Origin: Roseobacter sinensis
GTDB lineage: Bacteria > Pseudomonadota > Alphaproteobacteria > Rhodobacterales > Rhodobacteraceae
Length of the DNA stretch: 64,000 nt
Direction: 5' to 3'
Assembly (NCBI RefSeq): GCF_025755255.1
Contig: NZ_JALIEB010000001.1
Span: 434,001-498,000, forward strand
A program made the position numbers and the translations under genes. Below, one piece after another: positions 1 to 64,000 of the stretch. The notes under the pieces are model-generated. The model worked only from the letters and a program-made list of their open reading frames with translations. It did not search any database and was not told the origin of the DNA. Every line of letters begins with the position of its first letter. The first letter of the stretch is position 1.

Positions 1-1510
1 GGATCAGGATCGCCTGTGCGCCGCCGATCGGCGTCTCGGGGATGCTGACGTCGTGGCCCATGTCCGCAAGCTCTTGCCGGACATTGTCCGAATACCCCCG
101 CTCGACCTTCATGTCACCGCGGTCGGAGAAGGCCCGCGGCAAGTCGATGGCAGCCTGCGGGTCCATTCCGAAATCTTCGACATTCGAGACAACGCGCGCG
201 TGTCCGTTGGGCTGGTACGCCCCGCCCATCACGCCGAACGGCATCACCACCGTCCCATTGCGGCGCAGCATGCCCGGAATGATGGTGTGCATCGGGCGTT
301 TGCCGCCCTTCAGTTCATTCGGGTGACCTTCCTCCAGCGTGAAGCCCGACCCGCGGTTTTGAAGCAGGATGCCGAATTTCTCGGATGCGATCCCGGAGCC
401 GAAGCCGTTGAAGATCGAGTAAATGAGCGAGACGGACATGCCGTCGCGGTCAACGGTGGTGATATAGATCGTGTCCTTGTGAATGTTTTCCGAAATTTGC
501 GTCGCATCCGGCATGGCACGTTTCGGGTCGATCAGATTCGCGAGCGCTTTTGCTGTGTCCAAGCTGAGCATGTGGTCGAGCCGGGTCGTGTAGTCCGCAT
601 CAGCGAGAAAACGATTGCGGGCGTCGTAGGCGAGCTTGGCCGCCTCAGCCTCGATATGGGTGCGCGCCGTGCCGAGCGGATCCATGCCGGCGATGTCGAA
701 CTCGGCAAGGATGTTGAGCATCAGAAGCGCCGTCGCCCCATGCCCGTTGGGCGGATGTTCGACGATCTCAACATCCTTGTACGTCCCCACGATCGGTGTT
801 GTCGGCGTGCAGGCGGCCTCGGCAAAGTCGGCCAGCGTGTGACGACCGCCAAGGGCGGCCAGCGTCTGCACCATGTCTTCGGCCACCTCACCGGCGTAGA
901 ACCCGTCGCGGCCGGATTTGGCGACGCGGCGCAGAACCTCCGCCTGCTGCGGCGCGCGAAAGAGCTGCCCCACCCGGGGCACCTTGCCGTCGATCAGATA
1001 GTAGTCGCGCCCGGCACCCTGCAGCACGTCCGCATCGGTGCCCCAGTCGAAAGCCGCGCGCGGGGCGACCGGCACGCCCTGTTCCGCCGCCGCGATGGCT
1101 GGCGCGAGCAGGGTGTCGAGCCCCAGCCGCCCAACCGTCTGCGACAGGTGGCAGAACGCATCAATGGCGCCCGGTATGGTCACGGAGTGCGGGCTTTGAA
1201 TGTCCACAGTGCGCGCGCCGGTTGCGCGCAGGTCGGCGGCGTCGAGCGCGGCGGGCGCGCGCCCGGACCCGTTGAGCGCCTGCACGTCACCGTCACCCTG
1301 CTGCCAGAGGACGAAGCAATCGCCGCCGATACCGGTCATTTGCGGCTCGCAAATCCCAAGAACCAGCGCGCCGGCGATGGCTGCATCCATCGCATTGCCG
1401 CCACGCTCGAGGATGTCGATGGCAGTCTTGGCCCCCAGCGGGTGCGAGGTGGCACACATGCCGTTGGTGGCCAATACGGGCGAACGCCCGGGGAAATGGA
1501 AATCGCGCAT
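1..1510 (-). CDS. ggt: gamma-glutamyltransferase family protein (3' end beyond window)
   Basis: An N-terminal nucleophile hydrolase of the gamma-glutamyltransferase family, which cleaves or transfers gamma-glutamyl groups from glutathione-like substrates. The frame is open from ATG at 1510, preceded by GAGG 7 nt upstream, to the window edge, so about 503 residues are present and the C-terminus is missing. Near the N-terminus the family segment GGNAMDAAIAGALVLGI is followed by MTGIGGDCF. The predicted autoprocessing nucleophile is Thr347 in DTIYITTVD, and PIGGAQAIL lies close to the edge. This placement fits a large subunit of about 346 residues followed by the small subunit. No clear secretion signal is visible at the start, so a cytoplasmic GGT-like hydrolase is possible. 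Family is secure; substrate is not known. Confidence 0.9.
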   Translation of the reverse strand, partial: MRDFHFPGRSPVLATNGMCATSHPLGAKTAIDILERGGNAMDAAIAGALVLGICEPQMTGIGGDCFVLWQQGDGDVQALNGSGRAPAALDAADLRATGARTVDIQSPHSVTIPGAIDAFCHLSQTVGRLGLDTLLAPAIAAAEQGVPVAPRAAFDWGTDADVLQGAGRDYYLIDGKVPRVGQLFRAPQQAEVLRRVAKSGRDGFYAGEVAEDMVQTLAALGGRHTLADFAEAACTPTTPIVGTYKDVEIVEHPPNGHGATALLMLNILAEFDIAGMDPLGTARTHIEAEAAKLAYDARNRFLADADYTTRLDHMLSLDTAKALANLIDPKRAMPDATQISENIHKDTIYITTVDRDGMSVSLIYSIFNGFGSGIASEKFGILLQNRGSGFTLEEGHPNELKGGKRPMHTIIPGMLRRNGTVVMPFGVMGGAYQPNGHARVVSNVEDFGMDPQAAIDLPRAFSDRGDMKVERGYSDNVRQELADMGHDVSIPETPIGGAQAILI

Positions 1511-1761
1511 GGGTGATCCTCGACAGTCGGTTCCGAAGCAACCTAGCCATGCGCGCGCCGATGTCCATGGCGCGGTGTCGATCAGATGTGGGAGGGTAAA
1601 GTCCTCGACGCCGCGCACTGGGTGGGGGCTATTACGCACGGCGCCGAGGGAAGCTATATGCAGCTACCCTCTCTGTATGCAAAACGATCAAGGCGGCAAT
1701 ATGATTGCAACGGGGCGCTTTGAGGGAAGAATGCGGAGGAATTAAGGCCCGGGTTATCGCA

Positions 1762-2220
1762 TCAGTGACGCGTCTCTCCAGGTTGCAGGGCGACGGCCAA
1801 CCGCATGGACAGCTGGTTTTTGGATCCCACCCGTTCGTAGAGCACATCCTTTGCGAGATCGCGGATGAGAAACCACCCGAACCCACCCTCCGGCAGGTCC
1901 TCGAAGTCGACATCGAGCGAGACCGGCTGACCCAAAGGCGTGGTGCCATCCGGCATGGCCTCGCCTTGATCGACGATTTGCAGATGCAGCCCGTCGATCC
2001 GATGCGCGCAGGCAATCGAGATTGGTCCCGCGGTGTCGGGATCAGGATAGGCGTGCTCGACCACGTTGTTGAGCACCTCGGCCAGCACCAGTTCAACCGT
2101 TCCCGCCTCTTCCGTTCCGAGCTCAAGCGGCCCGAGCGCGGCCAGCACCTGCTTGAGCGCATCGCGCACGGCCATCTCGCTGCTGGGGATGGAAACGGTG
2201 AAGGGGGGCAAGATCGGCAT
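1762..2220 (-). CDS. RsbW-like anti-sigma regulatory factor (serine kinase)
   Basis: A 152-residue single-domain GHKL (HATPase) protein of the RsbW/SpoIIAB type. Visible features are the N-box-like ELVLAEVLNNVVEHAYPD (about residues 43-60), the VDQGEAMPDG region (about 83-92) and a glycine-rich GGFGWFLIRDL (about 112-122), all expected for ATP binding. Such proteins phosphorylate a STAS antagonist and bind a sigma factor or another output partner. The gene lies 31 bp downstream of the STAS gene at 2252-2590 and is probably co-transcribed with it. No sigma factor or PP2C phosphatase lies beside the pair, so the output is unknown. Function is inferred from the fold and the neighbour. Confidence 0.85.
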   Translation of the reverse strand: MPILPPFTVSIPSSEMAVRDALKQVLAALGPLELGTEEAGTVELVLAEVLNNVVEHAYPDPDTAGPISIACAHRIDGLHLQIVDQGEAMPDGTTPLGQPVSLDVDFEDLPEGGFGWFLIRDLAKDVLYERVGSKNQLSMRLAVALQPGETRH

Positions 2221-2251
2221 CAGTCCGGCCTTTTCGAGCGAAGTTGTCAGG

Positions 2252-2590
2252 CTAGTGGCGAAGTTCCGCGAGCGCGCTGTCGAGTGTGGAAAACACGCTG
2301 AAGACCGAGTCCATCCGGGTGAGTTGGAAGACCCGCTCGACGGTCGGCGTCAGCCCGGCCAACGCCATCTTGCGGTTGGCACCCAGCGTTTTCATCGAGG
2401 CGACGATGGCCCCAAGCCCACTGGAGTCGATGAACTGCACCTCGCTCAGATCAAGCACCACCGTGTCCGGCCCATCTTCGGTCTGGATCCGCATGGCGTC
2501 TTTGAATTCGAGCGCAACCGCGGCATCGATTCGGCTTCCTAGCACCGAAACGATGCGCAACTGCTCTTCTGTTTTGGCTGAGAGTTGCAT
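2252..2590 (-). CDS. STAS-domain anti-sigma factor antagonist (RsbV/SpoIIAA-like)
   Basis: A 112-residue STAS protein. The conserved segment TVVLDLSEVQFIDSSGLGAI (about residues 43-62) contains the DSSG motif at 55-58; one of Ser56/Ser57 is the expected phosphorylation site for the partner kinase. The start at 2590 is supported by GAGG 8 nt upstream. It is the first gene of a two-gene minus-strand unit with the RsbW-like kinase, and it diverges from the thiolase at 2667 across 76 bp. In the classic partner-switch the unphosphorylated antagonist binds the kinase and frees its target. That mechanism is known for the family and inferred here. Confidence 0.88.
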   Translation of the reverse strand: MQLSAKTEEQLRIVSVLGSRIDAAVALEFKDAMRIQTEDGPDTVVLDLSEVQFIDSSGLGAIVASMKTLGANRKMALAGLTPTVERVFQLTRMDSVFSVFSTLDSALAELRH

Positions 2591-2666
2591 TAAATGGCCT
2601 CACTAGTCTTTCTTGGTTTCTCTAATCTGCAAGTCTTACGAATCTGTTAGGCATCGAAAGGATGAG

Positions 2667-3842
2667 ATGATGCAAAATGTCGTGATCGCAGGGGCGGCGC
2701 GGACGCCCATGGGCGGCTTTCAAGGGGACTTTGCCGCGCTCGACGCATCGGATCTCGGCGGTGTGGCGATCAAGGCGGCGATCGAGGATGCGGGATCGCC
2801 TGATATTCAGGAGCTGGTGATGGGGTGCGTCCTCCCTGCCGGACAGGGGCAGGCGCCTGCGCGGCAGGCGGGTTTCAAGGCAGGTCTTCAGAACAACGTG
2901 CCGGCGACGACGCTCAACAAGATGTGCGGCTCCGGTATGAAAGCGGCGATGATCGCGTTTGACCAAATCGCACTGAGGCAGACAGATGTGATGGTCGCCG
3001 GCGGCATGGAAAGCATGACGAACGCGCCTTACCTCTTGCCCAAGATGCGGTCGGGGGCGCGGATCGGCCACGGGCAGGTGATCGACCACATGTTTCTCGA
3101 CGGTTTGGAAGATGCCTATGACAAGGGGCGTCTCATGGGCACCTTTGCCGAGGATTGCGCCGAGACCTACCAGTTTACCCGCGATACTCAGGACACCTAT
3201 GCTCTTGCCTCCTTGTCGCGCGCGCTCGAGGCCCAGAAGACCGGTGCCTTCGAGGGTGAGGTCGCACCCGTTGAAGTCCAGTCGCGGAAGGGCCGTGCAA
3301 CCGTCTCTGCGGATGAGCAGCCGGGGTCGGCACGGCCGGACAAGATCCCCCATCTGAAGCCCGCCTTTCGCGACGGCGGCACGGTTACGGCCGCGAACGC
3401 CTCGTCGATTTCGGATGGCGCCGCCGCGCTGGTGCTGGCATCAGAGGCCGCCGCCGAGGCGCAAAACCTCAGGATTCGGGCACGGATCGTTGGCCATGCA
3501 AGCCACGCGCAAGCGCCGGGGCTCTTCACCACGGCGCCGGTGCCGGCGGCGCAAAAGCTGCTCGACCGAATCGGCTGGGAGCTTTCTAGCGTCGATCTCT
3601 GGGAGGTGAACGAGGCCTTCGCCGTCGTTCCCCTCGCGTTCATGCGCGAAATGGGTCTCGATCACGAGATCGTCAACGTGAACGGCGGTGCCTGCGCGCT
3701 GGGTCATCCGATCGGTGCCTCGGGCGCCCGAATCATGGTGACCCTTCTGAACGCCTTGGAAAAGCGCGGCCTCAAACGCGGTGTCGCCGCGATCTGCATC
3801 GGCGGTGGCGAAGGCACGGCCATCGCGATCGAACGGGCATGA
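2667..3842 (+). CDS. atoB: acetyl-CoA C-acetyltransferase (thiolase)
   Basis: A biosynthetic/degradative thiolase of 391 residues that condenses or cleaves acetoacetyl-CoA. All three catalytic residues are visible: Cys87 in NKMCGSG, His347 in GHPIGASG and Cys377 in CIGGGEG. The start is an ATGATG pair at 2667/2670 with AAAGGA upstream; an earlier in-frame ATG at 2613 lacks a good ribosome site and would add a non-homologous leader. The stop overlaps the ATG of the next gene by 4 bp, so the two are probably translationally coupled. No phaB or polyhydroxyalkanoate genes are adjacent, so phaA is an alternative name. Enzyme class is firm; physiological direction is not. Confidence 0.93.
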   Translation: MMQNVVIAGAARTPMGGFQGDFAALDASDLGGVAIKAAIEDAGSPDIQELVMGCVLPAGQGQAPARQAGFKAGLQNNVPATTLNKMCGSGMKAAMIAFDQIALRQTDVMVAGGMESMTNAPYLLPKMRSGARIGHGQVIDHMFLDGLEDAYDKGRLMGTFAEDCAETYQFTRDTQDTYALASLSRALEAQKTGAFEGEVAPVEVQSRKGRATVSADEQPGSARPDKIPHLKPAFRDGGTVTAANASSISDGAAALVLASEAAAEAQNLRIRARIVGHASHAQAPGLFTTAPVPAAQKLLDRIGWELSSVDLWEVNEAFAVVPLAFMREMGLDHEIVNVNGGACALGHPIGASGARIMVTLLNALEKRGLKRGVAAICIGGGEGTAIAIERA

Positions 3843-4294
3843 CGGCGGATTACGACCACCTGCAAAAGACAATTCAGGCGCTGACCGAGGGTGAGACGGA
3901 TGGCATCGCGCTGATGGCCACCGTGGCTTGCGAGGTGCATCACGCGGACGACCGCTTCGACTGGACCGGCTTCTACCGCGTGACCGAGCCGCAGCTTCTG
4001 AAGATCGGGCCCTATCAGGGCGGGCACGGGTGCCTTGTCATCCCGTTCTCGCGCGGGGTCTGCGGGGCCGCCGCGCGCACCGGTGAGGTGCAGTTGGTCC
4101 CCGATGTAGAGGCTTTCGAGGGCCACATTGCCTGTGCCAGCTCAACCCGCTCAGAGCTGGTGCTGCCGGTGCGGAACGGATCAGGCGAGGTCATCGCCGT
4201 CTTTGACATCGACAGCGATCAGACGGATGCCTTCCGGGAGACGGATGCTCAGGCGTTGAGCGGGATTCTGGCCTCTGTGTTCGGGCGTCTTTAG
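3839..4294 (+). CDS. msrC: free methionine-(R)-sulfoxide reductase (GAF domain)
   Basis: A 151-residue GAF-domain enzyme that reduces free L-methionine-(R)-sulfoxide. The three diagnostic cysteines are Cys65 (GGHGC), Cys75 (GVCG) and Cys99 (GHIACAS). Their spacing of 10 and 24 residues matches the E. coli fRMsr cysteines 84, 94 and 118. The substrate-pocket segments WTGFY (42-46) and SELVLPV are also present. The start overlaps the thiolase stop as ATGA, indicating translational coupling. Pairing with a thiolase is not an obvious pathway link and may be positional only. Confident call on motif spacing. Confidence 0.9.
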   Translation: MTADYDHLQKTIQALTEGETDGIALMATVACEVHHADDRFDWTGFYRVTEPQLLKIGPYQGGHGCLVIPFSRGVCGAAARTGEVQLVPDVEAFEGHIACASSTRSELVLPVRNGSGEVIAVFDIDSDQTDAFRETDAQALSGILASVFGRL

Positions 4295-4412
4295 CGCAGG
4301 CCCGCGAACCGCCCGATTGTCCCTATTTTCAGTGCAAATCTGACGACACCGGGGCGTTGGTGCCTGGCATTATGGTAGAGCGCGCGGCGGGTCGCCGACC
4401 GCAGCCGATCAC

Positions 4413-4437
4413 GTGAAAATACTCTGGATTTTTTCAC
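4413..4437. promoter_or_regulatory. Operator 1 upstream of XRE-cupin gene
   Basis: Inverted repeat with perfect 7-bp arms, GTGAAAA (4413-4419) and TTTTCAC (4431-4437), separated by 11 bp. It lies in the 188-bp gap before the XRE-cupin regulator and shares its architecture with a second copy 38 bp downstream. It is likely a binding site for that regulator or another dimeric HTH protein; the binder is inferred. Confidence 0.65.
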
Positions 4438-4450
4438 AGGAATCGTTAAC

Positions 4451-4475
4451 GTGAAGAAATACGAATTTTTTTCAC
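4451..4475. promoter_or_regulatory. Operator 2 upstream of XRE-cupin gene
   Basis: Second copy of the 25-bp inverted repeat: GTGAAGA (4451-4457) and TTTTCAC (4469-4475) with the same 11-bp spacer. It ends 7 nt before the predicted ATG of the regulator, so bound protein could block transcription or the start region. There is almost no room for a Shine-Dalgarno sequence between this site and the ATG, so the mRNA may be leaderless or nearly so. Confidence 0.65.
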
Positions 4476-4482
4476 GAAACAG

Positions 4483-5055
4483 ATGCGCCACGACCTGCCA
4501 ACACATCCGGATACGCTCGGTGCCGACCTACGCGCGCTGCGAAAGGCGCGGGGGCTCACGCTGAGTGACATGGCGGAGACGCTTGGCCGATCCGTCGGGT
4601 GGCTGAGCCAGGTGGAGCGGGACAAATCCGAGCCGTCGATCACCGATCTGCGGCACATCGCCGAGGCGCTGGACGTTTCTGTCTCGATACTCTTTCGTCA
4701 CGCGGCGGCTCCCGCTCACGAAGCGGGCTACGTGGTGCGCAAAGCCGCGCGGCGCAAGATCGGCAACACCGTGGCCGGCTTGGTGGAGGAACTGCTGTCG
4801 CCGGATCTGACCGATGACTTTGAGATGGTGCATTCGACCTTTGAGCCGAACAGCCGGATCACCGAACCCGTAACACGCCCGACGCAAGAGGTGGGCTATC
4901 TGGTTTCGGGCCGGCTCGATCTGGAGATCGGCGGCACCACCCACACGATCACCCCAGGCGACAGCTTCCGCATCCGCGGAGAGGCGTTTCGCTGGTCCAA
5001 TCCTTACGACAAACCCGCCGTGGCCATCTGGGTCATCGCGCCGCCGGTGTACTGA
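4483..5055 (+). CDS. XRE-family transcriptional regulator with C-terminal cupin
   Basis: A 190-residue two-domain regulator. An N-terminal XRE helix-turn-helix (about residues 14-66: LRALRKARGLTLSDMAETLG, then VGWLSQVERDKSEPSITDL) is followed by a small-molecule-binding cupin (about 115-185, with EVGYLVSGRLDLEIGG and TPGDSFRI). Members of this class often sense amino acids, amines or related metabolites and control adjacent export or catabolic genes. The start at 4483 is needed to include the HTH but has no good ribosome site. The stop overlaps the next ATG by one base. Two matched palindromes directly upstream suggest autoregulation. It may control the LysE-GFA-betaine demethylation genes downstream; this is inference. 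Confidence 0.88.
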   Translation: MRHDLPTHPDTLGADLRALRKARGLTLSDMAETLGRSVGWLSQVERDKSEPSITDLRHIAEALDVSVSILFRHAAAPAHEAGYVVRKAARRKIGNTVAGLVEELLSPDLTDDFEMVHSTFEPNSRITEPVTRPTQEVGYLVSGRLDLEIGGTTHTITPGDSFRIRGEAFRWSNPYDKPAVAIWVIAPPVY

Positions 5056-5676
5056 TGAGTTTCGAGGCCTGGACCATATTCGCGCTGTTCTGGGTGCTCT
5101 TCGTGACCACGCCGGGGCCGAACGCGGTCAACTGTATCACCAACGGGATGCACCTCAGCCTTCCGCGCGCGATGGTGGGCGTGCTGGCGATCCTGACGCA
5201 GGCGACGCTCTTTCTGGTGCTGTCGGCGCTGGGAATCACGGCGCTGATCGCAGCCTCACCAACCGGCTTCTTCATCGCCAAACTAGTAGGCGCAGGCTTC
5301 TTGATTTACCTCGGCGTGCGCGCCTGGATCCTGGCGAAGCGGCCCGTCGTCATTGGCGACCGGCCAGCAAGATCCGTCTATCTGCACGCGCTGGCGGTGG
5401 CGACGATTAACCCCAAGAGCGTCGCCGGCTACCTCGCGGCGTTCTCGCAATTCGTCCAGCTCGATGTGCCGATCTGGGAGCAGATGGTGGTGATCGTGCC
5501 CACGGCACTCACCATCACGGCCGTTGAGCTACACGGGGTTCACGCTGCTGGGCGCAGGGCTGGGCCGCGCAGCGCTCGGCGCGATGTTCAACACCTGGGT
5601 GCGGCGCGTGCTGGCGGCGTGTTTCGTCGTCTACGGCGTGCTTCTGGGCACCTCCGCCACACCGGGGAGGGCCTGA
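5055..5676 (+). pseudogene. LysE/RhtB-family exporter with a one-base frameshift
   Basis: An amino-acid or metabolite exporter of the LysE/RhtB family. The N-terminal part reads normally: FVTTPGPNAVNCITNG (about residues 16-31), several membrane segments and NPKSVAGYLAAF. After TALTITA, near 5520-5525, the frame changes to an arginine-rich sequence without membrane character. Reading resumes in the +1 frame with SYTGFTLLGAGLGR, a final membrane segment (LAACFVVYGVLLG) and a stop at 5674-5676, two bases before the next start. Removing one base near 5520-5523 restores a normal protein of about 207 residues. Left as is, the translation ends at 5681 and loses its last helix. This is either a genuine inactivating frameshift or a base-call error. 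Confidence 0.8.
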
Positions 5677-5677
5677 C

Positions 5678-6052
5678 ATGATCAAGGGCAGCTGTCTCTG
5701 CGGCGCGGTCACCTACACGGCCAGGGGCACGATTGGCGCGCCTGCCGCCTGTCACTGCACGCAATGCCGCAAGCAGTCGGGGCATGTCTGGGCGTCGTCT
5801 TACGTGGAAGACGGCACGCTTGAGATCACAGGCGACGTGCGCTGGTTCCAGTCGTCCGAGAAAGCCAAGCGTGGGTTCTGCCCGACCTGCGGCTCGGCTC
5901 TGTTTTGGAGCCACGACGACGACGATTTCATCTGTTTTTCGACCGGCTCGATCGACGGGCCGACGGGGCTGCGACTGCGCGGCCATATCCATACCGCCGC
6001 AAAGGGCGACTACTACAGCATCGCGGCGGATGAGCCGCAAAGGGAGACCTAA
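5678..6052 (+). CDS. GFA-family (glutathione-dependent formaldehyde-activating-like) protein
   Basis: A 124-residue zinc-binding GFA/CENP-V-fold protein. Cysteine ligands are visible as CLCG (Cys6, Cys8), CHCTQC (Cys25, Cys27, Cys30) and CPTC (Cys68, Cys71). The founding member was described as accelerating formation of S-hydroxymethylglutathione from formaldehyde and glutathione; that activity is disputed for some relatives. The gene starts 1 nt after the frame-restored LysE gene and ends 2 nt before the first flavoprotein gene, so it sits inside the betaine demethylation operon. Because dimethylglycine and sarcosine oxidation release one-carbon units at the formaldehyde level, a role in handling them is plausible but unproven. 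Confidence 0.87.
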   Translation: MIKGSCLCGAVTYTARGTIGAPAACHCTQCRKQSGHVWASSYVEDGTLEITGDVRWFQSSEKAKRGFCPTCGSALFWSHDDDDFICFSTGSIDGPTGLRLRGHIHTAAKGDYYSIAADEPQRET

Positions 6053-6054
6053 TC

Positions 6055-8508
6055 ATGGCAGATTTTCCAACAACGGCCCGCGTGGTCATCATCGGCGGCG
6101 GGGTGGTCGGCACCTCGACGCTCTATCACCTCGCCAAGGCGGGCTGGACCGATTGCGTGCTGCTGGAGAAGAACGAGCTGACCGCCGGATCGACCTGGCA
6201 CGCGGCGGGCAACTGCCCGAACTTTGCCGGCAGTTGGGCGGTGATGAACATGCAGCGCTATTCGCTGTCCATGTACCGCACGCTGGCGGAAGATGTGGAC
6301 TATCCGATGAACTACCACGTCACCGGGGCGCTGCGGCTGGCGCATTCCAAAGACCGGATGATGGAGTTCGAGAAGGTCGCCTCCATGGGCCGCTATCAGG
6401 GGCTGCAGATGGACATCTGCACGCCGGAGGAGCTGAAAGAGTTTAACCCGTTCATGGAAACGCACGATCTGGCCGGGGGGCTTTGGGATCCGCTCGATGG
6501 CGACATCGACCCGGCACAGCTGACGCAGGCGCTGGCCAAGGGCGCGCGCGACGCGGGCGGGCGGATCGAACGCTTCTGCCCGGTCATCGGCATCGACCGC
6601 GATGGAGACGAGTGGATCGTGAAGACCGAGAAGGGCGAGATCCGCTGTGAATATGTGGCCAACTGCGCCGGATACTACGCGCAGCGCGTGGGCGAGATGT
6701 TCAAGCCGTTTGGCGGGCGCACGGTGCCGATGGTGGTGATGAGCCACCAGTACTTCCTGACCGATGAGATCCCGGAGCTGGCCGCGTGGACCAAGGAGAA
6801 GGGCCACAAGATGCCGATGATCCGCGACGTGGACATCAGCTATTACCTGCGGCAGGACAAGAACGGGCTGAACCTCGGGCCCTATGAGCGCAACTGCAAG
6901 GCGCATTGGGTCACGCCGGACGATCCGATGCCGGAGGACTTCTCCTTCCAGCTTTACCCGGACGATCTGGAGCGGCTGGAGTTCTACATCGAGGATGCGA
7001 TGGAGCGGGTGCCGGCGCTGGGCACTGCCGGAGTGGGTCGCAACATCAATGGCCCCATCCCATACGCCCCCGACGGGTTGCCGATGATCGGGCCGATGCC
7101 GGGGGTGAAGAACGCCTTTGAGGGGCACAGCTTCACCTTCGGGATCGCGCAGGGCGGCGGCGCGGGCAAGGTTCTGTCCGAGTGGATCATGCATGGCGAG
7201 ACCGAGCTCGACATGTGGGCCGTCGATCCGCGGCGCTACACCGATTACGCGGACCACGACTATTGCCTCGCGAAGGCGCTGGAGACCTATGGCCACGAAT
7301 ACGCGATGCACTACCCGCATCACGAATGGCCCGCCGGGCGCGACAAGAAGCTGTCGCCCAACCACGCGCGTCTGCTGGCCGACGGCGCGCAGATGGGCGC
7401 CTACAACGGCTGGGAGCGGGCGAACTGGTTCGCCAAAGACGGCGATGACACCTCAGAAGAAGCGACCCTCACCTGGGACCGCAACGGCCCCTGGGCGGTG
7501 CGCGTCAAAGAAGAAGTCGAGGCGGTGCGGGACGGTGTCGGCGTGCTCGATATGCCGGGCTTCTCCCGCTACACGCTCTCGGGCGAAGGGGCTGCCGAGT
7601 GGCTGCGCGGCCAGGTTGCGGGTGCGCTGCCCAAGGCCGGCCGCATGAACCTGGGATACTTCACCGACAGCCGCGGCAAGATCGTGACCGAGGTGACCAT
7701 CATCCGTTGGGGCGAGGATGACTTCTGGCTGATGACGGCCGCGGTCGCGCAGTGGCATGACATGGAGTTCCTCAAAAGCCGGCTGCCCGCGAACAGCGAC
7801 ATCAAGCTGACCGACATCACCCGCAACTGGAGCACGCTGCTGCTCACCGGGCCCAAGTCGCGCGACCTGCTGTCGGGGCTGACCGAGGATGCGGATCTCG
7901 CGCTGGGCTGGCTCTCCATTCAGGAGGCGACCGTCGCGGGCAAGCCGGTGAAGCTCTTCCGGGTGTCCTTTGCGGGCGAACTCGGCTGGGAGGTGCATTC
8001 CGCCTTTGACGACAGTGCACCTGTCTACGAGGCCATCCGCGATGCGGGGGCGGCGCCCTTTGGTATGTATGCGCTCAACTCCATGCGGATCGAGAAGGGG
8101 TATCGGAGCTGGAAGGGCGATCTTTCGACCGATTACTCCCTGCTCGAAGGCGGGATGGAGCGCTTCATCCGCTTCGACAAGCCTCAGGATTTCATCGGCA
8201 AGGCCGCACTGCTGAATGAAAAACAGCAGGGCGTGAAGAAGCAGTTCGTTACACTTGTGGTCGACGCGGGCGACCAAGACGCGCCCTATATGTCGCCGCT
8301 TTTTGTCGGGAACGAAGTCGTCGGCGAGACCACCTCTGGTGACTGGGGGTATCGCGTCAACAAATCCATAGCACTTGGCATGCTGCGCAAGGATCTGACG
8401 GAGCCGGGCACCGAAGTCGAGGTCGAGATCTATGGCAAGCGCTGCAAGGCGATCGTGCAGATCGACCAGCCGCTCTGGGATCCTCAGAACGAAAGGATCC
8501 GTGCGTGA
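6055..8508 (+). CDS. FAD-dependent dimethylglycine/sarcosine dehydrogenase-like protein
   Basis: An 817-residue flavoprotein with the mitochondrial DMGDH/SARDH architecture: an N-terminal DAO/FAD domain (VVIIGGGVVGTS, about residues 10-21), a middle barrel domain, and C-terminal GcvT-like folate-binding domains (from about 450). His49 in GSTWHAAG sits where rat DMGDH attaches FAD covalently. This enzyme type oxidatively removes an N-methyl group and passes it to tetrahydrofolate. It lies directly upstream of, and overlapping, a betaine-homocysteine methyltransferase, with a second paralog after it. The NCPNFAGSW segment after the FAD histidine differs from the paralog and probably changes substrate choice. 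Dimethylglycine versus sarcosine cannot be decided by reading. Confidence 0.88.
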   Translation: MADFPTTARVVIIGGGVVGTSTLYHLAKAGWTDCVLLEKNELTAGSTWHAAGNCPNFAGSWAVMNMQRYSLSMYRTLAEDVDYPMNYHVTGALRLAHSKDRMMEFEKVASMGRYQGLQMDICTPEELKEFNPFMETHDLAGGLWDPLDGDIDPAQLTQALAKGARDAGGRIERFCPVIGIDRDGDEWIVKTEKGEIRCEYVANCAGYYAQRVGEMFKPFGGRTVPMVVMSHQYFLTDEIPELAAWTKEKGHKMPMIRDVDISYYLRQDKNGLNLGPYERNCKAHWVTPDDPMPEDFSFQLYPDDLERLEFYIEDAMERVPALGTAGVGRNINGPIPYAPDGLPMIGPMPGVKNAFEGHSFTFGIAQGGGAGKVLSEWIMHGETELDMWAVDPRRYTDYADHDYCLAKALETYGHEYAMHYPHHEWPAGRDKKLSPNHARLLADGAQMGAYNGWERANWFAKDGDDTSEEATLTWDRNGPWAVRVKEEVEAVRDGVGVLDMPGFSRYTLSGEGAAEWLRGQVAGALPKAGRMNLGYFTDSRGKIVTEVTIIRWGEDDFWLMTAAVAQWHDMEFLKSRLPANSDIKLTDITRNWSTLLLTGPKSRDLLSGLTEDADLALGWLSIQEATVAGKPVKLFRVSFAGELGWEVHSAFDDSAPVYEAIRDAGAAPFGMYALNSMRIEKGYRSWKGDLSTDYSLLEGGMERFIRFDKPQDFIGKAALLNEKQQGVKKQFVTLVVDAGDQDAPYMSPLFVGNEVVGETTSGDWGYRVNKSIALGMLRKDLTEPGTEVEVEIYGKRCKAIVQIDQPLWDPQNERIRA

Positions 8509-9395
8509 CACAGATCACGCTTCTGGACGGAGGCATGGGGCAGGAACTGATCCACCGCGCAGGGGATCGGCCGACGCCCTTGTGGTCGACGCAGGTTATG
8601 GCGGAACACCCCGGCATGGTCCAAGGCGTGCACGCGGATTTCTTTGCCGCAGGTGCCACGATTGCCACGACCAATACCTACGCGATCCATCGCGACCGTC
8701 TGGAAGACACAGCCTTGGAAGGGCGTTTCGAGGCCCTGCACGCGACAGCACTTGCAGAGGCCAAGGCCGCACGCGCGGCACATGGGGCGGGCCGGATCGC
8801 GGGAGGGATCGGCCCGCTCCGAGCCAGTTATCGCCCGGATCTGCATCCCGAGCCGGAGGTGGCCGTGCCGCTCTTCGCCGAGGTCGCCGGGCTGCTGGCG
8901 CCGGAGTGTGACCTGCTGATCCTGGAGACCTGCGCCTCCGTCGCCCATGCGCGCGACGCGCTGGCAGGCGCGCGGACGACCGATCTGCCGGTCTGGCTCT
9001 CGCTGACCGTGTCTGACACCGATGGCACGCAACTTCGGTCAGGTGAACCGCTCGCCGATGCGCTGGAGGTGGCCGCCGGGGCGGATGCGGTGCTGATCAA
9101 CTGCGCGGCCCCTGAAGCCGTGACCGAGGCGCTGCCGATCATTGCTCCGCTGGGCAAACCCTTCGGCGGCTATGCCAATGCGTTTGAGCAGATCACCGAA
9201 GATTTCCTCAAGGCCAAGCCCACGGTCGAGGCCCTGACGGCGCGGCGCGACATGGGGCCGCGCGCTTACGCGGGATACGTCCTGCAATGGGTCGGCCTTG
9301 GGGCCACCATCGTCGGCGGCTGCTGTGAGGTCAGCCCCGCGCATATCGCTGAAATTGCAAGACGGCTGCGGGCCGTCGGTCATACCATCGTTTAA
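8505..9395 (+). CDS. bhmt: homocysteine S-methyltransferase (betaine-homocysteine methyltransferase type)
   Basis: A 296-residue zinc-dependent homocysteine S-methyltransferase. The family start LLDGGMGQEL (residues 6-15) and the zinc cysteines Cys200 (LINCAAPE) and Cys273-Cys274 (IVGGCCEV) are all present. The start is GTG at 8505, overlapping the upstream stop as GTGA, so translation is coupled to the flavoprotein gene. Because it lies between two DMGDH/SARDH-like genes, glycine betaine is the most likely methyl donor, giving dimethylglycine and methionine. S-methylmethionine or dimethylsulfoniopropionate are alternatives within the family. Confidence 0.87.
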   Translation: MTQITLLDGGMGQELIHRAGDRPTPLWSTQVMAEHPGMVQGVHADFFAAGATIATTNTYAIHRDRLEDTALEGRFEALHATALAEAKAARAAHGAGRIAGGIGPLRASYRPDLHPEPEVAVPLFAEVAGLLAPECDLLILETCASVAHARDALAGARTTDLPVWLSLTVSDTDGTQLRSGEPLADALEVAAGADAVLINCAAPEAVTEALPIIAPLGKPFGGYANAFEQITEDFLKAKPTVEALTARRDMGPRAYAGYVLQWVGLGATIVGGCCEVSPAHIAEIARRLRAVGHTIV

Positions 9396-9408
9396 AGGAA
9401 CACTGCTC

Positions 9409-11853
9409 ATGGCTCTGCCACCGTCTCACGCGCGCGTTGTCATCATTGGGGGAGGGGTGATCGGCTGCTCCGTCGCGTATCACCTGACGAAACTGGGGTG
9501 GACAGATGTGGTGCTGCTGGAGCGCAAGCAGCTGACCTCCGGCACCACCTGGCACGCCGCCGGGCTGATCGCGCAGCTGCGTGCGACGGCGAATATGACC
9601 AAGCTTGCAAAGTACAGCCAGGAGCTTTACGGCAGCCTCGAAGAGGAAACCGGCGTCGCCACCGGCTTCAAGCGTTGCGGATCGATCACCGTCGCGCTGA
9701 CCGAGGAGCGTCGCGAAGAGATCTACCGCCAGGCGGCGATGGCGCGGGCTTTCGGTGTGGAGGTTGAGGAAATCTCGCCGTCGCAGGTCAAGGAGCGCTA
9801 TGAGCATCTCAACATCAAGGGTGTGACCGGGGCGGTCTATCTCGACAAGGACGGACAGGGCGATCCCGCGAACATTGCGCTGGCCTTGGCCAAGGGCGCG
9901 CGGCAGCGCGGTGCGCAGATCCTGGAACGCACGCGGGCCACACGGATCGCGCGTGAGGGTAAGCGGGTCACCGGTGTCGACTGGGAGCAAGGTGGCGAGA
10001 GCGGCCATATCACCGCCGATATGGTCGTGAACTGCGGCGGCATGTGGGCCCATGAGGTGGGTCGCATGGCGGGCGTGAACGTGCCGCTTCATGCGTGCGA
10101 GCACTTCTACATCGTGACCGAGGCCATCGCGGGGCTGACGCAGCTGCCGGTGCTGCGGGTGCCGGATGAATGTGCCTATTACAAGGAAGACGCAGGCAAA
10201 ATGCTGCTGGGCGCGTTTGAGCCCAACGCCAAGCCCTGGGGGATGGAGGGCATTCCGGCGGACTTCGAGTTCGACCAGCTGCCTGAGGATTTCGACCACT
10301 TCGAGCCCATTCTGGAAGCGGCCGTCGAGCGCCTGCCGATGCTGGCGGAAGCGGGCATCCATACCTTCTTCAACGGGCCCGAGAGCTTCACGCCGGATGA
10401 CGCCTACCACCTCGGTCTGGCGCCCGAGTTGGACAACTTCTGGGTCGCGGCCGGGTTCAACTCCATTGGCATCCAGTCTGCGGGCGGCGCGGGTATGGCG
10501 TTGGCGCAGTGGATGCAGGATGGCGACAAACCCTTCGATCTGGGCGATGTGGACATCAGCCGCATGCAGCCGTTCCAGGGCAACAGGACCTACCTCTTTG
10601 AACGCTCGACCGAGACGCTGGGCCTGCTCTATCAGGACCATTTCCCGTTCCGGCAGAAGGAAACCGCGCGCAAGATCCGCCGCTCGCCGGTCTATTGGCA
10701 GTTCCTCGACCGCGGCGCGGTGATGGGGGAATTTGCGGGGTGGGAGAGGCCCAACTGGATCGCCAAACCGACGCAGACGCCGGAGTATGAGTACAGCTGG
10801 AAGCGTCAGAACTTCTTTGATAACGTGGCCGAAGAGCACACGGCGATCCGCAACAATGTGGGCATGTATGACATGTCCTCCTTCGGCAAGATCCGGGTGG
10901 AGGGCAAGGACGCGACCGCCTTCATGAACTACGTGGGTGGCGGGCAGTACGACGTGCCGGTGGGCAAGATCGTCTACACCCAGTTCCTGAACCGACGTGG
11001 CGGGATCGAGGCGGATGTGACCGTGACGCGCCTGTCCGACACTGCCTATCTGGTGGTTACCCCGGCCGCGACACGGCTCGCCGATGAGACCTGGATGCGC
11101 CGCCATGTGGGCGACTTCAACGTGGTCATCACCGATGTGACTGCGGGCGAGGCGGTGTTGGCGGTGATGGGGCCGAATTCGCGCGAGCTGCTGAACCTGG
11201 TCTCGCCCAATGATTTTTCCAATGAAGTCAATCCTTTCGGCACCGCGCAGGAGATCGAGATCGGCATGGGGCTGGCGCGGGTCCACCGGGTGACCTATGT
11301 GGGCGAGCTCGGCTGGGAGGTCTATATCTCCTCCGACATGGCCGCGCATGTCTGCGAAACGCTGATCGAGGCGGGCGCGGAGCTGAACCTCAAGCTCTGC
11401 GGAATGCATATGATGGACAGCTGCCGGATGGAGAAGGGCTTCCGTCACTTCGGGCATGATATCACCTGCGAGGATCACGTGCTGGAAGCGGGTCTGGGCT
11501 TTGCAGTGAAGACCGACAAGCCCGACTTCATCGGCCGTGACGCGGTGCTGCGCAAGAAGGAAGAAGGTCTCAAGACCCGTCTGCTGCAGTTCAAGCTGAC
11601 CGAGGCGGAGCCGCTGCTCTATCACCATGAGCCAATCCTGCGGAATGGGGAGATCGTGGGCTATCTTGCCTCCGGGGCCTATGGGCACAGTCTGGGGGCA
11701 GCAATGGGCCTCGGTTACGTGCCCTGTGCGGGCGAGACAGCCGCGGAGGTGCTGGCGTCGGAGTACCACATCGACGTCGCCGGCACGCGTGTGAAGGCCG
11801 AAGTGTCGCTGAAGCCGATGTACGACCCCAAGTCCGAACGCGTGAAAGCCTGA
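9409..11853 (+). CDS. FAD-dependent dimethylglycine/sarcosine dehydrogenase-like protein (second paralog)
   Basis: An 814-residue paralog of the flavoprotein at 6055-8508, with the same order of DAO/FAD domain (VVIIGGGVIGCS, residues 10-21), middle domain and C-terminal GcvT domains. The putative covalent-FAD histidine is again His49 (GTTWHAAGL). GTTWHAAGLIAQLRAT is the more canonical DMGDH/SARDH form. The start at 9409 is chosen because AAAGGAA lies 8 nt upstream; in-frame codons farther upstream overlap the methyltransferase gene. With the neighbouring methyltransferase and first paralog, it could complete a betaine to dimethylglycine to sarcosine to glycine route. A hairpin followed by a T-run lies just past the stop. 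Confidence 0.89.
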   Translation: MALPPSHARVVIIGGGVIGCSVAYHLTKLGWTDVVLLERKQLTSGTTWHAAGLIAQLRATANMTKLAKYSQELYGSLEEETGVATGFKRCGSITVALTEERREEIYRQAAMARAFGVEVEEISPSQVKERYEHLNIKGVTGAVYLDKDGQGDPANIALALAKGARQRGAQILERTRATRIAREGKRVTGVDWEQGGESGHITADMVVNCGGMWAHEVGRMAGVNVPLHACEHFYIVTEAIAGLTQLPVLRVPDECAYYKEDAGKMLLGAFEPNAKPWGMEGIPADFEFDQLPEDFDHFEPILEAAVERLPMLAEAGIHTFFNGPESFTPDDAYHLGLAPELDNFWVAAGFNSIGIQSAGGAGMALAQWMQDGDKPFDLGDVDISRMQPFQGNRTYLFERSTETLGLLYQDHFPFRQKETARKIRRSPVYWQFLDRGAVMGEFAGWERPNWIAKPTQTPEYEYSWKRQNFFDNVAEEHTAIRNNVGMYDMSSFGKIRVEGKDATAFMNYVGGGQYDVPVGKIVYTQFLNRRGGIEADVTVTRLSDTAYLVVTPAATRLADETWMRRHVGDFNVVITDVTAGEAVLAVMGPNSRELLNLVSPNDFSNEVNPFGTAQEIEIGMGLARVHRVTYVGELGWEVYISSDMAAHVCETLIEAGAELNLKLCGMHMMDSCRMEKGFRHFGHDITCEDHVLEAGLGFAVKTDKPDFIGRDAVLRKKEEGLKTRLLQFKLTEAEPLLYHHEPILRNGEIVGYLASGAYGHSLGAAMGLGYVPCAGETAAEVLASEYHIDVAGTRVKAEVSLKPMYDPKSERVKA

Positions 11854-11862
11854 CCCCGCGAC

Positions 11863-11926
11863 GGCCTGAAAGCCCACCGCACCTGCCTGCTCTGATCGTA
11901 GTGCTGGCAGGTCCTGCGGGCTTTTG
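11863..11926 (+). terminator. Hairpin terminator and copy 1 of a palindromic repeat
   Basis: Starts 9 nt after the flavoprotein stop. AGCCC with ACCTGCC (11871-11887) pairs with GGCAGGT and GGGCT (11906-11922) and is followed by TTTT, consistent with a Rho-independent terminator. Its left arm (GGCCTGAAAGCCCACC, then GCACCTGCC) is the same sequence as one arm of the larger hairpin at 48608-48681. Confidence 0.65.
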
Positions 11927-12089
11927 CATTTCGACTTTGAACTACATCGTTTTTTGCTGTCTCCCGCCCGGAGCTCGAACACGAAAAGCGATGCACTTGT
12001 CTCGACAAGACGCCGAAAGGCCCGAGGTCGCTGCCTTCGCCCCGGGTGGCTGGGCTTGAACATTTGTGCCCCATCTGCGAGCAGGCGGC

Positions 12090-12737
12090 ATGAGCGACAT
12101 CTACGCCCCGCCTCAGGACCCGCTGGCCATTCTGCATGAGGATGCCGAAGTGCTGCTGGTCGACAAGCCGGCTGGTCTTCTTTCGGTGCCCGGCAAAGGC
12201 CCGGAGCTGGCCGACTGTCTGCTGTGCCGGGTCCAGGCCGCCTTCCCCGATGCGTTGCTCGTGCACCGGCTCGACCGTGACACATCGGGTGTGATGATCT
12301 TTGCGCTTACCCCACATGCGCAGCGGCATCTGGGGTTGCAGTTCGAAAAACGCATGACGCAGAAGACTTACGTCGCACGGGTCTGGGGTGTGCCGATGAG
12401 AAAGACCGGCACCATCGATCTGCCGCTGATCGTCGACTGGCCGAACCGCCCGCGGCAGAAGGTGGATCACGAGACCGGCAAGCCCGCGCAGACCGACTGG
12501 CGAGTGCTGAAGGACGAGGGCGAGACGGCGCGGATGAGGCTTATGCCGCGGACCGGGCGCAGCCATCAGTTGAGGGTGCACATGATGGCTCTCGGGCACC
12601 CGATCTTGGGTGATGCGTTTTACGCGAGCGGGCTCGCCCGCGACTTCCCCCGGCTGATGCTGCACAGCGAGGAACTGCGGTTCAAGCATCCGCAGGGCGG
12701 CCGGTCCATGAAGATCCGGAGCAAGGCACCGTTCTGA
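12090..12737 (+). CDS. rluA: RluA-family pseudouridine synthase
   Basis: A 215-residue pseudouridine synthase. The catalytic motif HRLDRDTSG carries Asp62, and the RluA-type segments EVLLVDKPAGLLSVPG near the N-terminus and RTGRSHQLRVHM near the C-terminus are clear. There is no N-terminal S4 domain, which favours RluA (23S rRNA U746 and tRNA U32) over RluC/RluD. The start at 12090 gives the usual N-terminus; an in-frame ATG at 12066 would add eight unconserved residues. It is a lone plus-strand gene between a terminator and a repeat. Confidence 0.88.
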   Translation: MSDIYAPPQDPLAILHEDAEVLLVDKPAGLLSVPGKGPELADCLLCRVQAAFPDALLVHRLDRDTSGVMIFALTPHAQRHLGLQFEKRMTQKTYVARVWGVPMRKTGTIDLPLIVDWPNRPRQKVDHETGKPAQTDWRVLKDEGETARMRLMPRTGRSHQLRVHMMALGHPILGDAFYASGLARDFPRLMLHSEELRFKHPQGGRSMKIRSKAPF

Positions 12738-12812
12738 CCTGATCGCCGTGGGCCGTCTGCCGTATGGCTGACGCCTGTTGACGATGCCCGAGGCAATTCA
12801 CCTTAAGCTTGC

Positions 12813-12892
12813 ATCACCTACCGCTGCCTGAGTTGCGTGAAATCGACTCAATAGGTGACAAACCCTGTCTCAGTTCGAAGGCGAAACGCTTT
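12813..12892 (-). repeat. 80-bp dispersed repeat, copy A
   Basis: Aligns without gaps to 39087-39166 in the opposite orientation, with about 62 of 80 bases matching by hand count. Conserved blocks include AGCGTTTCGCCTT, CTGAGACA, TCACCT and AGGTGAT. TCACCT and AGGTGA form an outer inverted repeat around a second, less conserved inverted repeat. It lies in the gap between rluA and the ArsR promoter. No coding sense is evident. Confidence 0.75.
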
Positions 12893-12916
12893 ATTTGCAC
12901 GCCAAGGTCAGGGCGC

Positions 12917-12963
12917 TTGACATGATACTATTCGGTATCATAAAAGGGATACCAAATGGTATC
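12917..12963 (+). promoter_or_regulatory. Promoter with twin operators for the ArsR-SRPBCC operon
   Basis: A consensus -35 TTGACA (12917-12922) is followed by a 16-bp palindrome GATAC-N6-GTATC (12924-12939) and a -10-like CATAAA (12939-12944). A second palindrome of the same length, GATACC-N4-GGTATC (12948-12963), lies 24 bp downstream, before the start codon at 12980. Placement over the promoter is typical of ArsR-type repression. Confidence 0.75.
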
Positions 12964-12979
12964 ACGTTCAGGAGCGCCC

Positions 12980-13297
12980 ATGCCCCCCGTTCAATCCGCT
13001 TTCCGCGCGCTTGCGGATCCGACCCGACGCGACATCCTCGTGATGCTGCGCGATCGCGATCTCACCATCGCTGAGGTCGCCGAGAACTTCGAGATGACCC
13101 GCGCCGCCGTCAAGAAGCACCTCACAGTGCTGAGCGACGGTGGGCTGATCACCACCCGCACCCGCGGGCGAGCGCGCCTCAACACGCTCAACCCCACCGG
13201 CATCGGACCCGTGATGGACTGGCTGAAGTACTTCGACATGTTCTGGGACGACCGCCTCGCCAAACTCAAATCCGAAATTGAAAAGGACAAGACATGA
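12980..13297 (+). CDS. ArsR-family winged-helix transcriptional regulator
   Basis: A 105-residue metalloregulator-fold HTH protein: FRALADPTRRDILVML (about residues 8-23), then a DNA-recognition region TIAEVAENFEMTRAAVKKHLTVL (about 30-52) and a wing (GGLITTRTRGRARLN). No metal-binding cysteine pair is visible, so it belongs to the non-metal SdpR-like branch often coupled to SRPBCC proteins. The start at 12980 is supported by AGGAG upstream; the ATG at 12956 lies inside an operator. It overlaps the SRPBCC gene by an ATGA junction and is probably autorepressed through the two GATAC-type palindromes. Confidence 0.9.
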   Translation: MPPVQSAFRALADPTRRDILVMLRDRDLTIAEVAENFEMTRAAVKKHLTVLSDGGLITTRTRGRARLNTLNPTGIGPVMDWLKYFDMFWDDRLAKLKSEIEKDKT

Positions 13298-13719
13298 CCA
13301 GCCCCATCCTGCGCAAGACGATCTTTTTGAAAGCCTCCCGTGCGGAGGTCTGGGCGTTCCTGACCGAACCCGAGCATCTCGCCAAGTGGTTCCACGCCCC
13401 AAAACAGACGCTGGCCGAAGGGCAAAAGCTGGAACTCTACGGAGCGACCAGCGGCGATCTGTTGATTTGGGGCGAGGTGAAAGTGGCACGTCCGCCTGAG
13501 TATCTGGAGCATACGTTCACGGTGAAACCCATGGGGGATGCGGTGAGCATCGTGAAGTGGACCCTGACAGAGGTGGCGGGCGGTACGCAACTGTCGCTGG
13601 AGCACTCCGGTCTACCGGCCACGGTCGATGGGTTCGGCCTGGTGCTATCACTGGACAAAGGTTGGGACGAGCACTTCGGTCAGATGCGCGAAGCGCTGCA
13701 CGACGCGGTTCCTGCATAG
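13294..13719 (+). CDS. SRPBCC/AHSA1-domain protein
   Basis: A 141-residue START-like (SRPBCC) protein of the activator-of-Hsp90-ATPase-homology type. It begins with an AHSA1-like KTIFLKASRAEVWAFLTEPEHLAKWF and contains the typical ATSGDLLIWGEV strand and a GWDEHFGQMREAL C-terminal helix. The family forms a hydrophobic cavity for small ligands. It is translationally coupled to the ArsR-like gene, a widespread pairing in which the SRPBCC partner is thought to bind or clear a ligand. The ligand is unknown. Confidence 0.87.
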   Translation: MTSPILRKTIFLKASRAEVWAFLTEPEHLAKWFHAPKQTLAEGQKLELYGATSGDLLIWGEVKVARPPEYLEHTFTVKPMGDAVSIVKWTLTEVAGGTQLSLEHSGLPATVDGFGLVLSLDKGWDEHFGQMREALHDAVPA

Positions 13720-13733
13720 TTGAAACCGGAAAG

Positions 13734-13778
13734 CGAGCGGCCGGCGCGCGCCAAAGTCTTCGGGGCTCGGGCCGCTCG
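13734..13778. other. Inverted repeat between convergent genes
   Basis: CGAGCGGCC (13734-13742) and GGCCGCTCG (13770-13778) form a perfect 9-bp stem with a 27-nt loop in the gap between the SRPBCC gene and the convergent GGDEF-EAL gene. No T-run follows on either strand, so a terminator role is only possible. Confidence 0.35.
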
Positions 13779-13829
13779 GCAGCAAATCACTCCCCGTGCG
13801 TAGCTCTCTCCTGGTTATGATCTTCCTCT

Positions 13830-15740
13830 TCAGGCGCTTGTCGCTTCGCCGTCCGGGCTCTCCGTTGGGTCGGCGATCGGCGCCGGCGCTCCGAAGAGGA
13901 ACCCCTGCAGAACGTCGCAACCGAGCTTTGAGAGCATCTCGCACTGCGCCTTGGTTTCGACGCCTTCTGCGGTCACCTCTATCCCCAGCCGGCGTCCGAG
14001 CATGATCACGGTCTCGATGATTTCCAACGACCGCTCCGGATTGTCGGACAGGCCCGCCACGAACGACCGGTCGATCTTGATTCGGTCGAAGCCGTATTTC
14101 CACAGGTAGCCAAGGCTTGAGAAACCGGTTCCGAAGTCATCCATGGCGATCCACACGCCCATGTCCTGCAGCGCGTCGATCTGAAATCCGATGGTGGTGT
14201 CATCGTCCAGCAGAAGTGACTCCGTGATCTCGAGCTCGAGCCGGTCTGCCGGAAGACCCGATGCCGACAGCGCGTCTGCGACCAACTCGGGCAACCGCCC
14301 GCTGCGGAACTGCGCCACGGACAGATTGATCGCGACCTTGGGCGTGCCGGGCAGATCCGCGACTGTCCGCGTCGCTTCTTGCAGCACCCAAGCGCCGATG
14401 TCATCGATCAACCCGATCTCTTCGGCAATTGGGATGAACTCGCCCGGCGAGATCGGGGTGCCGTCCCGCAGCCGCAGCCGCATCAAGGCTTCGTAACCGA
14501 CCAGCTCAAGATCCTCTCCGCTGACCAGAGGCTGATATTCGAGCGTGAATTCGTTCCGTTTGCTGGCGCCTTTGAGGCGGCGCTCGATCAGGTTTCGGCG
14601 GCGAATGACCCTGCCCATGTCATCGTCATAGAGCGCATATTGGTTCCGCCCGGCGGATTTCGCGTGATAGAGCGCCGCATCGGCCTGCGCCAGGGCTTCG
14701 TCCAGATCGGTGCCAGGTTCCGGCAGTGATACACCGATACTGACCGAGCTTGCGAGCGTGCGGTTGTCGATCTGAAGCGGTTCGGAGCAAAGGGTGAGAA
14801 TCTTGCGGACTCGCCTGACAACCGTCTCCGTGTCGGTGGCACGAAGGGCCACGACGAATTCATCTCCACCGAAGCGTGCGATCAGATCGGTCGGTTCGGT
14901 GGCCGCCGTGAGGTTCCGGCCAATCTGTTCGAGATAGCTGTCGCCGACCGCATGACCGTGCGTGTCGTTGATCGACTTGAATTTATCTGCATCCAGAAAC
15001 AGCAGCGCGCTCAACTCTTTCTCGACAATCATTGCCTTGGCGCGGGGCGTAAACTCCGCCCGGTTGAGCAGCCCGGTCAGCGCATCGAATTTCGCGAGAT
15101 ACTCTGCTTCAGACCGGGAGCGTTGGGTCAGCGACCGCTGCATACCATAGCCGGCGGCCGGCACCAGAAACAGGATCGCGCTGAGCATCGAGACGATCAC
15201 ACCAAAGGACTGGAAGCTGTCGGTAAAGTACTGACGGGTCATCGTCTCATCGACGTAAACCTCGACCACACCGTATACGCTTCCCTCCTCGTCGATCAGC
15301 GGAACATAGGCTTCAGCATAGAGATCGGGCCGATCCGGTTTTTCGGTTCCATCATAGACGTCGACCATGGCGATGCGGGTGTCGACGACCTGCCGCGGTT
15401 CTGGATCGAACTCCGTGGCGATACCCTTGGGATCCGAAATGAAGCTTTCGTCCGAAATCAGAACCAGCCGGCCTTGCGCATCGAAGAGCTTGAACCGGAA
15501 GACATCTCCCACTTGGCGTATCTGCCGGATCGCGTTCATCTGTTCGTCGGTGGGAACGCCCGTTGCTATGAGCCGCTGCAGATCCGGCACACGGGCAGAC
15601 ATGTATCCACCCCAGTGGAGCGCCTTGTTGACGGCGTCGCGGCTCACCGCCTGCTGGACACTGGCGACAGCCAGCACGTCGATCAAGGTCCAAACGAGGA
15701 CGGCTGTACCGACAACGGCGGCAGCGAGAAAACGCACCAT
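13830..15740 (-). CDS. Membrane-anchored GGDEF-EAL cyclic-di-GMP protein
   Basis: A 636-residue signalling protein. Order: an N-terminal membrane segment (about residues 2-25), an extracytoplasmic sensor region (about 26-170), a second membrane segment (about 178-195), GGDEF (motif at 291-295, RFGGDEFVV) and EAL (motif at 417-419, YEALMRLR). The GGDEF motif, and the EAL signature with downstream MDDFGTGFSSL and EITESLLL, look intact, so both diguanylate cyclase and phosphodiesterase activity are possible. The start at 15740 has GGGAG 10 nt upstream and places the membrane anchor at the extreme N-terminus; an in-frame ATG at 15800 would add 20 residues. It is a single-gene unit. Confidence 0.9.
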   Translation of the reverse strand: MVRFLAAAVVGTAVLVWTLIDVLAVASVQQAVSRDAVNKALHWGGYMSARVPDLQRLIATGVPTDEQMNAIRQIRQVGDVFRFKLFDAQGRLVLISDESFISDPKGIATEFDPEPRQVVDTRIAMVDVYDGTEKPDRPDLYAEAYVPLIDEEGSVYGVVEVYVDETMTRQYFTDSFQSFGVIVSMLSAILFLVPAAGYGMQRSLTQRSRSEAEYLAKFDALTGLLNRAEFTPRAKAMIVEKELSALLFLDADKFKSINDTHGHAVGDSYLEQIGRNLTAATEPTDLIARFGGDEFVVALRATDTETVVRRVRKILTLCSEPLQIDNRTLASSVSIGVSLPEPGTDLDEALAQADAALYHAKSAGRNQYALYDDDMGRVIRRRNLIERRLKGASKRNEFTLEYQPLVSGEDLELVGYEALMRLRLRDGTPISPGEFIPIAEEIGLIDDIGAWVLQEATRTVADLPGTPKVAINLSVAQFRSGRLPELVADALSASGLPADRLELEITESLLLDDDTTIGFQIDALQDMGVWIAMDDFGTGFSSLGYLWKYGFDRIKIDRSFVAGLSDNPERSLEIIETVIMLGRRLGIEVTAEGVETKAQCEMLSKLGCDVLQGFLFGAPAPIADPTESPDGEATSA

Positions 15741-15878
15741 GAACTGGTCTCCCGGAAACGGCAAACCTGTGACACACAGCCGTTGCGATCTCGTAAACAT
15801 CCCTGCGGACAGTGTGTCGCAGGGATGCGTGGTGAAATGGGTAAATGATTGGCAAAGATGGCTTTGTCGGCGAATGTG

Positions 15879-17306
15879 CTACTCCGCAGCCCAGCCCGAG
15901 ACGGCCTTGACCTCCAGGAATTCCTCCAGCCCGTAGGCCCCGCCTTCTCGCCCGTTGCCGGATTGCTTGTAGCCGCCGAAGGGCGAGCCTTGCGCGAAGC
16001 CCTGACCGTTGGTCTCGACCATGCCCGAGCGCAGGCGGCGTGCCACCCGGCGGCGGCGTTCGTCATCCTCGGTCTGGACGTAGTTTGTGAGGCCGTAGGG
16101 CGTGTCATTGGCGATGGCGATGGCCTCCTCCTCCGTCTCGAAGCGGATGATCGAGAGCACGGGGCCAAAAATTTCCTCGCGGGCGATGGTCATGTCGTTG
16201 GTGACATCAGCAAAGACCGTGGGTTTGGCGTAGTAGCCGCGGTTCAGCCCATCTGGACGGCCCAGGCCACCGGCAACAAGCCGCGCCTCGGACATGCCTG
16301 TTTCGATCAGCGCCTGCACCTTGTCGTATTGCGCCTTGGAGACGAGCGGGCCGATATGCTTGCCCTCATCCGATGCCGGACCCACGCGCGTCGCGTTTGC
16401 GGTCTCGGCCGCCATCTCGACCGCTTCGTCATAGCGCGAGCTGTGCACCAGCATCCGCGTCGGCGCGTTGCAGGACTGGCCGGTGTTGCGGAAGCAGCGG
16501 ATGGCGCCCTGCTTGGCGGCTTTGGGGTGGGCGTCCTCGAAGATGATGTTCGCCCCCTTGCCGCCAAGCTCGAGGCTGACGCGTTTCAGGGTGTCTGCGG
16601 CCGCCTTCGAGATGGCAATCCCGGCGCGGGTCGATCCGGTAAAGCTCACCATGTCGACGTCGGGATGCGCGGAGAGCTGGCTCCCCACGCCCGCGCCGTC
16701 GCCGTTCACCAGATTGAAAACGCCGGGCGGCACCCCTGCGTCATGCACGAATTCCGCAAAGAGCAGGCCGGAAAGAGGCGCGATTTCAGAGGGTTTGAGC
16801 ACCATGGTGCAGCCGGTGGCCATCGCCGGAACCGCCTTGAGCACGATCTGGTTCATCGGCCAGTTCCAAGGCGTGATCAGGGCGCAGACGCCAACAGGCT
16901 CGAGCAGGGTTTTCTCGGTGGCTGTGAAGTCCCGCTCGAAACTGAAATCGTCGAAGGCCTTGAGGAAGCCCTCAAGATGCCAGCTGCCCGCACCGACCTG
17001 CTGCGCGCGGGCGAGATCGATGGGCGCGCCCATCTCCATCGACATGGCCTGCGCCATCTCTTCGGCGCGGGCATTGTAGATCTCGAGCAGCTTTTTCAGC
17101 AGGGCAGTGCGCTCGTCCTTGGTGGTCTGAGACCAGCTGTCGAAGGCGATGCGGGCCGCAGCCACGGCAGCATCGGTGTCGGCCTGCCCGCCGAGCGAGA
17201 TCACCGCGCATTGCTCTTCGGTGGAGGGGTCGATGACAGCGAAGTCATTGGGCGCACTCGGTGCAACCCATTGACCGTTTATGTAAAAATCGCGCTTTTC
17301 CAGCAT
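15879..17306 (-). CDS. NAD(P)-dependent aldehyde dehydrogenase family protein
   Basis: A 475-residue aldehyde dehydrogenase. The catalytic cysteine is Cys279 (GQSCNAP) and the general base is Glu246 (LELGGK); ITPWNWPMNQ and FTGSTRAG mark the cofactor site. The EEIFGPVLSII and GYKQSGNGREGG signatures are present. The short N-terminus and the length match the broad-substrate group rather than methylmalonate-semialdehyde or CoA-acylating types. It is divergent from the peroxiredoxin gene across about 140 bp. The substrate cannot be assigned from the sequence. Confidence 0.9.
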   Translation of the reverse strand: MLEKRDFYINGQWVAPSAPNDFAVIDPSTEEQCAVISLGGQADTDAAVAAARIAFDSWSQTTKDERTALLKKLLEIYNARAEEMAQAMSMEMGAPIDLARAQQVGAGSWHLEGFLKAFDDFSFERDFTATEKTLLEPVGVCALITPWNWPMNQIVLKAVPAMATGCTMVLKPSEIAPLSGLLFAEFVHDAGVPPGVFNLVNGDGAGVGSQLSAHPDVDMVSFTGSTRAGIAISKAAADTLKRVSLELGGKGANIIFEDAHPKAAKQGAIRCFRNTGQSCNAPTRMLVHSSRYDEAVEMAAETANATRVGPASDEGKHIGPLVSKAQYDKVQALIETGMSEARLVAGGLGRPDGLNRGYYAKPTVFADVTNDMTIAREEIFGPVLSIIRFETEEEAIAIANDTPYGLTNYVQTEDDERRRRVARRLRSGMVETNGQGFAQGSPFGGYKQSGNGREGGAYGLEEFLEVKAVSGWAAE

Positions 17307-17444
17307 GGTGATGGTCCTTCGAGTCTAAGGTTGGCGGCACTCTGTCACCCGCAACATGGGGCTGCAAGAGAGGGGATGAAACCCGCCTGTGATGTGATTA
17401 AGTTAACGCCACGAGTCATCAAGAGCATTGCACCGGAGGACACC

Positions 17445-18098
17445 ATGGGCTTGCGCATCAACGACACCATACCGAACCTGACCGTCGAAACCGACCATGG
17501 CACCCTTCAGTTGCATGACTGGATCGGCGACAGCTGGGCGATCCTCTTCTCGCACCCCAAGGATTTTACCCCTGTTTGCACCACGGAGTTCGGCGCGGTC
17601 GCGCAGCTTGCCGACGAGTGGGAAAAGCGTGGCACCAAAGTGATCGGCGTCTCCGTCGACGGTGTGGAGGACCACAAGAAGTGGAAGGAAGACATCGAGA
17701 AAGTCGGCGGCGCCAAGGCGGGCTTTCCGATCATCGCGGATGACGGGCTGGAGGTGTCAAAGGCCTTCGACATGCTGCCGGCCGAAGCGTACCTGCCCGA
17801 CGGACGCACACCAGCCGACAGCGCGACCGTGCGCTCGGTCTTCATCATCGGGCCGGACAAGCAGCTGAAGCTGAGCATGACCTATCCGATGACCGTCGGG
17901 CGCAACTTCGCCGAGGTGCTGCGGGCGCTCGACGGCTTGCAGACCAGCGTCGGCAAAGGGGTGGCGACGCCTGCCAACTGGAACGTAGGCGACGATGTTA
18001 TCATCCCGGCGACGGTCTCGGATGAGGACGCGAAGGCGAAGTTCGGCGAGTTCACGACCGTGCTGCCCTATCTGCGGACGACGAAAGCGCCGGAGTAG
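17445..18098 (+). CDS. 1-Cys peroxiredoxin (Prx6 type)
   Basis: A 217-residue peroxiredoxin that reduces H2O2 or organic hydroperoxides. The active-site motif PKDFTPVCTTE holds the peroxidatic Cys45, and no other cysteine is present, so it is a 1-Cys enzyme. The long C-terminal extension (NWNVGDDVIIPATV) and the length are those of the Prx6 subgroup. The start at 17445 has CCGGAGGA upstream; the frame stays open far upstream but only because it shadows the divergent aldehyde dehydrogenase. The external reductant is not identifiable. Confidence 0.93.
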   Translation: MGLRINDTIPNLTVETDHGTLQLHDWIGDSWAILFSHPKDFTPVCTTEFGAVAQLADEWEKRGTKVIGVSVDGVEDHKKWKEDIEKVGGAKAGFPIIADDGLEVSKAFDMLPAEAYLPDGRTPADSATVRSVFIIGPDKQLKLSMTYPMTVGRNFAEVLRALDGLQTSVGKGVATPANWNVGDDVIIPATVSDEDAKAKFGEFTTVLPYLRTTKAPE

Positions 18099-18126
18099 GT
18101 TTACTGGGCTCCAGCCTCTTTTCTTT

Positions 18127-18154
18127 GCCCGGCCGGTCGGCCGGGCGGGACATC
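18127..18154 (+). repeat. Palindromic repeat GCCCGGCCGGTC type, copy 1
   Basis: The inverted GCCCGGC and GCCGGGC arms sit around a short centre and are followed by GGGAC. It lies between the convergent peroxiredoxin and Lrp genes and could aid termination of both. A near-identical sequence is found on the minus strand at 22807-22833. Confidence 0.6.
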
Positions 18155-18205
18155 TAAGCGCGGCGTTCAAAAAAAGCACATTGCGAGAGCGCTTCGAAGC
18201 GGCCT

Positions 18206-18664
18206 TCAAATCGGAAGTTCGGTGGTCGACTTGAGCTCTTTCAGAACGAAGCTCGAATGCACACCGCGCACGATCTCGTTGCGCAGCAGCGTGTGGGTCA
18301 TAAAGCTTTCATAGGCTTCCACATCTGCAACGCGGATCTTCAACTGGTAGTCGGCGCTGCCCGAGGTGGCATAGCACTCCACGATCTCGGGATGGCCCTC
18401 GATCAGCTGCGCAAACCCCGCCACCGTCTTTTCCGCGTGATCGCGCAAGGTGATCGCGGCCAGAACGCAGAGCTTGCAGTCGACTTTCGAGGGATCGAGC
18501 AGCGCCACACGTGCGATAATCAGCCCCGCGCGCTCGAAGTCCTGCATGCGCCGCCAGACGGTGCTTTGCGCCATGCCGCAGCGCTCCGCCAGCTGGGCCA
18601 GTGAGAGGCTCGCATCGCGTTGAATTTCCCGCAAAAGTCGCTGATCTGTGGGCGAAAGCTTCAT
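18206..18664 (-). CDS. Lrp/AsnC-family transcriptional regulator
   Basis: A 152-residue feast/famine regulator: an N-terminal HTH (LSPTDQRLLREIQRDASLSL, then AERCGMAQSTVWRRMQDFE) and a C-terminal RAM/AsnC ligand domain (about residues 65-145, with AVAAG-like GFAQLIEGHPEIVECYATSG and DYQLKIRVAD). The start at 18664 has GGAG 6-7 nt upstream; the longer reading adds a non-homologous leader. Transcribed alone, convergent with the peroxiredoxin gene. The target and effector amino acid are unknown. Confidence 0.9.
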   Translation of the reverse strand: MKLSPTDQRLLREIQRDASLSLAQLAERCGMAQSTVWRRMQDFERAGLIIARVALLDPSKVDCKLCVLAAITLRDHAEKTVAGFAQLIEGHPEIVECYATSGSADYQLKIRVADVEAYESFMTHTLLRNEIVRGVHSSFVLKELKSTTELPI

Positions 18665-18766
18665 TCTGGCTCCATTGCCGAGATATCTCCCAAGCATAGA
18701 ACCATTCTTGAACAAAAGAACCCCCGACGCGAAGCAGGGAGTCTCGATCAGCGTCGATGCGCGGAT

Positions 18767-19765
18767 TTAAGCTTGGCGCCGACGCGCAATGACCCCAAAG
18801 ACGCCAAGACCGGCCAGCAGGAGCGGTAATCCGGCCGGCAGCGGTACCGGTGTGAGTCCTGGCAGCCCGTCGGTTTGCGCGATGGCCCCCTGAGCAATCA
18901 GTTCGTGCGGCAGCGCGCTGGGATGCACGCCATCGACGAAGAAAAACTGATCTGCCGACGCAGGGGTCGGGCAGATGTTCGGGTCGGCCGGGTTGGCAAG
19001 GCTGGGCGTGCAGACCGCATCCAGTCGCAGGCCGAGCGCATCGGCTTGCCCGAGCAGGGTGTCGAACTGCGTGAAGAGATCGAAGACTTCGTAGTTGAAG
19101 CTCGTATCCTCGAAGGTCGCATGGAAGGCGAGCTCGGCCTCCAGTGTCGCATTGAAAAGCTGAACGCCTCCGCTGAGCAGGGTCCGTTCGAGATCGGTGA
19201 GACCGGCGGATCCCGGGATGCGGCTGAGGTCCGGCAGGTTGAAGACAATAAAATTGTCGAAGTTGTCCACGGTCGAAATGTCTTTGACCGTGTCGACGAC
19301 CTTGCCCGCCAGCGCGATCGGGTCAAACCCCGGCTCATCGCCGCGTTGGAAGAAGTCGTTTGCGCCGAAGAGCGCCGTGACAAGCGGGGTGTCGCCCGAG
19401 AGTAGGGCCGCACCGCTGGACTGCAGGGTGCTGGCCTGTCGGGCGAAGGTGCCGAAGGCGGCAGAGGCTGCGGGTGGCGTGATGGCGTCGTTGTCGTTCA
19501 CATCTCCGGCCGTTGCGCCACCCAATGCGAAATTGAAGTTGGGCAGGCCAGATTGTTCAAAAAGATCGGCAATGTATTCGGCATAGACCGGCCCGTTGGA
19601 AAAGCGGCCGTCCAGGCTGGGCGCCGGCAGCGTACCGGCCTTGCCGTCGTCGGTCAGACTGTCGCCAAAGGCGTAATAGCTTGTGAAATCCACATCGAAT
19701 GTGCTGGCCTGCGCGACCGTCGTGAGCCCGAGGGCCAATCCCAGCGAAAGAATATGATGTCTCAT
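18767..19765 (-). CDS. Secreted SGNH/GDSL hydrolase with VPLPA-CTERM anchor
   Basis: A 332-residue extracellular lipase/esterase-like protein. A signal peptide (ILSLGLALGLTTVAQA) is followed by block I FGDSLTD with catalytic Ser36, block III GANDF and block V FVDGVHP carrying the Asp/His pair. The C-terminus is a VPLPA sorting signal: VPLPAGLPLLLAGLGVFGVI followed by a basic ARRRQA tail. Such proteins are processed by an exosortase-type system at the envelope. The start at 19765 has GGGAGG upstream and places the signal peptide at the N-terminus. No exosortase gene is in the window. Confidence 0.88.
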   Translation of the reverse strand: MRHHILSLGLALGLTTVAQASTFDVDFTSYYAFGDSLTDDGKAGTLPAPSLDGRFSNGPVYAEYIADLFEQSGLPNFNFALGGATAGDVNDNDAITPPAASAAFGTFARQASTLQSSGAALLSGDTPLVTALFGANDFFQRGDEPGFDPIALAGKVVDTVKDISTVDNFDNFIVFNLPDLSRIPGSAGLTDLERTLLSGGVQLFNATLEAELAFHATFEDTSFNYEVFDLFTQFDTLLGQADALGLRLDAVCTPSLANPADPNICPTPASADQFFFVDGVHPSALPHELIAQGAIAQTDGLPGLTPVPLPAGLPLLLAGLGVFGVIARRRQA

Positions 19766-19858
19766 GAAAGCCCTCCCAAGCCTCTGGCGGGAAGGGTAAC
19801 ACCGTTTTGTGACACGCCTAGCCTTACCTTGCGCAAGGGCGCACACGACGCTGCGTCA

Positions 19859-19892
19859 AGAAAAAGGCCCCAGCGTTTCCGCCAGGGCCCGA
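19859..19892 (-). terminator. Rho-independent terminator of pnp
   Basis: Read on the minus strand after the pnp stop: a GC-rich stem (GGCCCTGGCG, GAAA loop, CGCTGGGGCC) immediately followed by TTTTTCTT. It ends about 20 nt past the pnp stop codon. Confidence 0.75.
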
Positions 19893-19912
19893 TCTTGCGT
19901 TGACCAGCAGAG

Positions 19913-22051
19913 TTATTCCTCTGCGGGCGCCGCCTCTTTCTTGAGTTCTTCGCCGGTCTCCTGGTCTACGACCTTCATCGACAGGCGCACCTTGCCGCGA
20001 TCGTCAAAGCCCAGAAGCTTCACTTTCACTTCCTGACCTTCCTTCAGCACGTCGCTGGGATGGTTCAGGCGGCGGTTCTCGATCTGGCTGACGTGCACGA
20101 GGCCGTCGCGCTTGCCGAAGAAGTTCACGAAGGCGCCGAAGTCGACGATCTTCACGACTGTCCCGGTGTAGATCTGGCCCTCCTCGGGCTCGGCCACGAT
20201 GGAGTGGATCATGTCGTAGGCCTTCTTGATGGCTTCGCCGTTGGGCGAGGCGATCTTGATGGTGCCTTCGTCGTTGATGTCCACCTTCGCGCCGGAGACT
20301 TCCACGATCTCACGGATGACCTTGCCGCCGGAGCCGATGACTTCGCGGATCTTGTCGGTCGGGATCTGCATGGTCTCGATGCGTGGGGCGTGCACGGAGA
20401 AGTCCGCAGCCCCGGTGATGGCCTTGTTCATCTCGCCGAGGATGTGCATCCGGCCGTCCTTGGCCTGCGCGAGGGCCTTCTCCATGATTTCCGGCGTGAT
20501 GCCGGCGACCTTGATGTCCATCTGCAGCGAGGTGATGCCGTTCTCGGTGCCTGCGACCTTGAAGTCCATATCGCCCAGGTGGTCCTCATCCCCAAGGATA
20601 TCGCTGAGAATCGCGTAGGAGCCGTCCTCTTCGAGGATCAGACCCATGGCAACACCGGCAACGGCCGATTTCAGCGGCACGCCCGCGTCCATCATCGACA
20701 GCGACCCGCCACAGACCGATGCCATGGAGGAGGAGCCGTTGGATTCGGTGATCTCAGAGACCACGCGGATTGTGTAAGGGAAGTCCGTCGCCGCTGGCAG
20801 CACCGCTTGCAGCGCGCGCCAGGCGAGCTTGCCGTGGCCGATTTCGCGCCGTCCCGGAGGGCCCACGCGGCCTGCTTCGCCGACCGAATAGGGCGGGAAG
20901 TTGTAGTGCAGCAGGAAGTTGGATTTGAAGTTGCCATGCAGCGCGTCGATGAACTGCTCATCGTCACCGGTGCCGAGCGTGGTGATCACGAGGCCTTGTG
21001 TTTCGCCGCGGGTGAAGAGCGCCGAGCCATGGGTGCGTGGCAAGAGGCCGGTTTCACAGACGATGTCGCGGATCTCGTCCGTCTTCCGCCCGTCGATCCG
21101 TTTGCCGGTCTTCACCACATCGCCGCGCAGGATCGAGGCTTCGAGCTTTTTCAGCGCGGAGCCCAAGTTCGGGTCTTCGGCCTGCTCCTCGGTCAGCGCT
21201 GCGACGATGGCCTCGCGGGCGGCGGCCACGGCCGTGGTCCGCTCCTGTTTGTCGGTGATCGCAAAGGCCGCGCGCATCTGCTCTTCGCCCGCGGATTTCA
21301 CCGCCGCGTAGAGGTCGCTGTAATCCGGCGGGCTGAAGTCGAAGGGTTCTTTCGCCGCGTCTTCCGCCAGGGCGATGATCAGATCGATCACCGGCTGGAT
21401 CTGTTCATGCGCGAAGGTGACGGCGCCCAGCATCTCGGCTTCGGTCAGCTCGTAGGCTTCCGATTCCACCATCATCACCGCGTCCTTGGTGCCAGCGACC
21501 ACCAGATCAAGCCGCTGCTCGGGGTTCAGGCGCAGGTCCTGCATGTCGTCCACGGTGGGGTTCAACACGTATTCGCCATCCTCGAAGCCGACGCGCGCAC
21601 CGGCGATCGGGCCCATGAAGGGCGCGCCCGAGATGGTCAGCGCCGCAGATGCCGCGATCATCGCCACGATGTCGGGGTCATTGACCAGATCGTGGGAGAG
21701 CACGGTGCACATCACCAGCACTTCGTTCTTGAAGCCCGGCACGAAGAGCGGACGGATCGGACGGTCGATCAGACGCGCGGTCAGCGTCTCTTTCTCGGTT
21801 GGGCGCGCCTCGCGCTTGAAAAAGCCGCCCGGCACCTTGCCGGCGGCGTAGTATTTCTCTTGGTAGTGCACGGTCAGGGGAAAGAAGTCCTGACCTTCCT
21901 TGGCTTTCTTTGCGAAGGTGACGTTCGCCATCACGCTGGTCTCGCCCAGCGTCGCAATCACCGACCCATCCGCCTGACGGGCCACTTTTCCGGTTTCCAG
22001 TGTGAGCGTTTCCTCGCCCCACTGCATCGATTTTTTCGTTTCGTTGAACAT
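19913..22051 (-). CDS. pnp: polyribonucleotide nucleotidyltransferase (PNPase)
   Basis: A 712-residue phosphorolytic 3'-5' exoribonuclease of the RNA degradosome. Two RNase PH-like halves flank an all-alpha domain, followed by a KH domain (about residues 555-610, [14 protein letters not shown]) and an S1 domain (about 620-690, [17 protein letters not shown]). Length is normal for the family. rpsO lies about 2.2 kb upstream on the same strand, rather than immediately adjacent as in many bacteria, with an exporter, a channel and an ASCH gene in between. The 5' leader contains a small perfect hairpin that may matter for regulation. Confidence 0.97.
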
Positions 22052-22086
22052 CTAGGTTCCTCAAGTTGGCCCATTGGCCATTGCAT

Positions 22087-22104
22087 AGGGGGCGAATTCC
22101 CCCT
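22087..22104 (-). other. Hairpin in the pnp leader
   Basis: AGGGGG (22087-22092) and CCCCCT (22099-22104) form a perfect 6-bp stem with a 6-nt loop, about 36-53 nt upstream of the pnp start on the minus strand. In E. coli, pnp is autoregulated through RNase III cleavage of a leader hairpin; whether this one is used in that way is unknown. Confidence 0.4.
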
Positions 22105-22217
22105 GACCTCGGTATCTTCTTTGTCAGGCGCTGAGGTCCGGGCGCCGGCTTTCAGATTGCGCGTACGTACACGAGATTGCGGGCGTTGGAAAGAGACGCA
22201 TTCCGCGACGGTAAGCC

Positions 22218-22736
22218 CTAGCTCCAAGGCTTTTTCGGCGGGGTTTTGTAGGCCGGTGGAGCCTCCGGGAAGAGATCGCCCGTCGCGCTGTCGGCACCGC
22301 GACCAAAGCGCAGCATCCAGGGTTTGGGTGCGGCGATCTCCCCGCCCGGGGCCCATTCGAAATACCCCAGCGCGCCGCTGGCGGGGATCGGCTCGATGGG
22401 CTGGGGGTTCTCCAGCAGAAGACCGGCCTCGCCGCCGAACCAGGGACTGTCGCTTGTCGTTATGATCTCGACGACGTCCACAGTGCCGATGATGGCGCCG
22501 CGGATCAGCGCCTCGGGGCGTGGGCAGGTGGTGCCGTGCTGGGCAAAGCGCCAGTGCAGGTAGCGGTACTCGTCCTCCTTCATGCCGGTGGCGGCATGGA
22601 TGCAGATGGGGCCGGGGGCCATGTCACCCGCGCGGATCGCGCCGAGGCTGCGATTCTCGATGATCTTCGGCCCATGGATGATGGCCCAGGCCGAGGGCTG
22701 GCGGACCGAGAGGGCGAGGCGGGGGAGATCATGCAT
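22218..22736 (-). CDS. ASCH-domain protein
   Basis: A 172-residue protein with an N-terminal ASCH (PUA-like) domain: LALSVRQPSAWAIIHGPKIIENRS (about residues 7-30) and the following GTVDVVEI strand. ASCH domains bind RNA or modified nucleosides and some are N4-acetylcytidine amidohydrolases. The C-terminal half (LGYFEWAPGGEI, then PKPWMLRFG) is not a family I recognise. The start at 22736 places the domain at the N-terminus; a longer frame to 22835 lacks conservation. Its presence between rpsO and pnp is compatible with an RNA-related role, but that is conjecture. Confidence 0.75.
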   Translation of the reverse strand: MHDLPRLALSVRQPSAWAIIHGPKIIENRSLGAIRAGDMAPGPICIHAATGMKEDEYRYLHWRFAQHGTTCPRPEALIRGAIIGTVDVVEIITTSDSPWFGGEAGLLLENPQPIEPIPASGALGYFEWAPGGEIAAPKPWMLRFGRGADSATGDLFPEAPPAYKTPPKKPWS

Positions 22737-22806
22737 GGGGCGGAGGTAGGTCGGGATGTGGCGCGCGCCATCGCATCTCGTTTTGATTTGTGCGCACCGC
22801 CTTGTC

Positions 22807-22861
22807 ACGTCCCGCCCGGCTGACCGGCCGGGCATCGCCCGACCTCCCCCCGGAGGGCGAT
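22807..22861 (-). repeat. Palindromic repeat GCCCGGCCGGTC type, copy 2, with an adjacent hairpin
   Basis: On the minus strand 22807-22833 reads GCCCGGCCGGTC-A-GCCGGGC-GGGACGT, matching the repeat at 18127 in 25 of 27 positions. Directly beside it, ATCGCCC (22834-22840) and GGGCGAT (22855-22861) form another perfect 7-bp stem with inner CTCC/GGAG pairing. This fills the 227-bp gap between the ASCH and K+ channel genes. Confidence 0.6.
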
Positions 22862-22963
22862 TTCGACGTTTGAAATGAACAGGAGGTCAACGCCTTTTTG
22901 AGATGTCGGAAACCGCGCGGCCGTTCCAAACGCCCTCCACGCTCTGGGATCGTCCCTTGGCTG

Positions 22964-23392
22964 TCAGAGATCCTTTTCGCCCAGGATGCGGGTGAAGAGG
23001 CCCACCACGACAGCGGTTGTCATGCCGAACATCAGAATGCCCGTCACCGAGATCATCGCCCCCATGATCCGGTGTTCGGGATCAAGCACCACATCGCCGT
23101 ACCCCACGGTCGTGTAGGTCACCAGCGAGTAATAGATCGGCGCCTCGTATCCCGGCAGCGCGCCTGAGATCCAGAGCGTAAAGGCCGAGATATAGATCTG
23201 GACGGTGTGCGAGCCCAAAAGCACCAGAAACAGCGCGCCAGTCACGATCATCTGATGCCGCGTGCTGCGGCTGGCGTCGAAGTGATCGTGGTGCCGCAGG
23301 TGGCGGACCATGCGGCCGATCACCAGAATGTGCAGCATGGCACAGACCAGCAGCAGCGCGCTGCCGAAGACGATCTGGAGAAGGACGGGCAT
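22964..23392 (-). CDS. Small potassium-channel family protein
   Basis: A 142-residue membrane protein with an ion-channel pore. Three hydrophobic segments are visible (about residues 2-22, 45-70 and 105-130), with the pore helix and selectivity filter YYSLVTYTTVGYGDV between the last two; TVGYGD is the canonical K+ filter. No cytoplasmic RCK/TrkA domain is present, so a tetramer of simple pore subunits is expected. The start at 23392 has GGAAAG upstream; a longer frame would run into the exporter gene. Confidence 0.87.
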   Translation of the reverse strand: MPVLLQIVFGSALLLVCAMLHILVIGRMVRHLRHHDHFDASRSTRHQMIVTGALFLVLLGSHTVQIYISAFTLWISGALPGYEAPIYYSLVTYTTVGYGDVVLDPEHRIMGAMISVTGILMFGMTTAVVVGLFTRILGEKDL

Positions 23393-23465
23393 ATCTTTCC
23401 ACCAAAGGGCCGTTTCGCAGATTTTCAGGGGTGTACGCGGAGCGGCAGACGATGTCCAACGCGCG

Positions 23466-24056
23466 TCACGCTTGTGACAGCGCCGCAAGCAGAACCACCG
23501 CCATCATCGAGGCCGCCATGGCGATATTGATCGTGCGCTGGATGTGGTGCGGCAGGTTCATGCGCTGCAAGGTGATGCCGAGCCACAGCCACGCGAAGTG
23601 GATCGGGATCCAAATGGCGTTCACGATCAGAAACTTGAGGGCGATCTCGACGGCGAAGCTTTGTGGCCAGAAGCCAAAGCCGCTGAAGAGTGCGGTGTTG
23701 ACCGCATAGGCTTTCGGGTTGATCGCTTGCAACAGGATCCCTCCGCCGACGCCGGGTGGCTTGGCGCGTTCGATGAAGGCGACCTTGCTGCCCGCCAGCG
23801 CGATGCGCAGCGCGAGATACGCCAGATAGGCGACCGAAGCGAAGAAGAGCAGGGTGCGCAGACGATCATCGGCGAGAATGGCCGCCGTCACGCCCGAGAC
23901 CACGGCGAGTGAGACGAGGTTGGTGCCGATGAAAAGGCCCAAAACATAGCGGCTGCCGGCCCGAGCGCCGAAGGCGGCCCCCACCCCCGCCGTCGACAGT
24001 ACGCCGGGCCCGGGGGTGATGATCAGGAAGAAGACGGCGGCGGCGAAGGTGAGCAT
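23466..24056 (-). CDS. LysE/RhtB-family exporter
   Basis: A 196-residue inner-membrane exporter of the LysE superfamily with about six membrane segments. The diagnostic N-terminal FFLIITPGPGVLS and the mid-protein AINPKAYAVNTALFSGFG are present. Unlike the copy at 5055-5676 it is intact to the C-terminal helix. It lies downstream of the rpsO terminator and upstream of the channel gene. The substrate (an amino acid or other small metabolite) is unknown. Confidence 0.88.
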   Translation of the reverse strand: MLTFAAAVFFLIITPGPGVLSTAGVGAAFGARAGSRYVLGLFIGTNLVSLAVVSGVTAAILADDRLRTLLFFASVAYLAYLALRIALAGSKVAFIERAKPPGVGGGILLQAINPKAYAVNTALFSGFGFWPQSFAVEIALKFLIVNAIWIPIHFAWLWLGITLQRMNLPHHIQRTINIAMAASMMAVVLLAALSQA

Positions 24057-24091
24057 GAGCGCACTCTATGCAGCCGGGGCCGGGGGTAAAG

Positions 24092-24119
24092 AAAAACCGC
24101 GCCGGATGAGGCGCGGTTT
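24092..24119 (-). terminator. Rho-independent terminator of rpsO
   Basis: On the minus strand a perfect stem AACCGCGCC / GGCGCGGTT with loop TCATCC is followed by TTTC, about 100 nt beyond the rpsO stop and before the exporter gene. Confidence 0.75.
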
Positions 24120-24214
24120 GTTCTCGAACTGAACCGGGTGATGGACCGTTGGCATGCAGAGCACGCCGACATATCCGCACGCGGAGTAGATCGCCTTGCG
24201 ATGTGTTTCCGGAG

Positions 24215-24484
24215 TTATCTCCGGAGGCCGAGGCGTTTGATCAGGTCCTGGTAGCGCGCCTCATCCTTGCCTTTGACGTAGTCGAGAAGCTTGCGGCGCG
24301 TGGCCACCATCTTCAGCAGACCACGGCGGCCATGGTTGTCTTTCTTGTGGGTCTTGAAGTGCTCGGTCAGCGTCGCGATGCGCGACGACAAGATGGCAAC
24401 CTGAACTTCCGGCGAGCCGGTGTCGCCGTCCTTGGTTGCGAAGTCCTTCATGACGCGGGCTTTTTCTTCTGCAGTGATCGACAT
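24215..24484 (-). CDS. rpsO: 30S ribosomal protein S15
   Basis: An 89-residue primary 16S rRNA-binding protein of the small subunit. It begins [16 protein letters not shown] and contains the family core [35 protein letters not shown] and [14 protein letters not shown]-like [14 protein letters not shown], ending KRLGLRR. The start at 24484 gives the standard length; an in-frame ATG at 24502 would add six residues. Confidence 0.97.
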
Positions 24485-24645
24485 CGGGGGCTCCTGTATC
24501 AAAAGTTGCGGTCAAGGCACAGGCCGGGATGTCGTCCAGCGCAGGCCCATGGAGTAACCCGCGCGAGAGAGATTCTGCGTGGGACTGCGGGCGTATAAGC
24601 GCCCGATCACAAAATAGCAATCGTTGAATTGACCGCGCCGCGCGC

Positions 24646-25305
24646 TCAGGCTGCTTCGAGGCCCACCGCCATGGCCGAGCTGAGCGGTATCAGGGTCAGA
24701 TCCGCGACGCTCAGGCCGCTGTCGCCATAGACCTCCGCCACGGTCTCGCCGTTCATGGAGACATACATGACGTCCGGGTGTTCCGGATCGGACAGGACGT
24801 CCACATGCGGCTCTGCCGTCATTGGGTCGGTGTCGTCCCAGACGACCATCAGGCTGTCGTTGTCGGCCTCGTAGTCGAGGATGTCGGCGCCCACGCGTTC
24901 GGCAATCCAATCGCTGAGCAGCTGATCGAGTGGTGCCGCAGCATCGTCCATCTGCGCCTCCGGTGTATCAAGCAGGTCAGTGCCGGTGACGAAGGGCGCC
25001 ATCTCTGGCTGGTGTTCTGCAGCGCTCTCAATGTCGGCCATCACCTCGTTCAAAACAGCGTCACCCCACCCCGGCCCGGTCGGCGCAATCGGTGCTGCGT
25101 TGACGTCGACGTTGGTGCCAGACTGCAAAAGCCCGTCCTCGGTGCTGTGCTCCCTGATCTGATCGAGCAGGAGATCGCCCGATCCCAAGTGGATGTTTTC
25201 ATCCTCCGGCACGCCGCTCTCTTCGTCCACCGTGTCCGGCTTGACGCCGACAAACGCCGCGGCCCCGACACCGGCCATACCTACCAAACCTGCCAACCAG
25301 AGCAT
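24646..25305 (-). CDS. Hypothetical acidic membrane-anchored protein
   Basis: A 219-residue protein I do not recognise. It begins with a hydrophobic, alanine/glycine-rich segment (LWLAGLVGMAGVGAAAFVGV) that may be a signal anchor. The rest is strongly acidic. The C-terminal 80 residues alternate short beta-prone strands with aspartates (ILDYEADNDSLMVVWDD, then MYVSMNGETVAEVYG), resembling the tails of calcium-binding exoproteins of this bacterial group, though no nonapeptide RTX repeats are visible. It stands alone between rpsO and the DUF1643 gene. Confidence 0.7.
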   Translation of the reverse strand: MLWLAGLVGMAGVGAAAFVGVKPDTVDEESGVPEDENIHLGSGDLLLDQIREHSTEDGLLQSGTNVDVNAAPIAPTGPGWGDAVLNEVMADIESAAEHQPEMAPFVTGTDLLDTPEAQMDDAAAPLDQLLSDWIAERVGADILDYEADNDSLMVVWDDTDPMTAEPHVDVLSDPEHPDVMYVSMNGETVAEVYGDSGLSVADLTLIPLSSAMAVGLEAA

Positions 25306-25408
25306 GTGATCCCGACCTCGTTCACCTCTTACCGAACCGCGCCTTCCGACAAGGTGCCGGATAGACGCGCCCCAAAAAGCGGCTTAGGGCCAATTTCTAA
25401 CCAATATG

Positions 25409-25930
25409 TTAACGCTCAACCGGCAAATCCCAGCGCTCGGGCGCCTGCGCATATGGCAGGTAGAGCGGATGGCGCGGGTGGCCGGCCTTGGATGTGCCCA
25501 GGTGGTGCAGGACGCAGTCCGCCCCGGACAGAAGCTCGGCGACAGCGGCGCCACGCGCCAGATGGACCCCGTGCACGCCCCAGGCCGCGATCACCTGGTC
25601 TGCCCGTTTCGCCGCCTCAACCAGGATCGCGTCGTTCTCCGGCCCGACGGGATCGGCGGCTTTGCGCAGGGCCCGCGGATCGGTCTCGCGCCAGGCGAAG
25701 ATATTCGTGACCTCGAAGGCTCCGAAGCCCAGCTGCCGGGCACGGCGTTCGCAGCGTTCGACCGTGGGGTCGTTGCGCCGCTCGTCGGCGGTCGATGGGT
25801 TCAGCATCACGAAGTTGACCCGCGGCCTTGTACCATCCCAGACGCGGGTGAGACTGTAACGATAGCAGCCGCAGTCGGAGTAGAGGGCGGTGGAGAAGAT
25901 GCCGTCCGCATGATGGGTTCGGGTGTGCAT
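25409..25930 (-). CDS. DUF1643-domain protein
   Basis: A 173-residue protein with the DUF1643 signature: SDCGCYRYSLTRVWD (about residues 18-32), FVMLNPSTADERRNDPTVERC (about 40-60), a FGAFEVTNIFAWRETDP strand and AWGVHGVH. The NPSTAD motif and following conserved Arg/Cys suggest an enzyme, but no biochemical function is established for the family that I can name. It is followed on the same strand by the acidic hypothetical gene after about 100 bp. Confidence 0.83.
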   Translation of the reverse strand: MHTRTHHADGIFSTALYSDCGCYRYSLTRVWDGTRPRVNFVMLNPSTADERRNDPTVERCERRARQLGFGAFEVTNIFAWRETDPRALRKAADPVGPENDAILVEAAKRADQVIAAWGVHGVHLARGAAVAELLSGADCVLHHLGTSKAGHPRHPLYLPYAQAPERWDLPVER

Positions 25931-25973
25931 GACGTGTCTTGCCAGTCGATCACGACTTGGGCAAGGGGCATCG

Positions 25974-26002
25974 AAAAAGGCCGCCCGGGTCGGCGGCCTT
26001 GG
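25974..26002 (-). terminator. Rho-independent terminator
   Basis: On the minus strand AAGGCCGCC, loop GACCCG, GGCGGCCTT and then TTTCG form a perfect 9-bp stem with a T-run, about 20 nt past the stop of the membrane-protein gene at 26022. Confidence 0.8.
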
Positions 26003-26021
26003 TTGGATTATCCTTGCGATA

Positions 26022-26510
26022 TCAGCCCATTGCGGCAGCGCGCTTCAGCGGCAACTCCATGACCTCGCCGCGCAGTTCCAGCGTCGCCGCGGCGACAACG
26101 GCGTAGACCACATGCCCCCAGAGCGCGACCCAGGTGATGCCGGTAAAGCCGAGAAAGGGCTTCATGCCCGCCACGAGGTGCGCCATGCCATAAAGCGCGA
26201 AGGCCCAGAGGGCGACACCGTAGACCACAGCGGTGATGCCCCAGTGCAGCTGCGGCAGCACAGCGCGCTGCACGGGACGCGCGATCGCATAGTAGCCGAT
26301 CACGTAGAACAGAAGGCCGGTCACGGTGTGAAGCAGGTAGGCGGCACCGGAGGGCGCTGCACCAAAAACAGATTTGAGTGTCGCACCGGCGAGTCCGACG
26401 GGTGCAAGTTTGGCATAGCCAAAGAGCGGGCTGAGCGCCTGGCCGAAAGTATCAAAGGCGATGGTGGCGAAGGCGCCGGCGGTCAGGACGGTGAAGATCG
26501 TGCGTGTCAT
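26022..26510 (-). CDS. Conserved integral membrane protein of unknown function
   Basis: A 162-residue protein with about four membrane segments: around residues 5-24, 55-78 (YLLHTVTGLLFYVIGYYAIA), 90-112 (HWGITAVVYGVALWAFALYG) and 120-145 (FTGITWVALWGHVVYAVVAA). No enzyme motif stands out. Its 188-bp upstream gap, shared with the end of truB, carries a perfect ATTACAA-N4-TTGTAAT palindrome and a related half-site, so the gene is probably regulated on its own. A clear terminator follows it. Confidence 0.75.
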   Translation of the reverse strand: MTRTIFTVLTAGAFATIAFDTFGQALSPLFGYAKLAPVGLAGATLKSVFGAAPSGAAYLLHTVTGLLFYVIGYYAIARPVQRAVLPQLHWGITAVVYGVALWAFALYGMAHLVAGMKPFLGFTGITWVALWGHVVYAVVAAATLELRGEVMELPLKRAAAMG

Positions 26511-26668
26511 GTCGAGTGTCTCCGGGTTGGGTCGGTTTGTGTCGTCTGACCCGAATATGACAAGCCTGGGCGGGCCTGTGCAGGGGCCTCACACAAGGCT
26601 TATCGTCGAAACGATTTTCGTAACATTCTTTGTAATAACCCGACGTTTTCGCTGACATCCGCGCGAGA

Positions 26669-26686
26669 ATTACAACCGTTTGTAAT
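26669..26686. promoter_or_regulatory. ATTACAA-N4-TTGTAAT palindrome
   Basis: Perfect 7-bp arms (26669-26675 and 26680-26686) around CCGT. A further TTGTAAT half-site lies at 26630-26636 with a degenerate left half. Both sit in the AT-richer gap upstream of the membrane-protein gene, as expected for a dimeric regulator. The regulator is unknown. Confidence 0.55.
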
Positions 26687-26698
26687 ATTCGGGACTGG

Positions 26699-27610
26699 TT
26701 AGTTCCGAATGTTCAAGACGCGACTCGGGTGCAGCTCGCCCGATTTGTAGCGCCCGATAGCCACGGCACGGCCCTCAAAGGAGGCCCAGGCCTCTTCGCC
26801 GTAGTCCACATCGCTGGCCAAGACCATGCCGGGATTGCCGTTGCGCAGCCGTGCAGCCCCCTCGGCGGTCGCCTTCACCTCGGGCAGATCGGCAAGCGCC
26901 ATCTCGACCGGGCGCAGGTGGTCGTCCAGCGCGGGGGTGCGGGCCATCTCGTCGATCTGTTCGAGGCTGAGCCCCTCTTCCGCATCGAAGGGACCCGACC
27001 AGATCCGGCGCAAGTCGCGGACATGACCGTAACAGCCAAGCGCCTGGCCCAGATCCCGCGCGATGGCGCGCACATAGCCGCCCTTGCCGCAGATCAGCTC
27101 CAGCGTGACATGGTCGGCGTCCGGCATGTCGATAAGCAAATGGCTCTCGACATATAGCGGCCGGGCCGCGATCTCCATCGTCTCGCCGTCACGGGCGCGC
27201 TTGTAGGCCCGCGCGCCGTCGATCTTGACGGCGGAGAACTGTGGCGGCACCTGCTCGATGTCACCGACAAAGTCGCTGAGTGCTGCCTTGATCTCCTCTT
27301 CGCTGGGGCGCAGGGCGCTTTCGGCGATCACCTCACCCTCGGCATCGTCGGTATTGGTGGCCTGACCCAGCCGCACGGTAAACTCATAGGCCTTCAGCGC
27401 GTCGGTCACGTAAGGCACGGTCTTGGTCGCCTCGCCCAGAGCGACGGCCAGAACGCCGGTGGCCTCCGGGTCGAGCGTGCCCGCGTGCCCCGCCTTCTTG
27501 GCATTCAGCGCCCAGCGGACCTTGTTCACCACGGCGGTCGAGGTCAGCCCCGCGGGCTTGTCCACCACCAGCCAACCGGAGATGTCTCTGCCTTGACGTC
27601 TGCGCCCCAT
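26699..27610 (-). CDS. truB: tRNA pseudouridine(55) synthase
   Basis: A 303-residue enzyme that makes pseudouridine 55 in the tRNA T-loop. The catalytic motif [14 protein letters not shown] carries the active Asp near residue 42; [13 protein letters not shown] at the N-terminus and [21 protein letters not shown] are also family signatures. It lies downstream of rbfA and a DUF2233 gene on the same strand. Confidence 0.96.
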
Positions 27611-27690
27611 GATGCCTCGCGTGATGTGAGAACGCTCCTCATAGCGGCTTCACAGGCGGACGGCCAGAGGGCGCTGCCTTCTTCTGGCTG

Positions 27691-27710
27691 AAAATATCCC
27701 CGCCGGAGGC
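27691..27710 (+). repeat. Short intergenic repeat AAATA..CCCGCCGGAGGC, copy 1
   Basis: Between truB and the DUF2233 gene. It matches the sequence at 47312-47331 in 17 of 19 positions. It is short enough that shared regulatory or termination use is possible; no function is evident. Confidence 0.45.
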
Positions 27711-27718
27711 ATGAACCT

Positions 27719-28459
27719 CTACTCCGACGGTGCCACCACCCCGACGATAGGGCCGAGGCTGAACCCGAAATCGCTGCGCCCCAAGGCTGGCGCATAGAGC
27801 CGCGAGATCTTGCCATCGAAGTAGAGCGCGTTGGGCAATGCCAGATGATCGCGGAAGAGCCGCCCGAAATCGTAAAAATTCACCGGTTCATCCGAGATCG
27901 CGAAGACCACGCGCCGCCCGTCGTCGGAGGTGCCCACCCCGTTGCGGATGAACTTCGAGGTGCCGTCTTCGAGAAACCGCGGATGCAGCGCGCCGTCGAT
28001 CACAAGCATCGGGCCGGACTGCGTGGCATCCTCGCAGTCCGGGGCGCTGGCGACAAAAGCCGAGGTCTCGAACACATCGGCGCGCCCCTCGCGCAGGCAG
28101 AAGACACCGTTGGGCAAAAGCCCGAAGTTGCCGGGCCCTGCGCTTTCGATCACCCGCATGACCTCACGCCCGTCCTCCACATAATGGCCCACGGGTGCGC
28201 GGTTGTCGTGATACATGCCGGCATTCATCGCAAAGACGAGCTGCAGGTTTTTGGAGGCCAGCGCGCGGTTGATGTTGGAGAACTGGCCCAGCGGTGCACC
28301 ATCCTCGCCGTAGAGGAACAGCTCCAATGTCTCGGTGGCCGCATCGACTTCACAGATTGTGTAGCGCGCACCCTCGAAGGGCTCGGTCCGGCAGTCGACA
28401 GCCGTCGCGCTCTGCGCCAGCAGCGCCAGCCCGGCCGCGATGACGCCCGTGCGGATCAT
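27719..28459 (-). CDS. Phosphodiester glycosidase family (DUF2233) protein, exported
   Basis: A 246-residue protein with a signal peptide ([17 protein letters not shown]) and a DUF2233/NAGPA domain: [24 protein letters not shown] (about residues 68-91), [21 protein letters not shown] and RRVVFAISD. Relatives act as phosphodiester alpha-N-acetylglucosaminidases or hydrolyse sugar phosphodiesters in envelope polymers. The start overlaps the rbfA stop (ATGA), placing it inside the rbfA-truB unit, which is an odd partner for a periplasmic enzyme. The substrate is unknown. Confidence 0.85.
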
Positions 28460-28878
28460 TCGGCTCCGCGCTCCTCCGCGTCGGTTTTCTGCGTATCCCG
28501 GCGCACCTCTTCGCGGCCCAGCATTTCGCGGGTTTCGTCCATCCGATCGAACGTGTCATCCAGCTGAAAGCGCAGGTCCGGCGCAAACTTCAGAGCGAGC
28601 TTCTTGGAAATGATTCGCCGCAGCTCGCCCTTGTTCCGTGCCAGCAGTGCGATCACCTCGTCCTGGCCGCGCCCGCCCAAGGGCAAGACATAGGCGGTGG
28701 CGATCTTGAGATCGGGCGAGGTGCGCACTTCACCCACGGTGATCGACATCCGATTCAGATCGGGGTCATGCACATCGCCGCGTGCCAGAACATCCGAAAG
28801 CGCGCGGCGAATGAGCTCGCCCACGCGGAGTTGCCGCTGCGAGGGCCCCGGCCCATCGTGAAACTTGTTCTTGCCCAT
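28456..28878 (-). CDS. rbfA: 30S ribosome-binding factor A
   Basis: A 140-residue KH-type ribosome-maturation factor needed for late 16S rRNA processing. Family segments: [21 protein letters not shown] (about residues 15-35), [27 protein letters not shown] (in two strands) and [18 protein letters not shown]. The start at 28878 (MGKNKF) gives the usual N-terminus; ATG at 28887 is an alternative three residues longer. It overlaps the DUF2233 gene and diverges from dapB across about 90 bp. Confidence 0.94.
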
Positions 28879-28966
28879 GCGCCCCATCTAAGCGGTCGCA
28901 GAGGCTTTGCCAAGCGCGGGGTGGCGCGATAAGCAGAGGCCCGGAGTTTGCGCGAGGGAGAGCGGG

Positions 28967-29782
28967 ATGGGCGAGCAGATGAGACTTGTGGTGACGGGTG
29001 TGTCGGGCCGGATGGGCCGCATGCTGGTCGAGACCATTGCTGGCTCGGACCGCGCGGTGCTGACCGGTGCGCTCGAGCGGAGCGGCCATGACTGGATCGG
29101 GCGCGATCTCGGCGCGGCCATGGGGGGCGCCGACAGCGGTGTGATCGTCAGCGACGATTTAGCGGTATTTGCGGATGCCGACGCGGTGATTGATTTCACG
29201 GCTCCTGCGGCCACCCTCCGCTTTGCAAGGGCCGCGGCCAAGGCGCGCGTCGCGCATGTGATCGGCACCACGGGCATGACGGCCGAGGAGATTGCGCAGC
29301 TCGACAGCCCCGCGCGGCAGACCGTGATCGTCCGGGCGGGCAACATGAGCTTGGGTGTGAACCTGCTGGTGCAATTGACCAAACGCGTCGCGGCCGCGCT
29401 CGATGCGGATTACGACATCGAGATCATCGAGGCACATCACAATCAGAAGGTCGACGCGCCCTCGGGCACCGCGCTGATGCTGGGCGAGGCCGCTGCCGAA
29501 GGCCGAGGTGTGACACTGGCCGAGATGTCTGACCGGGCGCGCGACGGGATCACCGGCGCCCGCGAGCCGGGCCGGATCGGCTTCACGGCGATCCGGGGCG
29601 GCGACATCGTGGGTGAGCATGACGTCATGTTTGCCGCGGCAGGCGAGCGGATCATTCTGCGCCACGTGGCCTCCGACAGGTCGGTTTTCGCTCGCGGTGC
29701 CCTGAAAGCGGCCCTTTGGACCCGTGGCAAGGCGCCAGGCGCTTATGACATGCTCGATGTTCTCGGGCTCTCTGAGCAATAA
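28967..29782 (+). CDS. dapB: 4-hydroxy-tetrahydrodipicolinate reductase
   Basis: A 271-residue NAD(P)H-dependent reductase of the diaminopimelate/lysine pathway. The N-terminal Rossmann motif [13 protein letters not shown] (about residues 7-19) and the catalytic/substrate segment [19 protein letters not shown], with the HH pair and Lys near residue 163, are present. [14 protein letters not shown] completes the family. The start at 28967 has GAGGGAG upstream; an in-frame ATG at 28979 is possible. Confidence 0.95.
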
Positions 29783-29867
29783 TTCGCCGGTTGGTCACGG
29801 TTTGAGAAAACCAAACTCCGCGATGCTGCGTATAATTTTTTATAGCATCAAACGGGAGCTTGGATCG

Positions 29868-30224
29868 ATGCGGATTGTGATGCGTGTGATGACCGCTGCC
29901 GCGGTGATGATGGCGAGCTCTGCCGCGGCTGAATTTGCCAAAGTCGACAGCCAGGACGAGTTCATCTCGCTGATCCAGGGCAAGGAACTGCGGCGTCCCT
30001 TCGTCCGGCTTGAAGTGTCGAGCGAAGGGCAGATCTCGGGCATGGGTGCGGCTTGGCCGGTCACAGGAAGCTGGACCTGGCAAGAGGGCTACTTCTGCCG
30101 TGATCTGTTTTGGGATGGCGACCCTCTGGGATACAACTGTCAGGAAGTGCGGGCGCATGAGAACCGCATCATCTTCACCTCGGACCGCGGAACGGGCGAC
30201 TCGGCGGAGTTCCGGCTGAGATAG
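29868..30224 (+). CDS. Small exported protein of unknown function
   Basis: A 118-residue protein with a signal peptide (MRVMTAAAVMMASSAAA) and a mature domain of about 95 residues containing two cysteines (GYFCRDLFWDGDPLGYNCQEV) that could form a disulfide in the periplasm. I do not recognise a named family. The start at 29868 follows GGGAG by 9 nt; ATG at 29880 would also give a signal peptide. A TATAAT sequence at 29831-29836 lies upstream and could be its -10 element. It sits just downstream of dapB. Confidence 0.72.
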   Translation: MRIVMRVMTAAAVMMASSAAAEFAKVDSQDEFISLIQGKELRRPFVRLEVSSEGQISGMGAAWPVTGSWTWQEGYFCRDLFWDGDPLGYNCQEVRAHENRIIFTSDRGTGDSAEFRLR

Positions 30225-30295
30225 TCGGACCCTGATCCAAAGGAACGCGCTGCGCGCGTACGCCATTCTCGATGTGCGGGTGGCGCCGACGGTGC

Positions 30296-30490
30296 TCAGA
30301 AATCGATGGCGAGCCCCTTCTTTTCCCAATCTCCGTAGCGGACAGGTTCTGGCCCGTCCCGCCCGCCAAGCTCGGTCGGCAGCTCCAGATCCTTGGCGTT
30401 GCGCCGCCGCTCTTCGGCCTCCGCAAGTGCGCGTTCGGCGGCAGGGGGTAGCTTGCGTGCGGGCTGTTCGGGTGTGGTGTCGTCTGTCAT
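30296..30490 (-). CDS. DUF1674 / succinate dehydrogenase assembly factor 4-like protein
   Basis: A 64-residue protein ending in the family signature ELGGRDGPEPVRYGDWEKKG with the terminal IDF, preceded by a charged helix LPPAAERALAEAEERRR. Mitochondrial SDHAF4 relatives bind flavinylated SdhA during complex II assembly; bacterial members are mostly uncharacterised. The start at 30490 gives a normal short protein; a longer frame to 30583 overlaps the divergent rsmB start. No sdh genes are in the window. Confidence 0.85.
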   Translation of the reverse strand: MTDDTTPEQPARKLPPAAERALAEAEERRRNAKDLELPTELGGRDGPEPVRYGDWEKKGLAIDF

Positions 30491-30572
30491 GCGGGTCTCT
30501 CGTCGCTCAGCGCTTGATATACGCCGGAGATTGACGCAGACAACCCGCCAGCACTGAATGGAGCCTCTCTCG

Positions 30573-31844
30573 ATGTCCGACACCGGCGTTCCCGCGCGGA
30601 GAAGCGCAGTCTACCTGCTTGATCAGATCCTGGGTGAGGGGCGGCTGATGTCGGAGCTTGTCGGCGCCGGGGCGCTCGACCGGCTGGCCGCTGAGGACCG
30701 CGCGCGGGCGCAGCGGCTGGCAATGGATACATTGCGAGGGCTTGAGCGGGCCGACCGGCTCTTGCAGCGGCATCTGAAGAAGTATCCCCCCCTGACCGTG
30801 CGCAATGCACTGCGGGTCGGCACGGTCGAGCTCTGTCAGGAGGCGGCGGCGCACGGTGTGGTGAACGCGATGGTCGAGTTGGTCGCCCGGCACAAGCGGT
30901 TCGGTCATCTGAAGGGGCTGACCAATGCGGTTTTGCGCAAGATTGCTGATGAAGGACCAGCGCGCTGGGCGATGCTGCGCGTCCCGAGATTGCCGAAGTG
31001 GCTGCGTCGCCCGCTGAGCGAGGCCTGGGGTGCAGAGGCCATCGCGGCGATCGAGGCCGCGCAGTTTGCCGGGGCTCCGCTGGACTTGACTGCGAAGACG
31101 GATGCCGCCGCAGTTGCCGAGATGACAGGCGGTGTGCTGCTGCCGACTGGCTCCGTTCGGGTTCGGGATGCTGGCCAGGTGTCGACGATGCCCGGCTATG
31201 CGTCCGGAGACTGGTGGGTGCAAGATGCCGCTGCCGCGCTGCCGGTGCGCATGCTTGCGCCGCGACCGGGTGAACAGGTGCTGGACCTCTGTGCGGCTCC
31301 GGGCGGCAAGACGATGCAGTTGGCCGCCGCCGGTGCCGACGTGACCGCAGTGGACGCTTCGGAGCCGCGCATGGCCCGGCTGTCGGAGAACCTCGCCCGG
31401 ACCGGCTTGCAGGCACGGCTGGTGATCGAGGATGCGCGACGCCATCAAGGGGCCTACGACGCAATCCTGCTGGATGCGCCCTGTTCCGCCACGGGCACGA
31501 TCCGGCGGCATCCGGATTTGCCCTATGCCAAGGACGGTTCCGAATTCGGCGCGCTGATCGCTTTGCAGGCGGAGCTGATCGACCATGCCTGGTCGGTGCT
31601 GAAGCCCGGCGGGCGGATGGTGTTTTGCACCTGCTCACTGCTGCCGGACGAGGGCGAAGTGCAGGTGGAGGAGGCACTGGCCCGGCACAGCGATATGCAG
31701 GTGGTTCCCGGCGCGAGGGAGCAGCCGGGCGTCGCGGCCGAGTGGCGCAGCGCAGAGGGTGGTCTCCGGCTGCGGCCCGACTATTGGCCCGATCTGGGTG
31801 GGATGGACGGATTCTATATCGCCTGCTTGCGCAAATCCGGCTGA
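30573..31844 (+). CDS. rsmB: 16S rRNA (cytosine(967)-C5)-methyltransferase
   Basis: A 423-residue enzyme with an N-terminal NusB-like RNA-binding domain (about residues 5-130) and a C-terminal Rossmann methyltransferase domain. The SAM motif LDLCAAPGGKTMQLA and both RNA m5C cysteines (DAPCSATG and CTCSL) are present. The start at 30573 has GGAG 9 nt upstream, better than the ATG at 30558. It heads a plus-strand series that continues with a heparinase-like gene and purH. Confidence 0.93.
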   Translation: MSDTGVPARRSAVYLLDQILGEGRLMSELVGAGALDRLAAEDRARAQRLAMDTLRGLERADRLLQRHLKKYPPLTVRNALRVGTVELCQEAAAHGVVNAMVELVARHKRFGHLKGLTNAVLRKIADEGPARWAMLRVPRLPKWLRRPLSEAWGAEAIAAIEAAQFAGAPLDLTAKTDAAAVAEMTGGVLLPTGSVRVRDAGQVSTMPGYASGDWWVQDAAAALPVRMLAPRPGEQVLDLCAAPGGKTMQLAAAGADVTAVDASEPRMARLSENLARTGLQARLVIEDARRHQGAYDAILLDAPCSATGTIRRHPDLPYAKDGSEFGALIALQAELIDHAWSVLKPGGRMVFCTCSLLPDEGEVQVEEALARHSDMQVVPGAREQPGVAAEWRSAEGGLRLRPDYWPDLGGMDGFYIACLRKSG

Positions 31845-31934
31845 GCTGGCGCGAAGATAGTCGATGACTTGATTCACCACTCGGGGTAGACTGCGGCGAA
31901 GCGCCGTCAGAGCGTCCGACAGGCAGGTAGCCAG

Positions 31935-33686
31935 ATGTCCGAAGCCCGAAGTTTTGCAGCCCGCAAAGCGCAGTTCCTGAACCGTTGGCACGCCGCGCGG
32001 GCAGGACGGATGCGGGCGCGGGCCGTCGGCTTTGTCTCGGCGCCGGAGCCGCGCACCATTGGCAGCTTTGCCCGGGGGCGGCAGCTGCTGGCTGGCAATT
32101 TCCTCTTTGCAGGGCATCTGCTTGAGCACCCGGACACCGATCTTTGGGATCTGCCGGCGCCGAATGCGGAGTATGAACAGGAGATCCATGGGTTCGCCTG
32201 GCTCGACGACCTCGCCGCGGTGGGGGACCACGCGGCGCGCGCGGCAGCACAGCGTTGGGTCTGGAGCTGGATGGATCGCTACGGCCGCGGGCGCGGTCCG
32301 GGCTGGACGCCGGATCTAACCGGGCGGCGGCTCATTCGCTGGATCAACCATGCGCTTTTCATGTTGCAGGGCAATGATGCGCCAGACAGCGATGCGTTCT
32401 ACCGTTCGCTGAACCGACAGACTCATTTCCTCGCGCGGCGCTGGCAGGGGGCAGCGAGCGGTCTGCCACGCTTCGAGGCCCTCACCGGATTGATCTACGC
32501 CAGCCTCGCGCTCGAGGGTATGGACGCGATGGCCGCACCCGCCGTGAAGGCGCTGGCGCGCGAATGCCGCAGCCAGATCGACGCACAAGGAGGGTTGCCG
32601 ACGCGCAACCCCGAAGAGTTGCTTGATGTCTTCACACTGCTGACCTGGGCCGCGGCGGCCTTGTCGGATGCGGGGCAGGCGGCGAGCGATGCGCATTTGG
32701 AGGCGATCGAGCGGATCGCACCGACGCTGCGGACCCTACGCCATGCCGATGGCGGGTTGGCGCGGTTCCACGGCGGCGGCCGGGGCCCAGAAGGCTGGCT
32801 TGATCATGCGCTGGCACAGGCCAAGGCCAAGACCCGGCAGCCGGACGGGCTGTCCATGGGCTTTGCCCGGCTCTCGGCGGGGCGCACGAGCGTCATCGTC
32901 GACGCGAGCAAACCGCCCACGGGCCGCGCCTCCTACAATGCCCATGCCTCGACGCTGGCGCTGGAGCTGACCTCGGGGCGGCGTCCGCTGGTGGTCAATT
33001 GCGGCTCTGGGCGGTCCTTCGGACCGGATTGGCGGCGGGCGGGTCGGGCGACGCCGTCGCATTCGACGCTCTCGCTTGATGGCTATTCCAGCGCACGCCT
33101 GGGAGAGGCGGAGCGGGGTACCGGGCGCGAGGAGCTGATCGAGGGGCCAATCAAGGTGCCGATCGAGATCGGCCATGTGAGCGACGGGCTGCGGTTTCAG
33201 GGCGGGCACGACGGGTTCTCGGGCACCCACGGGCTGATCCATGCCCGCACCCTCGAGATGACCTTCGACGGGCGCGGGATGGCAGGCGAGGATATGTTGC
33301 TCGCCCTGACCGATGCCGAGAAGAAACGCTTTGATCTGGCGCTCGATGCCACCGGGCTGCAAGGCATCGCCTTCGACATTCGCTTTCATCTGCACCCCGA
33401 GGTCGATGCGACGCTTGATCTGGGCGGAGCGGCGGTGTCCATGGCGCTGAAGAGCGGCGAGATCTGGGTCTTCCGGCACGATGGGGCGCAGACACTTGCG
33501 CTGCAACCGTCCGTCTATCTGGAAAGCGGGCGGCTGAAGCCGCGGAGTTCAAATCAGATTGTGCTTTCGGGCCGGGCTATGTCATACGCCACCCGTGTCC
33601 GCTGGTCTCTCGCCAAGGCGCAGGAAACTGCCATTGGGGTGCGGGATCTCAGCCAGGACACGGCCAACCTGACTGACGAGCCCTGA
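31935..33686 (+). CDS. Heparinase II/III family protein
   Basis: A 583-residue protein with an alpha-helical N-terminal toroid (about residues 60-290, [16 protein letters not shown]) and a C-terminal heparinase II/III-like beta domain (about 310-560, [25 protein letters not shown] and [12 protein letters not shown]). The family comprises polysaccharide lyases, but members that sit between rsmB and purH in alphaproteobacteria have no established substrate. No signal peptide is evident, so a cytoplasmic or unusual localisation is likely. Confidence 0.87.
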
Positions 33687-33699
33687 AGGACCCCTGCCG

Positions 33700-35286
33700 A
33701 TGACCGATCTTGCCCCGCTGCGCCGCGCGCTGCTTTCCGTATCCGACAAGACCGGACTGGTGGCGTTTGGACGCGCGCTGGCCGCGAAGGGGGTCGAGCT
33801 GCTGTCGACCGGCGGCACGGCCAAGGCCCTGCGCGACGCGGGGCTGGAGGTGCGCGATGTGGCGGAGGTCACGGGCTTTCCGGAGATGATGGACGGGCGC
33901 GTGAAGACGCTGCACCCGGTGGTGCACGGCGGCTTACTGGCATTGCGCGACAACGACGACCACGTGGCGGCGATGGAGACCCACGGCATCGGGCCCATCG
34001 ATCTGGTGGTGGTGAACCTCTACCCGTTCGAGGAGACGGTGGCGAAGGGCGCCGAATACGCCGAAGTGATCGAGAATATCGACATCGGCGGGCCCGCGAT
34101 GATCCGCTCAGCGGCGAAGAACCATGGGTTCGTGACGGTGGTGGTGGATGTCGAGGACTACGACGCGGTCGTGGCGGAGTTGGACGCGAATGGCGGCCAG
34201 ACGCGCTATGCGCTGCGCCAGCGGCTGGCGCAGACGGCCTACGCACGGACAGCGGCCTACGATACGGCCGTCAGCACATGGATGGCGGCTGAGGTGGGCG
34301 AGACGCCCCGGCGGCGGACCTTCGGCGGTAGGCTGGCGCAGAGCCTGCGGTACGGCGAGAACCCGCATCAGCAGGCGGCCTTCTATGTCGATGGCTCCGG
34401 CGGGGCCGGGGTTGCAACGGCGACCCAGCACCAGGGCAAGGCGCTGAGCTACAACAACATCAACGACACCGACGCGGCGTTCGAGCTTGTGAGCGAATTT
34501 GACCCCTCGGATGGCCCGGCCTGCGCGATCATCAAACATGCGAACCCCTGCGGTGTCGCGCGCGGGGCGACGCTGAAAGAGGCCTATGTGCGGGCCTTCG
34601 ATTGCGACCGGACCTCGGCTTTCGGGGGGATCATCGCGCTGAACCAGCCGCTCGACGCGGCGACGGCGCAAGAGATCACCGGGATCTTCACCGAGGTGGT
34701 GATTGCGCCCGGGGCCGACGCCGGGGCCATGGATATTTTTGGCCAGAAGAAGAACCTGCGGCTGCTCACCACGGGCGGGCTGGCCGACCCACGCGCGGCG
34801 GGGCTGGCGGTGCGGCAGGTTTCGGGCGGTTACTTGGTGCAGGACAAGGACGTCGGGCATGTCGGCGCGGATGATCTGAAGGTCGTCACGAAACGCGCGC
34901 CGACGGCGCAGGAGCTGGCCGATCTGCTCTTCGCCTGGACCGTTGCCAAACACGTGAAATCCAACGCGATCATCTATGTAAAGGACGGTGCCACCGTCGG
35001 CGTGGGCGCGGGCCAGATGAGCCGGGTCGACAGCACGCGGATCGCCGCGCGCAAGGCGCAGGATATGGCGGAAGCGATGGGGCTGGCTGCACCATTGACC
35101 CAAGGCTCCGTTGTGGCGTCGGATGCCTTCTTCCCCTTTGCCGACGGGCTCGTCACAGCTGCCGAGGCGGGGGCGACAGCGCTCATTCAACCGGGTGGTT
35201 CGATGCGCGATGACGAGGTGATCGCCGCCGCGGATGAGGCGGGGCTGGCGATGGTCTTCACCTCCATGCGCCACTTCCGGCACTAG
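33700..35286 (+). CDS. purH: bifunctional AICAR transformylase/IMP cyclohydrolase
   Basis: A 528-residue enzyme of the last two purine biosynthesis steps. The N-terminal IMP cyclohydrolase ([17 protein letters not shown], then STGGTAKAL and GRVKTLHP) is followed by the AICAR transformylase, with [10 protein letters not shown], the KHANPCGVA motif and the C-terminal [11 protein letters not shown]. Length and domain order are normal. It lies 13 bp after the heparinase-like gene. Confidence 0.97.
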
Positions 35287-35294
35287 GGGGACTC

Positions 35295-35780
35295 ATGCGT
35301 ACATTGGCCTGGTCTGCTCTGGCGGCCTTTCTGATCGACCAGCTGAGCAAGTATCTTGTGATTCACCAGATGGAGCTGTGGCGTATTCGCGCGGTGGATG
35401 TGCTGCCGCCGGTGCTCAACTTCCGCTATGGCGAGAACCGCGGCATCAACTTCGGGCTCTTCAGCGATGCGCCCGATGCGAGCCGATGGGTGCTGATCGG
35501 GCTGGCTGTCGTGATCTGCATCGCCGTGCTGATCTGGGTGCGTCGGCATGACCTCGGCCTCTGGCCACACGTCGGCGCGGGGCTGCTCATAGGTGGTGCG
35601 CTGGCCAATGTTCTCGACCGGCTGATCTATGGGTACGTGCTCGACTTCCTGAACATGTCCTGCTGCGGGATCAACAACCCCTTTGTCTTCAACATCGCGG
35701 ATGTGTTCATCTTTGGCGGCGCGATCCTGCTGATCTTTTTGGCGCCGGACCCCAAGGAGAAGGCCAAAAAAGGCCAGTGA
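35295..35780 (+). CDS. lspA: lipoprotein signal peptidase (signal peptidase II)
   Basis: A 161-residue aspartyl membrane protease that cleaves prolipoprotein signal peptides. Four membrane segments are visible. The catalytic aspartates are Asp117 in YGYVLDFL and Asp136 in FNIADVFI; the NVLDRL and NRGINFGLF segments also match. It starts 8 bp after purH. The next gene encodes a lipoprotein that would be a substrate. Confidence 0.95.
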   Translation: MRTLAWSALAAFLIDQLSKYLVIHQMELWRIRAVDVLPPVLNFRYGENRGINFGLFSDAPDASRWVLIGLAVVICIAVLIWVRRHDLGLWPHVGAGLLIGGALANVLDRLIYGYVLDFLNMSCCGINNPFVFNIADVFIFGGAILLIFLAPDPKEKAKKGQ

Positions 35781-35830
35781 CATTCCCTCCCGGGCTGGCG
35801 TATCAACGGGGTGTGCACAAGGAGACCTTC

Positions 35831-36328
35831 ATGCGCCGTATCGTGGCCCTCATTCTGATCACCGCTTGTGTCGGCGCCTGCGCCAACACGGGGCTGCGCG
35901 ATCTGCGGTCCAACAGCCGCGGGCCTGACGAGTTCATCATCGAGCCGCGCGCGCCCTTGCAGACCCCGGATGATCTGACCGCGCTGCCGGCGCCGACGCC
36001 CGGGCAGGGCAACCTGACGGACAACGATCCGCTGGTCGACGCCGTGGTGGCGCTTGGCGGGCGCCCGTCGAGCGGCGCGGGCATCCCGGCTTCGGACGGC
36101 GCCCTTGTCACCGCGGCGAGCCGCTTTGGCGTGACGCCGAACATCCGCGAGGATCTCGCCGAGGCCGATGAAAGGTTCCGCAAGCGTCAGGCACGATTCA
36201 CACAGTTCCGCCTCTTCCGCGAGGATCGATATCTGCAAGCCTATCAGCGCGAGCGCCTCGACGCCGCGGCTGCCGCAGAGCAATGGCGTCGAGCCGGCGC
36301 GCGCACGCCCAGCTTCCCGCCAAACTGA
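35831..36328 (+). CDS. DUF3035-family lipoprotein (BamF-like)
   Basis: A 165-residue predicted lipoprotein. The signal peptide ends in a lipobox VGAC, with the acylated cysteine near residue 17, followed by ANTGLRDL. A middle region rich in proline and leucine (PPLQTPDDLTALPAP-like APLQTPDDLTALPAP) and RFGVTPNIREDLAEADERFRKRQ resemble the DUF3035 family, which has been described as the BamF subunit of the outer-membrane assembly machine in alphaproteobacteria. The start at 35831 follows AAGGAGA. Family assignment is from memory and moderately secure. Confidence 0.8.
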   Translation: MRRIVALILITACVGACANTGLRDLRSNSRGPDEFIIEPRAPLQTPDDLTALPAPTPGQGNLTDNDPLVDAVVALGGRPSSGAGIPASDGALVTAASRFGVTPNIREDLAEADERFRKRQARFTQFRLFREDRYLQAYQRERLDAAAAAEQWRRAGARTPSFPPN

Positions 36329-36437
36329 GCTTGGCGCCGCGGCGCAACCTCACATTCGTGACAGCATGACTTGAACCGGCGGGCGCGGGGCGTATCTCTT
36401 GCCGAGATCAGTGTGCCCCCCGTCCGAAGGATATCCA

Positions 36438-37772
36438 ATGCTCCGTCTCCCCGTGTTCGCTGCATGTCTTGCGCTTTTGCCCGGCCTTGCTCCCGCCAGT
36501 GACGAGGCGGTGAGCACCTTCCTGCTGGACAACGGCATGCAGGTTGTCGTGGTGGAAGATCACCGCGCGCCGGTTGTGCAGCATATGGTCTGGTACCGCG
36601 CGGGCTCTGCCGACGAGCCCAAGGGCTCGTCCGGTGTGGCGCATTTCCTTGAGCACCTGCTATTCAAGGCGACCGATACTCTGGAGTCGGGCGAACTCTC
36701 GGCTACCGTGGCGCGCAATGGCGGGCGCGACAACGCCTTTACCTCTTATGACTACACCGCCTATTTCCAGCGGGTCGCGGCGGACCGGCTGGAGATCATG
36801 ATGCGGATGGAAGCGGACCGGATGCGCAACATTCGCCTCACCGAAAACGACATCGAAACCGAGCGTCAGGTGATCATCGAAGAGCGCAACCAGCGCACCG
36901 AGAGCAATCCGAGCGCGCTCTTTGGCGAACAGGTGGCCGCGGCCCAATACCTCAATCATCGGTATGGCGCGCCGATCATAGGCTGGATGCATGAGATGCA
37001 GACGCTGGATATGGATGATGCGCTGGGGTTTTATGAGACATACTACGCTCCCAATAACGCCATCCTCGTTGTGTCCGGTGATGTGACGCCGGAGGAGGTA
37101 CGCCGCTTGGCGGAGCAATACTATGGCGTGATCCCCGCCAATCCGGACCTGCCCGCGCGGATCCGGACCGAGGAGCCGCCGCAAACGGCCGAGCGGCGGC
37201 TGATCTATCGCGATGCACGCGTGGCGCAGCCCTATGTGCGGCGATCCTATCTCGCACCCGAACGCGACCCGGGCGCGCAGGAGGCGGCGGCGGCGCTGAC
37301 GTTCCTGGCCGAGATCCTCGGAGGCGGCACAACCTCCTACCTCGCGGATGCGCTCCAGTTCGACAGCCAGATCGCGACCTATTCCGCCGCGTTTTACCGT
37401 GGTGTGTCGCTGGATGACACGACCTTCGATCTGGTTGTGGTGCCGCGCCCCGATGTAAGCTTGCAGGAGGCTGAAGATGCGCTGGACGCGGCTTTGGCGC
37501 AGTTCATGACCGATGGTGTCGATCTGGCGCAGCTTGAGCGGATCAAGCTGCAAATCCGCGCCGATCAGATCTATGCGCGCGACGACGTCGACCGCATCGC
37601 CAATCGGTACGGGCAGGCGCTGGCCTCCGGCCTGACGGTGGAGGACGTACAAGCCTGGCCGGAGATCCTCGACGCGGTGACGGAGGAGGACATCCTGCAG
37701 GCCGCCCGCGATGTGCTCGACCGGCGCGCGTCGGTCACGGGGTGGCTGATGCGCGAGGAGGCGATCCAATGA
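36438..37772 (+). CDS. M16-family zinc metallopeptidase (catalytic subunit), exported
   Basis: A 444-residue peptidase of the insulinase/processing-peptidase family with an N-terminal signal peptide (LRLPVFAACLALLPGLAPA). The inverted zinc motif HFLEH, with the downstream Glu region ETERQVIIEERNQR, is intact, so this is the catalytic half. Two M16 domains fill the length. The start at 36438 has GAAGGA upstream. It overlaps the following M16 gene by ATGA, indicating equimolar synthesis of a two-subunit enzyme in the periplasm. Confidence 0.92.
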   Translation: MLRLPVFAACLALLPGLAPASDEAVSTFLLDNGMQVVVVEDHRAPVVQHMVWYRAGSADEPKGSSGVAHFLEHLLFKATDTLESGELSATVARNGGRDNAFTSYDYTAYFQRVAADRLEIMMRMEADRMRNIRLTENDIETERQVIIEERNQRTESNPSALFGEQVAAAQYLNHRYGAPIIGWMHEMQTLDMDDALGFYETYYAPNNAILVVSGDVTPEEVRRLAEQYYGVIPANPDLPARIRTEEPPQTAERRLIYRDARVAQPYVRRSYLAPERDPGAQEAAAALTFLAEILGGGTTSYLADALQFDSQIATYSAAFYRGVSLDDTTFDLVVVPRPDVSLQEAEDALDAALAQFMTDGVDLAQLERIKLQIRADQIYARDDVDRIANRYGQALASGLTVEDVQAWPEILDAVTEEDILQAARDVLDRRASVTGWLMREEAIQ

Positions 37773-39088
37773 TCCGCTTTGTCCTGACCGTCGTCGTACT
37801 GCTGAGCCTGCCGCTGTCGGTGCGGGCCGAAGTGGAGATACAGGAGGTCACCTCCGACCGGGGGCTGACCGCCTGGCTGGTCGAAGACCATGCCATTCCC
37901 TTTGTCGCGCTCGAAATCCGCTTTCGCGGCGGTGCCTCGCTCGACGCGCCCGGCAAGCGCGGGGCGATCAACCTGATGACCGCGCTTCTGGACGACGGGG
38001 CAGGCGATTTGGACGCGCGCGGCTTTGCGCGCGAGACCGAAGCGCTGGCGACTGGCTTCGGCTTCGATGTGAGCGACGACGCGCTCTCGGTCTCCGCGCG
38101 GTTCCTCACGGAGAACAAGGCGGAGTCGATGGCGCTGTTGCGGGCCGCCCTGTTGGAGCCACGCTTCGATCCGGATGCCATCGAACGCGTGCGCGGGCAG
38201 GTGCTGACAGGGATCCGCGCCGATGCGAAAGACCCTGACAGCATCGCTGCGCGCACCTTCGACCGCATCGCCTTTGGAGATCATCCGTACGCCTCGTCGC
38301 TTAACGGAACCGAAGAGAGCGTGGCTGCGTTGACGCGCGACGATCTGCTGGCCGCTCATCGCGCGGTACTGGCACGAGACCGGATCTACATCAGCGCGGT
38401 CGGCGACATCACGCCGGAGCAGCTTTCGACGCTTATGGATGAGCTTCTGGCGGATCTGCCGGCCGAGGGCGCACCGATGCCGGACCGCGTGGAGGTGGCC
38501 ATTCCGGGCGGGATGACGGTCGTGCCCTTTGACACGCCGCAATCGGTTGCCCTGTTTGGCCAGCCCGGTCTGGCGCAGGATCACCCCGACTACTTTACCG
38601 CCATCGTGTTGAACCAGGTACTCGGCGGTGGCGGCTTCGAGAGCCGCCTGATGAGCGAGGTGCGCGAGAAGCGCGGACTGACCTATGGTGTCTACTCCTA
38701 TCTCGCGCCAAAAGACTTCGGTGAGGTCTATCTGGGGTCGGTGCGCTCTGCCAATGACCGGATCGCGGAGGCCATCGCGGTCATTCGGGAGGAATGGGCC
38801 AAGGCCGCGGCAGAGGGCATCACCCAAGAGGAGCTCGATGATGCCAAGACCTACATGACCGGCGCCTACCCCTTGCGGTTCGACGGCAACGGGCCGATTG
38901 CGCGGATTATGGTGGGAATGCAGATGCTGGGCCTGCCCATCGATTACATCGCCACGCGCAACGAGCGAGTCGAAGCGGTTACGCTGGCGGATGTCAGACG
39001 GGTGGCCGGGGACCTGCTCGATCCGGAGGGGCTACATTTTGTGGTCGTGGGCCAGCCCCTGGGGCTCGAGACGACCGCTGGCAACTAG
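37769..39088 (+). CDS. M16-family peptidase-like protein (non-catalytic partner), exported
   Basis: A 439-residue M16 homolog with a signal peptide (FVLTVVVLLSLPLSVRA). Where HxxEH would lie the sequence reads NLMTALLDDGAG, so zinc ligands are absent. The C-terminal domain keeps the conserved Arg/Tyr element SEVREKRGLTYGVYSY, which in paired M16 enzymes helps bind substrate. With the upstream active subunit it forms the typical heterodimeric pair. The stop is immediately followed by copy B of an 80-bp repeat. Confidence 0.92.
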   Translation: MIRFVLTVVVLLSLPLSVRAEVEIQEVTSDRGLTAWLVEDHAIPFVALEIRFRGGASLDAPGKRGAINLMTALLDDGAGDLDARGFARETEALATGFGFDVSDDALSVSARFLTENKAESMALLRAALLEPRFDPDAIERVRGQVLTGIRADAKDPDSIAARTFDRIAFGDHPYASSLNGTEESVAALTRDDLLAAHRAVLARDRIYISAVGDITPEQLSTLMDELLADLPAEGAPMPDRVEVAIPGGMTVVPFDTPQSVALFGQPGLAQDHPDYFTAIVLNQVLGGGGFESRLMSEVREKRGLTYGVYSYLAPKDFGEVYLGSVRSANDRIAEAIAVIREEWAKAAAEGITQEELDDAKTYMTGAYPLRFDGNGPIARIMVGMQMLGLPIDYIATRNERVEAVTLADVRRVAGDLLDPEGLHFVVVGQPLGLETTAGN

Positions 39089-39166
39089 AGCGTTTCGCCT
39101 TTGGCCTGAGACAAGATGTATCACCTCTTGCGTTGATTTCATTGAAATCAGGTAGCGACAGGTGAT
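39087..39166 (+). repeat. 80-bp dispersed repeat, copy B
   Basis: Begins at the stop codon of the M16 gene and matches copy A (12813-12892, opposite strand) in about 62 of 80 positions without gaps. It contains nested inverted repeats: an outer TCACCT / AGGTGA and an inner TGATTTCA / TGAAATCA. Similarity may continue to a shared CTTAAGG near 39187-39193 after an insertion of about 15 nt relative to copy A. Confidence 0.75.
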
Positions 39167-39277
39167 TCCAAGTTTGTGGCGAACTGCTTAAGGCGGCCTT
39201 CTTGAAAGGAGGCGCTGACGCGCCACGCCATGTCCTCGGCCCTCGGGCGGGCCGAGTGTCGGCGCGGGATGCCCGCG

Positions 39278-41620
39278 TCACTCTCCGTAGGGCACCCAGA
39301 TGTTCTTTACTTCCGTTGCAGCGCGGAGGAACTCATGGCCCTGTCCGGCCGCACCCATCCAGTCACGCGCTTGTCCGTTGTTGACCCAGGTGCGCTTGAG
39401 GTTTGAGGCGCTTGCCCTTTCAACCTCGCCGGAGAGGGGAGCGGCTCCAAAGCACCAGACCGCGTCGATGTCCATATGCCCGGCCATATGCGAAGCGATC
39501 TCGCTGTGGGAACCGGTGAGGATATTCACGACGCCTGCCGGCACGTCGGAGGTCTCGAGGACTTGAATGAAGTCCGTCGCGGCGAGCGGGAAGGGTTCGG
39601 ACGCGCTCAGGATCACGCGGTTCCCCATCGCGATCGCCGGCGCCATGCAGGACATGAGGCCGACCAGCGGGGCCTGGTTCGGGCAGATGGCCCCGATCAC
39701 GCCCACGGGCTCTTTCATCGCCAACGCCACCCCGCGGATCGGGACGCCATGCACCTGCCCGTCGTATTTGTCAGCCCAGGCGGCGTAGGTGAAGAGGCGG
39801 TTGATTGCGGCCTCGACCTCCTTGGCGCCATGCTTGCCGCCCTGCATGGCATCGAGGCGCCCAGCAAACTCCGCGGCGCGGGCGGCGAGGTTTTCGCCGA
39901 TGTAATAGAGGATTTGCGCACGCAGGTGGCCGGTGGTCTTCGACCAGCCTTTGGCGGCCTGCGCGGCCTCGACGGCATTGCGCAAGTCCTTGCGGTTGGC
40001 GAGCGACACATGGCCCAGCAGCGCGCCGGATTTGCCCCAGACCGGTGCGGAATAGCCGCTGTCCGGGCGGGCTTGCTTGCCGCCGATGTAGAGCTTTGCG
40101 GTACGGTCGATGGGGTCTGTCGGTGCGCCCGCACCGGCAAATGCGGCGATCTCTTTGAGTGGTTTGGCTGTGCCTTTCGGACGGGTGTAGGCGGCCAGCC
40201 CCTCCCAGCCGCCTTCGCGGCCGAAGCCGCTCTCGCGCACGCCGCCGAAGCCCGCGGCGGCGTCCATCAGGTTGGTGCCGTTCACCCAAACTATGCCGGT
40301 CGCCAGCTTCGGCGCGATGTCGAGCGCGAGATTGATATTCTCGCTCCACACCGTCGCGGCGAGGCCATAGCGGCTGTTGTTGGCGAGCGCCACCGCCTCT
40401 TCTGGTGTGCGGAAGGTGGTGGAGACGAGCACGGGGCCGAAGATCTCCTCCTGCATCAGTGTGTCCGCCGGGTTAAGGCCGGTGATCAGCGTAGGCGGGT
40501 AGAACGACCCCATCGCAGGCAGATCGGTGGTGGCCACATGAGTTTCGCCCGCGGTGTTCGCCGCGACAAGATCCGTGATCGTCTTGAGTTGTACCGGATC
40601 GACAATGGCGCCGATGTCGATGCTCTTGTCCAGCGGGTCGCCCACGCGCAGCTTGTCCATGCGAGCACGCAGCTTGGCGTAGAAAAGCTCGGCCACCGGC
40701 TCATGCACCAGAAGGCGCGAGCCCGCGCAGCAGACCTGGCCCTGATTGAACCAGATCGCATCGACCAGACCCTCGACCGCCGAATCGAGATCGGCGTCGT
40801 CAAAGACGATGTAGGGCGACTTGCCGCCCAGTTCGAGCGTCAGCACCTTGCCGGAGCCCGCCGTGGCGTCGCGGATGCGGCGGCCGACGGCGGTGGAGCC
40901 GGTGAAGGCCACCTTGTCGACCTCCGCCGCCACGACCATCTCGCCCACCGCCCCATCGCCCGTGACGATGTTCACAACCCCCTTGGGCAGACCCGCCTGC
41001 TGGCAGATCTCGGCAAAGAGCAGAGCTGTCAGCGAGGTGTACTCGGCCGGTTTCAGCACCACCGTGTTGCCCATGGCCAAGGCCGGCGCGATCTTCCAGG
41101 CGAGCATCAGCAGCGGGAAGTTCCAGGGGATCACCTGTCCACAGACGCCCAGCGGCGCGCGGTCGGGCAGTTCGTCCTCCATCAGCTGCGCCATGCCCGC
41201 GTGGAAATAGAAATGCCGCTGCGCCAAAGGCACGTCGATGTCGCGGCTCTCGCGAATCGGCTTGCCGTTGTCGAGGCTCTCCAGCACCGCAAACAGCCGA
41301 CTATGCTTCTGTAGCAGGCGGGCCAGGGCATAAAGGGTGCGCGCTCGACCCGCACCGCCCAGGCGCGCCCATCCGCCCTGCGCGGTACGGGCGGCTTTGA
41401 CTGCGGCATCGACGTCCGCCTGGCGCGCTTGTGTCAGCTTTGCCAGCAGCTCACCGGTCGCCGGATTGCGGCTCTCGAAACCCTTGCCGGGCTTGGTGAA
41501 GACCCCGTCAATAAAGTGGCCGAACGTACCGCCCCGCTCGGCAATCCAGGCCAGCGCTTCGGCTGCACTCTCCGGTGCCGGGCCGTACGCCATGGTCTCG
41601 AAGACGTCTTTCACATTCAT
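39278..41620 (-). CDS. Tandem-domain aldehyde dehydrogenase (ALDH16 type)
   Basis: A 780-residue protein with two aldehyde dehydrogenase domains. The first (about residues 30-500) is complete: IPWNFPLLML, Glu in LELGGKSP and catalytic Cys297 in GQVCCAGS. The second (about 515-780) lacks a GQ-C motif and appears truncated and inactive. This is the ALDH16 layout, in which bacterial members retain activity in domain one while the pseudo-domain has a structural role. It lies 42 bp downstream of deoC on the same strand, so acetaldehyde from deoxyribose-5-phosphate cleavage is a plausible substrate. Confidence 0.9.
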   Translation of the reverse strand: MNVKDVFETMAYGPAPESAAEALAWIAERGGTFGHFIDGVFTKPGKGFESRNPATGELLAKLTQARQADVDAAVKAARTAQGGWARLGGAGRARTLYALARLLQKHSRLFAVLESLDNGKPIRESRDIDVPLAQRHFYFHAGMAQLMEDELPDRAPLGVCGQVIPWNFPLLMLAWKIAPALAMGNTVVLKPAEYTSLTALLFAEICQQAGLPKGVVNIVTGDGAVGEMVVAAEVDKVAFTGSTAVGRRIRDATAGSGKVLTLELGGKSPYIVFDDADLDSAVEGLVDAIWFNQGQVCCAGSRLLVHEPVAELFYAKLRARMDKLRVGDPLDKSIDIGAIVDPVQLKTITDLVAANTAGETHVATTDLPAMGSFYPPTLITGLNPADTLMQEEIFGPVLVSTTFRTPEEAVALANNSRYGLAATVWSENINLALDIAPKLATGIVWVNGTNLMDAAAGFGGVRESGFGREGGWEGLAAYTRPKGTAKPLKEIAAFAGAGAPTDPIDRTAKLYIGGKQARPDSGYSAPVWGKSGALLGHVSLANRKDLRNAVEAAQAAKGWSKTTGHLRAQILYYIGENLAARAAEFAGRLDAMQGGKHGAKEVEAAINRLFTYAAWADKYDGQVHGVPIRGVALAMKEPVGVIGAICPNQAPLVGLMSCMAPAIAMGNRVILSASEPFPLAATDFIQVLETSDVPAGVVNILTGSHSEIASHMAGHMDIDAVWCFGAAPLSGEVERASASNLKRTWVNNGQARDWMGAAGQGHEFLRAATEVKNIWVPYGE

Positions 41621-41662
41621 GCCTTCACCCTTCCAAAAATACTCAAATCCTGACGCATGCCG

Positions 41663-42667
41663 TCAGCTCGTCGGGTGGCGATAGCTCGCGGAATAGCGGC
41701 CCGTCACGTGATGCTCCAGCTGCCGCTCGATGTCGTTGAGCAGCGACGAGGCGCCAAAGCGGAAGAGATCCGGTTGCAGCCAGCGGTCGCCGAGCTCTTC
41801 CTTCATCAGCGCAAGATAGGTGATCGCGTCCTTCGCTTTCGAAATGCCGCCCGCGGGTTTGTAGCCGACGCGATAGCCCGTGCGCGCGTAAAAGTCCCGG
41901 ATCGAGCGGATCATCACCAGCGACACGGGCAGCGTGGCGTTCACGCTCTCTTTGCCAGTGGAGGTCTTGATGAAATCGGCGCCCGCCATCATGCAGATCA
42001 GCGAGGCGCGGGCCACATTGCGCAAAGACCCCAACTCTCCCGTCGCGAGGATCGCCTTTACATGCGCCTCGCCGCAGGCGGCGCGGAAGGCGCGCATCTC
42101 GTCGTAGAGTGCCTGCCAGTTGCCCGAGAGAACATGGCGGCGCGAGATCACGATGTCGATCTCCGCAGCCCCCGCCGCCACGCTCTCTTCGATCTCGGCG
42201 ATGCGCAGATGCAGCGGCGACAGCCCCGCCGGAAAGCCCGTGCTGACGGCGGCGACCGGGATGCCTGAGCCTTCCAGCGCGCGCACAGCCGCTGGGATCA
42301 TCTCGTGGTAGACGCAGACCGCACCGGTGGTGATCGGCCCCATCTCAAGCGCGTCGAGCAGGCTTTGCGCCACCGGCTGGCGGGCCTTGGCGCAGAGGCG
42401 CCGTACCCGGTTCTCGGTGTCGTCTCCCGACAGCGTGGTCAGATCGATACAAGTGACAGCACGCAACAACCACGCCGCCTGATGTGTCTTCTTGACCGAG
42501 CGGCGGGCGGGCAGCGTGGCGGCGCGCCGTTCGATGGCAGAAGTGTTCGCCTGCACCGCGCGCACCCAGTCCATATCCAGCGCCATGCCAGGATTGCGCG
42601 GTTCGGTCACCTGCGGCAGCTGATGGCTGGCCGTGGCTGTGGCGGTCTGGTCGGCGGGGCTGAGCAT
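41663..42667 (-). CDS. deoC: deoxyribose-phosphate aldolase
   Basis: A 334-residue class I aldolase that splits 2-deoxyribose-5-phosphate into acetaldehyde and glyceraldehyde-3-phosphate. The Schiff-base lysine is Lys234 (DFIKTSTGK), with a second conserved lysine in GYKPAGGI. CIDLTTLSGDDT and ISRRHVLSGNW correspond to the substrate pocket. It is longer than E. coli DeoC because of an N-terminal extension, like eukaryotic-type DERA proteins. GGAGG sits 6 nt before the ATG. It is probably co-transcribed with the ALDH16 gene. Confidence 0.93.
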   Translation of the reverse strand: MLSPADQTATATASHQLPQVTEPRNPGMALDMDWVRAVQANTSAIERRAATLPARRSVKKTHQAAWLLRAVTCIDLTTLSGDDTENRVRRLCAKARQPVAQSLLDALEMGPITTGAVCVYHEMIPAAVRALEGSGIPVAAVSTGFPAGLSPLHLRIAEIEESVAAGAAEIDIVISRRHVLSGNWQALYDEMRAFRAACGEAHVKAILATGELGSLRNVARASLICMMAGADFIKTSTGKESVNATLPVSLVMIRSIRDFYARTGYRVGYKPAGGISKAKDAITYLALMKEELGDRWLQPDLFRFGASSLLNDIERQLEHHVTGRYSASYRHPTS

Positions 42668-42749
42668 CGCGATCCTCCGGGTCGGTCAGGCGTGCAAAAT
42701 CGCATGGGGCGCGCCCCTTGGCAAGACGACCGCTGTGACGTGAGCAGCC

Positions 42750-43109
42750 TCAGCTGCCGCGATATGTCGAATACCCAAAAGGCGACAGCAGCAGCGGCAC
42801 GTGGTAGTGGCTGTCGGGCTCCGAGATGCCGAAGCGGATCGGGATGCTGTCGAGGAACCTCGGGTGCTCCGGGGCGACGCCGCTCGCCGTCAGATAGGGG
42901 CCTGCCTCGAAGACCAGCTCGTAGGTTCCGGTCTCGAACCTTGCCTTGTCGAGGATCGGTGCATCCGTGCGCCCGTCCGCATTCGTCACGGTCTCTGCAA
43001 GCTTCAAGGGGCCATTCTGGGTGATCCGGTAGAGCGTGATTACGACCCCGGCCGCCGGGCAGCCGCGTGCGGTGTCCAGCACGTGTGTGGTCAGATATCC
43101 TTGCGGCAT
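42750..43109 (-). CDS. uraH: 5-hydroxyisourate hydrolase
   Basis: A 119-residue transthyretin-related protein that hydrolyses 5-hydroxyisourate to OHCU, the second step of urate breakdown. The N-terminal [16 protein letters not shown], the internal RTDAPILD and the C-terminal tetrapeptide YRGS are diagnostic. It diverges from the puuE-uraD gene across about 105 bp and thus shares a control region with the rest of the pathway. Confidence 0.94.
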
Positions 43110-43215
43110 CCGTCTCTCCTTGACCCTATTGTGCGCAGCCTGCCCGCCCCAGATACGAATTGCAACGCGCCCGCAACTCGGTATTCAATGGCGCGGTCCA
43201 GCAAGGAGACCCTTC

Positions 43216-44631
43216 GTGAACCGCTACCCCCGCGACTTTTCAGGCTACGGATCAACCCCACCGGATGCGGCGTGGCCGGGCGGGGCGCGCATCGCCGTGC
43301 AATTCGTGCTGAACTACGAGGAGGGCGGTGAGAATTGCCTGTTGCACGGGGACGCGGCCTCCGAGGCCTTCCTCTCCGAGATCGTAGGCGCGCAGCCCTG
43401 GCCGGGGCAGCGGCACTGGAACATGGAATCGATCTACGACTATGGCGCGCGGGCCGGGTTCTGGCGGTTGCACCGGCTGTTTACGGGCACGGGCATCCCG
43501 GTGACCGTGTACGGTGTGGCCTCGGCGCTGGCGCGGGCTCCGGAGCAGGTGCGCGCGATGCAGGACGCGGGCTGGGAGATCGCCAGCCATGGGCTGAAGT
43601 GGATCGACTACAAGGACCATTCCGAAGCGGATGAGATGGCCGACATGATGGAGGCGATCCGCCTGCATGGCGAGGTCACCGGCGAGAGCCCGCGCGGTTG
43701 GTACACCGGACGCTGTTCGGAGAACACGGTGGCGCTCGCCGCCAAGACGGGGCAGTTCGAATACATCTCCGATGCCTACGACGACGATCTGCCCTATTGG
43801 GCCAGGATCGGGCGGCGCAATCAGCTGATCATCCCCTATACGCTCGACTGCAACGACATGCGCTTTGCCACACCGCAGGGGTTCAACTCGGGCGATCAGT
43901 TCTTCGCCTACCTGCGTGACACCTTCGATGCGCTTTATGCCGAAGGAGCGGCGGGCGCGGCCAAGATGATGTCGGTGGGCCTGCACTGCCGCCTGGTGGG
44001 CCGGCCCGGACGGGCGCAGGCGCTCAAGCGCTTCATCGAGCATATCCAAGGCTTCGAGGGCGTCTGGTGCCCCCGCCGGATCGAGATCGCCGAGCATTGG
44101 CGCAAGGCACACCCGCCCGCGCGCGGCCCGGCGCGGCCTTCGGCGATGAAGAAGGTGGATTTTCTGGAGAGGTTCGGAGGCATCTTCGAGCATTCCGAGT
44201 GGATCGCAGAACGCGCTTACGATCTGGAGCTTGGCGCGGCGCATGACACGGCGGTGGGCCTGCATTCGGCGCTCGCCCGGATGTTCCGCAGTGCCAGTGT
44301 CGACGAGCGCATGGCGGTATTGCGTGCCCACCCGGACCTCGCGGGCAAGCTGGCCGCCGCGAAACGCCTGACCGCCGAAAGCACCGAGGAGCAGGCGAGC
44401 GCCGGTCTCGACGCGCTGACCGACAAAGAGCGGAAGGCCTTCGAGAAGCTGAACACCGCATACACCAAGAAACACGGCTTTCCCTTCATCATTGCGGTCA
44501 AGGATCACGACAAGGCGGGCATCCTGCGCGCCTTCGAGAGGCGGCTTGATCACGAGACCGACGCTGAGTTCGACGAGGCCTGCCGCCAGGTCGAGCGCAT
44601 CGCCGAGCTTCGGCTGGAGGCGCTGCTGTGA
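43216..44631 (+). CDS. puuE-uraD: Fused allantoinase (PuuE) and OHCU decarboxylase (UraD)
   Basis: A 471-residue two-enzyme fusion. Residues 1-297 are the cofactor-light PuuE allantoinase of the polysaccharide deacetylase fold (YPRDFSGYGSTPPDAAWPGG, then VQFVLNYEEGGE and WEIASHGLKWIDY). After a Pro/Ala-rich linker, residues 311-471 form a complete UraD, starting MKKVDFLERFGG, with the catalytic His372 in AHPDLAGKL, STEEQASAGL and GFPFIIAVK. The two domains catalyse consecutive steps, OHCU to S-allantoin and allantoin to allantoate. The start is GTG at 43216 with AAGGAG upstream. The stop overlaps the next GTG. Confidence 0.92.
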   Translation: MNRYPRDFSGYGSTPPDAAWPGGARIAVQFVLNYEEGGENCLLHGDAASEAFLSEIVGAQPWPGQRHWNMESIYDYGARAGFWRLHRLFTGTGIPVTVYGVASALARAPEQVRAMQDAGWEIASHGLKWIDYKDHSEADEMADMMEAIRLHGEVTGESPRGWYTGRCSENTVALAAKTGQFEYISDAYDDDLPYWARIGRRNQLIIPYTLDCNDMRFATPQGFNSGDQFFAYLRDTFDALYAEGAAGAAKMMSVGLHCRLVGRPGRAQALKRFIEHIQGFEGVWCPRRIEIAEHWRKAHPPARGPARPSAMKKVDFLERFGGIFEHSEWIAERAYDLELGAAHDTAVGLHSALARMFRSASVDERMAVLRAHPDLAGKLAAAKRLTAESTEEQASAGLDALTDKERKAFEKLNTAYTKKHGFPFIIAVKDHDKAGILRAFERRLDHETDAEFDEACRQVERIAELRLEALL

Positions 44632-45437
44632 GCTACGCCTTCCCGCCGGGCGGCCTGCCGGACCAGTCGCAGAACCCGGAAAGCACGGCGATCTTCACGC
44701 AAGCCTATGCGGTCATCCCTGCCGTCACGCAGCGTGACATCGTCACGAGCTTCCTGCCCGGCTGGCAGAATGCCCGCGTCTGGGTCCTGGCGCGGCCCTT
44801 GAGCGGCTTTGCCGAGACGTTTTCCTACTATGCGGTCGAGCTCGATGAAGAGGGCGGCAGCGCCGAGCCGGAACCCGACAGGGACGCCCAGGCGGTGATC
44901 TTTCTCGCCAAGGGGCAAGCGCGGCTCACGCTGGGGCATGACACCTTCGATCTGATCCCCGGCAGCTATGTCTACCTGCCGCCGAGTGCGGTCTGGACGA
45001 TGTACAATATCCACGAAGACCCCTGCCAGTTCCACTGGATCCGCAAGCGGTTCCGGCCGTCGCCGGGTCTGAAGGTACCCGACGCGCTGATCACGCATGA
45101 AAGCGAGGTCGAGAAGGCGTCCATGCCCGGCTGCAACGGCACCTGGGCGACGCAGCGGTTCTTCGATCCGTTCGATCTCAGCTATGATTTCCACGTGAAT
45201 ATCGTCAATTTCGAGCCCGGCGCGCGCATTCCCTTCGCCGAGACCCATGTGATGGAACATGGGCTCTATGTGCTGCAGGGCACGGCGGAGTATCTGCTCA
45301 ACACCGATTGGGTGAGCGTCGGGCCGGGCGACTTCATCTGGATGCGCGCGTTCTGTCCGCAGGCCTGCATCGCGACGGGCACCGAGCCCTTTCGCTATCT
45401 GCTCTACAAGGACGTGAACCGTCATATGCCGCTGTGA
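44628..45437 (+). CDS. (S)-ureidoglycine aminohydrolase (bicupin)
   Basis: A 269-residue double-cupin enzyme that converts (S)-ureidoglycine to ureidoglycolate and ammonia. Each half has a cupin barrel: AQAVIFLAKGQARLTL and PGSYVYLPP in the first, then PGARIPFAETHVMEHGLYVLQG (Mn ligands in His/Glu/His) and GPGDFIWMRAFCPQ in the second. The GTG start overlaps the upstream stop and its own stop overlaps the next GTG, giving a coupled chain. Product type requires an allantoate amidohydrolase upstream in the pathway, which is not in the window. Confidence 0.88.
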   Translation: MSYAFPPGGLPDQSQNPESTAIFTQAYAVIPAVTQRDIVTSFLPGWQNARVWVLARPLSGFAETFSYYAVELDEEGGSAEPEPDRDAQAVIFLAKGQARLTLGHDTFDLIPGSYVYLPPSAVWTMYNIHEDPCQFHWIRKRFRPSPGLKVPDALITHESEVEKASMPGCNGTWATQRFFDPFDLSYDFHVNIVNFEPGARIPFAETHVMEHGLYVLQGTAEYLLNTDWVSVGPGDFIWMRAFCPQACIATGTEPFRYLLYKDVNRHMPL

Positions 45438-45922
45438 GCCGAGAGGTTCGATGCGCGCCGCTGACGGCCGAGGCCTTCGCGCCCTTCGGTGACGTGCTGG
45501 ACTGCGCGGGTGCGCCGGATCGGATGATCAACGCGGGGCTTTGCGGGCGGTTTCATGACAGGGCGCGGTTGGACTTCGGGCCCGCAGGCCGCGCCGGTCT
45601 CAGCCTGTTCAACGCCGAGCCGCGAAGCCTGCCTTACACGCTCGATCTGCTGGAGCAGCACCCCGAGGGCAGCCAGGCGTTCATCCCGATGACCCCGGAG
45701 CCCTTCCTCGTCACTGTCGCCCCCGACGAGAGGGGAGAGCCGGGGGGTCCTCTGGCCTTTTTGACCGCCCCGTACCAGGGTATCAACCTGCATCGCGGCA
45801 CCTGGCACGGGGTCCTGACGCCGCTCGCGGCGCCCGGAATTTTTGCAGTGATCGATCGAATTGGCGAAACGCCCAATCTGCGGGAGGTTTTGCTTGATCC
45901 GCCATATCTGGTGGTTCCATAA
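45434..45922 (+). CDS. allA: ureidoglycolate lyase
   Basis: A 162-residue enzyme that splits ureidoglycolate to glyoxylate and urea. Family signatures: LTAEAFAPFGDVL near the N-terminus, MTPEPFLVTVAP in the middle and the HRGTWHGVLTPL motif near the C-terminus. The start is GTG at 45434 overlapping the upstream stop, chosen because the frame upstream shadows the bicupin gene. It completes the terminal step of the pathway. Confidence 0.92.
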   Translation: MSREVRCAPLTAEAFAPFGDVLDCAGAPDRMINAGLCGRFHDRARLDFGPAGRAGLSLFNAEPRSLPYTLDLLEQHPEGSQAFIPMTPEPFLVTVAPDERGEPGGPLAFLTAPYQGINLHRGTWHGVLTPLAAPGIFAVIDRIGETPNLREVLLDPPYLVVP

Positions 45923-45969
45923 CCGCGAAAGGCCGTCTCAGAACGGTGGATCAGCGACAGGGACCCCAC

Positions 45970-47289
45970 ATGACAGACATCAGCGCAGGCATCTACCGCG
46001 ACCCCGACACGACACCCCCGCTGGCGCAGGCCGTGCCGCTCGGGCTGCAGCACGTGCTGGCGATGTTCGCCTCCAACGTGACGCCCTCGATCATCGTGGC
46101 GGGGGCCGCAGGGCTGGCCTTTGGCGGGCCCGAGCAGGTCTATCTCATCCAGATGGCAATGCTGTTCGCGGGTGTGGCGACCCTGTTCCAGACGGTAGGG
46201 GTCGGACCTATCGGCGCGCGGCTGCCGATCATGCAGGGCACCAGCTTCGCCTTTGTGGGCGTGCTCGCTGGTGTCGCGGCCACCCAAGGGCTGAACGTGG
46301 CACTCAGCGCCTGTATCATCGGCGGCTGCGTGCATTTCGTGCTGGGCGCCTTCATCAAACACCTGCGCTGGCTCTTCCCGCCGCTGGTGACAGGCCTCGT
46401 GATCCTCGCGATCGGCCTCTATCTGATCCCCGTGGCGATCAAATACGCCGCGGGCGGCGCGGCCACTTTCCAGATGGAGGCGGAAAGCTTTGGCTCGCTG
46501 ATGCACTGGTCGGTGGCCCTCAGCGTCGTCATCGTGGCGCTTGTGCTCAAGTTCTTCACAAAGGGCACCTTGTCGAATGCAGCCATTCTCGTCGGGCTGA
46601 TTGTCGGTTACCTGCTTGCGCTGGTTCTGGGCATGGTGAACTTCAGCGCCGTGGCGAATGCCAGCTGGATCACGACGATCACCCCGCTGCCCTACGGGTT
46701 CGAATTCTCGCTGGGCGCGGTGATCGCGGTGACGCTCGTCTCGATTGTGTCAGCCATCGAGACGGTCGGCGACGCCTCCGCCACCACCAAGGCCGGCGCG
46801 GGCCGCGAAGCGACCGATGCCGAAATCTCCGGGGCCACCTACGCGGATGGCCTCGGCACCGCAGTCGCGGGCGTCTTCGGCGGGCTGCCCAACACCTCCT
46901 TCAGCCAGAACGTCGGCATCGTCGGCATGACCGGCATCATGAGCCGCCATGTGGTCACCATCGGCGCGCTGATCCTGATCGTCTGCGGGCTGCTGCCCAA
47001 GATCGGCGCCGTCATCGCCTCCATGCCACTGCCGGTGCTGGGCGGCGGCGTGATCGTCATGTTCGGCATGGTCGTCGCCGCCGGCCTCAACGTGCTGAGC
47101 GAGGTCGAGATGAACCGCCGCAACATGGTGATCATCGCCGTCTCACTTGCCGCCGGTCTGGGGTTGAACCTCGTGCCCACCGCAGTGCAGTATCTGCCGG
47201 GCGTGGTGAAGACGCTGGCCACGTCCGCAGTCGCGCCCACGGCGCTTGTGGCCATCGTTCTGAACCTCGTGCTGCCCGAGGAGATCTAG
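45970..47289 (+). CDS. NCS2-family urate/xanthine permease
   Basis: A 439-residue nucleobase:cation symporter with about 12-14 membrane segments. The family signature Gln-rich PIMQGTSFAFVG near residue 90, the SAIETVGDASATTKAGAG segment and NTSFSQNVGIVGMTGIMSRHV are diagnostic. The last reads as the urate/xanthine branch rather than uracil. Location between the ureidoglycolate lyase and the urate hydroxylase supports urate uptake. The start at 45970 gives the usual N-terminus. Confidence 0.93.
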   Translation: MTDISAGIYRDPDTTPPLAQAVPLGLQHVLAMFASNVTPSIIVAGAAGLAFGGPEQVYLIQMAMLFAGVATLFQTVGVGPIGARLPIMQGTSFAFVGVLAGVAATQGLNVALSACIIGGCVHFVLGAFIKHLRWLFPPLVTGLVILAIGLYLIPVAIKYAAGGAATFQMEAESFGSLMHWSVALSVVIVALVLKFFTKGTLSNAAILVGLIVGYLLALVLGMVNFSAVANASWITTITPLPYGFEFSLGAVIAVTLVSIVSAIETVGDASATTKAGAGREATDAEISGATYADGLGTAVAGVFGGLPNTSFSQNVGIVGMTGIMSRHVVTIGALILIVCGLLPKIGAVIASMPLPVLGGGVIVMFGMVVAAGLNVLSEVEMNRRNMVIIAVSLAAGLGLNLVPTAVQYLPGVVKTLATSAVAPTALVAIVLNLVLPEEI

Positions 47290-47311
47290 CGGCGCGCCCT
47301 TCACCCGTCGG

Positions 47312-47331
47312 CAAATACTCCCGCCGGAGGC
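47312..47331 (+). repeat. Short intergenic repeat AAATA..CCCGCCGGAGGC, copy 2
   Basis: Lies in the 89-bp gap between the permease and puuD genes and matches 27691-27710 in 17 of 19 positions. Function unknown. Confidence 0.45.
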
Positions 47332-47378
47332 GCCCTCGGGACAAGCAAGCGCAGGCGTGACAGCAAAGGACCCAACCC

Positions 47379-48602
47379 ATGTACGACCTCGCCGCCATGG
47401 CCGCCTGGATCGAGTTCGCGGTACGTTGGCTGCATGTGATCACGGCCATCGCCTGGATCGGGTCGTCCTTCTACTTCATCGCGCTGGATCTGGGCCTGCA
47501 TCGCGACCGCACCCTCGCCAGTGGCGCCGATGGTGAAGAATGGCAGGTGCACGGTGGCGGGTTCTACCACATCCAAAAGTACCTCGTGGCGCCCGAGAAC
47601 ATGCCCGACGGGCTGATCTGGCACAAATGGCAGAGCTATTGGACCTGGATCAGCGGGTTCATCCTGCTCGTGCTGGTCTACTATCTGGGTGCGGAGTTCT
47701 ACCTGATAGATCCCGCCGTCGCAGACCTCGCGGCATGGCAGGCCATCGGCCTCTCGCTCGCCTCGTTGGCGTTCGGCTGGGTCGTCTACAATACGCTCTG
47801 CCGGGTCTTCGTCGAGGCGGATCAGACGGTGCTCATGCTCGCGCTCTTCGTTGTTCTCATGGCCATGTCCTACTTCTACGCCTCGGTGTTTTCCGGCCGC
47901 GCCGCGATGCTGCATCTGGGTGCCTTCACCGCCACGATCATGAGCGCCAATGTCTTCATGATCATCATCCCGAACCAGAAGATCGTGGTGGACGATCTGA
48001 TCGCGGGTCGCACGCCGGATGCGAAGTACGGCAAGATCGCCAAGCAACGCAGCACCCACAACAACTACCTGACGCTGCCGGTGATCTTCCTGATGCTGAG
48101 CAACCACTATCCGCTGGCCTTCGCGACGGAGTATACGTGGCTGATCGCCAGCCTCGTCTTCCTGATGGGGGTCACGATCCGGCACTATTTCAATTCCATG
48201 CACGCGCGCCAAGGCCATCCGCATTGGACCTGGGCGGCGACCACGCTGATCTTCATCGGCATCATGTGGTTGTCGACCGCGCCGATGTTCCGCGCGCATG
48301 AGCCCGAGACCGCAGAGGGTGCGGCCCTTCGCTTTGCGCAAGCGCCCGGTTTCGACGAGGTACAAGACATCGTGCTGGGACGCTGCTCGATGTGCCACGC
48401 GGACGAGCCGGTCTGGGAGGGTTTGCTCTGGCCGCCCAAGGGCGTGCGGCTCGAAACCGAACACCAGATCGCCCGTCAGGCCCAATCCATCTACCTGCAA
48501 TCCGGCATCAGCCACGCCATGCCGCCCGCCAATCTTTCTTACATGGAGGAGGACGAGCGCGCCCGTATCGTCGCTTGGTACCGCGCAGCCACGGGCGGGT
48601 GA
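47379..48602 (+). CDS. puuD: Membrane urate hydroxylase with cytochrome c domain
   Basis: A 407-residue inner-membrane enzyme that oxidises urate to 5-hydroxyisourate and passes electrons to the respiratory chain. About eight membrane segments make up the N-terminal urate-oxidase domain ([21 protein letters not shown], then [12 protein letters not shown]). A C-terminal c-type haem domain carries CSMCH (residues 336-340), with likely axial Met381 in HAMPPAN. This is the PuuD type, unrelated to the soluble uricase. It is the first enzyme of the pathway encoded by the surrounding genes. Confidence 0.94.
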
Positions 48603-48607
48603 CCAAG

Positions 48608-48681
48608 GGTGGCCTGAAAGCCCACCCTACCTGCCAAAACGACCGTCGGGACCGGCAGGTGCGGTGGGCTTTCAGGCCACC
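48608..48681. repeat. Large hairpin repeat with 28-bp arms between puuD and mutL
   Basis: Left arm 48608-48635 and right arm 48654-48681 are complementary at 26 of 28 positions, around an 18-nt loop. Arms contain GGCCTGAAAGCCCACC and ACCTGCC. The right arm, read in reverse, carries the same 25-bp sequence seen at 11863-11887. It can act as a bidirectional transcription barrier and is clearly a repeated element. Confidence 0.8.
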
Positions 48682-48735
48682 GCGTCGTCGAAATCTGGTT
48701 TCAGAATCGGCGCGAGACATGCTACACCTTGGGGT

Positions 48736-50553
48736 ATGGCCTTTCTCAACCCCAATATAGGCGGTGAACGCCCCGTCATTCGGCAGCTTGACGAGGCTGC
48801 GATCAACCGGATCGCAGCAGGCGAGGTCGTTGAACGCCCGGCCTCTGCAGTCAAGGAGTTGGTGGAAAACGCACTCGATGCCGGAGCGCGTCGGATCGCC
48901 ATTGATTACGCCGATGGCGGCAAGACCTTGATCCGGGTTCAAGACGACGGCTGCGGCATGACCGAAGCAGAGCTGCCGCTGGCGCTGTCGCGACATGCGA
49001 CCTCCAAGATAGACGGATCTGACCTGCTCGACATCCACACCTTCGGGTTTCGCGGCGAGGCCTTGCCCTCGCTCGGGGCTGTCGGGCGTCTGACCATCGC
49101 AAGCCGCACTGAAGGCGCTGCAGGTGCGGAGCTGTCCGTCTCGGGCGGCCAGCTGTGCGCGCCGAAGCCGGCCGCACTCAACACCGGCACCACCGTCACA
49201 CTGCGCGATCTCTTCTATGCCACGCCTGCACGGCTCAAGTTCCTGCGGACCGACCGGGCCGAAAGCCAGGCGATCGCCGACGTGGTCAGGCGGCTCGCCA
49301 TGGCCGAGCCCTTCGTGCAGTTTGTCCTCCGCGATGTGTCGGGCGACGGTGAGGGCCGAGAGGTCTTCCGGGTCGAGGCGGAGCACGGCGATCTCTTTGG
49401 GGCCCTGCACGGGCGGTTGGCGCGGGTTCTGGGCCGGGACTTCGCCGAGAATGCCCTGGCCATAGACGCTGAACGCGAGGGCCTGCATCTGACCGGTTTC
49501 GCCGCCCTGCCCACCTATTCGCGCGGCTCTGCTGTGGCCCAGTACCTCTTTGTGAACGGGCGGCCGGTCCGGGACAAGCTGCTTATCGGCGCGCTACGAG
49601 CGGCGTACTTCGACTTTCTCAGCCGTGATCGGCATGCCGCAGCAGCGCTCTTCATCGATTGTGACCCCAAGCTCGTCGATGTGAACGTGCACCCGGCCAA
49701 ATCCGAGGTGCGCTTCCGCGACCCGGGCATCGCACGCGGGCTCATCGTCTCGGCGCTGCGCCACGCCCTGGCGCAGGCCGGGCATCGCGCCTCGACCACG
49801 GTCGCCGATGCCACGCTGGGCGCGATGACGCCCGAGCCCACCGGCGCGCGGATCTACCAGATGGACAGACCGCAAGTGCGGCCAGCCTCGCCCGGATTTG
49901 CCGAAACAGCACCGGTCTGGGCGCGGGTCGATGAGCCAATGGCTGAGGTCCCGGCAGAGGCGTCCGATGCCGATCAGCCGTTGGGTGCCGCGCGGGGGCA
50001 GCTGCACGAGAATTACATCATTGCGCAGACGGCGGCGGGCATGGTGATCGTCGACCAGCACGCGGCACATGAGCGACTGGTCTATGAGAAGCTCAAACGG
50101 CAGATGGCCGAAACCGGTGTCGCACGTCAGGCCCTGCTGATCCCCGAAGTGGTGGAGCTCTCCGAGGGGGACTGCGCCCGGTTGCTGGACGCGGCCGAGG
50201 ACCTTGAGAGGTTTGGTTTAATCGTTGAACCATTCGGTGCTGGCGCCATCGCAGTGCGTGAAACCCCGGCCATTCTGGGCGCTGTGGACGCGCGCGCACT
50301 CGTTCTCGACATCCTGGATGAGCTGGCGGATGGGGACAGTTCGAACACCGTTCAGGCGCGTGTCGAGGCGATCCTCAGCCGGGTCGCCTGTCATGGATCT
50401 GTCCGCTCCGGCCGGCGGATGCGGGCCGAGGAGATGAACGCGCTTCTGCGCGAGATGGAGGCGACGCCGCATTCGGGCCAATGCAACCACGGGCGGCCGA
50501 CCTATGTCGAGCTCAAGCTCAGTGATATCGAACGGTTGTTTGGGCGCACATGA
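48736..50553 (+). CDS. mutL: DNA mismatch repair protein
   Basis: A 605-residue MutL. The GHKL ATPase part shows [25 protein letters not shown], the DDGCGM motif and HATSK. The C-terminal part includes the metal-binding endonuclease motif [12 protein letters not shown], beginning at Asp440, plus CHGSVRSG and GQCNHGRPT. An intact endonuclease motif is expected in bacteria without MutH. The start at 48736 gives the canonical N-terminus. It overlaps rmuC by ATGA. Confidence 0.96.
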
Positions 50554-51785
50554 TTGAAATTGCGGGACAAACCTACGTTTTGAGCGATCCGGTGGTGATC
50601 GCGGCGCTGTTGGGTGGGGCGGTGATCCTGCTCATGCTTCTGCTCCTGATCATGGCTGTCCGTGCGGCGGGACGCAGTGCCGCGCTGGCAGCACCCCTGG
50701 CCCAGCAGATCGGCGCTTTGGGGCAACATGTCCAGCAACTCGGCGCCGGGCAGGAGCAGCTGCGCGGCGGTCTACAGACAGTTTCGGACACCCAGGCGAC
50801 GGCGCAGGCGCAGGTCATCCAGACGGTCGAGGCGCGCCTCGCCACCGTTCAGCAACAGATGCAAGACCGGCTGGCCGACAACGCGCTGCGCTCGGCCCGG
50901 TCGCTGGCCGAGATGCAGGAACGCATGAAAGAGACGCTGCACGGCTCGTCGAAACAGACCACCACGAGCCTCACGCAGCTGCAGGAGCGGTTGGCGGCAA
51001 TCGACAAGGCGCAGGACAATATCACCAAGCTGTCCGGCGATGTGCTGAGCCTGCAGGACATCCTCAGCAACAAGCAAACGCGGGGTGCCTTCGGCGAGAT
51101 CCAGCTGCGCGACATCCTCTCGAAAGCGCTGCCCGCAGACAGCTACGCTTGGCAGCCGACCTTGAGCAATGGCAAGCGCGCTGACTGCCTCATTCACCTG
51201 CCCAATCCGCCGGGATCCATTGTAATTGATAGCAAGTTCCCGTTGGAGGCCTATGAGGCCCTGCGGGTCGCAGAGACCGACCAGGCCTTGAAAGAGGCGG
51301 TGGCGAAGATGAAGACGGCGGTAACCAAGCACATCACCGATATTGCGGAGAAATACATCATCGACGGCGAAACGGCCGATGGTGCGCTCATGTTTCTGCC
51401 GTCCGAGGCGGTTTATGCCGAACTGCACGCAAACTTCCCCGATCTCGTGCGCAAGGGCTTTGACGCACGGGTCTGGATCGTCAGCCCGACCACCTGCATG
51501 GCGACGCTGAACACCATGCGCGCGATCCTGAAGGATGCGCGGATGCGTGAGCAGGCGGGGGCCATCCGCAAGACGCTGCGGCAGCTGCACCGGGACGTGG
51601 AGCTGGTGGTGGAGCGGGTCGGCAAGCTTGACACTCACTTCGCGCAGGCGCGGGCCGATCTCGACGGCATTGGAACTGCCGCCGAGCGGGCAGGGAAGAG
51701 GGCGGCCCGGCTGGATAGCTTCGATTTTGCGGAGCTGTCGCCCGAGGAAGAAGCCGCCGTCACACTGAGCCGCCCCAAGCCCTGA
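50550..51785 (+). CDS. rmuC: DNA recombination protein RmuC family
   Basis: A 411-residue membrane-anchored protein with an N-terminal hydrophobic segment ([23 protein letters not shown], about residues 14-36), a long coiled-coil (about 45-165) and the RmuC nuclease-fold core: [27 protein letters not shown] and [15 protein letters not shown]. Proteins of this family limit sequence inversions at short inverted repeats. It is translationally coupled to mutL, so two genome-stability genes are made together. Confidence 0.92.
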
Positions 51786-51849
51786 GGCTTCTTCTTCCGC
51801 ACAACCGGAAGCCACGCCAGGGCTATCCGCAAACAGCGTCGATCTGGTG

Positions 51850-51901
51850 CCGCCCGGCAAAGCCGGGCAGCGCCCGCCCTCTTCGATGGGGGAAGGGCGC
51901 T
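51850..51901. repeat. Double-hairpin repeat between rmuC and uxuA
   Basis: GCCCGGC-AAA-GCCGGGC (51852-51868) is followed at once by AGCGCCC (51869-51875) and GGGCGCT (51895-51901), a second stem with inner CTTC/GAAG pairing. It sits between two convergent genes and could terminate both. It shares the 15-mer GCCGGGCAGCGCCCG (51862-51876) with the element inside the KDG kinase gene. Confidence 0.7.
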
Positions 51902-51926
51902 CGGTCCCGTAGCGCCGCACCTCGCG

Positions 51927-53105
51927 TCAGCCGAGGGCTGCCATGATCCCGCGCAACTCCGCCAAACCGCGCATCCGTCCTATCAGGGGGTAGCCGGGCA
52001 TGCTCTTCGCCTGCCGGTCGTTGAGCAGTTCCTGCCCGTGGTCGGGGCGCATCGGAATCTGCCAGTCGCGCCGGCCTTCTGCCATCCGCCGTCGCTCCTC
52101 CGCCATCAGCGCACGGATCGTGCCGACCATATCCGTATCTCCTTCCAGATGTGCCGCTTCGAAGAAATCGGGGCGCTCTGGATCCGCGCTCAGCCGTTTG
52201 GTGTTCCGCAGATGCGCGAAGTGGATGCGGTCGCCCAGCCTTCGCACGAACTCCGGGGCATCGAAATCGGCGCGCACGCCGAGTGAGCCGGTGCAGAGTG
52301 TGGCGCCATTGGAGGGGCTCGCCACCGCATCGAGCACCGTTGCGTAGTCCCCCGTCGTCGACATCACGCGCGGCAGGCCGAGCAGACCGAAAGGGGGATC
52401 ATCCGGATGGCAACACAGGCGCAGGCCAAGCCGTTCGGCCAGCGGCACGACCTCTGCAAGAAAGTCTATGAGGTTCTGGCGCAACCTCTCCGGTGTGATC
52501 CGCGCATAGCTTCGCAGTTGGGCACGCACATCCTCGACCGTCCAAGTATCGTTGGCCCCCGGCAAGCCGGCAACAATGTTGTCCTGCAGTGCCTTGCGCT
52601 CCGCATCGGACATGCCGGCAAACTGCGCGGCGGCCGCTGTGCGCTGGTCTTCGGAATAATCCTCGGCGGCGCCTTGCCGTGCGAGGATATGCAGATCGAA
52701 AACGCTGAAGTCCTGAAGGTTGAACTGCATCGCGGTTCCGCCATGCGGCTGCGGTGCGCGCAGGGTCGTGCGCGTCCAGTCGAGGATCGGCATGAAATTG
52801 TAGCAGATGGTCTCGACGCCGCGCCGGGCGAGGGCCGCGAGGCTTTCCTTGTAGGCGGCGATATGCGCGGCGGCGTCGGGCGATTGCGTCTTGATGGCCT
52901 CCGAGACGGGCAGGCTTTCGACCACATCCCAAGCGAACCCCGCCTGTGCCAGCATGTCCTGCCGCTTGGCGATTTCTGCGTCCGGCCAGGCTGTTCCGGG
53001 GGCGATATGGTGCAGGGCAGTGACGATGCCTTCGACCCCGACCATGTGCAGATCCTGCAGGGCCACGGTGTCCTGCGGCCCAAACCAGCGCCAGCATTGC
53101 TTCAT
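51927..53105 (-). CDS. uxuA: mannonate dehydratase
   Basis: A 392-residue enzyme that dehydrates D-mannonate to 2-keto-3-deoxygluconate. It starts [14 protein letters not shown], as UxuA proteins do, and shows [30 protein letters not shown] and [11 protein letters not shown], which carry the metal ligands (Cys/His/Asp). The start at 53105 is 9 nt after GGAGG and overlaps the upstream dehydrogenase stop; ATG at 53114 has no spacing from that site. It is the last gene of a four-gene coupled operon. Confidence 0.94.
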
Positions 53106-54154
53106 GGTTGCCATCCTCCGTAAAGCGGGTGATCGGGGGTGATTGGGAGTGTCACCCGGGTGCCGGTGCGCGCAGCGTGGTAGATCGCGGTGACAAGCGC
53201 CACCGAGGCGGCTCCGTCGTCCAGCGTGACCGCAGCACTCGGCCGGCCCGCCAGATCGTCCGCCACCGCGGTCAGAAATCCGTCGAAGCCGGGTGGCTCG
53301 GCGGGCGTTTTGGCCAGCGCCGCATCGATGTCCGACTGCCGCGCAGGGTCTCTTGCGGTGAAGGTCCAGGGGTCGGCTCCCGGAGCGTAGGGCGTGGTCC
53401 CGGAGGTGGCGGTGAGATGCTCGAACACGAAGCGCAGCCGGGTCTCATCGCCGGCGGCACCCAAGGTAATGCTGCTGGTCGCAAGCGCGCCGCCCGCCAT
53501 CTCGAAGGTGATCGCCGCGCAGTCCTCCGTCTCGATCGGATTTACCCGCGTCGTCGTCGCAGCCGAAAGCGCCGCGACCGGCCCCATGAGATGCGTCAGC
53601 AGATCGTGATTGTGGATGGCATGACCCAGCACCGCGCCGCCCTGCTCGCCCGCCCAGGTGCCGCGCCAGGGCACTGCGTAGTAATCCGCACCGCGCGACC
53701 AATGGGTTTCGATTGCGGCCATCTGGGGTCGGCCCACAAGCCCCGCCTCGATCAGCGCTCGCAGTTGCGCCAGGGACGGACCCCACCGGTATTGAAAGAC
53801 CGGGTAGACAGTGCGCTGCGCGGTTTTGGCGGCCTCCCTGATCCGCTCAACATCGGCCAGCGAGGTGGCGAGCGGCTTTTCGCAGATCACATGTTTGCCC
53901 GCAGCCAAGGCCTGCAGCGTCACCGGCACATGCAGATGCGGCGGCAGGCAGATGTCGATGAGGTCGATCGCCGGGTCCTCCAACGCCGTGGCAACATTGG
54001 CGGAGACAGCGAAGCTGTCGTCTGCACGCAACGTCTCTGCACGCGCCTCGTCCCGATCGACGATCATCGCGACGGTGAAGTGGCTTGCAAGTCGGCGGTA
54101 GGCGGTGAGATGCTCCGCCCCGATCCCCGCGCCGAGGATCGCAATCCGTGTCAT
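53102..54154 (-). CDS. Gfo/Idh/MocA-family oxidoreductase
   Basis: A 350-residue NAD(P)-dependent sugar/polyol dehydrogenase. The Rossmann motif is [16 protein letters not shown] (about residues 3-18); the catalytic lysine lies in [10 protein letters not shown] (about 90-99), followed by a C-terminal sheet domain ([16 protein letters not shown]). Stops and starts overlap by 4 bp with its neighbours on both sides. It is one of three consecutive members in this operon with uxuA. The substrate is unknown; a hexuronate or aldonate is suggested by the context. Confidence 0.88.
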
Positions 54155-55155
54155 GTGGCGGCCTCTGCACGGGCCTGCGCGGTGAGCGCCAGCTCCATCA
54201 CCGTGAAGCAGTGCTCTTGCGTCATCGCGGTTTCCGTTCGGTGGGCGATGTCATCGGAAAGGCGCCGGAAATAAGGCAGACCGGCATCGCGCGCGTCGAC
54301 TTTCTGGCAGGTCTTGCCGTTGACGAGGATCAGGTGATCGGTGCTCTCGGCGCCGCCCACATCGACGTATTTGCGCAGCTCGATGTAGCCCTCGGTTCCC
54401 AGGATCGTAAGCCGCCCGTCGCCCCAGGTGGGTAGGGCGTCGGGCGTATACCAATCCACGCGGATTGTGCCGGACGCCTGTGCGCTCCGCAGTCCGATCT
54501 CGCCGAAGTCCTGCAAGCCTGGGTCCTTGGGGTTGGCATGGTTGGCGACCATGGCGTGGGTCACCTCGGCTGTGCTTGATCCGGTGAAATGCAGGAACTG
54601 GTCGATCTGGTGTGAGGCAATGTCGGTCAGGATGCCGCCGTAGCGCTCGCGCTCGAAGAACCAGGCCGGCCGGGTGGCGCGGTTGAGCCGGTGCGGGCCG
54701 AGGCCCGCCGTATGCACGACCCGGCCAATCGCGCCCTGCTCAACCAGCTCTGTGGCGCGCGTCACCGCCGGCACCTCGAAGCGCTCTGAGAAATTGATCG
54801 ACCAGATCCGCCCCGTCTCCGCGACGCAGGCCTTGATCTGCTCAAGCTGGTCGAAGGTCGTGCAGCCGGGCTTGTCGGTCATCACGTCCATACCTTTGCG
54901 CATGGCGCGGACGGCCAGATCGGCCCGGTCGGCAGGGACGGCGGAGATGAGTGCGAGCGCAGCACCTGCGCCGAGCGCCTCGTCGAGTGTGGCAAAGCGG
55001 TGCAGATCCGGGAAGCGCCTGGTGAAACCGGCAAGCGTCTGAGGCGCGCCCTCGGTCCAGTAACCCAGACAGCGTGACCCGGTCCGCAGCATGTTTTCGG
55101 TCATGCCGTAGATATGGCGGTGATCGAGACCAAGGGCGATGAAGGGCGGGCTCAT
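54151..55155 (-). CDS. Gfo/Idh/MocA-family oxidoreductase
   Basis: A 334-residue member of the same family. The N-terminus ([19 protein letters not shown]) has a degenerate Rossmann glycine pattern. The dehydrogenase lysine segment is present as [11 protein letters not shown] (about residues 95-105, Lys in DKP). The C-terminal domain includes [20 protein letters not shown] and [11 protein letters not shown]. The unusual N-terminus may reflect altered cofactor use or a non-redox role. It overlaps both neighbouring genes by 4 bp. Confidence 0.83.
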
Positions 55156-56186
55156 GGGCGGGGGATCTCCGTGGTTTGGCCGTTGCCGCTCGCGCGCTCC
55201 ATCGCATCGATGACGCGGTGCGCCTCGAGCGCACTGCGCCCCGAGGCAAGGGGCTCTGCGCCAGTCGACAGGCAGGCGGCGAAATCCTCCAGAACGCTCT
55301 GGTGCCAGGCATGGGTGAAGGCCATCGGGTCTGCGCCGCCGCCGGTGCTGGCTTCCGCGCCGAAACTCTCAACCCGTCCGTCCAGATGGGTGACCGTCAG
55401 CACGCCCGAGGCGAGGCGTGCTGCGGCCTCGCTGCCCTGGATTGAAATGCTCTCGGCCTCACCTGGATAAGCGGCGGTGGTGGCCACAAGGCACCCGCAG
55501 GCGCCGCTCTCCAGCGAAAAGAGCGCGCCCGCCCAGTCTTCGGCCTCCAGCGCATGCAGCGGCGTGGTGCGCATCATCGCCTGCACTGTCTGCATCGGAC
55601 CCAGCAGCCACAGCGCGAGATCGAGCGTATGGATCGCCTGGTTGATCATCACGCCCCCGCCGTCACGGGCATAGGTCCCGCGTCCGGGTGCATCGTAGTA
55701 CGCTTGGTCGCGCCACCAGGGGACCCGGATCTCGACGGTTGCGACCTGGCCAAACGCGCGCCCGTCCAGAAGCTGTTTCAGCTTCTGGGACGCTGCGCGC
55801 GCCCGGTGCTGCAAGACGAGGCCGAGCGGGACGCGAGCCGTCTCGCACCGCCTCACGATGGCTTCCGCAGCGGCAAGCGTGCGTTCGATGGGCTTTTCCA
55901 TCAGGATCGGTTTGCCCGCCGCACTCAGCACCTCGACCAGGTCGTGTCGCGCATCTGGCGGCGTGGCGATGACAGCGAAGTCGATGGTCTCATCCGCCGC
56001 AATCTCCTTGATGGCGCGGCACACCGGCACCGGATACCCAAGCTCAGCCGCGGCTTTCGCAGAAAAAGCCGCAGCCCGCGCGGGATCTCGACCCATGACC
56101 GCGGCGAGCTCGATCCCCGCCGCGTCGCGGATGGCGGCCAGATGCGTGTCTGCCACCATACCCAGGCCGATCAATACCGTCTTCAT
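55152..56186 (-). CDS. Gfo/Idh/MocA-family oxidoreductase
   Basis: A 344-residue dehydrogenase with a standard Rossmann motif (TVLIGLGMVADTHLAAI, about residues 3-19), the catalytic-lysine motif ILMEKPIERTL (about 91-101) and the C-terminal GGGVMINQAIHTLDLALWLLG. The start at 56186 has GGGAGGGG upstream. It is the first gene of the four-gene minus-strand operon that ends with uxuA, and diverges from uxaC across 67 bp. Confidence 0.9.
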   Translation of the reverse strand: MKTVLIGLGMVADTHLAAIRDAAGIELAAVMGRDPARAAAFSAKAAAELGYPVPVCRAIKEIAADETIDFAVIATPPDARHDLVEVLSAAGKPILMEKPIERTLAAAEAIVRRCETARVPLGLVLQHRARAASQKLKQLLDGRAFGQVATVEIRVPWWRDQAYYDAPGRGTYARDGGGVMINQAIHTLDLALWLLGPMQTVQAMMRTTPLHALEAEDWAGALFSLESGACGCLVATTAAYPGEAESISIQGSEAAARLASGVLTVTHLDGRVESFGAEASTGGGADPMAFTHAWHQSVLEDFAACLSTGAEPLASGRSALEAHRVIDAMERASGNGQTTEIPRP

Positions 56187-56253
56187 ATCCCCTCCCGTTT
56201 CGGGCAGAGTTGCACCAATGGCGGGGGAAGGCCATGCCAAAGATGGGGGATGC

Positions 56254-57615
56254 ATGCATCAGCTGACCGGCACAGCAGGCGCGCTCTATGAGGCGATCCG
56301 CGACTTGCCAATTGTCTCGCCGCACGGGCATTGCGAGCCGCGCTGGTTCGCCGAGGACGCGCCCTTCCCGGATCCGGCGGCCCTGCTCGTGGTGCCGGAT
56401 CACTACGTCTTCCGAATGCTCTATTCCCAGGGTGTCTCGCTGGAGGCACTGGGCGTGCCGGAGCCCGGGCGCGGGGCGGATCCGCGCGCCGTCTTTCGGC
56501 TTTTCGCGCAGAACTGGCACCTGTTTCTGGGTACGCCCTCGCGGTTCTGGATGGCCTATGTGCTCAGGCAGACGCTGGGGATCGAAACGCCGCTGTCGGC
56601 GGAGACGGCCGATGCGGTTTACGACCAGATTGCCGCGCGGCTGGCAGAGCCTGGCTTTCGGCCCCGAGCGCTCTTTGACCGCTTCGGGATCGAGGTCTTG
56701 GCGACAACCGACGCGGCGCTCGACGATCTCGCCCATCACGCCGCGGTGTCAGAGAGCGACTGGCCCGGCCGCGTGATCCCCACCTTCCGGCCCGACGCGG
56801 TGCTGGACCCGTCGCACGAGAGTTTTCTGAGTAACATCGATGAACTCGGTCGGTCGACCGGCGAGGATGTCGCGACATTCGCGGGTTATCTGGCCGCCCT
56901 GCGGGCGCGGCGGGGCTTCTTCAAGGCGCGTGGCGCCACGGCGACCGACCATGCGATCGAGGTGATCGAGACGGTCTGGCTCGACGACCCGGAGGCGCTC
57001 TATCAGAAGCTGCGGTGCGGGGAGGCCGCGGAGGGGGAGGGCCGCGCCTTCTACGGGCATATGCTGATCGAGATGGCGCAGATGTCCGTCGAAGACGGGC
57101 TGGTCATGCAGATCCACGGTGGCAGCCGGCGCAATACGAATGCCGATGTCTTCGCACGCTTCGGGCGCGACAAGGGGGCGGACATCCCCATCGCCGTCGA
57201 TTGGGTGCGCGGGCTCGACGCTTTGTTGAACCGGGTGGGCAATGCGCCCGGTTTCGGACTAATCCTCTTCACCCTCGACGAGACCACCTACGCGCGCGAG
57301 CTTGCGCCCATGGCGGGGCACTGGCCGTGCCTGCGGATCGGGCCGCCCTGGTGGTTTCACGACAGCGCGGCCGGCATCGCGCGATACTTCGATCAGGTTG
57401 TCGAGACGGCAGGCTACTGGAACCTGGCCGGGTTCAACGATGACACGCGCGCGTTCCTGTCGATTCCCGCGCGACACGATCTGTGGCGGCGCGGGGTGGC
57501 ACTGCACTTGGAGGCGCAGGTGGGCCGCGGTTTCTTCGACATGCGAGACGCGGAGATTGTAGCACCGCTTCTTGCGGTCGATCTGGCGCGCGATGCCTAC
57601 AGGCTCGGCGCGTGA
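56254..57615 (+). CDS. uxaC: glucuronate isomerase
   Basis: A 453-residue isomerase that converts D-glucuronate to fructuronate or D-galacturonate to tagaturonate. PIVSPHGHCEPRWFAED (about residues 19-35) holds the first metal His pair; HYVFRMLYSQGV, MQIHGGSRRNTN and PPWWFHDS are also characteristic. The start at 56254 is preceded by GGGGGA. Its stop overlaps the uxuB GTG. The 67-bp divergent gap to the dehydrogenase operon suggests joint control of both directions. Confidence 0.93.
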   Translation: MHQLTGTAGALYEAIRDLPIVSPHGHCEPRWFAEDAPFPDPAALLVVPDHYVFRMLYSQGVSLEALGVPEPGRGADPRAVFRLFAQNWHLFLGTPSRFWMAYVLRQTLGIETPLSAETADAVYDQIAARLAEPGFRPRALFDRFGIEVLATTDAALDDLAHHAAVSESDWPGRVIPTFRPDAVLDPSHESFLSNIDELGRSTGEDVATFAGYLAALRARRGFFKARGATATDHAIEVIETVWLDDPEALYQKLRCGEAAEGEGRAFYGHMLIEMAQMSVEDGLVMQIHGGSRRNTNADVFARFGRDKGADIPIAVDWVRGLDALLNRVGNAPGFGLILFTLDETTYARELAPMAGHWPCLRIGPPWWFHDSAAGIARYFDQVVETAGYWNLAGFNDDTRAFLSIPARHDLWRRGVALHLEAQVGRGFFDMRDAEIVAPLLAVDLARDAYRLGA

Positions 57616-58823
57616 CACCGCGCATCCTCCATATTGGCGTAGGCAACTTCGCGCGGGCGCATCTGGCGGATTACACGCAGGATGCAGGCGGCTGGCGCAT
57701 CACCGGTGTGAGCCTGCGGTCGGGCAAGGTGCGCGACGGGCTGCGCGCGCAAGGCTATAGCTACGGGCTCGCGGTGCAGGGCCAAGGTATCAAGCAGATC
57801 GATGTATTGGATGAGGTGCTGGTGGCCCCGGAGGCGCCGGGCGCAGTGCTGGCGCAGATCGCCGATCCGGATGTGCATATCATCTCTGTCACTGTGACCG
57901 AGAAGGGCTATCACCTGACGTCGGAGAACACGCTCGATCTGGACGACCCCCTGATCGCCCAGGATCTCGCGGCTGTGGGGCCGCGCACGGTGATCGGCTT
58001 CCTCGCGCATGGGCTGGCGGCCCGTCAAACACCTGTGACTGTGCTGAGCTGCGACAACAGGGCGAACAACGGCGACGTGCTGAAGGCTGCGGTGGTGACC
58101 TTTTCAGCCGAGGCCCGGCTGGACATGGGCCAGGTGCAGGCGCGCTTTCCCAACTGCATGGTCGATCGGATCACACCCGCCACAACCGATGCGCTGCGGG
58201 CGGAGACGGGAGATGCGATGGTGGTCCCGACCGAGCCTTTCCGGGAGTGGGTGATCGAGGATCACTTTGCCGGGCCGCGGCCCGACTGGCCGGATGTGGT
58301 GTTCACGGATGAGGTGGCGCCGCATGAGATGCGCAAACTGCGGATGCTGAACGGGGCGCATTCGATGTTGGCCTATGCAGGAACACTAGCGGGGCACACA
58401 TATGTGCATGAGGCGATGGCCGATCCCGCGTTGCGCGCGCAGGCGCGGGCGCTGATGGATGAAGTGGCGCGAACCCTCTCGCCCGACATGCAAAAGATCG
58501 CGCCGTCCTACGCGGATGCGCTGGTGGCGCGGTTCGATAACCCGCACATCAACCACAGCCTGCGCCAGATCGCGATGGATGGCACCCAGAAGCTGCCTTA
58601 TCGCATGGTCGACAGCCTGCGCGCGTTGCTTGGCGAGGCGCCCGCTTTGGCGGCCGGCATCCGCGCGTGGCTTGCGTTCTGCCGGGCTGAGGTTGCCGCG
58701 GGCCGCCCGCCGGAGGATCCGAAGGCCGAAGCGATTGTGCAGATCGTGGACGCGGGCGGGACCGAGGCACAGCTGCTCTCGCTGATCGGGGCAGAGGACC
58801 TCGCGCGCTCTATTCTGGAATGA
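57612..58823 (+). CDS. uxuB: D-mannonate oxidoreductase (fructuronate reductase), mannitol dehydrogenase family
   Basis: A 403-residue polyol-specific long-chain dehydrogenase. HIGVGNFARAH (about residues 6-16) is the family N-terminal motif. SVTVTEKGYHL, SCDNRANNG, VDRITPAT and LRMLNGAHSMLAYAG (with catalytic Lys/Asn/His) follow. GTG at 57612 overlaps the uxaC stop. Between UxaC and UxuA it would reduce fructuronate to mannonate; tagaturonate is the alternative substrate. It overlaps the convergent kinase gene by 14 bp at the 3' end. Confidence 0.9.
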   Translation: MTPRILHIGVGNFARAHLADYTQDAGGWRITGVSLRSGKVRDGLRAQGYSYGLAVQGQGIKQIDVLDEVLVAPEAPGAVLAQIADPDVHIISVTVTEKGYHLTSENTLDLDDPLIAQDLAAVGPRTVIGFLAHGLAARQTPVTVLSCDNRANNGDVLKAAVVTFSAEARLDMGQVQARFPNCMVDRITPATTDALRAETGDAMVVPTEPFREWVIEDHFAGPRPDWPDVVFTDEVAPHEMRKLRMLNGAHSMLAYAGTLAGHTYVHEAMADPALRAQARALMDEVARTLSPDMQKIAPSYADALVARFDNPHINHSLRQIAMDGTQKLPYRMVDSLRALLGEAPALAAGIRAWLAFCRAEVAAGRPPEDPKAEAIVQIVDAGGTEAQLLSLIGAEDLARSILE

Positions 58824-59859
58824 TCGCGCCCCGGTGTTGGACGACACGGGCGGCACAGGCGTGGCCCGCCATGAGGGCCTCGGCCTGCGACTGGCCGGTG
58901 AGCAACGCAGCAAGGTAGCCGCCGTTGAAGCTGTCTCCGGCGGCGGTGGTGTCGACGACCGTTGCCGCAGGCGGATAGGTCTGATCGACCGGCTCACCCA
59001 GCGAGAGCGGCCCGGCGGCCCCCCGTTTCAGCGCGCCGATGCCGGCGTAGGCCTGCACGCGAGCGACGACTTGTGCCTCGGTTTCATTGAAGAGCGCCAT
59101 TTCATCGTCGACGGAGGGCAGGGCGATGTCGGCGCGGGCCCAGAGAGCGCGGGTGATATCCTGCGCGGTGGCTTGGTCTTCCCAGAGCCGGGGGCGGTAG
59201 TTGCTGTCATAGACCAGCGTCTGCGGCGCGTCCTTCAGCCAGTCGATCAGGGCAAGGCGTACGGGCTGCGACAGGATCGCCATCGAGATGCCGGAGAGGT
59301 AGAGGACGTCGTAGGGCTCCAGCACGGAGAAGTCGAAGCCGCACCCGACCTGGAAAAGGTCCCGCGCGGCGGCGGCGCTGCGCCAGTAGGTGAAGGAGCG
59401 CTCGCCGTCTTCGGTTGTGGTGATCGCGTAGAGGCCGGGGGATTTGCCGGGGATCGTGCGGATGGCGCCGGTGCCGATGCCTTGCGCGGCGATGAAGTCG
59501 CGGATCTGGCCCGAAAAGGGATCATCGCCGAGGCAGGTGACATAGTCGACTTGGAGAGCGCCGGGCGGCTCGCCCCCAACGTTTGTACCTTGCGCTGAGG
59601 GCTGCGTCCGCCCGCGTTTTGCCGCAGGCAAACCTTCGGTTTGACGGGAAGCGGACGGGCGCTGCCCGGCGGTGCTCACCGGGCGAGACATCTCTGCGGT
59701 ATGCGCCAGATTTTTGAACCGATGTTCTGTCTCCGTTGCGCAGCGCTTCAGATAAATTGCGGTGTTCAGCGTGTCGCCTGCCACCCCGACCTTGGCCGTG
59801 TCGCCTTGCATGGAGAGTTCGATCATGGCTTCGCCGATGCAGGCCACGCGGAGGGTCAT
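58810..59859 (-). CDS. kdgK: 2-keto-3-deoxygluconate kinase with an in-frame insert
   Basis: A 349-residue PfkB/ribokinase-fold kinase that phosphorylates KDG. The N-terminal CIGEAMIELSMQGD and GVAGDTLNTAIYLKR, the GLYAITTTEDGERSFTYWRS substrate loop and the C-terminal ATP/anion-hole motif DTTAAGDSFNGG are normal. About 61 residues between IYLKR and LQVDYVTCLGDD are not family-like: basic, low-complexity, with PSASRQTEGLPAAKRGRT. Without it the protein would be the usual size of about 290-300. Start at 59859 follows AAGGGAA and overlaps the EamA stop. Whether the insert is tolerated or inactivating cannot be read from sequence. Confidence 0.88.
   Translation of the reverse strand: MTLRVACIGEAMIELSMQGDTAKVGVAGDTLNTAIYLKRCATETEHRFKNLAHTAEMSRPVSTAGQRPSASRQTEGLPAAKRGRTQPSAQGTNVGGEPPGALQVDYVTCLGDDPFSGQIRDFIAAQGIGTGAIRTIPGKSPGLYAITTTEDGERSFTYWRSAAAARDLFQVGCGFDFSVLEPYDVLYLSGISMAILSQPVRLALIDWLKDAPQTLVYDSNYRPRLWEDQATAQDITRALWARADIALPSVDDEMALFNETEAQVVARVQAYAGIGALKRGAAGPLSLGEPVDQTYPPAATVVDTTAAGDSFNGGYLAALLTGQSQAEALMAGHACAARVVQHRGAIIPE
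59560..59742 (-). repeat. REP-like palindromic element inserted in frame in kdgK
   Basis: Multi-hairpin DNA inside the kinase gene. CGCCCGG and CCGGGCAGCGCCCG on the minus strand give one stem; GTCCGC / GCGGAC give a second around an inner AAACC-GAA-GGTTT stem. It shares the 15-mer GCCGGGCAGCGCCCG with the intergenic element at 51850-51901. The true ends within this interval are uncertain; the interval spans 61 codons with no stop. Confidence 0.7.
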
Positions 59860-60737
59860 CGCTGTTCCCTTTTCCAGATGATGAGGCCCGAGACCACAAT
59901 GATCAGCGCACCGAGAACTGTGCCGAGATCGGGCAGGTGGTCGAAGACCAGGTAGCTCAGGATCGTGAGGTAGATCATGAAGGAGTAGGTGTAGGGCATC
60001 AGCGTGTTGGCCGAGCCGAAGCGATGTGCGTTGGTGAGCAGCTGGTGCCCGCCCCAGCCGAAGACGCCGAGGCCGATGAGCAGCGCCCACTGCAGCGGGT
60101 TCGCGGGCCACTGCCAGCTCCAGATCGCGAGCGGCAGGAGGATCGCGGTGCCGAGCGCGCCCAGGTAAACCTGCATCGTCTCGGTGGCGACCACGCCCGC
60201 CAGCCTGCGCGTCATGATGGAATAGAGCGCGAGGCTGAAAGCGTTGAAGAGCGCCAGCAGCATGGCCCAGTGGAACTCGGCGCCGAAGGGGCGGATGACG
60301 ACCAGAACCCCGGCGAACCCCATCAGGATCGCGAACCAGCGCCAGGGGCCGATCTGCTCGTTCAGGAAATGCTGTGAGAGAAAACAGACGATCACCGGGC
60401 TGGAGAACATGATGGCCGAGATCACTGTGAGCGGCAGGAAATTCAGGGCGTAGAAATTCGACACGGTGGCGGTGATCAACAACAGCGCGCGGGTGATGAC
60501 CTGACCCGGATGCCCGGTGTGCAGCCGGTCGCGGGTGAGCCCGCCGCGGGCGATCACCGCGACGGAGATCACGAAATGGCCGAAGTAGCGCATGAAGGCG
60601 AGCTGGAACGCTGCAAAGCCTACCAGCGCCAGCCATTTGGCGCTGGTGTCCACGATGGAAAAGAGCAGCCACGCGCCGAGCATGAGCAGGATGCCGAAGC
60701 GCGGGCGATCCTCGATCAGTCCGGCGGCGACCGCCAT
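59856..60737 (-). CDS. EamA/DMT-family transporter
   Basis: A 293-residue inner-membrane protein with ten predicted membrane segments in two EamA repeats (about residues 15-140 and 155-285). FSIVDTSAKWLAL and the mid-protein TVISAIMFSSPVIVCFLS are typical of the RhaT-like drug/metabolite transporter group. It overlaps kdgK by ATGA and starts one base past the GarR-like stop. Placement in a uronate operon suggests movement of a sugar acid or related metabolite; direction and substrate are unknown. Confidence 0.88.
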   Translation of the reverse strand: MAVAAGLIEDRPRFGILLMLGAWLLFSIVDTSAKWLALVGFAAFQLAFMRYFGHFVISVAVIARGGLTRDRLHTGHPGQVITRALLLITATVSNFYALNFLPLTVISAIMFSSPVIVCFLSQHFLNEQIGPWRWFAILMGFAGVLVVIRPFGAEFHWAMLLALFNAFSLALYSIMTRRLAGVVATETMQVYLGALGTAILLPLAIWSWQWPANPLQWALLIGLGVFGWGGHQLLTNAHRFGSANTLMPYTYSFMIYLTILSYLVFDHLPDLGTVLGALIIVVSGLIIWKREQR

Positions 60738-60738
60738 G

Positions 60739-61626
60739 TCAGGGTTTCATTTTCTGCGCGTAGAAGTCGATCATCTGGCTGACCATATTCTCGCCGTGGC
60801 CCGTTTCGGTCGCCTCGCGCAAGGCCCCCAGAGCGCATTTGGACATGAGGCTGTCCACGCCCGCCTGCTCGGCCATGCGGGCGTAGTAGCCCACGTCCTT
60901 TGCAGCGTTCTTGATCGCGAAGGCGAGCTGGTTCGGGTCGCCCTTGAGCCCGTAGCCCGAGACGAAATCCATCATGCCGGAGTGCAGCGGCCCCGCGGAC
61001 ATCACATCGTAGAGCTGCTGGCGGTCGATGCCCGCCACATCAGCCATTGCGAAGGCCTCGGCCATGGCATTGGCGACGGTCATGCCGAAGAAATTGTTGA
61101 TCAGCTTGATGGTATGGCCGGAGCCGAGCGCACCGAGGTGGAAGACGTTTTCACCAAGGTCATCGAGCACGGGTTTCACTTTGTCGAAAGCCGTCTTGTC
61201 CCCCGCGGCCATGATGTTCAGCAAGCCATCCTTGGCGTGGGTGGGCGTGCGGCCCAGAGGCGCGTCGAGGTAAGTGCCGCCTGCGGCGGCGACCTCGTCT
61301 CCGAGCGCGCGGGTGCTGCCGGGCAGCGAGGTGCCGAAGTCGATGACCACCGCGCCCTCTTTCAGCCCCGCGATCACGCCGTCTGCGCCGCGCATCCGGC
61401 TTTCCACGCTGTCGCTGGTGTCCATGCAGAGCATCACGATGTCGCTCGCGGCGGCCACATCGCGGGCGGTGGCGACCTCGGTGGCGCCGCGTGCGACGGC
61501 GGCGTCGATGCGCGGGCGCGAGCGGTTGGCTGTGATTGTCATTGCATAACCCTTGTCGATCAGCCGGTCGACCATGGCGGAGCCCATGAGGCCGAGCCCG
61601 ATAAATCCGATTGTCTGCTGTGCCAT
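60739..61626 (-). CDS. 2-hydroxy-3-oxopropionate (tartronate semialdehyde) reductase-like protein
   Basis: A 295-residue beta-hydroxyacid dehydrogenase. The Rossmann motif GFIGLGLMGSAMVDRLI (about residues 5-21), the substrate motif GGTYLDAPLGRTPTHAKDG (about 119-137) and the catalytic lysine in GHTIKLINNFF (Lys near 170) are present. The family includes GarR/GlxR and 3-hydroxyisobutyrate dehydrogenase. The neighbouring sugar-acid genes favour a GarR-type role, but a different hydroxyacid is possible. Confidence 0.87.
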   Translation of the reverse strand: MAQQTIGFIGLGLMGSAMVDRLIDKGYAMTITANRSRPRIDAAVARGATEVATARDVAAASDIVMLCMDTSDSVESRMRGADGVIAGLKEGAVVIDFGTSLPGSTRALGDEVAAAGGTYLDAPLGRTPTHAKDGLLNIMAAGDKTAFDKVKPVLDDLGENVFHLGALGSGHTIKLINNFFGMTVANAMAEAFAMADVAGIDRQQLYDVMSAGPLHSGMMDFVSGYGLKGDPNQLAFAIKNAAKDVGYYARMAEQAGVDSLMSKCALGALREATETGHGENMVSQMIDFYAQKMKP

Positions 61627-61638
61627 CTCAGGTCTCCT

Positions 61639-62640
61639 TTATGGGTGTGGGATGAGGGCTGGGGTGCGCTGCAGTTGGTCTTCGATCTGCAGGGCGATGT
61701 CGAGCGTCCGCGTGGCGTCCGCCACGTCGATGAGCGGGTCGGCTCCGTTGATCACGTCCAAGAAGTGGTCGAGCTGGGCGTCGAGCGGGGTTCGCGTGTT
61801 TTCTGCCTTGGTGCAGGGCACGGGGTCGGCGGGGCGGGACCAGTCCTGCCCGGACCAAAGGGTCATCGATGGAAAACTGATCGCACCGCGCGTGCCGGTG
61901 ACCCAGAGCATGTCCTGATGGGTGGTGCCGATGTTGGGGTTCTCGCCGGTGGCGGCCTCGAAGCCCCAGGGGGAGGGCGTCGTGTCGGCAAAGCTGATGG
62001 TGCCCGTGGCACCGCTCTCGAAGCTGAGGGCCACGGCGCCGCTTTCGACGCGGGTCTCGTCGCGCAGGCCGCGTCCGCGCAGGGCGGCGGTGCCGGTGAT
62101 CTCGCCCAGGGTGAAGCGCAAAAGGTCGATGTCATGCACGAGGTTGATCAGCACTGGGCTGCCGTGCGCGCTGCGCCAGTTGTCTTTGAAATAGGCATCG
62201 GGCTTGCGCATGGCCCAGATGAGGCTGGCGGTGACGGGCCGGCCGATCGCGCCATTGGCGATGAGCGATTTCAGCTGTTGCACGGATGCGTGGTAGCGCC
62301 GGTGGTGGCCGACGAGCGAGCCGACATTGGCGGCGTGGATCGCTTTGCGCAGGCTGCGGGCCTGGGCGAGGTCTTCCGTCACCGGCTTTTCGATCAGCAT
62401 GGGCCAGCCACGCCAGGCGGCATAGCGGCCGTGCTCGCCATGCAGATGCGTGGGTGTCGCGAGGATCACCGCATCCACCGGGTCCCGGACCTCCGCCATA
62501 TCGGCAAAGCGGGGGCAATCGGCGGTGATCTCCGGGTTCGGGTCGACGAGGCCCACGAGGCTGCAACGGGGGTGTGCGGCGACGGCCTCCAGATGGCGGA
62601 TGCCGATGAGCCCGCCGCCGACCACGAGGATGCGGGTCAC
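61639..62640 (-). CDS. Gfo/Idh/MocA-family oxidoreductase
   Basis: A 333-residue dehydrogenase, the fourth of this family in the uronate region. RILVVGGGLIGIRHLEAV (about residues 3-20) is a standard Rossmann motif; LIEKPVTEDLAQA (about 87-99) holds the catalytic lysine, and SPVLINLVHDIDLLRF the C-terminal His/Asp. It overlaps the UxaA stop by 4 bp and is followed after 12 bp by the GarR-like gene. The substrate is unknown. Confidence 0.89.
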   Translation of the reverse strand: MTRILVVGGGLIGIRHLEAVAAHPRCSLVGLVDPNPEITADCPRFADMAEVRDPVDAVILATPTHLHGEHGRYAAWRGWPMLIEKPVTEDLAQARSLRKAIHAANVGSLVGHHRRYHASVQQLKSLIANGAIGRPVTASLIWAMRKPDAYFKDNWRSAHGSPVLINLVHDIDLLRFTLGEITGTAALRGRGLRDETRVESGAVALSFESGATGTISFADTTPSPWGFEAATGENPNIGTTHQDMLWVTGTRGAISFPSMTLWSGQDWSRPADPVPCTKAENTRTPLDAQLDHFLDVINGADPLIDVADATRTLDIALQIEDQLQRTPALIPHP

Positions 62641-64000
62641 ATCACTGCCCCGATCTGCCAGGGGACGAATTCATAATCGCCGAGGCCCTGGGCTTCGGAT
62701 TTCGTGGCTTCGCCGGAGGCCACGCGCAGGAACATGTCGTAGATCTCGCGGCCTTTTTCCTCGACCGTCGTGCCTTGGGTCAGGATGGTGCCGGCGTTGA
62801 TGTCCATATCCTCGTGCATGCGCTTGGCCATGGCGGAGTTGGTGGCGACCTTGATGGTGGGCGCCGGCTTGGAGCCGAAGGCGGAGCCGCGCCCGGTGGT
62901 GAAGCAGACGAGATTGCAGCCGCCTGCGATCTGGCCCGTAACCGAGGCGGGGTCGTAGCCGGGGCTGTCCATGAAGGTGAAGCCGCGCGCCGTGACCGGT
63001 TCGGCGTATTTGTAGACACCCATGAGGGGGGAGGTGCCGCCTTTGGCCGCCGCGCCGAGGGATTTTTCGAGGATGGTGGTCAGCCCGCCCGCCTTGTTGC
63101 CGGGGCTTGGGTTGTTGTCCATCGAACCTTTGTTGCGGGCGGTGTAATCTTCCCACCACTTGATGAGACCCACGAGCTTGTCGCCGGTGGCTTGGTTAAT
63201 GGCGCGGCGGGTGAGCAGGTGTTCCGCGCCGTAGATCTCGGGCGTTTCGGCCAACACGCCGGTGCCGCCTTGGGCGGCGAGCAGGTCGCAGGCGTAGCCC
63301 AAGGCCGGGTTGGCGGTGATGCCGGACCAGGCGTCGGAGCCGCCGCATTGCAGGGCGACTTTCAGCTCGGAGGCGGGGCATGGGGTGCGCGTGGCCTCAT
63401 TGGCGATGGGCAGCATCGCGTCGATCTTCTGGATGCCAAGCTCGATCGTTTTGCGCAGACCTGCGACGGTCTGGATGTTCATCACCTGGAACGTGGGCCC
63501 CTGTTTCAGACCGTAGGCGTCAAGCAGCCAATCGATCTGGTTCATCTCGCAGCCCAGGCCCACCATCAGCACGGCGGCGTGGTTGGGGTGGCGGGCATAG
63601 CCCCACATCACCCGCTGCAGCGCCTCGAAACCGTCGCCGTCACCGGCCATGCCGCACCCCGTCCCATGCACAAAGGCCGCGACGCCGTCGACGTTGGGGT
63701 AGTGGCTGAGGACCTCCGGCGTGAAATGCGCGGCGATCATGCGCGCGGCGGTGGCCGAGCAATTCACCGAGGTGACGATGGCCACGTAGTTGCGCGTGCC
63801 CACCTGCCCGTTTGCGCGGCGGTAGCCCAGGAAGGTGTCGCGTTCGGCCTCGGGTACCGGGGTGATCGGGCGCAGGTCAGTCGAGAACTCGTAGTCGGCG
63901 TCGGTGTTGCGGAACTCGACGTTTTGCGTGTGCACATGAGTGCCGGGGGCGATGTCTTCGGCGGCATAGCCGATCACCTGCGCGTATTTGCGGATGGCCT
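62637..64000 (-). CDS. uxaA: altronate/galactarate dehydratase family protein (5' end beyond window)
   Basis: A dehydratase of the UxaA/GarD family, open to the window edge, so the N-terminal part is missing (about 453 residues shown). Visible are the end of the SAF domain (YAAEDIAPGTHVHTQNV), then the catalytic core with GYRRANGQVGTRNYVAIV, SVNCSATAA, HGTGCGM, GLGCEMNQ, LQCGGSDAWSGITANPA and CFTTGRGSAFG, containing several conserved cysteines of the iron site. UxaA acts on altronate to give KDG, the substrate of the kinase in the same operon; galactarate is the alternative. A GTG at 63977 is internal, not a likely start. Confidence 0.9.
   Translation of the reverse strand, partial: AIRKYAQVIGYAAEDIAPGTHVHTQNVEFRNTDADYEFSTDLRPITPVPEAERDTFLGYRRANGQVGTRNYVAIVTSVNCSATAARMIAAHFTPEVLSHYPNVDGVAAFVHGTGCGMAGDGDGFEALQRVMWGYARHPNHAAVLMVGLGCEMNQIDWLLDAYGLKQGPTFQVMNIQTVAGLRKTIELGIQKIDAMLPIANEATRTPCPASELKVALQCGGSDAWSGITANPALGYACDLLAAQGGTGVLAETPEIYGAEHLLTRRAINQATGDKLVGLIKWWEDYTARNKGSMDNNPSPGNKAGGLTTILEKSLGAAAKGGTSPLMGVYKYAEPVTARGFTFMDSPGYDPASVTGQIAGGCNLVCFTTGRGSAFGSKPAPTIKVATNSAMAKRMHEDMDINAGTILTQGTTVEEKGREIYDMFLRVASGEATKSEAQGLGDYEFVPWQIGAVM

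Follow-up and report, generated by a model that had tools for sequence, protein, structure and literature searches.

The kdgK gene of the source genome contains an in-frame copy of a palindromic element that otherwise lies mostly between genes, usually near their 3′ ends. This in-frame insertion of a gene-end palindrome is real, it is tolerated by a kinase that is under selection, and it has two parallels in the genus Roseobacter. A REP-like gene-end palindrome, together with some flanking DNA, very probably entered a tolerant loop of kdgK and was retained there. Comparisons made at the level of sequence establish the identity of the segment as a repeat, the short form of the site in 17 of 19 genomes, the maintenance of the reading frame despite a length difference of 54 nt between the two filled sites, and the two further in-frame insertions.

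The insert in kdgK and its repeat family

The kdgK product, whose nearest solved structures are 8iwl, 3lhx and 4e69, is encoded on the minus strand of the window (the whole 64,000-nucleotide stretch of DNA that was analysed). The 3′ end of the gene overlaps that of its convergent neighbour by 14 bp (window 58810-58823). The extra sequence sits between IYLKR and LQVDYVTCLGDD and is in frame and open. The preliminary description had reported here a stop-free segment of 183 nt (61 residues); the place and open frame were correct, but three of those codons also occur in the empty site, and the net gain relative to the closest empty ortholog (genome G011) is 174 nt, or 58 codons. The features of the locus, and the two intergenic copies of the repeat in the window, are as follows.

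58810..59859, minus strand: KDG kinase gene kdgK (2-keto-3-deoxygluconate kinase), PfkB family; reading frame intact
59560..59742, minus strand: inserted region in kdgK; ends uncertain by a few codons
59692..59742, minus strand: 5′ flank of the insert, no recognisable repeat; shorter in R. cerasinus
59652..59691, minus strand: match to covariance model R1 (hairpin 1 and start of the long stem); this copy belongs to the R1 training set
59664..59684, minus strand: hairpin 1 of the insert, GCCCGGTGAGCACCGCCGGGC
59651..59663, minus strand: left arm of the long stem, AGCGCCCGTCCGC
59615..59646, minus strand: nested inner palindrome, CGTCAAACCGAAGGTTTGCCTGCGGCAAAACG; similar modules occur in the loops of other outer elements
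59596..59614, minus strand: right arm of the long stem and CCCTCA end
59560..59595, minus strand: 3′ flank of the insert, no recognisable repeat; aligns with the R. cerasinus 3′ flank
51845..51880, plus strand: intergenic copy with convergent genes on either side; source of the 15-mer match
22807..22845, plus strand: second intergenic copy in the window, ATCGCCCGACCTCC-arm subfamily; right arm degenerate

The insert had been proposed to be a copy of a dispersed palindromic repeat, and this was borne out by its best other match in its own genome (84% identity, 82 query bases, E = 2.6e-17) and by the 15-mer GCCGGGCAGCGCCCG that it has in common with the intergenic copy at 51845-51880. Searching the insert against other genomes gave matches at E ≤ 1e-4 in at least 16 of 99 genomes, its own included, so other copies do exist. 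The strong folding that had been described was likewise recovered, with RNA folding of the minus strand at 59550-59755 giving −92.5 kcal/mol (z = −3.27), a value reached by none of 200 shuffles. The palindromes are preceded by approximately 51 nt and followed by 36 nt of non-repeat DNA belonging to the insert, and no origin for these flanks was traced in a search of the source genome. A terminator scan of 58500-60200 returned one site, versus a shuffle mean of 0.8.

The repeat is a composite palindrome made up of hairpin 1 (GCCCGGYGG-CACCGCCGGGC) and, after it, a long stem in which a left arm, AGCGCCCG(N)CC, and a right arm, GG(N)CGGGCGCTGCCCTCA, flank a variable loop; a second palindrome may nest in that loop (GTCAAACCGAAGGTTTGCCTGCGGCAAAAC in the kdgK copy). 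The arms of the long stem pair at 10 or more of 11 positions in 35 of 99 copies, a count biased towards pairing by the choice of the right arm as the best match. Hairpin 1 and the start of the long stem were aligned from 23 copies to give the covariance model R1; as the kdgK and SURF1 copies are in its training set, their own R1 scores are not independent evidence. Similar inner modules recur in other outer elements, which therefore look nested, as if, to judge from these sequences, smaller palindromes had entered the loops of larger elements.

Several variants of this architecture were observed. A subfamily of 13 copies (L092, L130-L134, L137, L139, L148, L158, L179, L189 and L202) has in common hairpin 1 and the left arm TCGCCCGACCTCC, with small changes to the arm in L179 and L202. 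A right arm near AGGTCGGGCGATGCCCTCA is kept in 11 of the 13, the exceptions being L132 and the window copy L130 (22807-22960), while the approximately 60 bases separating the arms are weakly conserved and of similar length; on these features the subfamily may represent a small RNA or a mobile unit of its own. At window 18126-18173, with convergent genes on either side, lies a hairpin GCCCGGCCGGTCGGCCGGGC with a GGGACATCT end, which corresponds to hairpin 1 without the long stem and is inverted relative to 22787-22834. Loci L006, L065, L079 and L086 carry different palindromes, with outer stems resembling CTGAGACA...TGTCTCAG and a similar inner AAACC module.

All 19 Roseobacter genomes compared encode kdgK, and the insert is found in two of them, the source genome (G000) and Roseobacter cerasinus AI77 (G014). 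Alignment with related KDG kinases showed the remaining 17 genus members to have a short site (approximately KRxAPxLxVDY, with variants in G002, G015 and G017); the segment is thus not carried by all close orthologs, in keeping with the earlier view that it interrupts an otherwise normal kinase. The site motif was readable in 60 of 72 named kinase loci, with 27-32 residues in 59 and 68 in R. cerasinus. The R. cerasinus insert is 54 nt shorter than that of the source genome, has the same hairpin core and an alignable 3′ flank, and the two look homologous in a DNA alignment that took in 6 of the 10 kdgK loci sought (the others were missed by the motif finder). The common core and flank point to one insertion followed by indels, with the frame kept in both species.

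The three nearest species (G000, G014 and G011) are nearly equidistant, and concatenations of 12 and of 16 genes pair them differently; a species tree was consequently dropped as a means of dating the gain. Informative sites within kdgK favour G014 with G011 (28 sites, versus 18 for G000 with G014 and 17 for G000 with G011), so a single gain requires loss in G011, recombination or lineage sorting. The insertion is probably older than the split between R. cerasinus and the source strain. We infer movement of the element from its presence and absence, and the insert may have been built up by repeated small insertions. The kdgK, SURF1 and oxidoreductase sequences were inspected by eye for the marks of a MITE (terminal inverted repeats and target-site duplications), and no clean duplication was seen.

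Location of the repeat and its copies in genes

R1 matched at least 34 places in the source genome at E ≤ 0.1 (30 of them distinct), and at E ≤ 0.01 at least 41 in G011, 29 in G009 and 26 in G014, while each of the remaining 15 genus members had from 0 to 11 matches at E ≤ 0.1 (lower bounds). At E ≤ 1e-5, R1 matched at least 103 of 248 genomes chosen to represent each genus in the family once. The four copy-rich Roseobacter genomes (G000 at E ≤ 0.1; G011, G009 and G014 at E ≤ 0.01) yielded at least 125 distinct copies (30 in G000 and 95 in the others), excluding four G000 matches and one G009 match that are the opposite strand of another match. The context of each copy was read over approximately 3 kb with genes called by a codon-score caller trained on the window, on which the in-gene calls depend.

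Of these copies, 121 are intergenic, with 75 between convergent genes, 45 between tandem genes and 1 between divergent genes, and 4 lie in genes. Being short, dispersed, palindromic and so placed, the element has the features of REPs in the broad sense and, on sequence grounds, is REP-like by location and form. Convergent gaps account for 75 of the 121 intergenic copies versus 11 of 81 background gaps of at least 40 bp (p = 7e-35), and at convergent sites the hairpin 1 side lies a median of 37 nt from the facing stop codon. Tandem copies run in the same orientation as their genes in 16 cases and the opposite in 29 (p = 0.07). Among the matches listed from 18 other genomes, 60 copies comprised 16 convergent, 38 tandem, 2 divergent and 3 unplaced copies and 1 within an ORF, near the C-terminus and in a frame other than that of the Roseobacter in-gene copies; among those listed from further genomes of the family, 40 more comprised 15 convergent, 20 tandem, 2 divergent and 3 unplaced copies, with none in an ORF. 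As tandem sites outnumber convergent ones in these genomes, it is in the four Roseobacter genomes rich in copies that the excess of convergent sites is most marked.

The convergent excess and the proximity of hairpin 1 to the facing stop codon would also be expected if the palindromes were mainly bidirectional terminators selected at convergent ends, with kdgK having captured one by illegitimate recombination of intergenic DNA and no transposition being involved. This explanation, to which the non-repeat flanks within the kdgK insert lend some support, is quite possible, though we consider it short of probable. No T tract follows hairpin 1 (23 aligned copies) or the CCCTCA end (copies inspected), copy number ranges from 0 to 47 within the genus at E ≤ 0.1 (lower bounds), and tandem sites are the commoner kind in other genomes. 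In addition, neither termination nor recombination predicts in-gene events in the same frame.

Some copy sites, matched on both flanks, are common to several genomes: at least 7 of 28 G000 copies with G011, at least 9 of 28 with G014 (including kdgK) and at least 5 of 28 with G009, all lower bounds drawn from 99 loci. The gap at 51785/51927, examined as a possible intergenic empty site, measures 41 bp in G002, G015 and G007, with no element, but in G000, G014 and G011 it holds 141, 240 and 217 bp of unlike sequence, so that no clean duplication is apparent. Loci L370 (G011) and L373 (G009), downstream of the gene orthologous to that ending at 51785, contain several copies of another short repeat, GTCGGTATCAC, where palindromes are present in G000 and G014. 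One copy (L002) had no match among phages and matched 8 plasmid records, all from Leisingera; in the two annotated Leisingera plasmids examined it lies between convergent genes for AraC-type and GlxA-type regulators.

The 4 in-gene copies represent three events, in kdgK (two species), SURF1 and an indolepyruvate oxidoreductase. SURF1 of G000 has 27 extra residues that are absent from 5 aligned orthologs (the alignment covered 6 of 19 loci, the others being missed by the motif finder); in the other 13 genus genomes the match starts only at residue 79-85, which is consistent with an empty site without showing one. The oxidoreductase of G011 contains an insert at a position where seven close orthologs (G014, G000, G007, G015, G002, G005 and G006) give two matching pieces 0-12 nt apart. 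The G014 protein was read across this site and has no insert, the orthologs of G002 and G005 have a stop codon within the match, and the DNA alignment covered 2 of 5 loci, with the others missed by the motif finder.

All three events have the same orientation and the same frame, which encodes the peptide AGQR. Among the 84 usable copies (of 99), any given one of the six frames stays open over 100 nt in 46-59, so stop codons alone do not force the AGQR frame, and the chance of three equal frames and orientations is approximately (1/6)^2 = 0.028 if frames are equally likely. With three events, a frame preference is suggestive only. The shared frame and orientation could nevertheless indicate a selfish, protein-compatible element, analogous to RPEs, that enters genes with a preferred frame and orientation. 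We regard this as rather unlikely, as there are only three such events against 121 of 125 copies lying between genes, and in-ORF copies number 0 among 26 weaker copies and 1 among the 100 copies listed from other genomes. The proposal in the preliminary description of a repeat able to colonise coding sequence is upheld as to kdgK, SURF1 and the oxidoreductase, but does not describe a mainly intergenic family. We tentatively raise the doubtful idea that in free-living roseobacters a family of gene-end palindromes repeatedly becomes peptide in a preferred orientation and frame, with a soluble AGQR core, which would make coding palindromes a recurrent and convergent path by which proteins evolve beyond the Rickettsiales.

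The kinase with its insert

Outside the insert, the dN/dS ratio of the kinase is 0.10 between G000 and G014 and 0.12 between G000 and G011, values which, at the sequence level, demonstrate purifying selection. Within the insert the ratio is 0.60 over 42 codons, in a species pair with dS of approximately 0.65. An AlphaFold model built from 37 of 38 aligned sequences (L276, with a stop in its stretch, was excluded) keeps the kinase fold with a mean pLDDT of 87.7. Helix 1 runs on into the insert as far as residue 58, pLDDT falls below 50 at residues 72-78 and 80-96, and the next strand starts from residue 103, where the only Pfam match of the protein (PfkB) also begins, behind the insert. The model thus leaves most of the insert unstructured, in agreement with the loop location suggested earlier. 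As the conserved GDTLN motif is at the opposite end of helix 1, the insert would be expected to face away from the active site, and it is presumably surface-exposed. The insert peptide would accordingly be a disordered, mostly neutral surface loop, and no use for it is indicated.

It is improbable that the insert has been recruited, with its peptide or an mRNA hairpin regulating the kinase or its expression. The frame has been kept in two species at this dS, the insert ratio is below 1 and the RNA fold is strong, all of which recruitment would explain; against it, only 42 codons can be compared, insert lengths differ by 54 nt, 17 of 19 genus members lack the segment and most of it is predicted to be unstructured. 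Removal of the segment from the kinase product as an intein, intron or translational bypass element might be considered for an in-frame and strongly folded insert but is highly improbable, as it is too short for an intein, contains no Pfam domain and belongs to a family of predominantly intergenic copies, and as no Rfam family reached the cut-off anywhere in the window.

Under the favoured explanation of a REP-like palindrome retained in a tolerant loop, the composite element would have entered kdgK accompanied by about 35-50 nt of flanking sequence at either end, at a point following the helix 1 codons. Copies that disrupted a reading frame or a protein would have been purged, whereas the kdgK copy would have persisted because it left both frame and function intact. 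Where they lie at the 3′ ends of genes, the hairpins may act in termination or mRNA end protection.

Comparison with known palindromic repeats

Literature searches, mainly outside subscription journals, turned up no account either of the repeat or of palindromes within Roseobacter genes, and the words Rhodobacter and Roseobacter are absent from the main text of PMC12306157. E. litoralis and S. alaskensis also belong to the Alphaproteobacteria but not to Rickettsia. Intragenic REPs are reported in many bacteria, these two included (PMC3733652). The likeness to the RPEs of Rickettsia drawn in the preliminary description holds for behaviour only, and in-gene palindromes had already been described beyond Rickettsia (PMC3733652).

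The CGTC REPs described by Di Nocera et al. (2013) are mostly alphaproteobacterial hairpins with a stem of 8-9 bp and a loop of 4-5, located between convergent or tandem genes and in some cases within genes, and have no dedicated transposase (PMC3733652). Hairpin 1 of the Roseobacter element is similar in having 8 pairs and a loop of 4 (structure assigned to the 23 aligned copies). In contrast, the words CGTC, TGTC or CCTC, counted at one offset only (model positions 2-5, two bases before the stem), occur in 29 of 99 Roseobacter copies, the stem starts with GCCCGG in 23 of 23 aligned copies and so lacks A-T pairs at positions 1 and 2, the tail is AGC in 22 of these and ATC in one rather than CCA-like, and there is a second stem that is long and often nested. 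GTAG REPs and REPINs resemble the element as composite units and dispersed palindromes near gene 3′ ends, but GTAG is found in 0 of the 23 aligned copies. On the features tested (tag, stem start, tail and lack of GTAG), the element belongs to neither the CGTC nor the GTAG REPs.

A role for a RAYT as the mover was not supported, as Y1 transposases do not track the repeat. In a search of 10 genomes, the Y1 transposase family PF01797 had no match in G000, G011 or G009 and one partial match in G014, whereas 10 matches were found in G004, a genus member without a copy at E ≤ 0.1 among the places scored. Three of these ten (L256, L258-L266) are equal in score, perhaps reflecting a recent expansion. 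The Roseobacter repeat offers a way to ask how elements of this sort move in the absence of a RAYT. Because short and filled sites occur in closely related species, the group also provides a system beyond the Rickettsiales where in-frame palindromes can be tested as neutral, harmful or useful. As the intragenic insert is tied to a repeat usually found near gene 3′ ends, one hairpin can be studied both within a gene and at its usual place.

The closest parallels in behaviour are the RPEs (RPE-1 to -3, RPE-4, -6 and -7, and extended forms), which are likewise dispersed palindromes located in frame, in unrelated genes and at solvent-exposed places (PMC3767692, PMC10969869). The extended Rickettsia forms reach past the typical repeat, as the flanks of the kdgK insert do (PMC3767692). 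However, Rickettsia belongs to another alphaproteobacterial order, and genes housed close to half of the RPEs first reported in R. conorii (PMC10969869), versus 4 of 125 Roseobacter copies, in which the RPE-like in-frame location is represented by three events. As intragenic REPs and RPEs have already been described, the Roseobacter case is a variant of that kind.
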